41,819 nt of DNA from positions 1 through 41,819 of the forward strand of contig NZ_JAHEHZ010000013.1 of NCBI RefSeq assembly GCF_024639605.1, read 5' to 3'. This document shows, piece by piece, positions 1 to 41,819 of the stretch. The notes below the pieces were generated by a model. The model had not been told where the DNA came from. It did not search any database and saw only the letters and a list, made by a program, of their open reading frames with translations. Positions within the stretch are counted from its first letter, which is position 1. Each line of letters begins with the position of its first letter. Made by a program: the position numbers and the translations under genes. The stretch comes from Roseobacter sp. (lineage in GTDB: Bacteria > Pseudomonadota > Alphaproteobacteria > Rhodobacterales > Rhodobacteraceae).

Positions 1-116
1 CAAAGGACAATATTCTGAAAATCCGCCCGCCCCTGACGATCGAAGCCGATGATGTCGATATGATCGTCGAAACCCTCGATACAGTTCTGGCAGAAGTTGC
101 ACTCTGGCAAAGCTGA
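1..116 (+). CDS. Class III (PLP-dependent) aminotransferase, C-terminal end only
   Basis: The window opens inside a gene. Reading from base 3 gives 37 residues ending WQS before TGA at 114-116. The stretch KIRPPLTIEADDVD followed by an amphipathic VETLDTVLAEV helix is the usual ending of class III aminotransferases (ornithine/GABA/omega-amino acid type), which transfer an amino group using pyridoxal phosphate. Catalytic residues are outside the window, so the substrate cannot be inferred. The gene converges on the N-formylglutamate amidohydrolase-like gene with only 8 nt between the stop codons, and may belong functionally to the same amine/amide catabolic locus. The family call rests on a short tail. 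Confidence 0.6.
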   Translation, partial: KDNILKIRPPLTIEADDVDMIVETLDTVLAEVALWQS

Positions 117-128
117 GCGCTCGCTCAG
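113..128. terminator. Hairpin shared by two convergent stop codons
   Basis: CTGAGC (113-118) and GCTCAG (123-128) form a perfect 6-bp stem with a 4-nt loop. It spans the TGA of the aminotransferase and the stop codon of the convergent amidohydrolase. There is no T-tract on either side, so this is a possible bidirectional transcript end rather than a canonical intrinsic terminator. Confidence 0.3.
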
Positions 129-895
129 GTCCTGAGCACTTCGTCGATTGCACGGGCAAGCAGACCGGCCCACTCCGCGACCGCCTTTTCGCTGTGCAAC
201 TGGTCGTTACAGACCTCGATAAGGCAGTGACGGATGCCGCGCGGCTCGGCATGGTGCGGGATAAACCAGTCGCCGTCTTCCTCGATCTGATAGGGCTCAT
301 TGATGGCAAGGTTCAGGTCCGGGCGAGCGCGTTTCAACGCATCCGGAAAGACCCGCGCTGTTTCCAGGTCGCGACGGCAGAGAAACCCCGCATCCCATTC
401 CCGCCGGTCGCCCCGGCACATCTGCCGGGTGAAACTGTGGACTGAAAACGCGGCACGGCGCGGGTTCTGCGCAAACCCTTCGGCGATTGCCTCGTTCAGC
501 GGGTCAAAGATCAGCTTTTCCCGCTCCCTGCGCGCCGCAGGGCTGAGATTGCTGTTACCCGGAATGACGACATGATCGCTGATCTCGGGGACCGACCCCG
601 GTGTGCCAGGCGGTCGGTTGCAGTCAATTACAAGGCGGCTGTAACGTTGCAGGATAAGCGGCGCGGAGAGTTTGGCCGCGAGAGACCGCGCAAGCCGCTC
701 CGCGCCGATGTCCCATCCGATGTGAAGATCCACCGCCCCCTGCGGCAGCCCCAGCCCATCAAGCTTTGCCGGGATCGCCTTACCTGCATGTTCACACAGA
801 AGCAGAACGGGGGCCGTGCTCTCGCGGTTCACCCATTCCACGGGCGGCGGGTCACTTGGTGTCAGCAGCATTTTTCCACAATTCAGGTCATTCAT
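125..895 (-). CDS. N-formylglutamate amidohydrolase (FGase) family protein
   Basis: 256 aa, cytoplasmic, no signal peptide. The family hydrolyses N-formyl or N-acyl amino acids, classically N-formyl-L-glutamate to glutamate and formate in histidine catabolism (HutG). The N-terminal block VLLLCEHAGKAIP (about residues 30-42), the IGWDIGAERLA segment (59-69) and the SRLVIDCNRP block (86-95) are typical of the family, followed by the SVHSFTR core near 152-158. No other hut genes are nearby. The gene is instead the last of a leftward operon behind a Liv-type transporter (45 nt after the LivH stop), so a formylated or acylated amino compound other than a histidine intermediate is likely. The exact substrate is unknown. 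An internal ATG at codon 9 is an alternative start. Confidence 0.8.
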   Translation of the reverse strand: MNDLNCGKMLLTPSDPPPVEWVNRESTAPVLLLCEHAGKAIPAKLDGLGLPQGAVDLHIGWDIGAERLARSLAAKLSAPLILQRYSRLVIDCNRPPGTPGSVPEISDHVVIPGNSNLSPAARREREKLIFDPLNEAIAEGFAQNPRRAAFSVHSFTRQMCRGDRREWDAGFLCRRDLETARVFPDALKRARPDLNLAINEPYQIEEDGDWFIPHHAEPRGIRHCLIEVCNDQLHSEKAVAEWAGLLARAIDEVLRT

Positions 896-940
896 TTGAT
901 TGTCCCGCGCATGCCGTTGCAGACCCTGCGCGACGGCGCC

Positions 941-1828
941 TCACGACCGGTTGGCATTCTGAGCGGGCAGGAGCCCGTCGGGTCTCCAGAGCAACGCAGC
1001 AATCACCAGCGCCAGCACGATCGCATCGCGGTACGGAGAGAGCCCGTCAGGCAGAAACGCCTGGGTCAGCACTTCAAGCACGCCGATTACAAAACCGCCG
1101 AGCACCGCGCCTCCGAGGCTGCCCAGGCCGCCCAGAACCGTGGCAATGAAGGCCTTGAGCACCGGGAAGAACCCCATCATCGGATCGACCGATCCGCGCT
1201 GCGCTGTCCAGATCACCGCCGCGATACCCGCGAGCAGACCTGAGAGCGCAAAGGCCATCGCCACGACGCGGTTGGCCCGCACACCCAGCAGTTTCAGCAT
1301 CTCCAGATCCTCGGCTGCGGCACGCATAGCCATGCCGGTCGCTGTACGGCGCAGGATCAGGGTCAGCCCGAGCAGCGAGACGAAGGCCACAATGATCGAC
1401 ACCGTCGGCACGACCCCGATGGTGGCCCCGCCGATCTCATAGGTGCCGGACCAGGCCGCGGGAAAGGAAATGGGTACGGGACGCGCAGAAATCGTGTTCT
1501 GAAACAGAACCTTGAGGATTTCGGAGACGGCAAAACTGGTGATCAGCAGGGTGACCACATCAGCCCCGCGCATCGCCCGGAAGGCTGTGCGTTCAAGCGT
1601 CAGCGCCATGACCACTGCCGCACCGATACCAATGGCCAGAGCCGCCACCGGCGACATGCCAAACGCCAGCGACAGGAAAATTCCATAGCCGCCAAAGGTC
1701 ATGATATCGCCGTGGGCGAAATTAATCAGCCCCACGATGGAGAAGACGATGGCAAGGCCGAGGGCCAGCATCGCATAAACACCGCCGAGGCTGATTGCGT
1801 TGATTGATTGCTGGATGATCAGGTCCAT
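941..1828 (-). CDS. Branched-chain amino acid-type ABC transporter permease (LivH family)
   Basis: 295 aa, hydrophobic throughout with about eight membrane segments. It begins MDLIIQQSINAISLGGVYAMLALGL and contains the NFAHGDIMTFGGY segment, both characteristic of LivH permeases. It would form the inner-membrane channel with the LivM half of the fused protein encoded at 3704-5584. It starts 3 nt after the LivF stop codon, so the two are almost certainly co-transcribed and perhaps translationally coupled. In this family ligands include leucine/isoleucine/valine but also amides and urea. With amidases on both sides, an amide-like or modified amino acid substrate is a reasonable inference. Confidence 0.9.
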   Translation of the reverse strand: MDLIIQQSINAISLGGVYAMLALGLAIVFSIVGLINFAHGDIMTFGGYGIFLSLAFGMSPVAALAIGIGAAVVMALTLERTAFRAMRGADVVTLLITSFAVSEILKVLFQNTISARPVPISFPAAWSGTYEIGGATIGVVPTVSIIVAFVSLLGLTLILRRTATGMAMRAAAEDLEMLKLLGVRANRVVAMAFALSGLLAGIAAVIWTAQRGSVDPMMGFFPVLKAFIATVLGGLGSLGGAVLGGFVIGVLEVLTQAFLPDGLSPYRDAIVLALVIAALLWRPDGLLPAQNANRS

Positions 1829-1831
1829 GTC

Positions 1832-2545
1832 TCAGGCCGCCAGATAGGCTGCCTGGAGCAGCTTGTCATTTTTCAGGTCATCCGGCGCGCCGGCAGCCGC
1901 GACGGCACCGTTTGCAAGAATGACCGCATGATCTGCCACATCGAGCGCCAGAGTGGCGTTCTGCTCGACCAGCAGGATTGAAATACCTTCGTCGCGCAGT
2001 TCTTCGATGATGGCGAAAATCGCGTCGACCATCTGCGGGGCAAGCCCCAGCGAGGGCTCATCCATCAACAAGAGCCGCGGCCCGCTCATCAGCGCCCGCG
2101 CGACAGCCAGCATCTGCTGCTCACCGCCGGACAGAAGGCCCGCGAGTTGTTTGCGCCGTTCGCCAAGGATCGGAAAGCGCTGCATCATCGCGTTCTTGCG
2201 GTCGAGTGCTGTGGCAGTGTCAGCCACGACCGAACCTGCGAGTGTCAGGTTGTCCTCGACAGAGAGCGCAGAGAAAACGCGCCTGCCTTCGGGAGAGATG
2301 GCCACGCCCGCGCGCACAATGGCGTCGGGCGCAGCCCCTGTCATGTCCTGGCCGAAAATGGAAACCGACCCACCGGAGATCCGCAACGCACCGGCAATCG
2401 CCATCACCGTAGATGTCTTGCCGGCGCCGTTTGCCCCCAGAAGGGCTGTGACGCCGCCCACGGCCGCCGTCAGGTCCACGCCCCGCGTGGCCTGAACCGG
2501 TCCGTACCGGACGTCGAGCCCCCTGATGGTGAGTGCGGTTTCCAT
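1832..2545 (-). CDS. ABC transporter ATP-binding protein (LivF family)
   Basis: 237 aa, the normal length for LivF. Walker A is GANGAGKTS (about residues 37-45), the ABC signature is LSGGEQQ (about 140), and Walker B is LLLMDEPSLGLAP, followed by the H-loop region. It is one of two ATPases energising this importer; the other is the C-terminal half of the LivM-LivG fusion. The gene lies 10 nt downstream of the binding-protein gene and 3 nt upstream of LivH, within a leftward operon. Confidence 0.9.
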   Translation of the reverse strand: METALTIRGLDVRYGPVQATRGVDLTAAVGGVTALLGANGAGKTSTVMAIAGALRISGGSVSIFGQDMTGAAPDAIVRAGVAISPEGRRVFSALSVEDNLTLAGSVVADTATALDRKNAMMQRFPILGERRKQLAGLLSGGEQQMLAVARALMSGPRLLLMDEPSLGLAPQMVDAIFAIIEELRDEGISILLVEQNATLALDVADHAVILANGAVAAAGAPDDLKNDKLLQAAYLAA

Positions 2546-2555
2546 GCCCGCGTTC

Positions 2556-3707
2556 TTACGGCTTTGGCAGGGTTGCGGGATCGGCTTTGGTCCGTTTCAC
2601 GAACTCCTTCTCGCCGTCGCCTGTAATCCGCGCCACAACCACGTCACGCAGCGGCATCCGGTCTGTTCCTTTGAATGTAAAATCAGACATGATGCCCTTG
2701 CCGTTCTCGATCTCTGCCATGGCTTCGGTCACCGCCACAGGATCTGTCGAACCGGCAGCCGCGACGGCCTGTTCAATCATGTTCACGATGTCACAGCCGT
2801 TGACGTAGTAGTTGTTGTCCGGTGTCGTGCCGGTCGCGGCTTTGAAATCGTCGATGAATTTGGCATAATCCGATCCTTCATCCGGGAAGCCGCCGGAGGT
2901 ATGCACCACCCCGTCCACCACATCACCAAGGCCGCGGACCGTCGGCGTGTCGAGCACATCGCCGCCCATCACCTGCGTGTCGAGACCAGCACCACGCAGC
3001 GCTTTGATAAAGGCCGGGAAGTCCGGCTCCCAGGCCCATGTGACGATAACGTCAGGCTGCGGTTCAGCGGCCTTGATGGTTGTCACGATGGCGGAAAAAT
3101 CGGGCTGGTTGAGAGAATAGTTCGACGTGCCGACGATGTTGCCACCCAGCGATTCAAAGACTTCACCGAAATACTCAGGCCCGCCCAGTGTGTAGGCACT
3201 GTCCGGCGATTTCACCAGATAAACGTTTTCCAGACCCTGATCACGGGCGTAGGCTGCCAGTACGGCACCCTGCTGGTTATCCGCCGGATAGCTGCCAAAA
3301 ACATGCGGACCCACCTGCGTCAGCACCGGCGCTGTACCCGCAAATGTCATGGTCGGGATGCCATCTGCCATGGTGATCTGGGCCGCGGCGATCGTGGGGT
3401 CGGCGTCTGCCGAGGAGACGATGAACTGTGCGCCGTCATCCAGCATTTCCTGCACCACTTTCACGCCTTCGGCGATGTCGGAACGTGTGTCTTTGACGAT
3501 GGTTTTCACCATGTATTCGCCGTTCAGACCGCCGGCTGCGTTTTTCTGGTCGACGCAGAACTGAAAGCCCGCATAAGCCGGTCCGTCGTAGGGGGCCAGA
3601 TAGCCCGATTGCGCCGACATCACGCCGATCACATAGTCTTCGGCCTGTGCCGCCCCGGTGAGCACCAGTGCGCTTGTTGTGGTCAAAAGCAGTTTCTTGA
3701 AAGTCAT
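2556..3707 (-). CDS. ABC transporter substrate-binding protein (LivK/AmiC-like periplasmic-binding fold)
   Basis: 383 aa. Residues 1-22 (MTFKKLLLTTTSALVLTGAAQA) are a typical Sec signal peptide ending at AQA, so the mature protein is periplasmic. The body has the Peripla_BP_6 layout with IGVMSAQSGYLAPYDGPAYAG near the N-terminus. It captures the ligand for the Liv-type permease. The ATG overlaps the stop of the upstream LivM-LivG fusion by 4 nt (ATGA), and a strong AAGGAG lies just upstream, so expression is likely high even though coupled. Its position among amidases suggests an amide or amino-compound ligand rather than leucine; that is inference. Confidence 0.88.
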   Translation of the reverse strand: MTFKKLLLTTTSALVLTGAAQAEDYVIGVMSAQSGYLAPYDGPAYAGFQFCVDQKNAAGGLNGEYMVKTIVKDTRSDIAEGVKVVQEMLDDGAQFIVSSADADPTIAAAQITMADGIPTMTFAGTAPVLTQVGPHVFGSYPADNQQGAVLAAYARDQGLENVYLVKSPDSAYTLGGPEYFGEVFESLGGNIVGTSNYSLNQPDFSAIVTTIKAAEPQPDVIVTWAWEPDFPAFIKALRGAGLDTQVMGGDVLDTPTVRGLGDVVDGVVHTSGGFPDEGSDYAKFIDDFKAATGTTPDNNYYVNGCDIVNMIEQAVAAAGSTDPVAVTEAMAEIENGKGIMSDFTFKGTDRMPLRDVVVARITGDGEKEFVKRTKADPATLPKP

Positions 3708-5584
3708 GGTCTTACTCCTTGTTGCGGTAAAGTTTCTTCTTTGGTTGTTCTGGTTATGGCCGCCGCTGTGCGACCACGACCGATATAGGCCTCGATGACG
3801 GCCGGATCGGCGCGCACCTCGTCAGGGGCGCCTTCGGCGATCAGCGTGCCACGATGCATTACCACCGTCCAACCCGAGAGCCGGTTGACGAAGTGCAGGT
3901 CGTGATCGATGAGCAGGATACCGATGCCACGCTCGTCGCGGATCTGCATCAGCCGGTCGGCCAGATCATCGGTTTCGGCAGGGTTCATACCGGCTGCGGG
4001 CTCATCCAGCAGCAGGATGACCGGCTCCTGTGCAATAGCGCGGGCAATTTCGAGCCTTTTGCGGGCTCCGTAAGAAAGCGCATCCGCGCGCGTCGCGGCA
4101 AGATCTCCCAGATCAAAGGCCCGGAGTTCGCGCAGTGCTACAGCGGCGGCCTGTGCGCCGCGATGACCGGCGGCCAGGGCGGAGACAAGTACGTTTTCAT
4201 AAACTGTCAGCCCCTGGAACAGGCGCAGGTTCTGAAAACTGCGCGAGATCCCGGCGCGGGCCACGTTTTCGGCAGACACCGTGCTCAGATCTCGTCCGGA
4301 CAGAAGGGTTTTACCACCGTCGGCATGGTACTGGCGCGTAATAAGATTGACGAGCGTGGACTTTCCCGCGCCGTTCGGGCCGATCAGCCCGGTGACGCGA
4401 CCTGTGGGAGCGGCAAACGTCATGTGGTCCACTGCTTTGACCCCGGCAAAGCTCTTGGAAAGCTGCTCTGCCTCAAGGATTTCTTCGGAGACACGCGCCG
4501 GCGCCCGGGCCGGGCTGGTCTCCCGTGAGATCCGCTCGAAGATGCGCGCACCAGCCCCTGGCCCGAGCTCGAACCGGCCCACCAGACCCGTGGGTCTCAG
4601 CCATATCACCAGCAGGATCGCCAGCCCCAGCGACACTGTGGTGAGGCCGAACACTTCCGGCAGGGCCACGCCGAATACCTCCACGCCACCCTCGAACTGT
4701 CGTACGCCGTCCTGAAGCAGCGTGATCCCGATCACCCCGGTGACCGCGCCGCCAACCGAGGCCATGCCCCCCACGATCATCATCGCCACATGGGCAAAGA
4801 CCAGCGACAGGTAGAAAGAGGCCGGCGAAAACGCGCCCAGCATATGCCCGTAAAGAGCGCCGGCGACGGTGCACATAGCGCCCGAAAGGCACCAGCTGAC
4901 GAAGCGCGTGCGCCGCGGATTGATCCCGAGGGCCGCCGCGGCGGCATCATCATCGCGCGCGGCCCTTGCGAACAGGCCTGCGGGGCTTTCGCGATACGCG
5001 CGCGCCAGAAGAATGAAGACGACCGCAGCTCCGAAGGCCAGCGACAGATCGACAACCCGTGGCACCCCGAAAAAGGTCTGGCTGCCGCGGGTGATCTCGC
5101 GGGCGCCGACGGCCACACCATGGGTGATGATCAGCAGGCCAAGCGATGCAATCGCGGCCGATGCCCCCATGAGCCGTGCTATGGCGGTGCCGCTGATGGC
5201 GGCAAAGACGAGGCCCGTAAGTGCCACAACAGGCAGGGCCGTCCAGAGCGACAGCTCGTGCCCGGCCAGAAACGCGGGCAGGTCCGGCAGCGACGTCCGC
5301 TGGATCCCCGCAGGCATTGTCAGAATGCCCGAGAGATACGCACCGATCGCCATGAAAGCCCCGTGGCCGAACGAGACGATGCCGGTGTTCCCGCAGAAGA
5401 CGCCCAGCGCTACGACTGCCGCAACATTGACGCACATCTGCACTGCGATACGCTCTCCGGACCGTCCGAAGACCAGAGTCAGTACCGCCACGGCCACAGC
5501 CAGCACCACCAGGCAGACCAGCGTCCGCACCAAGTTCGCGGCACGCAGCCGCGCGGGAAACGTCAGAAGGTTTGCGTCACCCAT
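3704..5584 (-). CDS. LivM-LivG fusion: ABC permease joined to ATPase
   Basis: 626 aa, about the sum of a LivM permease and a LivG ATPase. Residues 1-335 are a LivM-type membrane domain with NTGIVSFGHGAFMAIGAYL (66-84) and the conserved cytoplasmic loop AARDDDAAAAALGI (208-221). A linker at about 340-368 leads to the ATPase, with Walker A GPNGAGKST (402-410), signature LSYGARKRLEIARA (503-516), Walker B VILLLDEPA (522-530) and H-loop His561. There is no stop or frame change between halves, so the fusion is real in this sequence. It obliges 1:1 permease:ATPase stoichiometry on one side of the transporter while LivH and LivF stay separate. The start is 34 nt after the isochorismatase-like stop. 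Confidence 0.9.
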   Translation of the reverse strand: MGDANLLTFPARLRAANLVRTLVCLVVLAVAVAVLTLVFGRSGERIAVQMCVNVAAVVALGVFCGNTGIVSFGHGAFMAIGAYLSGILTMPAGIQRTSLPDLPAFLAGHELSLWTALPVVALTGLVFAAISGTAIARLMGASAAIASLGLLIITHGVAVGAREITRGSQTFFGVPRVVDLSLAFGAAVVFILLARAYRESPAGLFARAARDDDAAAAALGINPRRTRFVSWCLSGAMCTVAGALYGHMLGAFSPASFYLSLVFAHVAMMIVGGMASVGGAVTGVIGITLLQDGVRQFEGGVEVFGVALPEVFGLTTVSLGLAILLVIWLRPTGLVGRFELGPGAGARIFERISRETSPARAPARVSEEILEAEQLSKSFAGVKAVDHMTFAAPTGRVTGLIGPNGAGKSTLVNLITRQYHADGGKTLLSGRDLSTVSAENVARAGISRSFQNLRLFQGLTVYENVLVSALAAGHRGAQAAAVALRELRAFDLGDLAATRADALSYGARKRLEIARAIAQEPVILLLDEPAAGMNPAETDDLADRLMQIRDERGIGILLIDHDLHFVNRLSGWTVVMHRGTLIAEGAPDEVRADPAVIEAYIGRGRTAAAITRTTKEETLPQQGVRP

Positions 5585-5618
5585 GCGGCGGGCCTTGCTT
5601 TGACGTGCCTCGTGTCAT

Positions 5619-6272
5619 CTAAGACAGCTCATCCAGTAACTCCTGCGTCGTGACCTGACGGCAGTAGCCTTTGATCGCGCGCAGAGACTGATCATGCCGT
5701 TCCTGTGAATAGGTCAGGCAGGCATCCGTGACCTGCGTCACCAGATAACCAAGATCACAGGCGTCGCGAATGGCACTTTCCACGCACTGATCGGTAATAA
5801 GACCGCTCAGCACGATCTGTTTTACGCCAAGGTTGCGCAGGATGTAGTCGATATGAGTTGAGACAAAGACCGACGAGGAACTCTTGGGCAAAACGATCTC
5901 GTCATCCCCGGGTGCAATGTCGTCGAGCACCTTACCGTCCCAGGATCCTTTGGGCACGTTGAAGCCGGAGATTTTGTAATCAAGGCTCCGGTCGCGGCCG
6001 TCTCTGGTCAGGCTTTCGATGGTCGTGTAGAGCACTTCAACCCCAGCCGCGCGGCATCCGGTTTGCAGCTTTTGCATGTTCGGGACCACGCGCGATTTCA
6101 GCTCTTCGAAAAACCAGCCGTATTTTTCGGTGAATTCCGCATCCGGCATGTCTTTGAATTCCGCTCCGTCGCGTCTGGCGCTGAAATTCTGAACATCAAT
6201 GAAAAGAAGCGCCGATTGTTCGGGCACAAGCGGCACTTCCCGCGTCAGAACACTCTCCGGGATTGCTTTCAT
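5619..6272 (-). CDS. Isochorismatase-like cysteine hydrolase
   Basis: 217 aa from the chosen ATG. The frame stays open upstream to 6365, but the extra 31 residues are Pro/Ala/Gly-rich and unlike the family, whereas the ATG at 6270-6272 is preceded by an AAGGAA motif. The Asp-Lys-Cys triad of the superfamily is visible: Asp in LLFIDVQNFS, Lys in VLPKSSSSVF and Cys in LITDQCVESAIRDA. Members hydrolyse isochorismate, N-carbamoyl amines, nicotinamide or biuret-type amides. The setting, first gene of an operon with a Liv transporter and an FGase-like enzyme, favours an amidase role. The substrate is not predictable from sequence alone. Confidence 0.82.
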   Translation of the reverse strand: MKAIPESVLTREVPLVPEQSALLFIDVQNFSARRDGAEFKDMPDAEFTEKYGWFFEELKSRVVPNMQKLQTGCRAAGVEVLYTTIESLTRDGRDRSLDYKISGFNVPKGSWDGKVLDDIAPGDDEIVLPKSSSSVFVSTHIDYILRNLGVKQIVLSGLITDQCVESAIRDACDLGYLVTQVTDACLTYSQERHDQSLRAIKGYCRQVTTQELLDELS

Positions 6273-6397
6273 TTCCTGCGTATTCCTTATGAAGCGAATG
6301 GTTGCCGGATGAGGGGCAGCCGCGAAAGGATCACCCGCGCGAGCCCCCGCCCCTTCAGGAGGCACCCGCCTTCAGGAAACGAAATAAGAATTTCAGA

Positions 6398-6416
6398 GTC
6401 AACAATATTAGTTGAC
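6398..6416. promoter_or_regulatory. Perfect dyad in the divergent leader, candidate RpiR-family operator
   Basis: GTCAAC (6398-6403) and GTTGAC (6411-6416) are perfect 6-bp inverted repeats around a 7-nt A/T-only spacer. The dyad lies between the isochorismatase-like gene (start 6272, leftward) and the RpiR-family regulator gene (rightward). TTGACT on the minus strand and TTGACG on the plus strand both overlap the arms and resemble -35 hexamers for the two directions, although no convincing -10 was found. A regulator bound here could control both operons; assignment to the adjacent RpiR gene is inference. Confidence 0.5.
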
Positions 6417-6469
6417 GTGAAAGCTGAGTTCACACAACCTTGCCCAAACACAAGGCACCCGGACCCCGC

Positions 6470-7318
6470 ATGATCATCCGCGAACGCATCGAGAAAGCTG
6501 CTGACACTCTCACGATCCGCGAGCGCAAACTGGCCGCCACTATTCTGTCAGACTATCCGTTCTCCGGGCTTAACCCGATCCACGAGCTTGCCCGCCATTC
6601 GGAGGTATCGGCCCCGTCCATCTCCCGTTTCGTGACCAAGATCGGCCTTGAGGGGTATCAGGAATTTCAGCGCGAGCTGATCTCAGAGCTCAAGCAGGGC
6701 CTGCGCTCGCCGCTGGATCTGCATGCGCCGGACCGCCCTGTCGAGGGCGGGTTCCTGAAGGATTTCATTGCCAAATCCACCTCGCAAATGGCCATGGCCG
6801 CCGATGCCATCACAGAAGAGCAGTTTTTGCAGATCTGCACCCTGCTGACAGATCCGAAGCGGCGCATCTATGTGCTGGGCGGGCGTATCAGCGACACGAT
6901 CGCCAGGCATCTGACCTTTCATCTGCGGCTCATTCGTAAGGATGTCACCCATCTGCCGACCGATCCGGAAATCTGGCCCGACTACCTGATGCGCATGCGA
7001 CAGGGAGATATTCTCTATCTTGTGGACTTCCGGCGCTACGAAAAGCGGCTGGAACGCCTTGCGTGCAGCGCCGCGCGCAACAGGAACGCCCGGATCCTGC
7101 TGATGACGGACAAGTGGATTTCGCCTGTCGCGAAACACGCCCATGAAGTCCTGCCGGTGCCTATTGACAGCGGCACCCTGTGGGACACCTATTCCGCAGC
7201 TCTCGCGGTTACCGAAGCGATTGTGACGCAGATTGCCGAGCATGACTGGGACAAAGCACGCGCCCGTATGGAAGCGTGGGAGAAACTGAGACAGCCCTCA
7301 AAGGACGATCTGACATGA
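6470..7318 (+). CDS. MurR/RpiR family transcriptional regulator (HTH plus SIS domain)
   Basis: 282 aa from the ATG at 6470; a TTG at 6440 would add 10 residues and neither start has a strong ribosome-binding site. The N-terminal third (IRERIEKAADTLTIRERKLA, then HELARHSEVSAPSISRFVTKIGLEGYQEFQRE) is the RpiR helix-turn-helix. The C-terminal half, from about residue 120, is a SIS domain (IYVLGGRISDTIARHL), which in this family senses phosphosugars or related metabolites. It is the first gene of the rightward operon: its TGA overlaps the next ATG by 4 nt. It is divergent from the transporter operon and is the obvious local regulator of both. Confidence 0.85.
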   Translation: MIIRERIEKAADTLTIRERKLAATILSDYPFSGLNPIHELARHSEVSAPSISRFVTKIGLEGYQEFQRELISELKQGLRSPLDLHAPDRPVEGGFLKDFIAKSTSQMAMAADAITEEQFLQICTLLTDPKRRIYVLGGRISDTIARHLTFHLRLIRKDVTHLPTDPEIWPDYLMRMRQGDILYLVDFRRYEKRLERLACSAARNRNARILLMTDKWISPVAKHAHEVLPVPIDSGTLWDTYSAALAVTEAIVTQIAEHDWDKARARMEAWEKLRQPSKDDLT

Positions 7319-8625
7319 CTGAGGTTCCGCTCATATTTGCCGCTGTCTGCGACATTGCCGGAAAGGTGCGGGGAAAGGCTTTCCCGGCCGACCAGCTGGA
7401 ACGCCGCCTTAAGCGGGGGCTCGGCTGGACGCCCACGAATGTACAGATCACCTGTTTTGACCGGATCGCGGAGACCCCTTTCGGCGCTCTGGGAGATCTG
7501 CTTCTGATCCCGGACCGGGAGGCATCTGCCGATGTGACGCTGCCGGGAGGACGCACTGAGCGTTTTATCATGTCTGACATCACCACGCTCGAGGGCGCGC
7601 CCTGGGATTTTTGCATGCGCTCTGTGCTGAAATCCGCACTGGACCGGTTGCACAGAGTTGCGGGCGCAAATCTGGTCTGCGCCTTTGAACACGAGTTTCA
7701 GATCAAAAGCGAAGCGCCGGTGCCAAACCAGGCCTACACCCGTGAGGGGTTTGAGCTGCAGCGCGACCTGTGCGAAACACTGATGGCCGCACTGAAATCG
7801 GCCGGGCTGGAGCCTGACAGCATCATGAAGGAATACGGGCCCGATCAGTATGAGGTGGTCGTGGGACCGGCCCGGGGTGTCCGGGCCGCCGACGAAGCCG
7901 TCGTGCTGCGTGAACTCACCCGCTCTGCCGCGCGTGCGACGGGCACAGTGGCGACCTTCACACCGATCCGCGATCCGGCCAGTGTCGGCAACGGCGTGCA
8001 TATCCACATGAGCTTTGTGGATGATAACGGCGCACCCCTTACCTATGACGAGGAAGGCCCCTGCGGAATGTCTGAAATGACCGGTGCTTTTGCAGCAGGT
8101 GTGCTGAAGTATCTGCCGGATATCGTCGCGCTGACCGCGCCGTCGGTGATTTCCTATGAGCGTCTGACCCCGCATCGCTGGTCCGCTGCCTATAATAATC
8201 TGGGGTTTCGCGACAGGGAGGCCTCGCTTCGGGTCTGTCCGGTGACGGCGAAAGACCCACAGTCAATCGCCCGTCAGTTCAATCTCGAATACCGCGCGGC
8301 GGATGCGGCAGCCTCGCCCTATCTGGCGCTTGCCGCGATCATTCATGCGGGCGCGCAGGGCGTTGAAGAAGGTCTGAAAGCGCCTGCACCGACCGAAGAA
8401 GATCTCTCGCTTCTGCCGCCCGACGAGCTGGACGCCAGAGGATACGTGCGCTTGCCGGAAACGCTTGAGGCGGCCCTGTCGGTTTTTGAAAAAAATCCGG
8501 TTGTGACGGGGTGGTTCCCGGATGCTTTCGCCGCTGTCTACTGCGCGCACAAAAAGGCCGAAATCACACACCTGGCGGAGATGGATACGCCGGCACGCTG
8601 CGCGGCCTATGAAAATACTTACTGA
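7315..8625 (+). CDS. Glutamine synthetase family protein (probable gamma-glutamyl-amine ligase)
   Basis: 436 aa from the ATG at 7315, which overlaps the regulator stop (ATGA) and has AAGGA upstream; the frame is open 13 codons further but without support. Glutamine-synthetase catalytic landmarks are present in order: FEHEFQI (124-130), EYGPDQYEVVVGP (173-185), NGVHIHMS (226-233), SYERLTPHRW (280-289), ASLRVCP (303-309) and YRAADAAASPYLALAA (326-341). The N-terminal beta-grasp part is short and divergent, as in PuuA/GlnT/IpuC-type ligases that join glutamate to an amine rather than ammonia. Its company supports such a role: an amidase, an oxidoreductase and an FGase-like hydrolase. True GlnA is unlikely, being usually about 470 aa and partnered with glnB. 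Confidence 0.85.
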   Translation: MTEVPLIFAAVCDIAGKVRGKAFPADQLERRLKRGLGWTPTNVQITCFDRIAETPFGALGDLLLIPDREASADVTLPGGRTERFIMSDITTLEGAPWDFCMRSVLKSALDRLHRVAGANLVCAFEHEFQIKSEAPVPNQAYTREGFELQRDLCETLMAALKSAGLEPDSIMKEYGPDQYEVVVGPARGVRAADEAVVLRELTRSAARATGTVATFTPIRDPASVGNGVHIHMSFVDDNGAPLTYDEEGPCGMSEMTGAFAAGVLKYLPDIVALTAPSVISYERLTPHRWSAAYNNLGFRDREASLRVCPVTAKDPQSIARQFNLEYRAADAAASPYLALAAIIHAGAQGVEEGLKAPAPTEEDLSLLPPDELDARGYVRLPETLEAALSVFEKNPVVTGWFPDAFAAVYCAHKKAEITHLAEMDTPARCAAYENTY

Positions 8626-8713
8626 AAGGGCGCTGTGTCGCCTGCCCTGTGCTTTCGCCGCGGGAACACTAGCTCAGCACTGAAGTGACACCAGCCAGAG
8701 GAGGCAGAACGCC

Positions 8714-9697
8714 ATGTCCTGGATTTCAACATCGTTTATGGGCCGCACGGCCGCTGCAAAGGGCGCCGCCGGAGCAAAACACCGGCTGAGCGAGGAGGAC
8801 CAAGGTACTTTCCATTATGTCTACGGGCCCTATTCCGAGCCGGTACTGCGGATTTCTCCCGGAGATGTGGTCGAGGTGGAAACGCTGGATGCCTTCGGCG
8901 GTGCGATCACCAGCGAGGAAGATCTGCCCTCCGACGTGCTGAACATGCCCTTCGTCAATCCGCAGAACGGGCCCATTGCCGTCACCGGCGCGGAAAAAGG
9001 CGATGTGCTGGCCGTCCATATCCACTCGGTCCTGCCACGCGGGCCGCAACCTGCAGGCACCACAGCGCTGATTCCCAGCTTCGGCGCTCTGGTTGCTGAT
9101 GCCAGTATGATGCTCAATCCGGCCATCACTGAGCGCGTCAAGAAGATGGATGTGACTGAAGATGGTGTCCGTTTCTCTGACCGCATCACGCTGCCGTTTG
9201 AACCTTTCATCGGGACCATGGGCATCAGTCCGGAGATCGAGGCCGTGTCCTCGCTGCAACCTGACTACTGGGGCGGTAATATGGACCTGCCCGATGTGGC
9301 CCCGGGTGCAGTGGTCTATTTCCCGGTGCAGCGGCAGGACGCGCATTTCTTTGTCGGTGACTGTCACGGACGCCAGGGTGATGGCGAGCTTTGCGGCGTG
9401 GCGGTTGAGATCCCGGCGACGGTCGTGCTGCAGATCGATCTGATCAAAGACTGGGCGATCCCCGGCGTACGGCTGGAAACCGAAGACTTTATCATGTCGG
9501 TCGGATCAGCCCGGCCGATGGAGGACGCTGCCCGCATGGCCTACCGTGATCTCGTCCGCTGGATGGTCGAAGACTACGGCTTTGAGGAGTCCGAGGCCTA
9601 TTTTCTGGCGACACAGGCCGGGAAAATGCGCGTCGGCAATATGGTTGACCCCAAGTACACCCTCGGAGCGTCAATGTTGAAAAAATATCTGGTCTGA
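8714..9697 (+). CDS. Acetamidase/formamidase family protein
   Basis: 327 aa, cytoplasmic. The whole length fits the FmdA_AmdA family, which hydrolyses formamide, acetamide or other short amides to ammonia and an acid. Recognisable blocks are the N-terminal VLRISPGDVVEVETLDAFGG, the NPQNGPIAVTGAEKGDVLAVHI segment and the central GDCHGRQGDGELCGVAVE, the family's acidic/glycine-rich active-site loop. AGGAGG lies about 10 nt before the ATG. It is the third gene of the rightward operon, 88 nt after the glutamine-synthetase-like gene, with a GC-rich potential stem in the gap. Released ammonium would feed assimilation; whether the amide comes from the imported compound is unproven. Confidence 0.85.
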   Translation: MSWISTSFMGRTAAAKGAAGAKHRLSEEDQGTFHYVYGPYSEPVLRISPGDVVEVETLDAFGGAITSEEDLPSDVLNMPFVNPQNGPIAVTGAEKGDVLAVHIHSVLPRGPQPAGTTALIPSFGALVADASMMLNPAITERVKKMDVTEDGVRFSDRITLPFEPFIGTMGISPEIEAVSSLQPDYWGGNMDLPDVAPGAVVYFPVQRQDAHFFVGDCHGRQGDGELCGVAVEIPATVVLQIDLIKDWAIPGVRLETEDFIMSVGSARPMEDAARMAYRDLVRWMVEDYGFEESEAYFLATQAGKMRVGNMVDPKYTLGASMLKKYLV

Positions 9698-9709
9698 AGG
9701 AGTTACGTG

Positions 9710-10471
9710 ATGGATCTGGGATTAAAGGAACGCCGCGTTCTGATCACCGGTGGCACCAAAGGCATCGGGCGCCACTGCGCTGAGATTTTCGCAAATGAGG
9801 GCGCGCATGTGGCGATCTGTGCACGCGATGCAGAAGCAGTCACAGACTGTGTCGATGCGCTGAAAAGCAAAGGCGTCACCGCATACGGCGCAGCCGTCGA
9901 TGTTGCTGACAAGGCCGCGCTGGAGGCCTGGGTCGCGGATGCTGCCGGTGCCCTCGGTGGCATCGACATGATCGTGGCGAATGTCTCGGCGCTCGCCGTT
10001 GCTGATGACGAGGCCGCCTGGGAAGCTGGGTTCGCCGTGGACATGATGCATTCGGTACGGCTGGTGAATGCAGCGATGCCCTGGCTGGAGAAATCCGATG
10101 CGGCCTCGATCACGCTGATTTCATCTGTCTCCGGACGCGAGATCGACTTTACCGGGCCGGCCTACGGCGCGTTTAAGGCAGCCCTCGTGCACTATGCCCA
10201 GGGCCAGGCGATGAAACTGGCACCACAAGGCATCCGCGCCAACACGGTTTCGCCCGGCAATACGTACTTCGAAGGTGGCATCTGGCAGTCGATTGAGCAG
10301 AATAATCCTGAGCTTTTTGCCGAGGCCATGAGCCTGAACCCGATGGGGCGTATGGCGAGCCCGGAGGAGATTGCCCGTGGTGTGGTGTTTCTCGCAAGCC
10401 CCGCCTCAGCCTTCACCACGGGCACCAATCTGGTGATTGACGGCGCCCTGACAAAAGGGGTGCAGCTTTAA
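9710..10471 (+). CDS. Short-chain dehydrogenase/reductase (SDR) family oxidoreductase
   Basis: 253 aa, the classical SDR size. The NAD(P)-binding motif TGGTKGIG is at residues 13-20, the NVSA segment (equivalent of NNAG) at about 91-94, catalytic Ser139 in LISSVSG, and YGAFK gives Tyr152 and Lys156. The C-terminus has the usual FLASPASAFTTGTNLVIDGA block. The ATG at 9710 is preferred over the GTG at 9707 because AAGGAG is then 7 nt upstream. It is the last gene of the rightward operon, 12 nt after the amidase, and presumably oxidises or reduces an alcohol/ketone intermediate of the same pathway. The specific substrate is unknown. Confidence 0.87.
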   Translation: MDLGLKERRVLITGGTKGIGRHCAEIFANEGAHVAICARDAEAVTDCVDALKSKGVTAYGAAVDVADKAALEAWVADAAGALGGIDMIVANVSALAVADDEAAWEAGFAVDMMHSVRLVNAAMPWLEKSDAASITLISSVSGREIDFTGPAYGAFKAALVHYAQGQAMKLAPQGIRANTVSPGNTYFEGGIWQSIEQNNPELFAEAMSLNPMGRMASPEEIARGVVFLASPASAFTTGTNLVIDGALTKGVQL

Positions 10472-10690
10472 TCTGCTCCCTGAACCGGCTGAACCGTCAA
10501 CTGATATGATGGCGGGTCGTGGTACACATAACAGTTGACCAGGGCCGGCGACCCTGTTGTGAAACGCCCGGTTGCGCGTTGGTCTGTTGGGGCGGTGCGC
10601 CGGATCCATGTGATTTTTCCGGCAACTTCACCTGCTCTGTTTCAGTCTGCCCTGAGTGCTCCGGCATGCGCGCGGCCCTGTCTGTTCAGG

Positions 10691-10706
10691 CCGGCTCTTT
10701 TGCCGG
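10691..10706 (-). terminator. Hairpin just after the cardiolipin synthase stop
   Basis: CCGGC (10691-10695) and GCCGG (10702-10706) pair around a 6-nt loop directly downstream of the leftward cls stop codon, in the 238-nt gap between two convergent genes. There is no T-tract, so this is weak evidence of a transcript end. Confidence 0.22.
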
Positions 10707-10709
10707 GCA

Positions 10710-12143
10710 TCACAGAATCGGTCCGACCGTCGCAATGACGTTGTTCCAGATCCGGCGCTGCGGTGACCAGGCAAGAACCTGCGACAGATCAACCTGCACT
10801 GCGCTGGAAATATATTCTGCCTGCCGCGCGCAGACGGCATCTGTGACAGTCTCATCCTGAAGTATGATGTTGTTTTCATAATTCAGATCAAAACTGCGCA
10901 GGTCGAGATTGGTCGATCCGATTACAGATACCTTCCGGTCCATGGTGAAGGTTTTGGCATGGAGCAGGCCTCCCTCGAACTCATAAATAATGCAACCTGC
11001 TTCCAGAAGACGGCGGTAATAGCTGCGGCTTGCTGCCGCGACAACCCAGCTGTCATTGCGCGCCGGGAAGATCAGGGTCACCCGAACACCGCGATGCGCA
11101 GCAGCGCAAAGCGATTCCAGCAAGGTCGCATCGGGTACAAAATAGGGGGTTGAGATTGTGATCCCGCTCCGGGCACAGGAAATCAGGCTGGAGAAAAGCT
11201 GTGGTGTTGCCCCACGGCGCATTGTCGGACCGTCGCCCACAACCAGCGCAGGGAACCCGCCTTTCCGCGCAGACTCCCCGTTTGGCAGTTTATCGAATTT
11301 CTCGCCCGTCGCCGCCGTCCAGTCGAGAATGAAAAGTAACTGGTTCTGCGCGACGACGGGCCCTTCAAAACGCAGCATAATATCGATCCACGGCGCAAAC
11401 CTGGGCTTCACCCGGAACTCCGGATCGGCGGCATTCCGGCTGCCGCAATAGGTTATCCGGCCATCAATCACGGTTATCTTGCGGTGATTGCGCATGTCGA
11501 GGCGGCTGGTCAGGATCGTGCGAAGAGGATTGCTGAGCGACAGCGATACGCCTGTGTGCACGCCGGCTTCTGCCATCCGCTTCCACAATGGCGAGGCGAC
11601 GAATTTGCGCGATCCCAGACCGTCGGCCAGCGCGCGACAGGTAACGCCGCGACCGCTTGCGCGGATGAGCGCCTCTGCAATGCGCGTCCCGGTCAGGTCA
11701 TCAAGCCAGATGTAGGTTAGTATATGCACATGCTCTGTCGCGCCGTCGATATCCTGCACCATCCGGTCCAGCGTCTCGTCAGGCGTGCCCATCAGTTCCG
11801 CGCGATTATCCGGCACAGGATGCAGCCCGTTTATCGAAGCCGCGTATCTGAAGGCCGGCGTATATGCGGCCTCGATCAGGCCGGAACCGATTTCCGGGTC
11901 GCCCGGGACATCTCCGGCAAGCAGCCTGAGTTCTGCCAGGATCTTTTTGCGTTCGTTACTTGCCCGGTGCCCGATTTCGACCTCTCCGAACAGAAAATAA
12001 GTGGAACTGCCGACGTAGGGCACGACATTGATCACGATGAACCAGGCAAGCCTCGCCGGCGGTGACAGGTCATCACGCAGCAGAATCCGGATCGTGAATG
12101 CGACGACCAGCAAAGCATGGCCGGTGGTCAGTAAAATCAGCAC
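10710..12143 (-). CDS. cls: Cardiolipin synthase (phospholipase D superfamily)
   Basis: 477 aa with two N-terminal membrane segments (about 1-22 and 30-52), as in bacterial cardiolipin synthases that condense phosphatidylglycerol at the inner membrane. Both HKD motifs are intact: HRKITVIDG (His220, Lys222, Asp227) followed by GSRN, and HAKTFTMDR (His394, Lys396, Asp401) followed by GSTNLD. The start is GTG at 12141-12143. It overlaps the end of the upstream endonuclease/exonuclease/phosphatase-family gene by 7 nt, so the two are likely one operon. A synthase transferring phosphatidyl between other head groups cannot be excluded. Confidence 0.88.
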   Translation of the reverse strand: MLILLTTGHALLVVAFTIRILLRDDLSPPARLAWFIVINVVPYVGSSTYFLFGEVEIGHRASNERKKILAELRLLAGDVPGDPEIGSGLIEAAYTPAFRYAASINGLHPVPDNRAELMGTPDETLDRMVQDIDGATEHVHILTYIWLDDLTGTRIAEALIRASGRGVTCRALADGLGSRKFVASPLWKRMAEAGVHTGVSLSLSNPLRTILTSRLDMRNHRKITVIDGRITYCGSRNAADPEFRVKPRFAPWIDIMLRFEGPVVAQNQLLFILDWTAATGEKFDKLPNGESARKGGFPALVVGDGPTMRRGATPQLFSSLISCARSGITISTPYFVPDATLLESLCAAAHRGVRVTLIFPARNDSWVVAAASRSYYRRLLEAGCIIYEFEGGLLHAKTFTMDRKVSVIGSTNLDLRSFDLNYENNIILQDETVTDAVCARQAEYISSAVQVDLSQVLAWSPQRRIWNNVIATVGPIL

Positions 12144-12823
12144 GTTCTGCGGTCTCCCGGGATGTCAAAATCCAGAACGACCGGCAAATGATCGGAGGCA
12201 CGGCGCGCTTTCAGCGATGTGTGGACGCCAAAGGTCAGGGCGGTCACGTCGCCGCATAAGACAAACCTGTCCAGCGCGGCCACACGACGGCTTGCGTGAA
12301 AGCTCAGACCAGGAGTTATCACTTCATGTCCGCCCACCGGCAGTTGCCGGCCCCAGTGGTTGAAATCCCCCGCGATGATGGTGGGAATGCCTGAGTTGCC
12401 GGCGTGGGCGCACAGGGCGTGCAGCTGTTGCTTTCTGATCCCTGTGGTCAGCGCCAGATGCGCGCCCACCACGGCAAAACCGTTGACATCAAAGTGTGCA
12501 GCAATCGCGCCGCGCGGCTCCCGTGCGGGCAGCGGAATGCGCTCCGTGCCCGGCGGCCGGAAACGGCCCGCCCTGTAGAGAATGGCATTGCCATGCCAGC
12601 CATGGCTCTGACCGGTCAGGGAATGTCTGGCAAGAATAAAACCGTGCTCATCACGCAGCCGGTCCAGCGGCAGGACGCCGGGGCGCTGGCCAAGGCGTTT
12701 ATCCGCCTCCTGAAGCACCACGATATCCGCATCCATTTCCCCGATGACATCCACGATCCGGTGCGGATCACGGCGCCAGTCCAGTCCGACAGCTTTGCGA
12801 ATGTTATAGCTTGCAATTCTCAT
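12137..12823 (-). CDS. Endonuclease/exonuclease/phosphatase family protein
   Basis: 228 aa starting MRIASYNIRKAVGLD. The reading frame stays open another 181 codons upstream, but that part is Arg/Ser/Pro-rich, unlike the family, and would run into the divergent promoter region, so the ATG at 12821-12823 is chosen. Family motifs are present: SYNIRK at the N-terminus, VVLQEAD (metal-binding Glu), IIAGDFNHWG and the C-terminal SDHLPVVLDF with the catalytic His. Members are Mg-dependent phosphodiesterases acting on nucleic acids, phosphoinositides or sphingolipids. Coupling to cardiolipin synthase by a 7-nt overlap hints at a phospholipid-related role, which is inference. Confidence 0.82.
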   Translation of the reverse strand: MRIASYNIRKAVGLDWRRDPHRIVDVIGEMDADIVVLQEADKRLGQRPGVLPLDRLRDEHGFILARHSLTGQSHGWHGNAILYRAGRFRPPGTERIPLPAREPRGAIAAHFDVNGFAVVGAHLALTTGIRKQQLHALCAHAGNSGIPTIIAGDFNHWGRQLPVGGHEVITPGLSFHASRRVAALDRFVLCGDVTALTFGVHTSLKARRASDHLPVVLDFDIPGDRRTC

Positions 12824-13133
12824 CCGTGACCTGGTGCTCTGGTCCTTGTGTCCCTCGTCATTCTGGCAGGACGCGCGGGGACATGGAAGTGCTTCGCCGC
12901 AGCGCGCGGTAGGGTCGCCTGCGAAATCCTGCTGCCGGCCTTTGCGCAGCCGGGTTCTGACCTTGCACAGCCTTTTGCAGGAGAAAATCTGATGCCCGCA
13001 CGGACGGCCACACCAGGCCCGGGGGCCAGGCGCGCGCTCCGGTCGCATGAGCCGTTCTGCAAGGGCATATTGCAGTTGCACCAGTCCGCATTTGCGTTCA
13101 TATTCTAAAAAATGAATTTGTAAGGATGACGCT
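12824..13133. other. Divergent intergenic region between the EEP-family gene and the SoxG-like gene
   Basis: 310 nt with no believable gene; short open frames here lack ribosome-binding sites and family resemblance. The right end holds an ATTC-N8-GAAT box (13102-13117), a possible rightward promoter (TTGCAC at 13076-13081 and CATATT at 13099-13104, 17 nt apart, weak) and the AAGGA ribosome-binding site of the next gene. The left end must carry the promoter for the EEP/cls pair, but none was recognisable. Confidence 0.6.
13102..13117. promoter_or_regulatory. SoxR/SqrR-type operator (ATTC-N8-GAAT) upstream of the SoxG/SoxH-like genes
   Basis: ATTC (13102-13105), eight A/T bases, then GAAT (13114-13117). 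The same half-sites and spacing occur upstream of soxX at 24699-24714, and this matches the motif I know for SqrR-type persulfide-responsive ArsR repressors. It overlaps a candidate -10 and ends 16 nt before the ATG, a position suited to repression. Regulation by the SoxR encoded at 26586 is inference. Confidence 0.6.
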
Positions 13134-14045
13134 ATGCTGACGCGCAGAGGTATAATGCGATCTGGTCTTTCATTGTCCGCTCTGGCGGCTTTTCCCGGTC
13201 TTGCCCGGTCGGACCTGAGCCTCGGGGAAGCGACGTTGACGACAGTCAGTGACGGAAACCTTGTGCTGCCCGGAGATTTCATATTCGGGCCGATGCCAAA
13301 GGATGAGCTGGCGGTTGTACTCCGCGATTTCGATGTGTCGCAGGAACGGCTGACACCTGAATGCAATGTGACCCTCTACCGCGACGGTGAAAATATCGTT
13401 CTCTTCGATGTGGGTGCCGGGCCCGACTTTATGCCGACGGCGGGCACTGTAACTGCGAGCCTTGATGCTCTGGGTCTTGCACCAGCGGATATCACCCATG
13501 TCGTTTTCACCCATGCCCATCCCGATCACATATGGGGGCTGCTGGACGATTTCGATGAGCCGCTGTTCTACGAAGCAACTTACATGATGGGCCGGGCCGA
13601 ATGGGATTACTGGTGGAGCCCGGACACGGTGAACACAATACAGGAAGAGAGGGTCGCGATGGCCGTTGGCGCAAAGCGCCGGATGGAGGCCATCGAAGGG
13701 TCGGTGCAACTTTTCGGGGACGGCGAGGAAATACTGCCCGGGATCAGCTCTGTTCTCAGTGCGGGGCACACGCCCGGCCATATGGCCTTTGAGGTACGAA
13801 ACGGGTCCGAAAGCGCAATGATCGTCGGCGATGCGATCGGCAACCACCATGTGGCCCTGCGGCGGCCGGAGTGGCTGAGCGGATCTGACCAGGACCCCGA
13901 AACGGCGGTCAGGGCACGAAAAATGCTGATCGACAGGATCGTCTCCGAACAGCTGCCGGTGATCGGCTTCCATCTGCCTGACGGCGGCATGGGCCGCATT
14001 GAGCAGGCACCGGACGGCTATACTTTCCTTTCCGGAGATATCTGA
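13134..14045 (+). CDS. Secreted metallo-beta-lactamase-fold hydrolase, SoxG-like
   Basis: 303 aa. The N-terminus carries TRRGIMRSG followed by a hydrophobic stretch ending GLARS, resembling a twin-arginine signal, so export to the periplasm is likely. The canonical zinc motif HAHPDH is complete (His127, His129, Asp131, His132). AGHTPGH, VGDAIGNHH and a late FHLPDG supply the remaining expected ligands. Size, export signal and pairing with the next MBL gene resemble SoxG of Paracoccus-type sox clusters, whose exact reaction is unsettled. AAGGA precedes the ATG by 8 nt, an ATTC-N8-GAAT box lies just upstream, and the TGA overlaps the next ATG by 1 nt. It could also be a quinoprotein-relay metallohydrolase. 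Confidence 0.75.
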   Translation: MLTRRGIMRSGLSLSALAAFPGLARSDLSLGEATLTTVSDGNLVLPGDFIFGPMPKDELAVVLRDFDVSQERLTPECNVTLYRDGENIVLFDVGAGPDFMPTAGTVTASLDALGLAPADITHVVFTHAHPDHIWGLLDDFDEPLFYEATYMMGRAEWDYWWSPDTVNTIQEERVAMAVGAKRRMEAIEGSVQLFGDGEEILPGISSVLSAGHTPGHMAFEVRNGSESAMIVGDAIGNHHVALRRPEWLSGSDQDPETAVRARKMLIDRIVSEQLPVIGFHLPDGGMGRIEQAPDGYTFLSGDI

Positions 14046-14992
14046 TGCACAGGGTAATCGCTGCTTTCTTTGCTTTTCTCCCTGCCGTGCTGCAGGCGAG
14101 CGAGGATATTCCCGATCAGTACCCGGGCTCGCCGCTTTACGCCAAGCCCGTCGAGGTTATCCCGCATGTCTGGTCTGCCATTGGCGCCACCGCCCCGCCG
14201 ACCTATGAAAACAGCGGTCACAACAATAACCTCAGCTTTATCGTCACCGGAGACGGTGTGATCGTTATCAACGGCGGTGCAGCCTATATTCTGGCAGAGG
14301 CTTTGCACCAGGAAATCCTGAAGGTGACCGACCAGCCCGTGAAACTGGTCATCGATGAAAACGGCCAGGGCCATGCCATGCTCGGCAATTCCTACTGGTC
14401 CGAACAGGGAGTGCCGATCCTGGCGCATGTCGATGCAGCACACGAAATCGAAGAGAACGGGCCACGCATCCTCGAGAGTATGAAACGGTATAACCAGGAT
14501 AAAGCTGAAGGCACCTTTGTCGCCGCCCCCACCGAGACCTTTGAAGACAAGCGCATCATAGAGATGGGCGATTTCCGCATCGAAGTGCTGCACCTGGGAC
14601 CGGCGCATGGACCAGGCGATACCCAGGTCTGGCTGCCGGAGCAGGGTCTTGTTATTGCCGGCGATATGGCCTTTCACGAGCGCATGCTGCCGATCTTTGA
14701 TGACACCGTCGCGCTGGACTGGATCGAGACCTGGGAGTGCTGTTTCGAGGCGCTGAACGCGACCTATGTCATTCCAGGGCACGGACACCCCACCAATATG
14801 GCGCAGGTCAGGCGGTACACGCGGGATTATCTGGTCTATCTGCGCGAAAAAATCGGCGAGCACCTGGAAAACGGCGGTGACCTGAAAGACGCCTATTACG
14901 TCGATCAGACCCCTTTTGCCCATCTCGATACCTATGAGGAGCTGGCGACCCGAAACGCCGGCCGGATTTACGAACAGATGGAATTTGAGTAA
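14045..14992 (+). CDS. Secreted metallo-beta-lactamase-fold protein, SoxH-like, with altered zinc motif
   Basis: 315 aa with a Sec signal peptide (MHRVIAAFFAFLPAVLQAS). The fold follows the MBL order, but the usual HxHxDH is ENGQGH (residues 105-110): only the last His is kept. Downstream elements remain, namely GPAHGPGDTQVW, VIAGDMAFHE and VIPGHGHPT. This arrangement resembles SoxH and quinoprotein-relay MBL proteins, where function is unclear; a changed metal site or non-hydrolytic role is possible. The start overlaps the upstream stop (TGATG), so the two genes are translationally coupled. Placement beside sox genes and under a shared SoxR-type box supports a role in sulfur oxidation. Confidence 0.72.
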   Translation: MHRVIAAFFAFLPAVLQASEDIPDQYPGSPLYAKPVEVIPHVWSAIGATAPPTYENSGHNNNLSFIVTGDGVIVINGGAAYILAEALHQEILKVTDQPVKLVIDENGQGHAMLGNSYWSEQGVPILAHVDAAHEIEENGPRILESMKRYNQDKAEGTFVAAPTETFEDKRIIEMGDFRIEVLHLGPAHGPGDTQVWLPEQGLVIAGDMAFHERMLPIFDDTVALDWIETWECCFEALNATYVIPGHGHPTNMAQVRRYTRDYLVYLREKIGEHLENGGDLKDAYYVDQTPFAHLDTYEELATRNAGRIYEQMEFE

Positions 14993-15006
14993 TCCTGAAT
15001 TAGGAA

Positions 15007-15071
15007 CGCTATAGCGAATTCCGGAAAGCCGGTGTTACTACGGCGTTGGCACAACCGCGCAACCGGAATTC
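15007..15071. repeat. Inverted repeats downstream of the SoxH-like gene
   Basis: A 10-bp palindrome CGCTATAGCG (15007-15016) abuts GAATTCCGG (15016-15024), whose perfect inverted copy CCGGAATTC occurs at 15063-15071, 38 nt apart. It lies 14 nt after the SoxH-like stop and about 100 nt before the SoxT-like start. It could fold as a long stem ending the upstream transcript, or act as a site; there is no T-tract. Confidence 0.4.
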
Positions 15072-15172
15072 TGTTCTCCCGCAGGAAGCATCGGCAGAAC
15101 AATCTGACCGGCGGCCGCGCTTGACAATCAGCCTCAGAAGCCCAATTTCCAGCGCTCTGAGGAGTGCTGCTG

Positions 15173-16219
15173 ATGCTGCTTGAATTATATGACCTGTCGC
15201 TGCCCGTTCACACATTGCACCTGCTGTTCGCTTTGGCGATCGGTGCAGTTTTCGGGGCCTGTGCTCAGATTTCACGCTTTTGTCTGAGACGTGCGGTCGC
15301 CGGTGAAGGCGGCCCGGATTCATCGGCGGCATCGGTCTGGATTTCAGCGCTCGCCGTGTCGGTCGGTGCGTTTGCTGCGGCCCGCTTCACCGGCTTTGTG
15401 GAGGTATCAGATCACCGGCTGATGTCCGCAAACATTCCGGTACTGGCAATCGTAACCGGCGGGGTGCTTTTCGGGGCCGGGATGGTACTGACGCGGGGCT
15501 GCGTATCACGCCTGACAGTGCTCAGCGGCACCGGAAACCTGCGCGCGGTGGTTGTTCTGGCGGTCTTTGCTCTTGTCGCGCATGCAACACTCAAGGGCGT
15601 GCTGGCGCCCCTGCGCACGGCACTGGGGTCGGTGTCTGTCGATCTGCCGGTTGGAACGCTTGCCTCCGCACCCGGCGTCGCGCCTGCGCTGAGCATTGGT
15701 CTGATGGGTCTCGCGCTTTACCTGGCCCGATCCAGCGGCACGCGCCCTCTTCACATCCTGCTCGGCGGCGTGATCGGGATGGTTTCGGTCGCCGGATGGA
15801 TGACCACGAGCGTGCTGCTCTTTGATGAATTCGATCCGCTGCCCGCACAATCTGCTGCCTTTACACTGCCCTGGTCGGACACGCTTTTCTGGTTCATTGC
15901 CTCCTCTGCGATCCCTGCAGGCTTCGGCGCCGGGTTCATCGGTGGTGTGGTGCTGGGCAGCTTTTCAAGCGCCGCGTTGCGCGGTGAACTGGCCTTGCAA
16001 AGCTTCACCGCACCCTCAGAGACACTCCGTTACATCAGCGGTGGTGCCCTGATGGGACTTGGGGGCGTGCTCGCGGGCGGCTGCACTGTGGGTGCCGGTC
16101 TGAGCGGTGGGGCCATGCTGAGCGTTTCGGCCCTGCTGGCACTCGGATCAATCATCGCCGGTGCCGCTCTGACCCGGCAGTTCCCGGCATTCCGACGAGG
16201 CGCCCGGGCTCTTGCCTGA
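15173..16219 (+). CDS. YeeE/YedE (SoxT-like) membrane transporter for sulfur compounds
   Basis: 348 aa with about nine to ten hydrophobic segments. It has the conserved cysteine sites of the thiosulfate-transporting YeeE/YedE family: SRFCLRRAV near the first helix, LTRGCVSRL near one third of the length, and LAGGCTVGAGLSGG near the C-terminus, showing the internal duplication. The ATG at 15173 is chosen because GAGGAG lies 8 nt upstream; the GTG at 15164 would overlap that site. It probably moves thiosulfate or another sulfur species across the inner membrane. A second family member lies at 27016, and the pair brackets the sox operon. Confidence 0.85.
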   Translation: MLLELYDLSLPVHTLHLLFALAIGAVFGACAQISRFCLRRAVAGEGGPDSSAASVWISALAVSVGAFAAARFTGFVEVSDHRLMSANIPVLAIVTGGVLFGAGMVLTRGCVSRLTVLSGTGNLRAVVVLAVFALVAHATLKGVLAPLRTALGSVSVDLPVGTLASAPGVAPALSIGLMGLALYLARSSGTRPLHILLGGVIGMVSVAGWMTTSVLLFDEFDPLPAQSAAFTLPWSDTLFWFIASSAIPAGFGAGFIGGVVLGSFSSAALRGELALQSFTAPSETLRYISGGALMGLGGVLAGGCTVGAGLSGGAMLSVSALLALGSIIAGAALTRQFPAFRRGARALA

Positions 16220-16262
16220 TAACGCCCCGGCCATCATCAGATCTCTCCGAAACAGTGAGGCG

Positions 16263-16309
16263 GCGGGCCTGACGGACCGCTTATTCCGCGACCCTGAGAC
16301 AAGGCCCGC
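16263..16309. terminator. Inverted repeat between convergent SoxT-like gene and hemA
   Basis: GCGGGCCT (16263-16270) and AGGCCCGC (16302-16309) are perfect 8-bp inverted repeats around 31 nt, in the 125-nt gap between two convergent genes. It is a possible bidirectional transcription end; no T-tract is present. Confidence 0.35.
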
Positions 16310-16344
16310 TGATCACATCATCCCGGATCAGCGCCCATAGAAGG

Positions 16345-17562
16345 CTACTGGGCGGCCATCGGCCGTCTGGCGAGTGCACATTGCGTCCAGAGTTCGGCCA
16401 GGGCGGTCACAAGGTGGTCTGTGTCCGCATCGGAATGAACCGGTGATGGCGTGATCCTCAGCCGCTCGGTGCCTTCGGGTACAGTCGGATAATTAATCGG
16501 CTGGATATAAATCCCGTAATCACGCAGGAGAATGTCGGAGATGTATTTGCATTTCACCGGATCACCGACAACCACGGGAATGATATGGCTCTCGTTGTCG
16601 ATATGCGGCAGACCGATATCGTCAAAGCGCGCGCGCAGATCCGCGACCTGTTGCTGGTGCGCGATCCGCTCTGAGCTGCTGCTCTTGAGATGACGCACTG
16701 CAGCTGCTGCACCCGCTGCGACGGCTGGTGGCAATGCGGTGGTAAAGATGAATCCGGACGCAAACGAACGGACAAAATCACACAACTCCGGAGAGGCGGC
16801 GATGTATCCGCCCATGACACCAAAGGCCTTTCCCAGCGTTCCCTCAATAACGGTCAGCCGGTCCGTTAATCCCTCACGCTCCGCAATACCGCCACCGCGC
16901 GGACCGTAAAGACCGACCGCGTGAACCTCGTCCAGATAGGTCATCGCGCCATAGCGGTCCGCCAGGTCACAGATCCCGGCAACCGGCGCAATGTCGCCAT
17001 CCATCGAATAGACACTCTCGAACGCAATAAGTTTGGGCTGGTCGAGCGGCAACGCCTGCAGCTTTGCTTCGAGATCTGCAAGATCGTTGTGCTTCCAGAT
17101 CACCTTCTGCGCACGGGAATGTCGGATACCTTCGATCATCGACGCGTGGTTTGATGCATCCGACAACACAACACAGTCCGGGATTTTCTGCGCAAGCGTT
17201 CCGAGAGCCGCCCAGTTCGACACATAACCCGAGGTGAAAAGCAGCGCAGATTCTTTCCCGTGCAGATCGGCGAGTTCGGCTTCCAGCAGCACATGGTCAT
17301 GTGTGGTTCCTGAAATATTCCGGGTGCCACCGGCACCGGCGCCGGTGCGGTCCAGCGCCTCGTGCATGGCCGCAAGTACTGCAGGGTGCTGCCCCATGCC
17401 CAGATAATCGTTAGAGCACCAGACTGTCACATCGCCCGCACCGCCATGACAACGTGCTTTGGGGAAAGCCCCTCGATACCGTTCAAGTTCGGCAAATTCG
17501 CGATAGTTGCCGCTGTCTATGAGGTCTTCCAGACCCGCGCGGAAAAACTTCTGATAGTCCAT
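16345..17562 (-). CDS. hemA: 5-aminolevulinate synthase (Shemin pathway)
   Basis: 405 aa, standard length. It condenses glycine and succinyl-CoA to 5-aminolevulinate, the first step of heme synthesis in alphaproteobacteria. The N-terminal [14 protein letters not shown] is typical; [13 protein letters not shown] (48-60), [15 protein letters not shown] (76-90), [12 protein letters not shown] (209-220, with Asp211 and His214 near the cofactor) and the PLP lysine in [12 protein letters not shown] (Lys245) are intact. It is the last gene of the leftward sox run: its ATG overlaps the DUF302 stop by 1 nt (TGATG) and no ribosome-binding site is seen, so it should be translationally coupled. This ties heme supply to synthesis of the c-type cytochromes SoxX, SoxA and SoxD. 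Whether it is the only ALA synthase in the genome is unknown. Confidence 0.93.
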
Positions 17563-17990
17563 CAGAAAGCGGCGGCCTCTGCGACCAGGTCCGCAAGGAA
17601 CTCCTCGACCTTGTCCATGGATCCCTGAGGATAATCGCGGTGGCCGATGATGACCTCACCGTCCCGCGAAGCCACAAAGATGTTATAGGGACAATGCACG
17701 ATGTTCATCGGATCGGCCTCCATGACTTCCCGCGACAGAACGGCAGAACAGAACAGAAAGACATCCGCCGCCTCAAAGATTACCGTATCGGATCCGAGAT
17801 CTGCGCCGGTTCGCGCCAGCATTTCGCCCACGTGACTGACATGATCGATGACGAGCCCCTTTGCTACGATCGCGCTTTCAACGGCAAAAGTCGCATCTTC
17901 AAAGCTGCCATCATAAGGCGTGATCACTGCTTCCTGTGCGGTAGCGGTGCCCGCTGCGATGGCAAATAGTCCTGAAATCAGATGTTTCAT
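17562..17990 (-). CDS. Secreted DUF302 domain protein
   Basis: 142 aa from the ATG at 17988-17990, which has GGGAGGAAAT directly before it; a longer frame to 18068 lacks support. Residues 1-19 ([19 protein letters not shown]) are a signal peptide, so the protein should be periplasmic. The remainder fits DUF302, with [23 protein letters not shown] near residues 34-56 and the central [12 protein letters not shown], containing a Cys that may bind a ligand or metal. DUF302 proteins recur in sulfur and heme contexts, but no activity is established. The gene sits between soxD and hemA and is coupled to hemA. Confidence 0.75.
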
Positions 17991-18073
17991 ATTTCCTCCC
18001 GGTAATGTGCCTGCCTGCAGCGTCAGCTCTGTGTTGCTGCCGGCCGGTCTGCAACGCCCGGCTTTCACATACT

Positions 18074-18105
18074 CCGGGCTCAGGCAGCCCTGACAGGCTG
18101 CCCGG
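18074..18105 (-). promoter_or_regulatory. Overlapping alternative hairpins between soxD and the DUF302 gene
   Basis: GGCAGCC (18083-18089) pairs with GGCTGCC (18096-18102) in a 7-bp stem. CCGGGC (18074-18079) can instead pair with GCCCGG (18100-18105), sharing bases 18100-18102, so both cannot form fully at once. They lie 15 nt after the soxD stop on the minus strand. Without a T-tract this looks more like an mRNA processing or stability element than a terminator. Confidence 0.35.
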
Positions 18106-18119
18106 ATCTGCGCTTAATG

Positions 18120-19412
18120 CTATCCGTCAAAGCTTTTCAGGTACGCAATGACAGCTGCGATATCCGCATCATCTTTAAGGCCGGGAAAGCTCATCCGTGT
18201 GCCCGGCATATGCTCTTTGGGGTTTTCCAGAAACGCCACCATTTCTTCTTCGGTCCAGTTACGGCCTTCGGTGGCAGCTTCCTCAAAAGCGTCGGAATAT
18301 TTGAAGCCGTCAACAGCGCCGAAGGTGCGACCAGTGACACCGGTCAGTAGCGGGCCGGAACGGTTTTTTGCCCCCTCCCCGATCTGGTGACAGGCTTTGC
18401 ACTTCCGGAACACCCGCTCACCCGCTTCGATCATTGCATCGTCTGATGCCGAAGCTTCTGTTCCGGCGGTGGCATCCTGCGCGGGCTCTGCCGAAAAGAC
18501 CGGGCCATCGCCGGTTGAGGCGTCGTTCATCACGGACTCGCCCCCGTCCTCGGGGGTCACATCAAGGAAAGTCGATCGCATCGTGATCGACACCGATTCC
18601 TTACAGTTCTCCATGCACGGATCCAGACGCCACGCGCTGTATTCCCGCTCAGGGCGGTCATCGACGACAAAGCCGTCGGCGTTGTACATCTCCACGTCGC
18701 CAAAATTCTCGTGGCTGAGTTCAAACTCTTCGTCGACGAGGTCATTTGAATAAAGAATATAGGCAACGATCGCATAGACATCATCATCGCTGAGCGTCTG
18801 CGCCTGACCAAACGGCATGGACCTGTGCACATAATCCCACACCGTTGAAAGATACGGCCAGTATGAGCCGACCGTCTTGACCGGATCCTTGCGGGCCAGT
18901 GTGTCAAAGCCGCCCGCGAGCACCGGCCAGTTGCCGACACCCTCGGCAAAATCACCGTGACAGGAAGCACAGGCCTCCGCGAATTTTTCCTCGCCGGTAA
19001 ACACGTCGCCGCGGCCTTCGGGCAGACCGCGACCGTCAGGCAGCACATCCACGTCCCAGGCGGCGATCTCTTCATCAAGCGCGGTTCGGCCGAGGCCGTA
19101 TCCGTCACCCCGTTGCGGGGCCGGTGCCGTCAGTGACAGACCGCCGGTTCCGCGTTCCGCCGTGGCGGCCTGAATTTCGCTGACCCTCGCCTCAAGGGCT
19201 GTGGCACGGGCAGTTTCGGCGTCCGCCTCCTCCCGGGCCGTCGCGGCGGCACCAGTGGCCTCGTCGATACGTGTTTCGATCTGCGCAATCCGACCCTGCA
19301 GAGCGGCGACTTCGGCGTCTTCGTAATTACGCGCTGAGAAGACGGCGACTGCCCCGAGCACAATTCCTGTGACACCCAGTGCGGGCAACAGAATTTCAGG
19401 AGACTTCGACAT
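18120..19412 (-). CDS. soxD: SoxD, diheme cytochrome c subunit of sulfane dehydrogenase
   Basis: 430 aa from ATG 19412; a TTG three codons upstream is the only alternative. SoxD takes electrons from SoxC during oxidation of SoxY-bound sulfane sulfur. Two CxxCH heme sites are present: CASCH (148-152) and CKACH (338-342), each in a separate cytochrome c domain, with Cys266 and Cys270 between them. The N-terminus has one hydrophobic segment (about 8-27) followed by an Ala/Glu-rich heptad-like region (about 32-86). This could be an uncleaved membrane anchor plus coiled coil rather than a simple signal peptide. The gene overlaps soxC by 17 nt. Confidence 0.92.
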   Translation of the reverse strand: MSKSPEILLPALGVTGIVLGAVAVFSARNYEDAEVAALQGRIAQIETRIDEATGAAATAREEADAETARATALEARVSEIQAATAERGTGGLSLTAPAPQRGDGYGLGRTALDEEIAAWDVDVLPDGRGLPEGRGDVFTGEEKFAEACASCHGDFAEGVGNWPVLAGGFDTLARKDPVKTVGSYWPYLSTVWDYVHRSMPFGQAQTLSDDDVYAIVAYILYSNDLVDEEFELSHENFGDVEMYNADGFVVDDRPEREYSAWRLDPCMENCKESVSITMRSTFLDVTPEDGGESVMNDASTGDGPVFSAEPAQDATAGTEASASDDAMIEAGERVFRKCKACHQIGEGAKNRSGPLLTGVTGRTFGAVDGFKYSDAFEEAATEGRNWTEEEMVAFLENPKEHMPGTRMSFPGLKDDADIAAVIAYLKSFDG

Positions 19413-20670
19413 TTTCAGCAACCCCTTCTGCGTTCACATACCAGGTCTGGATGCAGTTGTTGTGATAAACTGAGTTCTCTCCGCGCTGCTCGCGCAGCTG
19501 CGTTTTTGTTGGCTGCACATATCCGGTCTCATCCATTGCGCGCGACTGAAGAAGCATCTCTTCGCCCGACCAGGTCGTATCAAGGTAGAAACGTGTGAGA
19601 GCCTTGCTATCGCCCTGCTTGCCCAATCGCGCTGTTTCCCATGACATGCCGCCGTCTTTGGAGACATCAACGCGTGTGATCTGTCCGTGTCCTGACCAGG
19701 CCAGACCCGAGATGACCATCGGCCCGTGCCCGTGTCCGATCGGCGATTGCGGGCTGGGTGATGTGATCACCGATTTTGCGTCCATCACCCAGGTCCATTT
19801 GCGGGCGATACCATCTTCGTAGACATCGGTATATTTTGACGTCTCTTCACGGCTGCCCACGGCCATATCGGTTACCTCTATGCGGCGCAGCCATTTGACC
19901 CACATGTTGCCTTCCCAGCCGGGTACAACAAGCCGTACCGGGTATCCGTGCTCCATGCGCAGGGCCTCGCCGTTGGCTTTGAAGGCGACCAGAACGTCAT
20001 CCAGCGCCTTTTCCATCGGAATTGACCTGCCGTTAGAGGATGCATCCGCGCCCTCGACATACACCCATTTGTCCGCAAGATCACCCGCTGCCCCGAGCCC
20101 TGCCTCGTTCAGCAATGTGCGCAGGGGAACGCCGGTATATTCCATGTTGTGGATCATCCCGTGCGTGAACTGCACGCCGTTGAGCTGGGCACCTGCCCAT
20201 TCCATACCGGTGTTTGCCGCGCACTCACAGAAGTACACGTGATTTTCGCGCGGAAATCTTTCTATGTCGCTGTAATCAAAAACCAGCGGGGTATCGACGA
20301 GACCGTTGATCATCAGCCGGTAGTCTTGCTTGCTCAGCTCAATTGCCCCCGAATGATGCCGCTCAAAGGCGCAGCCCTGCGGGGTGATCGTGCCGTCCAG
20401 CGCATGAATCGGGGTAAAGTTAATCGATGAGATCGGGGACGCCGTCAGCCACTCCACATTGCGTCGTACCACGTCTTCCTCAAACCGGATCGGCAGGCCA
20501 TAGGGCGTTTCATCAACACCCGCGCCGGTGTAGATCGCCCAGTCCTGTGTCTCGGTGATCAGCGGATCCGCGCCGTTGGCACCGGCAGCACCCGCCAGCC
20601 CTCCGGCGGCCATTGCGGCACTGCCCCTCAGGAAAGCACGTCTGGATGTATTGGTCAGCTTACGGTTCAT
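19396..20670 (-). CDS. soxC: SoxC, molybdenum subunit of sulfane dehydrogenase
   Basis: 424 aa. The twin-arginine signal SRRAFLRG (residues 9-16) followed by an Ala/Gly-rich segment sends the folded molybdopterin protein to the periplasm. The sulfite-oxidase core is clear: CECAANTGMEW (148-158) contains the Mo-ligand cysteine (Cys150 by motif), with RLVVPGWEGNMWVKWLRRIEVTD and the C-terminal dimerisation domain after it. With SoxD it oxidises the sulfane sulfur on SoxY, allowing complete oxidation of thiosulfate to sulfate. AAGGAG lies upstream of the ATG, 18 nt after the soxB stop. Confidence 0.95.
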   Translation of the reverse strand: MNRKLTNTSRRAFLRGSAAMAAGGLAGAAGANGADPLITETQDWAIYTGAGVDETPYGLPIRFEEDVVRRNVEWLTASPISSINFTPIHALDGTITPQGCAFERHHSGAIELSKQDYRLMINGLVDTPLVFDYSDIERFPRENHVYFCECAANTGMEWAGAQLNGVQFTHGMIHNMEYTGVPLRTLLNEAGLGAAGDLADKWVYVEGADASSNGRSIPMEKALDDVLVAFKANGEALRMEHGYPVRLVVPGWEGNMWVKWLRRIEVTDMAVGSREETSKYTDVYEDGIARKWTWVMDAKSVITSPSPQSPIGHGHGPMVISGLAWSGHGQITRVDVSKDGGMSWETARLGKQGDSKALTRFYLDTTWSGEEMLLQSRAMDETGYVQPTKTQLREQRGENSVYHNNCIQTWYVNAEGVAENVEVS

Positions 20671-20688
20671 GCTCCAGGATCTCCTTTC

Positions 20689-22386
20689 TCAGATTCCGGT
20701 CACTTCGACGCTGTTGTTGGGCCCGACCACAACAGTTCCGAGCTTGCGGATATGGCTTTCCACAACGTCCCATATCTGTGGTCCTTCGGTATCTTCATTG
20801 ACCGACGCCCAGCCCGAGACGACATAGGCGCGTTGCGGATCAATTGCCTCACCGGTGGAGAGCAGCGTCATATTGCTGATACGCTCACCCTGTGGCTTGC
20901 TCACATCAATGCTGTAGCCAAGACCGCCGGTTCGCACCATGTCACCCCCCTGCTGGTAGTAGGGATCGGGATTGAAGATATTATCGGCCACGTCTTCAAG
21001 AATGACCTTGAGGAATTCACCTGTCATCTCACTGCGGTAGGCTTTGCCGTACGACATGGATGTCACGTTCCAGATATCTTCTCTGGTGATCTCCTGTCCC
21101 GGGATAAGCGAGGGCCCCCAGCGCACACCGGGGCTCAGAGCGATCTCCGCATCCCGCTCCGAGAGCAGCGCATCACAAATCAGGTCATCCCAGCTGCCGT
21201 TGAAATTGCCCCGGCGGTAGAGAAGGCTGTCTGTCTTGCCGATCACTTCCGACATCTCCGCCTCATACGGCGCACGCTGCTCAGCAATGAGCGACGTGAT
21301 CCCGGCATCGGGTTCGATAACATCCGAGAAAACAGGAATCAGTTTCGAGCGGTAGCCCATCATGCGTCCGTCGCGGATATCGAGATCAAGACGGGTCACG
21401 AATTTGCCGTTGGACCCGGACGGCAGGATGATTGTGTCTCCGACCACGACAGGCTCCGGCAGAGCGTCATGAGTATGCCCGGAGAGGATCACGTCAATGC
21501 CGGGCACGATGCCGGCCATCTTCTTATCCACATCAAACCCGTTATGGCTTAGCACAACAACGCATTCTGCGCCGGCGGCACGGACTTCATCAACCATGGC
21601 GGCCATGTTTTCGTCGCGGATGCCAAAGGAATATTCCGGAAACATCCACCCCGGATTGGCGATCGGCATATAGGGGAAGGCCTGCCCGATGACGGCGATC
21701 TTTGTCCCACCCCGCTCGAACATCTTATAAGGTTTGAAAAGCTCCGCGGGCTCGTCCCATTCGGCATCGAAAATGTTCTGCCCCAGGGCTGCAAAGGGCA
21801 GGCTTTCCACAATCTCCGCTACCCGGTCACTGCCGAGCGTGAATTCCCAGTGGAAGGTCATCGCGTCAGGACGCAGAGCGTTCATCACATTGACCATGTC
21901 CTGACCGGCGGTCTGATGGCAGGTGTAAGACCCGTGCCAGGTATCACCGCCATCCAGCAACAGGGCATCCGGTCTGTCTGCGCGGATTGAATTGATTACC
22001 GTCGCCACCCGGTCCAGCCCGCCGACCCTGCCATAGCCTTTCGCAAGGGCCGAGAAATCACCGGAAGACAGCGCGTAGTGAGACGGCGATCCGTCTTCGA
22101 TCCCGTAGAGTCTGCGGAAATCAGCGCCGGTGACATGCGGGACCTCTCCCTTGTTTTCACCGACCCCGATGTTGACTGAGGGCTCGCGGAAATAGACCGG
22201 TTTCAGCTGCGCGTGGATATCTGTGACGTGGATCAAAGAAACGTTGCCAAAGGTTTCAAACGCCAGCAAATCGTCCTGCGTCAGCGCCTGCTGCGCCGCC
22301 AGTCGCGCCCAGTTGCCGAACCCGGAGCCGCCATAGAGTGCGGATGCCGCCATGCCAACCTGCAGGAAATCACGTCTTGAGATCAT
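20689..22386 (-). CDS. soxB: SoxB, thiosulfohydrolase
   Basis: 565 aa, the expected length. It has a twin-arginine signal SRRDFLQVG (3-11). The 5'-nucleotidase/metallophosphatase fold is evident with metal ligands in VTDIHAQ (Asp56, His58), LLDGGDTWHGS (Asp148), FHWEFTLG (His179) and VVLSHNGFD / LSGHTHDALPE further on. It hydrolyses the terminal sulfonate from SoxY-S-SO3 to release sulfate. The ribosome-binding site is weak and the 87-nt leader after soxA carries an intrinsic terminator and a dyad, so soxB may be expressed at a different level from soxXYZA. Confidence 0.95.
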   Translation of the reverse strand: MISRRDFLQVGMAASALYGGSGFGNWARLAAQQALTQDDLLAFETFGNVSLIHVTDIHAQLKPVYFREPSVNIGVGENKGEVPHVTGADFRRLYGIEDGSPSHYALSSGDFSALAKGYGRVGGLDRVATVINSIRADRPDALLLDGGDTWHGSYTCHQTAGQDMVNVMNALRPDAMTFHWEFTLGSDRVAEIVESLPFAALGQNIFDAEWDEPAELFKPYKMFERGGTKIAVIGQAFPYMPIANPGWMFPEYSFGIRDENMAAMVDEVRAAGAECVVVLSHNGFDVDKKMAGIVPGIDVILSGHTHDALPEPVVVGDTIILPSGSNGKFVTRLDLDIRDGRMMGYRSKLIPVFSDVIEPDAGITSLIAEQRAPYEAEMSEVIGKTDSLLYRRGNFNGSWDDLICDALLSERDAEIALSPGVRWGPSLIPGQEITREDIWNVTSMSYGKAYRSEMTGEFLKVILEDVADNIFNPDPYYQQGGDMVRTGGLGYSIDVSKPQGERISNMTLLSTGEAIDPQRAYVVSGWASVNEDTEGPQIWDVVESHIRKLGTVVVGPNNSVEVTGI

Positions 22387-22399
22387 TTCGGATATCTTT

Positions 22400-22429
22400 C
22401 ATTACATATGCGCATGTATGAATGTAATG
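22400..22429. promoter_or_regulatory. Perfect dyad in the soxB leader
   Basis: CATTACAT (22400-22407) and ATGTAATG (22422-22429) are perfect 8-bp inverted repeats around 14 nt, whose left part is itself the palindrome ATGCGCAT (22408-22415). The dyad ends 14 nt upstream of the soxB start and immediately follows the terminator. It could be an operator for a separate soxB promoter or an RNA hairpin controlling soxB translation. Confidence 0.45.
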
Positions 22430-22434
22430 CGCCG

Positions 22435-22464
22435 AAAAAGGGCCCTGCGCCGGAACGCAGGGCC
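22435..22464 (-). terminator. Intrinsic terminator between soxA and soxB
   Basis: On the minus strand GGCCCTGCG and CGCAGGGCC (22456-22464 and 22441-22449) form a perfect 9-bp GC-rich stem with a 6-nt loop, followed after one C by five T (22439-22435). This is a textbook rho-independent terminator beginning 9 nt after the soxA stop, inside what otherwise looks like one operon. It probably reduces read-through into soxBCD. Confidence 0.8.
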
Positions 22465-22473
22465 TTGTTGCGA

Positions 22474-23334
22474 TCAGTTGCGTACCGACGGGCCTTCAAC
22501 GCTTAACCCGTTGCCGCGTGAAGCAACATAGAGCTCAAGCGCTACAAACTCGGGCGAGCCTGGCTTGAAGGTCTCGGCGCGGGTATCTCTCACGCAGCCC
22601 TTAAAGCGCGCATGTACCGCGTTCAGCTTGGTATTCTTCAGCCGGTACGTCGGAAACCCGTTGATCTGGCCCTGGCTGAGGTGATCTGCCCGGATCATAT
22701 TGCCGTAGTTATCCTCGTGACAGTTTGCACAGGACATTTCCAGCTGGCCGAAACGCGTATAGTAGATGTCCTTACCCTGTTCCCAAGTGGACTGTGCTGG
22801 TCCGTCGATTGCAACATTTACCGGCATGCCGCGGGAAACGCTCGCGAGAAGCGCGATCATATTCGTCATATCGCCGCCGTCATACTTCCACGCTTCAGCT
22901 TCCATACGCTCTTCGCGGCAGTTATTGACCTGCTGTTCAAGTGTGACAACTTTACCGGCGGCATCGCTCCATTTGGGATAGACAGCTTTGATGCCCGCCA
23001 TGCTTTCGACGCCTTCATGGCAGGAGGAACAGGACTTGTCTGCTGCGCCCTCCGGCGTTTCCCAGACCTCCTGTGCCGTTTCGACCCAGATCATCGACGG
23101 ATTGTCAAAATCATCAATCTGAAAGGCCTGTGTCTCATCTGATCGGAACCGCCAGCCGGAATAGATCGTCTTTACGCCCTCCATATGCTCTGGAGCGGCC
23201 GTTTCTGTGACCATTTCGATTTCACCATTGACGACCAGTCTGTCATCATCCGGCTCTGCGCTTGCGCCAAAGGCTAACGCACTTATTGCCAACCCCAGTG
23301 CAACCTGGTTACGCATCCTGTCTTTTCTTCGCAT
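22474..23334 (-). CDS. soxA: SoxA, diheme cytochrome c of the SoxAX complex
   Basis: 286 aa. The ATG at 23334 has GGAGGGAAC before it; the ATG six codons later has no spaced ribosome-binding site. A Sec signal ends near AFGASA (about 26). Two CxxCH sites are kept, CSSCH (102-106) and CANCH (202-206), making this a diheme SoxA. Cys139 in NNCREE and Cys247 in FKGCVRD are placed to be the distal heme ligands; the latter matches the active-site cysteine persulfide position. SoxAX couples thiosulfate to the SoxY cysteine in the periplasm. SoxZ ends 22 nt upstream. Confidence 0.94.
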   Translation of the reverse strand: MRRKDRMRNQVALGLAISALAFGASAEPDDDRLVVNGEIEMVTETAAPEHMEGVKTIYSGWRFRSDETQAFQIDDFDNPSMIWVETAQEVWETPEGAADKSCSSCHEGVESMAGIKAVYPKWSDAAGKVVTLEQQVNNCREERMEAEAWKYDGGDMTNMIALLASVSRGMPVNVAIDGPAQSTWEQGKDIYYTRFGQLEMSCANCHEDNYGNMIRADHLSQGQINGFPTYRLKNTKLNAVHARFKGCVRDTRAETFKPGSPEFVALELYVASRGNGLSVEGPSVRN

Positions 23335-23356
23335 GTTCCCTCCCTACGCTTCCGGC

Positions 23357-23686
23357 TTAAGAGACCGTTACAGCCTTAGTTTCTTCGTACACAGATCCAT
23401 CATCATCATACCATTTGAAAAGAAATTCTCCGGTTTCAGGAACAATCGCTTCAAACTGGAAGTACGGGTTCGTCGAAATTGCAGGCTCGAGCGTCACATC
23501 AATGACGTTCTGGCCGTTAAATTCAGCAGTAAACCGGTTGATGATCGACCGCGGGATGACGTTGCCGTCACTGTCCTTGCGCTGACCGCTTTCCATCGTG
23601 TGACTGATCAGCGTTTTGATCTCGATGGTCTCGCCTGCAGAAGCCGTTTTCGGGACTTTGACGCGGGGTTTAACACCAGATGCCAT
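23357..23686 (-). CDS. soxZ: SoxZ, sulfur-carrier partner of SoxY
   Basis: 109 aa, typical size. It opens PRVKVPKTASAGETIEIKTLISHTMESGQR, contains IPRSIINRFTAEFNGQNV and ends with FLFKWYDDDGSVYEETKAV, all hallmarks of SoxZ. It has no signal peptide and is carried to the periplasm in complex with the Tat-exported SoxY. A good AGGAGA ribosome-binding site precedes the ATG, 25 nt after soxY. Confidence 0.95.
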   Translation of the reverse strand: MASGVKPRVKVPKTASAGETIEIKTLISHTMESGQRKDSDGNVIPRSIINRFTAEFNGQNVIDVTLEPAISTNPYFQFEAIVPETGEFLFKWYDDDGSVYEETKAVTVS

Positions 23687-23711
23687 TATTATCTCTCCTC
23701 GTCCGTTCGGA

Positions 23712-24134
23712 TCAGCCGCCGCAGCCGCCGATTGTTACTTTGATATTAGCCGATGCCTTCTGGAACGAACCGTCTTCCATTTCAGCGATTGCAATCACGT
23801 TCTGCGTTCTTGCAAGTCTGATCCGTGTCGATGCCGTTCTGGACCCGCTCAGCGGCCCGAATTTGAATGTTGCGACATTCGGCACCGGGTTTCCGTCTGC
23901 AAAGAGCACGATGGACACAGCACCCGGAGCACTCACGCCGATCGGCACGGTGTTCCCGTTTTCGGCAATTTCAGGAGCATCCAGTGTGATGGCACCTTCG
24001 CCAAGTTCGGCACCGCCTGTGATTTTTGCGATTTCGTCATCGGTAAGCGACGCGAAGGCAGGAAGTGATCCCATTGCCAAGGCGGCCATACCGGCAGAGC
24101 TTGTAATCAGCAGATTACGTCGTGTCAGTTTCAT
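23712..24134 (-). CDS. soxY: SoxY, covalent sulfur carrier
   Basis: 140 aa. A twin-arginine signal (LTRRNLLITSSAG) is followed by a hydrophobic stretch to about SLPAFA. The protein ends in the swinging-arm motif GGCGG with the carrier cysteine at Cys138, to which thiosulfate and its oxidation intermediates are attached. A GAGGAGA ribosome-binding site precedes the ATG. It lies between soxX and soxZ, the usual order. Confidence 0.95.
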   Translation of the reverse strand: MKLTRRNLLITSSAGMAALAMGSLPAFASLTDDEIAKITGGAELGEGAITLDAPEIAENGNTVPIGVSAPGAVSIVLFADGNPVPNVATFKFGPLSGSRTASTRIRLARTQNVIAIAEMEDGSFQKASANIKVTIGGCGG

Positions 24135-24158
24135 TATGTTCTCCTCGAAAACACGAAG

Positions 24159-24635
24159 TTATTCTTCTTTGAGCGTCATCAGATATGCGACGACGTCTTC
24201 AATCTCTTGCCCTGTCAGCAAAGGCGTGACCTCGCCGCCGGGGTGAGCATCGCCGGTGTAGTCGTCGCCAAGCCGCGTGAAGCCTGAAACCTTGTAGAAC
24301 GAAGGCATCATGGTCCCTTCAAACATCTGCTTGGCGTCCGCGACGATCCCGCGGAGTTCCTCCTCGGTCCACCTATCCGCAACTCCGTCCAGCGGCGGGC
24401 CGATTTCACCATGGAATGCCAGATGTTCGAGCTCAGTTACTGCATGACAGGCTATGCAGTTGCCGGACCCTTTGTTCATCAGTTCAGCACCAGAAACCGG
24501 ATCGCCGGCAACACCTGTCAACGAAGCGGCAATAGCGCCATCTTCAAACTGAACCTGCTGAGGCGCGATACCCTCGGCGCAAGCAAGGGATGCTCCGAAC
24601 ACCACACTAGCAGAGATAATTGCGAAACGTATCAT
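24159..24635 (-). CDS. soxX: SoxX, monoheme cytochrome c of the SoxAX complex
   Basis: 158 aa with a Sec signal (MIRFAIISASVVFGASLACA). One heme site CIACH (60-64), and a GTMMPSFYKV segment offering the axial methionine. It is the first gene of the leftward soxXYZABCD run. GGGAGGG precedes the ATG, and the 158-nt leader carries an exact ATTC-N8-GAAT operator (24699-24714), so this is the main regulated start of the structural sox genes. Confidence 0.94.
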   Translation of the reverse strand: MIRFAIISASVVFGASLACAEGIAPQQVQFEDGAIAASLTGVAGDPVSGAELMNKGSGNCIACHAVTELEHLAFHGEIGPPLDGVADRWTEEELRGIVADAKQMFEGTMMPSFYKVSGFTRLGDDYTGDAHPGGEVTPLLTGQEIEDVVAYLMTLKEE

Positions 24636-24696
24636 GAACCCTCCCGACTGACCGTTTCCGGTACACTAGCGCACACAATTGAAATAACGCAACATC

Positions 24697-24716
24697 AAAT
24701 TCATTTTCGTGAATTT
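24697..24716. promoter_or_regulatory. SoxR/SqrR-type operator in the soxW-soxX gap
   Basis: AAATTCA (24697-24703) and TGAATTT (24710-24716) are perfect 7-bp inverted repeats around 6 nt, containing ATTC-N8-GAAT. It lies 62-82 nt upstream of the soxX start. The soxW-soxX gap is one of the two regions I recall as bound by SoxR in Pseudaminobacter. No strong -35/-10 pair was identified. Confidence 0.7.
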
Positions 24717-24748
24717 ATTCGTACGCACCCGGCGCGCAAATCGCCTCA

Positions 24749-24789
24749 CCGGATACAGTACAGCGCTTTGATTACAGTAACTTATCCGG
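24749..24789 (-). repeat. Inverted repeat after soxW with internal direct repeat
   Basis: CCGGATA (24749-24755) and TATCCGG (24783-24789) are perfect inverted repeats around 27 nt, just after the soxW stop. The same stretch contains TACAGTA twice. It could close a stem ending the soxVW transcript, but there is no T-tract. Confidence 0.35.
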
Positions 24790-24793
24790 GATA

Positions 24794-25372
24794 TTATCGC
24801 GTATCGCCGTCATCACGCTCACGGATCATTCTTGCATGATAGCGCTGGAAATCTTCCTCCGAAGTATCGAGATAACGCTCTTCTTTTACCCAGGTCATCA
24901 GGTCGAGAGTCGTGCCGGCAGAAAAGGCGCCGGGCATGACGGCGACGGCCTGCTGTTGCGCTGACTTACTCTCGTCCAGCGTGGTATCCATAAAGATCAT
25001 CGTCGGCGTGAAGAGCACACCCCATTTGCGCAGGACTTCTTTTTCTGAGAGTTCTTCGCCGTCGGTGTCCACCACTTCGGTGTCACCGTGCAGGTTCAGC
25101 TGCACCGTATAATAGTCTTCCTGCAGAAGCGTATTCACCCGAGGGTCGGGAAAGGTATTCTCATGCATATCGCGACAGTACAGGCAGCCGCGTTGCTCCA
25201 CCAGAATCAACATCCGTTTGCCTTCCGCCTGCGCTTCGGCAAAGTCTTCCTGCAGATCCTTGAAGGTATCGCGCATCCAGTCCGCTTTATGCAGACCATC
25301 GTCGCCCATTTCGGCAGCATGGGCCGTCAGCGTCATGCCGGCCAGAGCCAGACCAAAGAGTATCGAACGCAT
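24794..25372 (-). CDS. soxW: SoxW, periplasmic thioredoxin-like protein
   Basis: 192 aa with a Sec signal (MRSILFGLALAGMTLTAHAA). The thioredoxin-like fold carries the redox motif CLYC (Cys63, Cys66) in LILVEQRGCLYCRDMH, and the cis-Pro segment VLFTPTMIFMD. SoxW receives electrons from SoxV and keeps Sox thiols, such as the SoxY cysteine, reduced. GGAGGA lies before the ATG, 18 nt after the soxV stop, so soxV and soxW form one unit. Confidence 0.9.
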   Translation of the reverse strand: MRSILFGLALAGMTLTAHAAEMGDDGLHKADWMRDTFKDLQEDFAEAQAEGKRMLILVEQRGCLYCRDMHENTFPDPRVNTLLQEDYYTVQLNLHGDTEVVDTDGEELSEKEVLRKWGVLFTPTMIFMDTTLDESKSAQQQAVAVMPGAFSAGTTLDLMTWVKEERYLDTSEEDFQRYHARMIRERDDGDTR

Positions 25373-25390
25373 AATTTTCCTCCTCCGGAT

Positions 25391-26131
25391 TTATCCGATT
25401 GAACTGAACCACGGAATGTTTTCGAGCATCCATTGTGCGATGATATTAATCGTATCTGTCGCGATCAGAATGCCGAAAATGATCAGCAGAACGCCCATCA
25501 GCTTTTCGACAATGCCCAGATGGCGCCTGAACCGGCGCATCCAGGCCATGAAGGGACCGACAAAAAGAGCGGCCCCGATAAAAGGCAGTGTCATACCCAG
25601 ACCGTACACAAAGAGCAGGATGGCCCCGTGGGAGGCAGTTTCCTGCCCGGCTGCGGTAAACAGGATCGCCGCCAGAACCGGACCCACGCAGGGCGTCCAG
25701 CCGAAAGCAAATGCCAGCCCGATCACATAGGCCCCGACCAGGCCGACCTGGCCTGAACCTGCGCCGTCGGCCCGGAACTGCCGGTAGAGAATTCCGATTT
25801 TCAGCACCCCCAGAAAGTGCAGTCCCATCGCAATGATTACCACAGCCGCAATCCAGCGCAGGATATCAAAATACTCGCGGACCATCTGCCCGAAGAGCGT
25901 GGCCGTGGCCCCGAGACCCATGAAAACGGTAATCACACCGAGGGCAAAACACACCGACGCCAGAACCGCCTGGCGACGCACCGCACCGGTGATGGGTGCA
26001 TCTTCCGATATCTGGTTCATCCCGACACCGGCGAGGTAGCTCAGATAGAACGGCACCATCGGCAAAATGCAGGGTGATAAAAAAGACAGCAGACCCGCGA
26101 GTAAAGCGCCCAAAAATGTCACATCGAACAT
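25391..26131 (-). CDS. soxV: SoxV, CcdA-family thiol-electron transporter
   Basis: 246 aa from the ATG at 26129-26131 (GGGGAG upstream); an ATG nine codons earlier lies inside the promoter dyad and is less likely. Six membrane helices with the paired cysteines of CcdA/DsbD-beta: LSPCILPMVPFY in helix 1 and GWTPCVGPVLAA in helix 4. It carries reducing equivalents from cytoplasmic thioredoxin across the membrane to SoxW and SoxS. It is divergent from soxS, with a compact shared control region. Confidence 0.9.
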   Translation of the reverse strand: MFDVTFLGALLAGLLSFLSPCILPMVPFYLSYLAGVGMNQISEDAPITGAVRRQAVLASVCFALGVITVFMGLGATATLFGQMVREYFDILRWIAAVVIIAMGLHFLGVLKIGILYRQFRADGAGSGQVGLVGAYVIGLAFAFGWTPCVGPVLAAILFTAAGQETASHGAILLFVYGLGMTLPFIGAALFVGPFMAWMRRFRRHLGIVEKLMGVLLIIFGILIATDTINIIAQWMLENIPWFSSIG

Positions 26132-26149
26132 CCGATCGAGGCTCCCCGC

Positions 26150-26197
26150 TTGAAACATTCAAACATTAGATTATGATTGAAACACTCCAGGCGTCAA
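26150..26197. promoter_or_regulatory. Overlapping divergent soxV/soxS promoters with an operator dyad
   Basis: Rightward: TTGAAA (26150-26155), 16 nt, TATGAT (26172-26177). Leftward on the minus strand: TTGACG (26197-26192), 16 nt, CATAAT (26175-26170). The two -10 hexamers overlap. A dyad with 9-bp arms, TTCAAACAT (26158-26166) and ATGATTGAA (26173-26181), 8 of 9 pairs matching around 6 nt, covers both. One repressor dimer here could silence both directions. It is related to, but not identical with, the ATTC-N8-GAAT boxes. Confidence 0.6.
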
Positions 26198-26210
26198 TGC
26201 AGGGCTGCTC

Positions 26211-26579
26211 GTGTTCAATCTTAAATCCGCCGTTGTTTGTATTTTCATGTGTCTGCCCGGATCCGCCTGGGCGGAAACATATCTGCTTATGGCTGAGGAA
26301 CAGGGCTGTTTCTGGTGTCAGAAGTGGGATGAGGAAATTGCCGCGATATATCCGAAGACAGCGGAAGGACGCACTGCACCTTTAAGGCGGTACGATCTGC
26401 ATGCTGATACTCCCGAGGTGGAATTCGACAGACGTGTAAGCTTTACACCAACGTTTATTCTGGTCAGGAATGGTCAGGAAGCTGGGCGCATCGAAGGGCA
26501 TCCGGGACCGGACTTTTTCTGGGGCCTGTTGCAGATATTGTTCAATGAGGCGGAAATTCCGCTCGACGGAACCGGATAA
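26211..26579 (+). CDS. soxS: SoxS, small periplasmic thioredoxin-like protein
   Basis: 122 aa from GTG at 26211, with AGGG seven nt upstream; a longer in-frame start is not supported. A signal peptide (MFNLKSAVVCIFMCLPGSAWA) precedes a short thioredoxin fold with CFWC (Cys33, Cys36) and the cis-Pro loop VSFTPTFILV. SoxS is known to reactivate SoxYZ by reducing its blocked cysteine. It heads the rightward soxS-soxR-transporter unit, 6 nt before soxR. Confidence 0.88.
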   Translation: MFNLKSAVVCIFMCLPGSAWAETYLLMAEEQGCFWCQKWDEEIAAIYPKTAEGRTAPLRRYDLHADTPEVEFDRRVSFTPTFILVRNGQEAGRIEGHPGPDFFWGLLQILFNEAEIPLDGTG

Positions 26580-26585
26580 TCAGAC

Positions 26586-26972
26586 ATGGCACCTCAGGCA
26601 GACGCGCAGTATGGTACCGGCGATGAGAGCACATCCCGTTTGCCGGTTTTTGACCCCGAGATGTGTGCGGAAGACATCGACAAAATGATGCAGAACGCGC
26701 AGCACGCTGCAAATTTTCTCAAGGCGATCAGCCATGAAGGGCGGTTGATGATATTGTGTCATCTGGCCACCGGCGAGAAATCTGTCACCGAACTTGAAGA
26801 TCTTCTTGCCGCGCGTCAGGCCGCGGTATCTCAGCAGTTGTCGCGGCTGCGGCTTGAGGGTCTCGTGAAGCCGCGACGCGAGGGCAAGGCGATCTACTAC
26901 AGCTTGACAGACGACAGGCCGAAGCAAATCATGGAAGTGGTATATGATCTCTTTTGCCGGGACGCAGACTGA
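26586..26972 (+). CDS. soxR: SoxR, ArsR-family (sulfur-responsive) repressor
   Basis: 128 aa. This is the ArsR-type regulator of sox genes, unrelated to the MerR-type redox SoxR. The winged helix-turn-helix runs from about residue 40 (ANFLKAISHEGRLMILCHLA) through the recognition helix ARQAAVSQQLSRLRLEGLV (76-94) and wing YYSL. Cys58 in MILCHL and Cys124 in DLFCRD are 66 residues apart, the spacing and context of the persulfide-sensing pair in SqrR/BigR. A third Cys27 is N-terminal. It should bind DNA when reduced and release when a tetrasulfide or disulfide forms. It lies between soxS and a SoxT-like transporter. Confidence 0.9.
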   Translation: MAPQADAQYGTGDESTSRLPVFDPEMCAEDIDKMMQNAQHAANFLKAISHEGRLMILCHLATGEKSVTELEDLLAARQAAVSQQLSRLRLEGLVKPRREGKAIYYSLTDDRPKQIMEVVYDLFCRDAD

Positions 26973-27015
26973 CCGTCCTGCGTCCACGTAAGCCGGTCCC
27001 GGGGAGGAAATCGGC

Positions 27016-28071
27016 ATGCTGGATATTTTCGGAGAAGCCGGCTCTGCCGCGCTGATCGGTCTTCTGGGCGGTATCGCCCTTGGCCTTGCGGCCCGGATCG
27101 GGCGCTTTTGCACGCTGGGTGCAATCGAAGACGCTCTTTACGGATCTGATGACCGGCGGCTTCGCATGTGGGGTATTGCGATCGGTGTCGCCATTATCGG
27201 CACGCAGGTCGCGATCTCGCTGGAGTATCTTCAGGCAGCGCAGACAACTTATCTTGACCGCGTCTGGAATCCGGCGGGCACCATCATCGGCGGCCTGCTC
27301 TTCGGGTATGGAATGGCCCTGAGCGGAAACTGCGGGTACGGCGCGCTTGCGCGACTGGGCGGTGGTGATCTTCGCTCGTTTGTCATCGTGCTCGTAATGG
27401 GGCTGTCGGCCTATTTTGTTATGTCAGGACCGCTCGCACATGCCCGGGTATGGCTGTTCCCGGTTCAGGACGGGGCAACTGCGCCGCAGGGGTTCGGGCA
27501 GCTGGCAGAGCAGGTCCTGGGCGTCGATCCGGCTGTCAGCGGGCTGGTTCTGGGGGGCTGCGTTATTCTGCTCGCGCTAAGCAGCAAGGCGATGCGGGCC
27601 TCACCAAAGCACATTTTCTGGGGGGCCGTGGTGGGTCTTGCGATTGTCTCAGGATGGATCGGCACCTACTGGATTGCAAATGCCGGATTTGACGCGGAAC
27701 CGGTCGAGACACATACCTTTGCAGCTCCTATCGGGGATACGATCTTTTACACGATGACAGCTTCCGGCACTGACCTGTCGTTCAGTGTGGGATCGGTACT
27801 CGGCGTTATTCTCGGTGCGGTTGCGGGGTCGTGGTCCAACGGGCATTTCCGCTGGGAAGCCTGCGATGACCCGCGCGAGCTGAAACGGCAGATCATGGGG
27901 GCCGCGCTGATGGGCCCGGGCGCGATACTTGCTGTCGGGTGCAGCATTGGTCAGGGAGTATCGGCCTTCAGCACCCTGGCCTACAGCGCACCGGTTGCTT
28001 TTGTTGCGATCTTTATTGGTGCCAGCCTGGGGCTGAAACAGCTGATCACAGGGTTCGCGCCGGCTGAATGA
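27016..28071 (+). CDS. YeeE/YedE (SoxT-like) sulfur transporter, second copy
   Basis: 351 aa, about nine to ten hydrophobic helices. Conserved cysteines occur in ARIGRFCTLGAI (first helix), LSGNCGYGALARLGGG and AVGCSIGQGVSAFSTL, the positions used for thiosulfate passage in YeeE-type channels. GGGGAGGA sits before the ATG, 43 nt after soxR. Co-transcription with soxR suggests it imports or exports the sulfur signal or substrate of the pathway; genes at this position are often called soxT. It differs clearly in sequence from the copy at 15173, so they are not a recent duplication. Confidence 0.86.
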   Translation: MLDIFGEAGSAALIGLLGGIALGLAARIGRFCTLGAIEDALYGSDDRRLRMWGIAIGVAIIGTQVAISLEYLQAAQTTYLDRVWNPAGTIIGGLLFGYGMALSGNCGYGALARLGGGDLRSFVIVLVMGLSAYFVMSGPLAHARVWLFPVQDGATAPQGFGQLAEQVLGVDPAVSGLVLGGCVILLALSSKAMRASPKHIFWGAVVGLAIVSGWIGTYWIANAGFDAEPVETHTFAAPIGDTIFYTMTASGTDLSFSVGSVLGVILGAVAGSWSNGHFRWEACDDPRELKRQIMGAALMGPGAILAVGCSIGQGVSAFSTLAYSAPVAFVAIFIGASLGLKQLITGFAPAE

Positions 28072-28228
28072 TATAATCTGGCTCCGATGTGCGACCGCTC
28101 CGGCGGCACGGGATTATCAACCAGACGCCCGGTCTCAACATACCTTCTGCCGCGTGGCGACGGACTACTCATCGCGCAGAGCGACAACGAGGATTGACCA
28201 TCCTGCCTGCAGGGCCAAAACTCGACGG

Positions 28229-29758
28229 ATGAACACTGAAACGCCCGCTGAAGTGAACCCGCCCTTCTGGTTGCTGATCACGCTGCAAACCGGAATTTCC
28301 GCCGCAGGTCTTGTCGTCGAAATTGTCGCCGCCCGGATGATCGCGCCATATGTGGGGATGAGCCTTTACACCTGGACCGCCATAATTGCAGTGGTTCTGG
28401 CGGGCTTTTCGCTTGGTCACTGGTGGGGCGGCAGGCTGGCTGCATTTCCCACGCGCGCGGCCATGATGCGGATCGGATGGGTGCTCGCTGCAGCGGCGGT
28501 ATTCACTGCCGGCGCCAGCCTGATCCTGCGCCTTGTGGCGCTGCCTGTTCTGCAATCCGTTGAAAACCCGCTGACGGCCATATCCTTCATTGCCATCGCC
28601 GCATTTTTTCTCCCGTCATTGTTTGCCGGCGTGCCGGCGCCGGTGCTTGCCGTTGTGGCGATGCGGGGGCGGCAGCGGTCGGAAGAGGCTCTGGGGGTGA
28701 TGTTCGCCGCCGGCGCGATGGGTGCGATTGTCGGCACCCTGCTGGCGGGGTTTCTCTTTATCTCCTGGATCGGGTCAACGGCGACGCTGCAAATCATGGC
28801 GGGGTTTTACGCAGTATCCGCGCTGATTGTCATGCTCTCCGGACGGGGCGAAAAAGCGACCCGCGCCGGGGCCGCCGGCACCATTGCCCTCACCGGGTTA
28901 CTGGCCTGGCACGCCCTCACGACAAACCCGGTCTGCACCGTTGAAAGCAGCTATTTCTGTATCCGGAGCGAGACCCTCTCTGCGGACGAGGAACCTCCTG
29001 TACGGGTCATGATCATCGACCATCTCGCGCATGGCATCTCTGCGCGCGACCATCCCGGGGTGATGTACACCGACCACACCGCGATGCTCGATGCGCTGCC
29101 CCGGATGAGGATGGGTGACCGGCCTTTCAGCTCTTTCCATATCGGTGGTGGCACATATTCGGTGCCGCGCGGGTGGGCGTCGCGCGGCCTCGATAACATC
29201 GTTGTGTCAGAGATCGACCCGGAAGTCACAAGAATGGCAACCGATGCCTTCTGGTTCGACCCCGGCACGGCCACTGTCCTGCACGAAGATGCCAGACGCG
29301 TGCTTTTAACCACGGAAAAAGAGTATGACGTGATCGTAGGCGATGCCTTTACCGATATTGCCGTACCCGCCCATCTCGTCACACTGGAATTCTTTCAGCT
29401 TGTCTCTCAACGACTGTCGGGGGGCGGGGTTTTCGCGATGAACGTGGTCGATAACGTGGACCGCCTCGCCGCTTTGTCTGCTGTTTACAAAACGCTTCTG
29501 CAGGTTTTTCCCAGCGTAGAAGTCTGGACCAAAGCGTAACCGCCGAGACCCGGGGAAAGAAGGGTCTTCGTGATACTCGCCGGACAATCCGACAGCCATG
29601 TGTCCGAGATCACAACCGGCACACCTGAGCCTGCAACTTTTGCGCCACTGGCGGACGCGTTTCTGAACGAAACTGTCGCGCGGACAAACGCGCCGTTGCT
29701 GACGGACGATTTTGCGCCCGTGGACCGGTTGATGGGGCTCGGCTCCGTGCTGGACTAG
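28229..29758 (+). pseudogene. Fused membrane/spermidine-synthase-like gene interrupted by in-frame TAA
   Basis: The reading frame from ATG 28229 gives 436 residues, then TAA at 29537-29539, then 72 further residues in the same frame to TAG at 29756-29758. The N-terminal half has about seven membrane segments (ISAAGLVVEIVAARMIAPYVG first). The rest is a spermidine-synthase-like methyltransferase fold with FHIGGGTYSVPRGW and VIVGDAFTDIAVP. The post-stop segment (RRVFVILAGQSD onward, with LLTDDFAPVDRLMG) is clearly the missing C-terminus of the same family, so this is one gene with a point nonsense change. It may be a pseudogene, a functional truncation or a sequence error. No strong ribosome-binding site was seen. 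The family's true reaction is uncertain. Confidence 0.82.
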
Positions 29759-29809
29759 CCAGACTGCCTGCTGATCTGCAAAATCCTGCAGGGTGTCGTT
29801 CTGCGCCCA

Positions 29810-29850
29810 GCCGGTCCGGCGGGAGGCGTCGCAGCAAACCGGCGGTTTTT
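29810..29850 (+). terminator. Probable terminator downstream of the spermidine-synthase-like gene
   Basis: GCCGGT (29810-29815) pairs with ACCGGC (29838-29843) across 22 nt, followed by GG and five T (29846-29850) on the plus strand. It ends at the stop codon of the convergent 102-aa gene. The stem is short for the loop, so confidence is moderate. Confidence 0.4.
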
Positions 29851-30157
29851 ACATCTGCGCGGCGATAAAAAGTGTCGCGCGGGGCTGTTCAGAAGAACGC
29901 CGCCCGATCATCCGCTGGCGCGCCACCTTCAGTTTCAGATAAGCCACCTCGAGCTGCATTCTTGCACGTTCGCGCTTTTCATACAGTCTCCGGACACTTG
30001 AGCCGGGGTCTCCGATGACCCACCGCCCGGGCTTGCTCTCTGCCGGAAACCACGCCCTCACGTTACGGACCGCCATGACCCAGGCCTGATCGGCCGCCTG
30101 ATACCGCAGGTAGGCGCGCTGCAGAACGCGTCGTCGCAGGGCTATATCGGAATGCAT
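29849..30157 (-). CDS. Small basic helical protein of unknown function
   Basis: 102 aa from ATG 30157, which has a perfect AAAGGAGGG site before it; eight extra upstream codons lie over that site. The sequence is rich in Arg/Lys and aromatic residues (RRRVLQRAYLRYQAADQAWVMAV near the start; KRERARMQLEVAYLKLKVARQRM near the end) and probably forms two long amphipathic helices. No family was recognised. It follows cbpM by 45 nt at the end of a leftward run usp - SpoIIAA-like - cbpA - cbpM, so it may be a stress-related accessory to the CbpA chaperone. The strong ribosome-binding site argues that it is expressed. Confidence 0.7.
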   Translation of the reverse strand: MHSDIALRRRVLQRAYLRYQAADQAWVMAVRNVRAWFPAESKPGRWVIGDPGSSVRRLYEKRERARMQLEVAYLKLKVARQRMIGRRSSEQPRATLFIAAQM

Positions 30158-30202
30158 TTTTCCCTCCTTTGTCGTCGGCACTAAGATCAGATGCGGACTG
30201 CG

Positions 30203-30553
30203 TCAGCCGCCTCTTTCTTTCGTGGCACCGTGAATGTCCCAGAATGTCGCAACGACCGTCTGTCTGATCTCTTCGGGTTGCTGTTCGACAGCTTCAGACA
30301 GTGATTTCAGTTCTCGCCGGGTCTGGTGCAGACGGTCCAGCAACGGCAGGATCACAGGCAAAGCATCTGTCGGAAGCGACATGTCTTTTCTCAGATCACA
30401 CAGAAGCCTGATGCGCGCGATATCGACGTCATCGAACACCGGCCCGCGCTCGCTCTGAGCCGGACGCACCCAGCCCTCCCGGACCCAGACACGCAACTCT
30501 CTCAGACTGAGACGCCTGACCTGTGCCACGACCGTTTTTTCGTCAAGGCTCAT
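30203..30553 (-). CDS. cbpM: CbpM, modulator of the CbpA co-chaperone
   Basis: 116 aa. The MerR-like fold is visible as LSLRELRVWVREGWVRP followed by FDDVDIARIRLLCDLRKDMSLP and a C-terminal helix VILPLLDRLHQTRRELKSLSEAV. CbpM binds the J-domain of CbpA and restrains its activity. Its ATG overlaps the cbpA stop by 4 nt (ATGA), as expected for an obligate partner pair. Confidence 0.82.
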   Translation of the reverse strand: MSLDEKTVVAQVRRLSLRELRVWVREGWVRPAQSERGPVFDDVDIARIRLLCDLRKDMSLPTDALPVILPLLDRLHQTRRELKSLSEAVEQQPEEIRQTVVATFWDIHGATKERGG

Positions 30554-31482
30554 TTTGTCCTCCGCAGGTTCTTGCGCGGATCAAAGCCGCAGTGATCGCG
30601 CCATTGCCCCGCGAGCTCCTCCATCCGGGTGTCTGTTTTATCGGGCAACACGATCCGCAGACGCACAAACTGATCTCCCCGGCCACCTTTGCTTTTTGCT
30701 GTGCCCCTGCCTTTCAGACGGAGACGGTGACCGGAAGAAACCCCTTTGGGGATCGTCACGGACACAGGACCATCGATGGTTGGTACGCCGACCTTGCCGC
30801 CGAGGACCGCTTCATCGAAAGTGATGGGCAGTTCGACTTCGATGTTATCGCCGTCGCGCACGAATTCAGGATGCGCAAGCACAGAGACCGTTACGAACGC
30901 ATCGCCCGCCGGACCCTGTCCGAAACCGGGAGACCCTTTGCCACGCAGGCGCAGCGTCTGCCCGTCCCTGATGCCCGGCGGGATCGATATCTCGATCCCC
31001 TTGCCGTCCGGCATTGTCACGTTGCGTTTCGCACCGCGGGCGGCATCAAGGAAATCCACATCTATATGATAGCGGACATCAGTACCACGCGCGTGAAACT
31101 CCCGCCGCCCTGCCCCGCGGCCGAAACCGTGACGTCCGAACAGCCCCGAAAACAGATCAGAGTCGGCATCAAATCCGCCGAGGTCCGCATCCGGGTCGTA
31201 TCTGCGGCCACCCTCCTGTCCGGCATACTGGTGGTAATACTGCCTCTCCTGGCGCTCCTGGCCGCTGGCATCGATTTCACCCGCATCAAAGCGTCTGCGT
31301 TTTTCCGGATCACCCAGTAGATCATTCGCGGCGGCAACCGCCTGGAATTCAGCCTGCTTTTTCGCATCCCCCGGATGCAGATCCGGGTGCAGCTTTTTGG
31401 CGAGCCTGCGGTACGCCTTTTTGATGTCATCCTGTGTGGCAGTCTTAGCAACGCCAAGGATTTTATACGGATCGTCACTCAT
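30550..31482 (-). CDS. cbpA: CbpA-type DnaJ co-chaperone
   Basis: 310 aa. The N-terminal J-domain has DPYKILGVAKTATQDDIKKAYRR and the HPD tripeptide in KKLHPDLHPGD. A Gly/Phe-rich linker follows (FGRHGFGRGAG), then two C-terminal beta-sandwich domains without a zinc finger (VTMPDGKGIEISIPPGIRDGQTLRLRGKG), which defines CbpA rather than DnaJ. It delivers misfolded substrates to DnaK. Coupling to cbpM supports the assignment. It lies downstream of the universal stress and SpoIIAA-like genes on the same strand. Confidence 0.88.
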   Translation of the reverse strand: MSDDPYKILGVAKTATQDDIKKAYRRLAKKLHPDLHPGDAKKQAEFQAVAAANDLLGDPEKRRRFDAGEIDASGQERQERQYYHQYAGQEGGRRYDPDADLGGFDADSDLFSGLFGRHGFGRGAGRREFHARGTDVRYHIDVDFLDAARGAKRNVTMPDGKGIEISIPPGIRDGQTLRLRGKGSPGFGQGPAGDAFVTVSVLAHPEFVRDGDNIEVELPITFDEAVLGGKVGVPTIDGPVSVTIPKGVSSGHRLRLKGRGTAKSKGGRGDQFVRLRIVLPDKTDTRMEELAGQWRDHCGFDPRKNLRRTK

Positions 31483-31574
31483 CTTTCAGGGTCCATCCAA
31501 ATTGCTCAAACTCACCGCGCCGGGCAGAGAATGTGATCCGGCATGCGACGCTGTCCGGTGCTGCGGCTGCCGGA

Positions 31575-32315
31575 TTATTCCGAAATCCAGGCCTTTGCCT
31601 CCTCCAGATCAGCGAGGTCAAAGACCATAACTTCGGTCGGCATCAGCATCCCGAAAAGCTTCGCGGAATGCCTGATCCATTCCTGATCGGTCACCAGCGC
31701 AAGTTTAGAAAACGTCGTCAGGTGTGAAAATCCGAATCTGAGATCATCCCACATCGCGCCGGGAGAATACCCGTCAAACCAGGTACCAAGAACGCAGATC
31801 ATTTTCAGTTTGTCATGCCCTTTCGCACGCCGCTCAATCAGCGGAACAAGCATGCCGGAATAGTCCTGCGAGGTGATCAGCCCCCTGATATCAATGCCCA
31901 CGACATCGCGCGGGAGACCTTCTAATTCGATGATGGCACCGGGGTGATCGTCTTCGGTCTGCGCCCAGGCGACCGCGTCATCTGTCGCGTCCTTGTTGAA
32001 ACGCCGCACCTTCGCCTGAACAAAATGATCGACAAGAAGCCGTGCCAGCCACAGCAGTTTACTGTCGCTTACAATGGCAACCTTCCGGACGAGACTATGG
32101 TGTCCCTGCACAAATTTCAGGTGCTTTTTCAGCGCACTGAAATCCGCCCAGAAGGGCGCACTTTTCGTTTGCAGAACGAGGTTGGGGACCCGGTCGGTTT
32201 CATTGATGTAGTCATTGATCTTCCGGCTGAGCTCATCAATATCTTCAGCGCGCAGAAGTCCTTCCGGCGTGATCACCGCAATGTTCTCACGTGGACGGAT
32301 GTCTGTCGTCAGCAT
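31575..32315 (-). CDS. Tandem SpoIIAA-like (STAS-fold) protein
   Basis: 246 aa made of two similar halves, about 1-118 and 124-246. Both halves follow a STAS/SpoIIAA-like pattern: a strand (IAVITPEGLLRAEDIDELSRKI; VGIDIRGLITSQDYSGMLVPLI), a central FWADFSALKKHLKF or PGAMWDDLRFGFSHL helix, a VAIVSDSKLL or LALVTDQEWI strand, and a final AxxWAQ/AKAWIS helix. SpoIIAA-like proteins are small cytosolic or membrane-associated domains often encoded near stress genes; no enzymatic role is known. The domain is usually single, so the duplication is notable. The gene is 63 nt downstream of the universal stress protein gene and probably co-transcribed. Confidence 0.75.
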   Translation of the reverse strand: MLTTDIRPRENIAVITPEGLLRAEDIDELSRKINDYINETDRVPNLVLQTKSAPFWADFSALKKHLKFVQGHHSLVRKVAIVSDSKLLWLARLLVDHFVQAKVRRFNKDATDDAVAWAQTEDDHPGAIIELEGLPRDVVGIDIRGLITSQDYSGMLVPLIERRAKGHDKLKMICVLGTWFDGYSPGAMWDDLRFGFSHLTTFSKLALVTDQEWIRHSAKLFGMLMPTEVMVFDLADLEEAKAWISE

Positions 32316-32378
32316 ACCGGTGTCTCCCTTTCGTCAACGGGTGGCTTTGCCGGAAAGACCGGCGACCGGGGCGGGCCC

Positions 32379-32786
32379 TTATCTAACCACATGCACAGCG
32401 CAGGACGCATGTCTCACGACATGTGATGCTGTTGATCCGAGAAAATAGTCCTTCACGCCCGGACGGTGAGAGGCGATTATAATGAGATCATTGCCGTACT
32501 GCCCCGCATAATCGAGTATTGTACGTCCCGGATGCCCTTCCAGAATGACGCCTTCGGCGCCCGTCAGATTCTGTGCCAGACGGTCCATTTTCTGATGCAG
32601 TGTGACACGCAGTTCTTTTTGCAGATCTTCCGTTATATAGGACTTTGCATAGCCGGGCAGACGCTCAATCACATGAAGCAAAGTGATTTTCGCGCCTGGC
32701 GTGGCAAGCAGGCCGGCCAGCTTTACAGGTGCGCTTTTGTCGTGGTCGTCATCGAATACGACCGGCACGAGGATGTTGTTATACAT
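32379..32786 (-). CDS. Universal stress protein (UspA family)
   Basis: 135 aa, single Usp domain. It starts YNNILVPVVFDDDHDK and has a C-terminal nucleotide-binding region HRPGVKDYFLGSTASHVVRHA ending VHVV. Usp proteins accumulate under starvation or low oxygen and bind ATP or partners. An FNR-type site (32840-32853) lies 54 nt upstream of the start, with a -10-like AATAAC 21 nt from its edge, so induction on oxygen limitation is likely. It is probably the first gene of the run down to the 102-aa protein. Confidence 0.87.
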   Translation of the reverse strand: MYNNILVPVVFDDDHDKSAPVKLAGLLATPGAKITLLHVIERLPGYAKSYITEDLQKELRVTLHQKMDRLAQNLTGAEGVILEGHPGRTILDYAGQYGNDLIIIASHRPGVKDYFLGSTASHVVRHASCAVHVVR

Positions 32787-32839
32787 GATGTTTTCCTTCC
32801 CGATATTCGCCTGTTATTGCGCAAAAAACCGCCCCGGCA

Positions 32840-32853
32840 TTGTTCCAGATCAA
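32840..32853 (-). promoter_or_regulatory. FNR/FnrL-type site upstream of usp (one mismatch)
   Basis: The minus strand reads TTGATCTGGAACAA, matching TTGA-N6-TCAA at 7 of 8 fixed bases. A hexamer AATAAC (32818-32813) lies 21 nt beyond its edge, the geometry of a class II FNR-activated promoter for usp. Confidence 0.55.
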
Positions 32854-32939
32854 TTCACCGGGCCGGGCACCTTCAGATCGTGCGGTTTTCGGGCCCTGAT
32901 CGACCTGATTTCGGTGGCCGCGATGACGGGCACCGGGGA

Positions 32940-32953
32940 TTGAGATTGATCAA
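32940..32953. promoter_or_regulatory. FNR/FnrL-type site in the usp-phaC gap
   Basis: TTGAGATTGATCAA matches TTGA-N6-TCAA exactly. It is 293 nt upstream of the phaC start. TACCCT at 32976-32981 is a weak candidate -10 at 22 nt, so the direction and target are unclear. Confidence 0.5.
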
Positions 32954-33246
32954 TGCCAGTCCGTCCGTGCCCTGGTACCCTTTTATCAGCGGGCGGCCCG
33001 GATATCTGCAACCACTCTGATTACCGGACGGTGTAAAATGCTGAAGGACTTGAGGGGGGGAGATCACGGTTCTCTCTCCGGGGAAAGGCTCTGCCTTCGC
33101 GAATAATTCTGCGTCGACCGCGCGAAAGGGGAGATTATGCGGGGCTCACAGCCCGCCGCAGAAAGCAGCGCACATGACGCTTCACATTGCAGGAAGGCCG
33201 GGGGACAGGATTTCACCGGCACAGGTTTCACCGAAAGGCTGAGAGT

Positions 33247-34893
33247 ATGACAGACCCGGAACGAAAACGCCTTGATCCGGCGTGGCACTCGATGCTCGGC
33301 CAGATCACGGGCGGTATCTCTCCGGCCGCGCTGATCAATGCCGGTGTCGACTGGGCGCTGCACCTGGCCGCATCGCCGGACAAGCAATCGGATCTGCTCA
33401 GAGAGGCTCTGACCGGCCTTGCGGCGACAGACCCTGCCGAAGACCCGCGATTTTCGGACCCGGCCTGGACGAGATTTCCCGCAAACGCCATGGCACTGAA
33501 CTATCTTGCGGCGCAAAACTGGTGGGACCTTGCCACGAGGGATGTCCGCGGCGTGGATCCTAAACATGCGAGTATCGTGAATTTTGCCACGCGGCAGTGG
33601 CTGGACATATTTTCTCCGGCGAATTTTGCGCTGACCAATCCACAGGTGCTGCAACGCACCTTCGAGGAGGCCGGACAGAACCTGATCCGGGGCGCGCGAT
33701 ACTGGATGGAAGACCTGAACCGCCTGATCTCGCATCATCCCCGCAGGCCGAGCACCTTCACAGTCGGAGAGGATCTGGCCACGACACCCGGAGACGTGGT
33801 GCTGCGCAACGACCTGATTGAGCTGATCCGGTACCGCCCGACGACAGCCAACGTACACGCCGAACCGATCCTGATCGTGCCTGCGTGGATTATGAAGTAC
33901 TATATTCTGGACCTCACGCAGCAGCGTTCGCTGGTCGCTTATCTGCGCGATCAGGGGTTCGAGGTTTATATCATCTCCTGGAAAAACCCCGACGAAGAGG
34001 ATGCCGCCCGGTCGATGCAGGACTACGTCGATCTGGGCATCAGGGCGGCGATTGAGACCATACGGTCCCGTGGAGCCTCTTCTCTTCATGCGGTCGGATA
34101 CTGTCTGGGAGGCACGTTGCTGGCAATTGTGGCCTCCGCCATGGCGCGCGACGGCGACAAATCCCTGTGCTCTGTCAGCCTGCTGGCCTCACAGGTCGAT
34201 TTCTCCGAACCGGGGGAACTTGGCCTGTTCATGAACGAAAGCCAGGTCACCTTTCTGGAAGACATGATGGCAACGCGCGGCTATCTCAGAGCGGATCAGA
34301 TGGCCGGCGCGTTTCAGCTTTTGCGGTCAAACGATCTGATCTGGAGCCGCGTGATCCGGCATTATCTGCTGGGAGAGCGCACGCCTGATAACCCGCTGAT
34401 GGCATGGAACGCGGATGCCACCCGCATGCCTGCGCAGATGCATTCAGAGTACCTGCGGCGCCTGTTTCTGCACAACGATCTGGCCAAGGGGCGGTTTATG
34501 GTGGACACCGCTTCGGTGGCGCTCACCGATATCCGCTGCCCGCTTTACTGCGTGGCGACCGAAGAGGATCATGTCTCGCCCTGGAAATCGGTCTACCGGC
34601 TTTTGCTGCTGACGGACACGGACGTTACTTTTGTGCTGACCAACGGCGGGCATAACGGCGGGATTCTGTCCGAGCCCGGTCAACCTGGCCGATATTTCCG
34701 GACAGGTCACAAAGCGGAAGGTGATCCCTACGTCACCGCCACAAACTGGCTCGATCGTCATGCACCGCAGGACGGGTCGTGGTGGGACAACTGGTCAGAC
34801 TGGCTTCGCAATCACAGTCATGGACGGAAAAGCGCCCGTCCGTCGCCCGTGAAGGCTCTGGGCGCTGCACCGGGCCGCTATGTCTTCGGATAA
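33247..34893 (+). CDS. phaC: Class I polyhydroxyalkanoate synthase (PhaC)
   Basis: 548 aa from ATG 33247 with GAAAGG upstream; a TTG 20 codons earlier is unlikely. PhaC polymerises hydroxyacyl-CoA into PHA at the granule surface. The lipase-like box GYCLGG places the nucleophile at Cys286; Asp441 (EEDHVSPW) and His469 (NGGHNGG) complete the triad. The N-terminal PANFALTNPQVLQRTFEEAGQNL block is typical of class I enzymes. It faces the phasin gene tail to tail with 5 nt between stop codons. No phaA/phaB genes are in the window, so this may be an additional, stress-associated synthase. Confidence 0.9.
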   Translation: MTDPERKRLDPAWHSMLGQITGGISPAALINAGVDWALHLAASPDKQSDLLREALTGLAATDPAEDPRFSDPAWTRFPANAMALNYLAAQNWWDLATRDVRGVDPKHASIVNFATRQWLDIFSPANFALTNPQVLQRTFEEAGQNLIRGARYWMEDLNRLISHHPRRPSTFTVGEDLATTPGDVVLRNDLIELIRYRPTTANVHAEPILIVPAWIMKYYILDLTQQRSLVAYLRDQGFEVYIISWKNPDEEDAARSMQDYVDLGIRAAIETIRSRGASSLHAVGYCLGGTLLAIVASAMARDGDKSLCSVSLLASQVDFSEPGELGLFMNESQVTFLEDMMATRGYLRADQMAGAFQLLRSNDLIWSRVIRHYLLGERTPDNPLMAWNADATRMPAQMHSEYLRRLFLHNDLAKGRFMVDTASVALTDIRCPLYCVATEEDHVSPWKSVYRLLLLTDTDVTFVLTNGGHNGGILSEPGQPGRYFRTGHKAEGDPYVTATNWLDRHAPQDGSWWDNWSDWLRNHSHGRKSARPSPVKALGAAPGRYVFG

Positions 34894-34918
34894 CCGGCTC
34901 AGTTCTTGTCTGAGCCGG
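34894..34918. terminator. Bidirectional hairpin at the phaC/phasin convergence
   Basis: CCGGCTCAG (34894-34902) and CTGAGCCGG (34910-34918) form a perfect 9-bp stem with a 7-nt loop. It starts at the base after the phaC stop and includes the last codons and stop of phasin. No T-tract follows on either strand, but the stem is strong and symmetrical. Confidence 0.5.
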
Positions 34919-35243
34919 CAGAAGCCAGGGCATCGTTACTCATCCGGACCAGTTTGCCGGTTTCCGCGCTGTACTGCTCCAGCGCCTTCTGAATGAATTC
35001 GGCCTGTATGTTCTGAAGCTCAGAGACGTTTTTGCAATGCAGGATCGCGTGTTGTGTTTTCACGTCCTCTTTGACCCGCTCCGCCATAAAACTCAGGACC
35101 TCGCTGCCGATATCCCCCAGTGCTTCCAGCCATGCCGTACTCAGACCGACCATATTTCCAAATCCGGCTTCCTGCAGCTCTGCAAGTTTCTGAAGTTGTG
35201 CGCCTTGCGGAAGGTCGGACTGATTTTCTGTCTTGCTTGCCAT
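34899..35243 (-). CDS. Phasin family protein
   Basis: 114 aa, all-helical. It contains LQKLAELQEAGFGNMVGLSTAWLEALGDIGSEVLSFMAERVKEDVKT and a later ELQNIQAEFIQKALEQYSAETGKL, the normal phasin pattern of amphipathic helices that coat PHA granules. Its partner is the convergent phaC. Upstream is an exact FNR-type site (35302-35315) with a perfect TATAAT at 35280-35275 on the minus strand, 21 nt from the site edge, so induction by low oxygen is strongly suggested. Confidence 0.85.
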   Translation of the reverse strand: MASKTENQSDLPQGAQLQKLAELQEAGFGNMVGLSTAWLEALGDIGSEVLSFMAERVKEDVKTQHAILHCKNVSELQNIQAEFIQKALEQYSAETGKLVRMSNDALASAGSDKN

Positions 35244-35301
35244 AATCTATGCTCCGGTTGCTGTTTGCGGCGCGATTATATCAGTTTGAATCCGCCCGAT
35301 C

Positions 35302-35315
35302 TTGATATCGCTCAA
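35302..35315. promoter_or_regulatory. FNR/FnrL-type site between phasin and the P-type ATPase
   Basis: TTGATATCGCTCAA matches TTGA-N6-TCAA exactly and lies midway between two divergent starts. Leftward a perfect TATAAT (35280-35275) is 21 nt away. Rightward TATCAC (35339-35344) is 23 nt away. One dimer could activate both genes. Confidence 0.68.
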
Positions 35316-35373
35316 TCCGCAGTGCCGGCATGAACGGCTATCACGGGCGGGCATACAAAACCGGAGAAAGCTG

Positions 35374-37950
35374 GTGACGGCAAGTACGCGTGACAAGGGG
35401 CTTACTGATACTGAAGTCCTGACAGCCCGGCAGACATCAGGCTGGAACGAACTGCCGGCTGTGACACCGGTTAAGCCGGTCGTGGTCTTTTTGCGCCAGT
35501 TCACCAGCTTTCTGGTGGTCATCCTGATCATAGCAGCGGGTGTCGCTCTGGTGCTGGGAGAGGTGATTGACGCCATCACCATCGGGCTCGTCGTGATTCT
35601 GAATGCCGTTCTGGGCTTTGTGCAGGAATGGAAAGCAGAAACCGCGCTTACCGCATTGCGCAACATGCTGGCCCCGATGGCCATGGTTCTGCGCGACGGA
35701 CAGGAAAAGATAATCCCTGCCCGCGAAATCGTACCCGGAGATATCCTCGTGCTGGCGCCGGGGGCGAAAATCGCAGCGGACGCGGTCGTCATCCGCAGCG
35801 CAGAGCTGACAGTTGACGAAAGCGTTCTGACCGGTGAATCCCTGCCCGTCGCAAAATCAGACGGGGCGACGACCGGCGAGGTTTTTGCCGGAACATCCGT
35901 CACGTCGGGGCGCGCAGAAGCCCGGGTGACAGCCACCGGCGCGCATACCGAATTCGGCCGGATCGCGCATCTGACCGGGTCAGTGGGTACCGGCGTTACA
36001 AACCTGCAATCCAAGCTGAGCGGTCTGGCGCGCCAGCTTGGCATTGCGGCGCTGCTTGTGGCCGCGACCGTAGCCGGACTGGGTATCGCACTCGGGCGTG
36101 ACCTTGTGGAAATGGTCATGACCGGACTGTCGTTGTCGGTTGCCATGGTACCTGAGGGGTTGCCGGCGGTCGTGACCATCACGCTGGCTCTGGGCGCCAC
36201 GGCAATGGTGCGACACAAGGCGCTCGCGCGGCGCCTGCAGGCGGTCGAGACACTTGGTGCGGCATCGGTCATCTGCACCGACAAAACCGGAACTCTTACC
36301 GAAAACAAAATGACCGCCACACTGATATGGACCGCTGATCGCAGCTATGACGTGACCGGCACCGGCTATGATCCTGCCGGCCACATCGCCTTTGGCGGTG
36401 CACGGGTGCGGGCCGGGGACGATCCGGTTCTTGCGGCTGTTCTGCAGGCCGGGCTCTTTTGCAGCCATGCACAGCTGCGCCGTGAAGGGGAAAGCTGGCA
36501 CATGACCGGCGCCCCCACAGAGGGCGCACTGATCACGCTGGCTTACAAAGGATGGTGCGACCTGCCCGACGAACGCGGGCTGCTGGCCGAAATCCCTTTC
36601 AGCAGCGCGCGCAAACGGATGAGCGTGCTTTATCTGACCGGCGACGGGTATTGCGTGCTCACCAAAGGGGCTCCTGAACAGATCCTCGGGATCTGCACGG
36701 AGGTGATGACCGGGGCCGGTATCCGCCCGCTTGCGCCCGGGGACATCGAAGAGATAACCCGGGCCTACACCGAAATGGCCGGGAGAGGATTGCGGGTCAT
36801 CGCACTCGCCCGCCGCCGCACCGACACCCCGCAGATCGTCGAAGAGAACCTTACATTTCTGGGACTGGTCGGCCTGATTGATCCGCCGCGCGCCGAAGTG
36901 CGGAGCGCGATTGCCTCGGCAAGGTCCGCCGGCATCCGCGTGATTATGATTACAGGAGACAGCCCGGTCACCGCCGCCGCCATCGCAGAACAGCTCTCCC
37001 TTACTGTGACGCAGGCGCTGACCGGGCAGGAGCTCGACGCGCTCGATGAGGCGGCTCTGCTGGAAACACTTTCAGGTGACGTGCTCTTTGCCCGCACGCG
37101 GCCCGAGCAGAAAATGCGGATCGTCGCAGCCCTGCAGTCACAGAACCAGATCGTTGCCATGACCGGTGACGGGGTCAATGACGCGCCCGCCCTCAAACAG
37201 GCGGATATCGGCGTGTCGATGGGCATCCGGGGTACGGATGTGGCGCGCGATGCCTCGGATCTGGTGCTGCTGGACGACAACTTTGCCACCATCGTCCGCG
37301 CCATCGGCGAGGGCCGTCGCCAGTTCGCCAACGTCCGCAAATTCGTACGCTACCTGCTGTCGTCAAATGCAGGCGAGGTGATCGCCCTGGTGGTCAATAT
37401 CGCAATTGGCGGCCCGCTGGTATTTCTCGCCACCCAGATCCTCTGGATGAACCTTATCACCGACGGGGTGACAGCCGTGGCGCTGGGTCTGGAAAAGGCT
37501 GAACCGGATCACATGCAACACCCGCCGCGCGACAAAACTGATGCCATACTGGGCTACCGCGGCATTGCCACGATCATCGTGCTGGGCCTCTATACCGGAC
37601 TGTCGAGCCTGTGGATTTTCTTTCACCTTATGGATCAGGGAGTGGATCTGGCGCGCACCACCGCCTTCACTGGCATGGTGGTTTTTGAAAAGGCGAGCGT
37701 ATTTGCTTTTCGCTCACTGCGCCTGCCCGGATCGCGCATCGGCTGGTTCAGCAACCCGTTTTTGCTCTGTGCTCTTGCCCTGACACTGGGCGCGCAGGTG
37801 CTGGCGATCTACTGGCCGCCGCTGCAGACCCTGTTGCGCACCGTGCCGATCGGGCTTGCGGAATGGCAGTGGATTGCTCTGTTCGCGCTGCCGGTCCTCA
37901 TCCTGCCCGAGGCTTTCAAACTGCTGCTCATGCGCGGTCAGCGCACGTAA
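35374..37950 (+). CDS. P2A-type cation-transporting ATPase (Ca2+/Mn2+-like)
   Basis: 858 aa from GTG 35374, with GGAGAAA 7 nt upstream; a TTG at 35302 would put the N-terminus over the FNR site. P-type landmarks: TGES (153-156), the M4 motif PEGLP (260-264), phosphorylation site DKTGT (Asp303), KGAPEQIL in the nucleotide domain and TGDGVNDAPAL near residue 600. About ten membrane helices. PEGLP and overall layout match SERCA/PMR1-like pumps, so Ca2+ or Mn2+ export is likely; Mg2+ or Na+ cannot be excluded. Its 3' end overlaps the convergent exchanger gene by 13 nt. Confidence 0.85.
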   Translation: MTASTRDKGLTDTEVLTARQTSGWNELPAVTPVKPVVVFLRQFTSFLVVILIIAAGVALVLGEVIDAITIGLVVILNAVLGFVQEWKAETALTALRNMLAPMAMVLRDGQEKIIPAREIVPGDILVLAPGAKIAADAVVIRSAELTVDESVLTGESLPVAKSDGATTGEVFAGTSVTSGRAEARVTATGAHTEFGRIAHLTGSVGTGVTNLQSKLSGLARQLGIAALLVAATVAGLGIALGRDLVEMVMTGLSLSVAMVPEGLPAVVTITLALGATAMVRHKALARRLQAVETLGAASVICTDKTGTLTENKMTATLIWTADRSYDVTGTGYDPAGHIAFGGARVRAGDDPVLAAVLQAGLFCSHAQLRREGESWHMTGAPTEGALITLAYKGWCDLPDERGLLAEIPFSSARKRMSVLYLTGDGYCVLTKGAPEQILGICTEVMTGAGIRPLAPGDIEEITRAYTEMAGRGLRVIALARRRTDTPQIVEENLTFLGLVGLIDPPRAEVRSAIASARSAGIRVIMITGDSPVTAAAIAEQLSLTVTQALTGQELDALDEAALLETLSGDVLFARTRPEQKMRIVAALQSQNQIVAMTGDGVNDAPALKQADIGVSMGIRGTDVARDASDLVLLDDNFATIVRAIGEGRRQFANVRKFVRYLLSSNAGEVIALVVNIAIGGPLVFLATQILWMNLITDGVTAVALGLEKAEPDHMQHPPRDKTDAILGYRGIATIIVLGLYTGLSSLWIFFHLMDQGVDLARTTAFTGMVVFEKASVFAFRSLRLPGSRIGWFSNPFLLCALALTLGAQVLAIYWPPLQTLLRTVPIGLAEWQWIALFALPVLILPEAFKLLLMRGQRT

Positions 37951-38975
37951 TAATAGGCGATCAGGCTGCAACCAAAGGTCAGCAGCACAAGGATCGAATC
38001 GAGGCCAACACTGCCAAACCCGGGCTTGCGCCGCACGATCAGACCGGAGAGAAAAATCGCCGTCACCGCGATGCCGAAAGCCAGCGACAGTGTCACCGTG
38101 CGCGAGACATCCTGCAGGATCGGGCCTGAGCGAAACAGGATATCGGCGGGAAATACCAGCACGAGCATAATCAGGTTGCTGCCGAAAATATTCGAAATTG
38201 CCATCGTATAGGCTCCGATGCGCACGGCCGTAATGCTGGTCGTCAATTCCGGCAGCGATGTCGCGCCGGCAAGCAGTGTCGCGCCGATGAACCCTTTGCC
38301 AAGCCCCGACTGCTCTGCAATCCGCTCCGCAAAGACCACCAGCAGCAGCCCGAAGATCAGGATCCCGGCACAGGCACCAACCGCCTGGCTGATAAGAAGC
38401 CGGTTACCCGTACCGGCCAGACCGGAGGGTGCGGGAAAGGGCAGCGGTTCCGGATCCGGAAGATCGACCGGAACCCAGTCGCTGGCCCCATCGTATTTGC
38501 GCAGCAACCAGATCGACCCGGCATAAACCACCGCAATCAGCACACTGCCCGGGCCGATCTGATAAAACGAAAACGTTTCGCCGAGGTTGATTACGATCAG
38601 TGTCACCGCAAGCAACATCACAAGAAGCGTGGCTTCGAGGGCATGATTGGCCTTGCGCGGATACCCGGTAATCGCCTGCTTTGCCCAGAAATCCGACATC
38701 GCGAGAATTGCGGTTTGCAGGGCAATCCCGCCAAAGAGGTTATTGAGCACCAGATCGCGGGATTGCTGCACGGCGGCAGTGAGCGTCGTGGCAACCTCCG
38801 GAAGGGACGTGGCAAGCGACAGCACCAGCAACCCCATAAGCGATTTGGCGAGCCGGTACCTGTCAGCCAGCGCGTCGGTCAGATACGCCAGCCGCGCCCC
38901 GGCCACCCAGACCACGCCTGCGCAGAGCGCAAAGCACAGGATGCTCAGCAGAAAGGAGGTGGCGGGAACCTGCAT
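37938..38975 (-). CDS. Sodium/calcium exchanger (CaCA) family membrane protein
   Basis: 345 aa with about ten helices and the two inverted alpha-repeats of the family: LVLSLATSLPEVATTLTAAV (about 51-70) and LLAGATSLPELTTSITAVRIG (about 234-254) followed by ISNIFGSN. These residues bind the exchanged cations. A hydrophilic loop with an Asp/Pro stretch (VPVDLPDPEPLPFPAPS) separates the halves. Together with the convergent P2A ATPase it suggests calcium or related cation export. AAAGGAGGTGG lies upstream of the start. An exact FNR-type site is 34 nt upstream of the ATG, with GATAAA 19 nt beyond it. Confidence 0.83.
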   Translation of the reverse strand: MQVPATSFLLSILCFALCAGVVWVAGARLAYLTDALADRYRLAKSLMGLLVLSLATSLPEVATTLTAAVQQSRDLVLNNLFGGIALQTAILAMSDFWAKQAITGYPRKANHALEATLLVMLLAVTLIVINLGETFSFYQIGPGSVLIAVVYAGSIWLLRKYDGASDWVPVDLPDPEPLPFPAPSGLAGTGNRLLISQAVGACAGILIFGLLLVVFAERIAEQSGLGKGFIGATLLAGATSLPELTTSITAVRIGAYTMAISNIFGSNLIMLVLVFPADILFRSGPILQDVSRTVTLSLAFGIAVTAIFLSGLIVRRKPGFGSVGLDSILVLLTFGCSLIAYYYVR

Positions 38976-39008
38976 GACGGCCTTTTATCAGAGGCATGCC
39001 GGGATAAT

Positions 39009-39022
39009 TTGACATGCCTCAA
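39009..39022. promoter_or_regulatory. FNR/FnrL-type site between the exchanger and VIT-family genes
   Basis: TTGACATGCCTCAA matches TTGA-N6-TCAA exactly in the 81-nt divergent gap. On the minus strand GATAAA (38989-38984) is a possible -10 for the exchanger gene; the rightward side shows only a weak TCAGAG. Confidence 0.55.
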
Positions 39023-39056
39023 TGCAGATCAGATGCGCGGGCGTCAGAGTGTTCAG

Positions 39057-39773
39057 ATGACACCCGAACACGGACACAGCCCTCAGGAAGTCGCAGCCCG
39101 CCTGTCTGCAGGCAGCAACAACAATTATCTCAAAGATATGATCTATGGCGGGATTGATGGCGGGGTCACGACCTTTGCCATCGTTGCCGGTGTCGCGGGC
39201 GCCGGCCTCTCTCATGGTATCATCGTCACGCTGGGGATTGCCAACATTCTGGCCGATGGATTTTCGATGGCGGCCAGCAATTATGCCGGCACCAAGGCCG
39301 AAGCTGATGACCGCAAGCGGATTATCCGCATCGAAGAACGCCATATTGAACAGCACCGGGAGGGAGAGCTGGAGGAACTGCGCCAGATCCTGGCACAGCG
39401 CGGATTGTCGGGTCAGGTCCTTGACGAGGCGACGCGGGAAATCTCGGAGAACAAAGAAAAGTGGGTCGCGCTCATGCTTACCGATGAATATGGGCTCACG
39501 CGTGATGCGCCCCACCCGATCCGCGCGGCGCTGGCGACCTTTGCCGCGTTTTTGCTGGCGGGCTCAATCCCGCTCATACCTTTTGTCACCGGGATGGAAC
39601 CCGCTTTCGAAATATCCGTGTTCGCCACGCTGCTGACCTTTTTCCTGATCGGAACAGGCAAAAGCCGCTGGTCCCTGTCGGCCTGGTGGTGGTCGGGCGC
39701 GGAAACACTCCTGATCGGCGCACTCGCCGCGCTGATCGCTTATTTCGTTGGCGGACTTTTTGCGCATGGCTGA
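39057..39773 (+). CDS. VIT1/CCC1-family iron/manganese transporter
   Basis: 238 aa from ATG 39057 (ATG 39033 also possible; neither has a strong ribosome-binding site). The frame runs back to 38643 but that part is antisense to the exchanger gene. The family signature DMIYGGIDGGVTTFAIVAGVAGAGLS begins helix 1, followed by ILADGFSMAASNYAGTKAEAD and an acidic amphipathic stretch RIEERHIEQHREGELEELRQILAQRG, the metal-gathering domain. Three helices follow. Members move Fe2+ or Mn2+ out of the cytosol. It is divergent from the cation exchanger, extending the cation-homeostasis theme. Confidence 0.84.
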   Translation: MTPEHGHSPQEVAARLSAGSNNNYLKDMIYGGIDGGVTTFAIVAGVAGAGLSHGIIVTLGIANILADGFSMAASNYAGTKAEADDRKRIIRIEERHIEQHREGELEELRQILAQRGLSGQVLDEATREISENKEKWVALMLTDEYGLTRDAPHPIRAALATFAAFLLAGSIPLIPFVTGMEPAFEISVFATLLTFFLIGTGKSRWSLSAWWWSGAETLLIGALAALIAYFVGGLFAHG

Positions 39774-39789
39774 GCCCGACGGGTTCCGA

Positions 39790-39830
39790 TTGAGCAGGAT
39801 CAAACCGGAGGTCTGCCGGGCCGCTAAAAT
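39790..39830 (+). promoter_or_regulatory. FNR-type site with -10 element upstream of the M50 protease gene
   Basis: TTGAGCAGGATCAA (39790-39803) matches TTGA-N6-TCAA exactly, and TAAAAT (39825-39830) follows after 21 nt, the same spacing as at phasin and usp. The predicted start is about 39837, just before the GAGGA ribosome-binding site of the next gene. Confidence 0.68.
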
Positions 39831-39851
39831 TCTCTTTGCGACGAGGATTAT

Positions 39852-41003
39852 ATGTTTTCAGATTCGATCAGACTGTTTTCACTTGATGGGTTCGAGATCA
39901 GGCTGGATAAAAGCTGGCTGCTGATTGTGGCTCTGATCACCTGGAGCCTTTCACAACAGTACTTTCCCCAAACCTTCCCGGATCAGACACCAGGCACTTA
40001 TCTCGCTATGGGGCTCTTTGCCTGCATCTGCTTTTTCGGCTCACTGCTGCTGCATGAACTGGCGCATTCCGTTGTGGCCCGGCGCTTTGGCATCCGGGTA
40101 AAAAGCATAACTCTGTTTCTTTTTGGCGGCGTTGCGGAACTGGCCTCCGAACCTGACCGGCCACGTGCCGAATTCTGGATCGCCGTTGCCGGCCCGGCGA
40201 TGAGTCTTTTTCTGGCATTCGGGTTCTGGGTTTTTGCGGCCTTCACAGATGTTATGCTGACACAAAGCCCGATACCGGTTGTGCTGCACTATCTTGCGCT
40301 CATCAATTTTATTCTGGCCGTATTCAATCTTGTACCGGCCTTTCCGCTGGATGGCGGACGGATTCTGCGCGCAGCCCTCTGGCACCGAACCGGCGATGTC
40401 CTCGGGGCAACCGAAACAGCGGCGCGCTCCGGCACATTCTTTGCCTTTTTGCTGATGACACTCGGCGTTCTGTTTCTCTTTCAGGGGGCGCTCCTTGCCG
40501 GCTTCTGGTACATCCTGATCGGCGGTTTCGTACTGATGGCCGCCCGGTCGAGCTATCAGAAGCAACTGGTCCAAACAGTTTTCGACCACAAGACAGTACA
40601 AATGCTGATGACGCCGGATCCGGTGACCACGGCGCCCGATGTGACACTTGATGACTTTGTAAATCATGTCATGATCGACCGCCGTGCCAGCTTTGTGCCG
40701 GTCGTCGAAAACGGCGTCCTGCTCGGTCATATGGACCACCGCGTGCTGGAAGGGACCGATCGGGAAAACTGGCCCGGCATGCGTGTCGATGACATCTTTG
40801 AGGGGCTCACCGCAGAGGCCTCGGTCGCGCCTGACATGCCGGTCAGAGACCTGATGGCGCTGATCACAAAGACCGGGCGGCGCAAATTTATGGTGGTAGA
40901 CGATCACCGGTTGTGCGGCGTGATCACACTGTCTGATATTGTCCGCTATCTGAGGGTCAGTGATTTTCTCATGCACCAGCAGAACCAGGTGACAAAAAAA
41001 TGA
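39852..41003 (+). CDS. Site-2 protease (M50) family metalloprotease with two CBS domains
   Basis: 383 aa. The membrane protease core has the zinc motif HELAH (His68, Glu69, His72) in LLLHELAHSVVARRFG and the third ligand in FPLDGGRILRAAL (Asp167), with about six helices. Residues about 245-378 form a CBS pair (MLMTPDPVTTAPDVTLDDFVNHV; then VAPDMPVRDLMALI with FMVVDDHRLCGVITLSDIVRYL), which in this subfamily senses adenine nucleotides. It cleaves membrane-embedded substrates; the target is unknown. An FNR-type promoter lies upstream and its stop overlaps the next gene by 4 nt. Confidence 0.88.
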   Translation: MFSDSIRLFSLDGFEIRLDKSWLLIVALITWSLSQQYFPQTFPDQTPGTYLAMGLFACICFFGSLLLHELAHSVVARRFGIRVKSITLFLFGGVAELASEPDRPRAEFWIAVAGPAMSLFLAFGFWVFAAFTDVMLTQSPIPVVLHYLALINFILAVFNLVPAFPLDGGRILRAALWHRTGDVLGATETAARSGTFFAFLLMTLGVLFLFQGALLAGFWYILIGGFVLMAARSSYQKQLVQTVFDHKTVQMLMTPDPVTTAPDVTLDDFVNHVMIDRRASFVPVVENGVLLGHMDHRVLEGTDRENWPGMRVDDIFEGLTAEASVAPDMPVRDLMALITKTGRRKFMVVDDHRLCGVITLSDIVRYLRVSDFLMHQQNQVTKK

Positions 41004-41578
41004 CGAATGTGCTGATCGTGCAGGGCCATCCGGATGGCGCAGAACAGCATCTGTGCCACGCGATTGCACAGGCTTACCGGTCGGCCGCAGAGGCTGCCGG
41101 GCACGGTGTGACCGTCATCAGTATTGCCGGTGAAGTCATTCCCTATCTGCGGTCAAAGGCTGAGTGGGAGGGGGTTGATCTTCCGCAGGTTGCGGTCACC
41201 GGGCAAAAGGCGGTTCAGGACGCGGAACACATCGTTCTGATTTACCCTTTGTGGATGGGTGATGTGCCGGCGATGCTGAAGGCATGGCTGGAGCAGGTGC
41301 TGCGCAAGGGATTTGCATTTGAACTCTACGGGCGGACCTGGCGCCCGGCACTCGCAGGCAGATCCGCACGGATCATCGTCACGACGGGCATGCCCGGAGC
41401 CGCCTACAGGTGGTTCTACATGGCGCATTCTCTGCGCAGCCTTGAGCGCAACATCCTCAGGTTCTGTGGTATCCGGCCGGTCAGACGGAGCATCTTCGGG
41501 AACGCCGAAGACCCTTCCGGCAAAGCTCAGGCGAGGATGCTGACGACGGCGACGCGTCTTGGCGCGCGTGCGAATTAG
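41000..41578 (+). CDS. NAD(P)H-dependent oxidoreductase, flavodoxin-like fold
   Basis: 192 aa. The NQO/MdaB-like fold is indicated by NVLIVQGHPDG at the N-terminus, the LIYPLWMGDVPAMLKAWLEQVLRKGFAFEL block and the TTGMPGAAYRWFYM flavin loop. Such proteins bind FMN/FAD and reduce quinones or act as regulatory subunits of potassium efflux systems (KefF-like). The ATG overlaps the protease stop (ATGA), so the two are translationally coupled and share the FNR-type promoter. The substrate is unknown. Confidence 0.83.
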   Translation: MTNVLIVQGHPDGAEQHLCHAIAQAYRSAAEAAGHGVTVISIAGEVIPYLRSKAEWEGVDLPQVAVTGQKAVQDAEHIVLIYPLWMGDVPAMLKAWLEQVLRKGFAFELYGRTWRPALAGRSARIIVTTGMPGAAYRWFYMAHSLRSLERNILRFCGIRPVRRSIFGNAEDPSGKAQARMLTTATRLGARAN

Positions 41579-41759
41579 TGCTACGTCCTGTGGCGCCTCA
41601 CATATCCGGGGAAAAAACCCGGCTGTGCACGCCCGGATCGGAATAAAGAGGCCGCTTGCGTCCCACGGGGTGCGATACGACGCCTGACACCCACTCGAGC
41701 AGTTCGGGCTTGCCCGACCGCAAGAAAAACTGGCAGACACAGTGCAAAGAAAGAAAGAC

Positions 41760-41819
41760 ATGCACAGCGATCCAAATGACGGCGCAATCCTCGACACTCT
41801 GCTGAAGGCCGCGCCGGAC
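41760..41819 (+). CDS. Possible start of a gene running off the window
   Basis: An ATG at 41760 opens 20 codons to the window edge (MHSDPNDGAILDTLLKAAPD) with a GAAAGAAAG purine run just upstream. The 181 nt before it contain no other gene, so this is a plausible start. The product cannot be identified from this fragment. Confidence 0.35.
   Translation, partial: MHSDPNDGAILDTLLKAAPD

Follow-up and report, generated by a model that had tools for sequence, protein, structure and literature searches.

A conserved CRP/FNR-family regulatory island in the Roseobacter group and a linked FixL-FxkR-FixK-like cascade as its probable regulator

Main finding

Comparison of a 41.8-kb stretch of Roseobacter sp. 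DNA (the window, meaning the whole stretch analysed) with its relatives supports a genuine, conserved island of CRP/FNR-family regulation, with class II-like promoter spacing, that spans the phasin, P-type ATPase, Na/Ca exchanger, VIT1 and M50 genes. The likeliest main reader of its sites is a FixK-type protein belonging to an hFixL-FxkR-FixK-like cascade, rather than FnrL or DNR. Directly beside the island, relatives carry genes for this likely FixK switch protein and its putative oxygen sensor, an arrangement known until now from nodulating Rhizobium. The first-pass annotation had described the block as an FNR/FnrL-type island: the family assignment stood and was extended by conservation, while the main regulator is more plausibly of the FixK type, with the FnrL of the genome possibly sharing the sites.

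Sites and promoters of the island

Exact TTGA-N6-TCAA sites were present at 32940, 35302, 39009 and 39790, the sole four in the window, together with a single-mismatch site at 32840. All five were located, as first annotated, in short intergenic gaps, intergenic DNA making up only 817 of the 10,004 bp between 31575 and 41578. The features of the block were as follows.

32379..32786, minus strand: usp, universal stress protein gene (Pfam Usp, 3.1e-25)
32813..32818, minus strand: -10-like hexamer AATAAC of usp, 21 nt from the 32840 site
32840..32853, minus strand: FNR/FixK-type site with one mismatch, preceding usp; the closest relative, G008, likewise has a single-mismatch site here
32940..32953, no strand assigned: exact site TTGAGATTGATCAA between usp and phaC; the phaC gap has it in 2 of 11 loci
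33247..34893, plus strand: phaC, PHA synthase (Pfam PhaC_N and PHBC_N; class I model 493.7 bits, below the cut-off of 622.65)
34899..35243, minus strand: phasin (Pfam Phasin_2, 4.3e-13)
35275..35280, minus strand: -10 hexamer TATAAT of phasin, spacing 21 nt
35302..35315, minus strand: exact site, TTGAGCGATATCAA in the phasin direction, between phasin and the divergent P-type ATPase; seen in each of 16 phasin gaps
35374..37950, plus strand: cation P-type ATPase (top NCBIfam matches to Ca-transporting models, scoring under their cut-offs)
37938..38975, minus strand: Na/Ca exchanger family protein (Pfam Na_Ca_ex, 2.8e-29)
38982..38987, minus strand: -10-like hexamer TAAAAG of the exchanger, spacing 21 nt; absent from the first-pass annotation
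39009..39022, minus strand: exact site, TTGAGGCATGTCAA in the exchanger direction, between the exchanger and VIT1; 16 of 16 exchanger and 24 of 25 VIT1 gaps
39057..39773, plus strand: VIT1-family protein (Pfam VIT1, 2.7e-60; ATG at 39057 from sequence)
39790..39803, plus strand: exact site TTGAGCAGGATCAA upstream of M50; 21 of 23 M50 gaps
39825..39830, plus strand: -10 hexamer TAAAAT of M50, spacing 21 nt
39852..41003, plus strand: M50 peptidase-family protein with CBS domains (Pfam Peptidase_M50 and CBS)
41000..41578, plus strand: KefF/KefG-like flavodoxin-fold oxidoreductase (Pfam Flavodoxin_2; NCBIfam KefF 52.5 bits, below the cut-off of 210)
41760..41819, plus strand: first 20 codons of a FixL-like hybrid kinase gene, MHSDPNDGAILDTLLKAAPD, matching the G008 kinase; contig end

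The four exact sites compared with a mean of 0.68 and a maximum of 3 in 100 dinucleotide shuffles. Over the 3.67 Mb of the strain's own genome, the exact pattern occurred 43 times and the reversed control pattern 9 times; at the rate of the exact pattern 0.08 exact sites are expected per 6,990-bp block, and the Poisson probability of at least four is about 2e-6 for a block that was chosen post hoc. The single-mismatch sites were not enriched in the window (17 versus 12.45 expected, with 16 of 100 shuffles reaching 17), so the 32840 site carries little weight alone; its counterpart in G008 reads TTGTTTCAGATCAA.

Conservation was followed in the readable gaps of the window and 24 relatives, hand-chosen Roseobacter-group loci with island genes. 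These 25 island loci comprised 22 relatives with the full cascade described below, L096, L110 and the window; the contig scan of relatives kept 80 of 180. An exact site was found upstream of phasin in 16/16, of the exchanger in 16/16, of VIT1 in 24/25 and of M50 in 21/23 readable gaps, and the sites at these four genes were thus kept across relatives, unlike 11 permuted words, which gave 0–2 matches per gap in all cases of the same set. The exchanger of G013 had no exact site in approximately 1.1 kb before the gene, except for one near the kinase start.

In class II CRP/FNR promoters the site lies at a fixed distance of about 21–22 nt from the -10 hexamer. A -10 'TA' was located 21–22 nt from the site in 49 of 53 promoters, while no other offset between 0 and 33 was found in more than 5 of 53. 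The hexamers originally proposed exactly 21 nt from the sites at usp (AATAAC), phasin (TATAAT) and M50 (TAAAAT) were all present, and the exchanger provided a fourth window promoter with this spacing. Chance matching, with which the frequency of single-mismatch sites would agree, has a negligible probability, since the exact sites exceeded the shuffles, were intergenic and were conserved with a fixed -10 spacing, unlike permuted words; the earlier statement that the clustering is not accidental was borne out by the same evidence.

The usp site (2/2) and the phaC-gap site (2/11) occurred in such a position only in the window and G008 and were dropped from the conserved core. Of the proposed single response linking PHA granules, chaperones, cation pumps and proteolysis, a conserved regulatory island was supported over phasin, the P-type ATPase, the exchanger, VIT1 and M50, but not at these two sites. 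Since relatives do have other usp and Hsp20 genes nearby, the idea of including stress proteins is not wrong in general. The site before the kinase gene was present in most relatives, with 6 of 22 loci lacking it, G008 among them; the kinase gene of the window had no upstream site, even with one mismatch allowed.

Linked kinase, regulator and FixK genes

The window contig breaks off at 41819 inside the FixL-like hybrid kinase gene starting at 41760. Of the 24 relatives, 22 have a kinase, an OmpR-type regulator and a cysteine-free FixK next to the island, G008 being complete among them (L077 and L083 were taken together with their continuations L196 and L199). In the remaining two no full cascade was visible: the L096 sequence stops too soon to show it, and L110 includes FixK but neither kinase nor regulator within its 5.8 kb. 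The strain's own draft genome contained no fixK or fxkR ortholog, the best FixK match being FnrL (36%) and the best FxkR9 match reaching 152 bits; this may reflect the contig end and the 90% completeness of the draft.

Among twenty FixK loci from 19 other genera (drawn from 19 of the 20 FixK-positive survey genomes, G109 contributing two and G183 being left out), 19 had the regulator and 18 had the kinase, which in L260 lies about 3.7 kb off. Seven of them (L246, L248, L251-L254 and L256) had none of the window's island genes in 11–12 kb, indicating that the cascade also occurs without the island. The six other family-survey genomes with a VIT1 match of at least 66% were all FixK-positive: FixK was 4.4–5.6 kb away in four, and on split contigs or contig ends in the remaining two. 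Linked FixK was found in 0 of 43 survey genomes with VIT1 at or below 65%.

The PAS domain of the kinase in the relatives had FixL (1d06) as its best match (4.6e-26), and the protein was 41% identical to hFixL9 of R. leguminosarum over 509 aa, C-terminal receiver included. In the PDB alignments the histidine of an HDGY motif and an arginine 20 residues on aligned with FixL and both were kept; these residues, found in 34/36 and 35/36 kinases covering the region, respectively, correspond to the heme histidine and the distal arginine. The island regulator of the relatives was 45% identical to FxkR9 and 47% to the R. etli homolog. In a one-way search, FxkR9 of pRL9 recovered it as the best match in all five FixK-bearing genomes tested, albeit in G004 a second OmpR-type regulator was nearly equal (193.8 vs 194.7 bits for the island regulator).

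The best solved relative of the island FixK was FixK2. None of the four N-terminal FnrL cysteines was present in any of 41 FixK sequences, whose recognition helix read ETVSR in 30, ETISR in 6 and ETVCR in 5; an FNR/FixK recognition helix without the 4Fe-4S cysteines is the FixK criterion given in Dufour 2010 (PMC2908626). Identity to FixK9b (37%) exceeded that to FnrL (35%) only slightly. In the tree, the island FixK formed a clade apart from FnrL, its group being supported at 68/85 with the rhizobial L115 row and at 92/95 without it; the island FixK and FnrL joined before FixK9a/9b of pRL9 (95/87) in a topology with long branches and a midpoint root. Since the pRL9 FixK proteins fall outside, the name FixK refers here to the missing cysteines and not to proven orthology.

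The K-box GTTACA-N4-GTTACA, the FxkR site of Rhizobium, was searched before fixK in 26 sequences, some of which were the same locus twice, and then in 41 loci along with permuted words (L263 and L264 were omitted as repeats of L087 and L088; other repeats and near-identical species were retained). It was present with up to two mismatches in 33 of 41 loci, 32 of these at -82 to -95, and was the best of 180 permuted words, the median word scoring 0 and the runner-up TGATAC (27/41) being a shifted reading of the same box. Two loci had the K-box without mismatch and four a poor one (4–5 mismatches); the second half was usually GATACA.

Which regulator reads the sites

The first-pass annotation held that sequence cannot tell FnrL from DNR-type regulators, which is true of the 14-mer itself; FixK is nevertheless favoured by the genes linked to the island, by the K-box and perhaps by the TTGAG half-site. 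The half-site signal consists of G5 or C10 in 4/4 island sites versus 5/39 sites elsewhere in the genome (Fisher p 0.001, in a post hoc comparison).

A wider form of the FixK model, to which we give somewhat less than an even chance, would have the island switched on by the FixK cascade at about 1% oxygen, with FnrL taking over the same sites near anoxia. Such a scheme is reported for R. leguminosarum in PMC7888657; FnrL is encoded in the genome, both proteins are encoded in the relatives and their target sequences overlap, although the half-site difference may mean a separation of FixK and FnrL targets. On a further and less probable reading, the island would be a self-contained low-oxygen module with its own cascade and an insulated TTGAGC upstream half-site dialect, read by FixK and poorly by FnrL. 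If so, the coating of PHA granules, the pumping of divalent cations and proteolysis within the membrane would be triggered at an oxygen level other than that of the FnrL respiratory regulon, and the module, having spread among Roseobacter-group bacteria in part on plasmids, would represent a portable package for microoxic survival.

Direct control of the island by FnrL, the iron-sulphur oxygen sensor in the genome, seems unlikely. The genome does encode FnrL with the cysteine motif (L017 on C79), with a site 16 bp upstream of the start of its gene, and usp genes are FnrL targets in Dinoroseobacter shibae and Rhodobacter, according to PMC5398030 and PMC4634722. FnrL is, however, unlinked to the island, while FixK and the K-box are linked to it in relatives, and the half-site difference sets the island apart from the rest of the genome. 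The VIT1 promoters, with loci beyond the chosen island set counted apart, were informative on both sides: the exact site was present in 24/25 island loci and in only 4/25 without linked fixK, but TTGA-N6-GCAA was found at -64 to -85 in 11 of the 25 unlinked copies, and the exact site was kept in the FixK-less G010 and G012 and in G237, which is outside the 20 FixK-positive survey genomes. Among more distant VIT1 loci it occurred in 14/56 (56 of 58 had 200 bp upstream). Another FNR-type protein can thus serve such sites, and with the exceptions G010, G012 and G237 the VIT1 sites separate FixK from FnrL only partly. FnrL as the sole regulator was rejected because of the missing linkage, the half-site difference and the association of exact VIT1 sites mostly with linked FixK. 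A nitric-oxide regulator of the DNR/NNR type, whose sites look alike and of which three (Dnr) act in D. shibae according to PMC5398030, is very improbable and was rejected, the island-linked CRP/FNR protein being FixK-like.

Proposed mechanism and significance

We consider it probable that the block is a low-oxygen stress island run mainly by the linked three-step FixL-FxkR-FixK cascade, a reading built on sequence features: conserved sites at a fixed spacing, the genes that adjoin the island in relatives, the K-box and the heme-pocket residues. The FixL-like hybrid kinase with its heme-type PAS domain would sense falling oxygen and pass phosphate to the FxkR-like OmpR-type response regulator, which would activate fixK by binding the K-box that precedes the gene by about 90 bp. 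FixK, lacking the iron-sulphur cysteines, would then bind TTGAGCNATRTCAA-type sites 21–22 nt upstream of the -10 hexamer and, as a class II activator, switch on the promoters of phasin, the Na/Ca exchanger and M50; the divergent P-type ATPase and VIT1 genes would probably be activated as well. The site before the kinase gene in most relatives makes feedback possible, and FnrL may share some of the island sites. The strain from which the window comes is presumed to have fxkR and fixK too, its contig breaking off in the kinase gene.

According to Tsoy 2016 (PMC4999443), a 50-genome comparison assigned only FnrN/FnrL to the Rhodobacterales and placed the origin of hFixL-FxkR-FixK in the Rhizobiaceae ancestor, and FixK was called generally restricted to Rhizobiales in Dufour 2010 (PMC2908626). 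A K-box-bearing cascade in the Roseobacter group would alter this published distribution of FixK. Marine Roseobacter bacteria would then have a second means of sensing oxygen, and microoxia would be linked to PHA granules, calcium/metal transport and membrane proteolysis.

Comparison with known systems

The FnrL regulon of Rhodobacter and Dinoroseobacter has similar target sites, with usp among the targets (PMC5398030 and PMC4634722), but FnrL senses oxygen via its own 4Fe-4S cluster, whereas the island-linked FixK has none of those cysteines. The word phasin was absent from the main texts of the two Rhodobacter regulon papers searched. Bradyrhizobium FixLJ-FixK2 includes the closest solved relative of the island FixK, with an OmpR-type regulator taking the place of FixJ in the island cascade. 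A microoxia table in PMC6515984 lists usp proteins and a phasin of Bradyrhizobium; the phasin row is without the last-column mark borne by the cbb3 oxidase rows and therefore gives no evidence for FixK2 control of phasin.

The closest parallel is the hFixL-FxkR-FixK cascade of R. etli and R. leguminosarum (pRL9). The present one differs in its Rhodobacterales host, in the kinase gene adjoining fxkR (hfixL9 follows fixK9a in pRL9), in the linked PHA/cation/protease island in place of the cbb3 oxidase genes beside the pRL9 genes, in the usual GATACA second half of the K-box and in a FixK not grouping with FixK9a/9b. Both cascades have in common the hybrid PAS kinase with the heme-pocket residues and a C-terminal receiver, the OmpR-type regulator (45% to FxkR9), the cysteine-free FixK, the divergent fixK and fxkR genes with a K-box between them, as in fixK9b/fxkR9, and the TTGA-N6-TCAA targets.

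Exact sites in the window and their conservation

The genes in and beside the PHA/stress/cation block (the island) named by Pfam matches are as follows:

DnaJ
SpoIIAA-like protein
Usp
PHA synthase
phasin
P-type ATPase
Na/Ca exchanger
VIT1
M50-CBS protein
flavodoxin-fold oxidoreductase

The four exact TTGA-N6-TCAA sites described in the first-pass annotation (32940, 35302, 39009 and 39790) were recovered at the positions claimed; the window has no others, and shuffling predicts 0.68 on average. Across the own genome (260 contigs totalling 3.67 Mb, 90% complete) the exact pattern occurs 43 times and its reversed control 9 times. At the own-genome frequency 0.08 sites would be expected in the 7-kb block, which is therefore dense in them, as had been proposed. 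All five claimed sites proved intergenic, with intergenic DNA making up 817 of the 10,004 bp of the block. The fifth of them, the one-mismatch site at 32840 before usp, is weak alone, since single-mismatch sites were not enriched across the window; the closest relative (G008) also has a one-mismatch site at this place. The 21-nt distance to a -10-like hexamer was verified for usp, phasin and M50, and the exchanger promoter has the same spacing. G5 or C10 occurred in 4/4 island sites and 5/39 sites elsewhere in the own genome (p 0.001, for a comparison chosen post hoc). The exact 14-mer of window position 32940, TTGAGATTGATCAA, was found again at L266:3626, L268:5543 and L269:3401 (genomes G001, G013 and G015) with flanks unlike those in the window, and its counterpart in G007, differing by one base, adjoins a carbamate kinase gene.

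Loci in relatives were found with VIT1 as the anchor, which was present at 59% identity or above in 10 of 58 sampled relatives (an eleventh, G047, having a short fragment only); 80 of the 180 matching loci, those from named genomes, were kept. The sites were well conserved in the orthologous gaps at phasin, exchanger, ATPase, VIT1 and M50.

Exact sites upstream of genes in the window and 24 Roseobacter-group loci (readable gaps only), followed by the sum for 11 permuted words of equal composition. Phasin and ATPase share one gap and exchanger and VIT1 another, hence the counts are not independent; nor are genome counts among relatives independent events.
Phasin: 16/16; 0
Na/Ca exchanger: 16/16; 2
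P-type ATPase: 13/13; 0
VIT1: 24/25; 2
M50: 21/23; 1
Kinase: 16/22; 0

The site of the usp/phaC gap could not be retained as a conserved part of the island, since the window shares it with G008 alone (2/11 for the phaC gap, 2/2 for usp). Read towards the gene, the upstream half-site was TTGAG in 49 of 53 phasin (15/16), exchanger (15/16) and M50 (19/21) promoters, and in only 1/16 kinase sites. The TA of the -10 element started 21 nt (37 promoters) or 22 nt (12) past the site, together in 49/53, against no more than 5/53 at each of the remaining offsets between 0 and 33, a spacing that fits class II geometry.

Gene content of the island and its surroundings

The neighborhood in relatives supported the general idea of a stress block put forward earlier, with Usp, Hsp20 and similar genes near the island. 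In Roseobacter insulae (L089) one Usp gene lies between M50 and the kinase and a second beyond fixK, while G007 (L267) has Hsp20 and Usp genes with an exact site at 12695 close to the Hsp20 start, and another about 85-100 bp upstream of a carbamate kinase gene adjoining another P-type ATPase. Known parallels are the usp genes as FnrL targets (PMC5398030, PMC4634722) and the PHA polymerase predicted under FnrN/FixK for some Rhizobiales (PMC4999443).

Several further arrangements were observed. G002 (L078:3862-4536) and G004 (L081:4429-5097) have a further CRP/FNR-family gene with a REVVSR helix upstream of phaC, with an exact site 52 and 63 nt before the start, respectively; a similar protein in G016 (L198:4032-4703) is encoded about 18 kb from phaC, without an exact site. 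In G008 (L077 9032-10250) PhaC is directly followed by ATPase residues 476-858, with no match there to phasin or to ATPase residues 1-475. Left of the island, the window has a fused MFS/spermidine synthase gene (28154-29539; NCBIfam NF037959, 598 bits) and a DnaJ-like gene beside a small MerR-type gene (30203-31482), the latter two looking like a CbpA-CbpM pair.

Linked genes of the probable cascade and their distribution

When 28 genomes were searched for CRP/FNR domains, at least five island-bearing ones (among the matches listed: G002, G004, G005, G008 and G016) had a match at a distance of 5.6-6.0 kb from the start of VIT1. The linked protein, FixK, has an FNR-type recognition helix and lacks the N-terminal cysteine cluster. 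Divergent from fixK lies an OmpR-type response regulator gene, beside which stands the gene for a hybrid histidine kinase that has PAS and receiver domains; the window ends 20 codons into this FixL-like kinase gene. No exact site was present upstream of fixK (0/21) or the regulator (0/3 readable gaps). By tblastn, all three genes were beside the island in 22/24 relatives (L077 and L083 counted with their continuations), the exceptions being L096, which ends too early, and L110, with FixK but neither kinase nor regulator. The three also occur near exchanger and VIT1 in a rhizobial MAG (L115). In the own draft genome (260 contigs, 90% complete), fxkR and fixK were not found. A 49 kb Tropicibacter oceani plasmid (NZ_CP124618.1) encodes a protein related to the P-type ATPase as well as divergent FxkR-like/FixK-like genes, with no annotated kinase directly beside the latter.

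In a family survey of 199 genomes, one per genus, FixK was detected in 20 (E 1e-40) and VIT1 in 50, own genome counted. VIT1 is at least 66% identical in six further survey genomes, all of which carry FixK: the distance is 4.4-5.6 kb in G194, G115, G093 and G109, and FixK lies on a different contig in G183 and towards the opposite contig end in G209; linkage was found in 0/43 survey genomes with VIT1 at 65% or below. Within the genus, FixK at 66% identity or above was present in 10/18 relatives. FixK-bearing G001, G007, G013 and G015 are without VIT1: the first two and G015 retained phasin and M50 with sites, and G013 retained phasin with its site, ATPase and exchanger, with M50 not found and no exact site just before the exchanger.

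Regulator reading the sites

The first-pass annotation had suggested an FNR/FnrL-type island. Judged from the sequences compared here, the island is probably under the control mainly of the linked FixK-type cascade, and the comparisons taken together point to FixK as the principal reader of the sites in island-bearing genomes, with FnrL as a possible partner, as reported for Rhizobium leguminosarum (PMC7888657). Oxygen response, binding and expression are, for the island, in every statement what we infer.

The exact VIT1 site was present in 24/25 island loci versus 4/25 copies without linked FixK. One of the latter, G018, has FixK and the remaining island elsewhere in the genome; G010 and G012 have the site yet lack FixK, and G237, which also has it, falls outside the set of FixK-bearing survey genomes. 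Conversely, G215, G171, G196 and G150, also among the 25 unlinked, carry FixK at another place in the genome and lack the exact site at VIT1. A TTGA-N6-GCAA motif, possibly a weaker FnrL-type variant, was found at -64 to -85 in 11/25 unlinked copies (upstream regions L229-L234, L236-L238, L242 and L085), so VIT1 may answer to FnrL there. More distant VIT1 loci had the exact site in 14/56, versus 1 for the permuted words combined.

Two observations count against the linked-cascade reading: the placing of the Rhizobium pRL9 FixK in the tree, described below, and FixK loci without the island. Among 20 FixK loci fetched from 19/20 survey genomes, 19 had the regulator, 18 the kinase (some way off in L260) and 12 an M50 gene, while 7 (L246, L248, L251-L254 and L256) had no window island genes in the stretch read.

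Comparison with the Rhizobium hFixL-FxkR-FixK cascade

FixL was the closest among solved structures to the kinase PAS domain. The FixL heme histidine was kept in 34/36 and the distal arginine in 35/36 kinases covering the region (hFixL9 excluded; exceptions in L102 and L255), roles which we take these aligned residues to have. The kinase shares 41% identity over 509 aa with pRL9 hFixL9 and the regulator 45% with FxkR9, the pRL9 gene names being assigned by position from PMC7888657 and the sequence record.

The island FixK is 37% identical to pRL9 FixK9b versus 35% to the own FnrL; among solved structures FixK2 comes nearest to it, and of the NCBIfam models the Caulobacter-type FixK scores highest (158.8 bits; FnrL 136), both models staying below cut-off. 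In the tree it groups separately from FnrL, and with midpoint rooting the two unite before the pRL9 FixK proteins (95/87). Because of this joining, the island FixK may have descended from Fnr after cysteine loss, an origin proposed for FixKf (Tsoy 2016, PMC4999443).

FixK has been described as "generally restricted" to Rhizobiales (Dufour 2010, PMC2908626), and only FnrN is given for the Rhodobacterales among 50 genomes in Tsoy 2016 (PMC4999443). In listings of the open literature, neither an hFixL-FxkR-FixK cascade in Rhodobacterales nor its link with a phasin/cation/M50 island was found.

With FxkR9 as the query, the best match was the island regulator in 5/5 FixK-bearing genomes tested, with a near-equal second regulator in G004 (193.8 vs 194.7 bits); genomes without FixK scored 153-158 bits (G010, G003, G014) and 181 (G012), and the own draft 152. 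In Rhizobium the binding site of FxkR is the K-box, GTTACA-N4-GTTACA, which precedes fixK (PMC7888657, PMC4999443). With up to 2 mismatches, a K-box was present upstream of fixK in 33/41 loci, 32 of these at -82 to -95. GTTACA ranked first of 180 permuted words there (median word 0), and the second, TGATAC (27/41), is a shifted reading of the K-box. The island K-box is the same motif as in Rhizobium, mostly in the form G(T/A)TACA-N4-GATACA.
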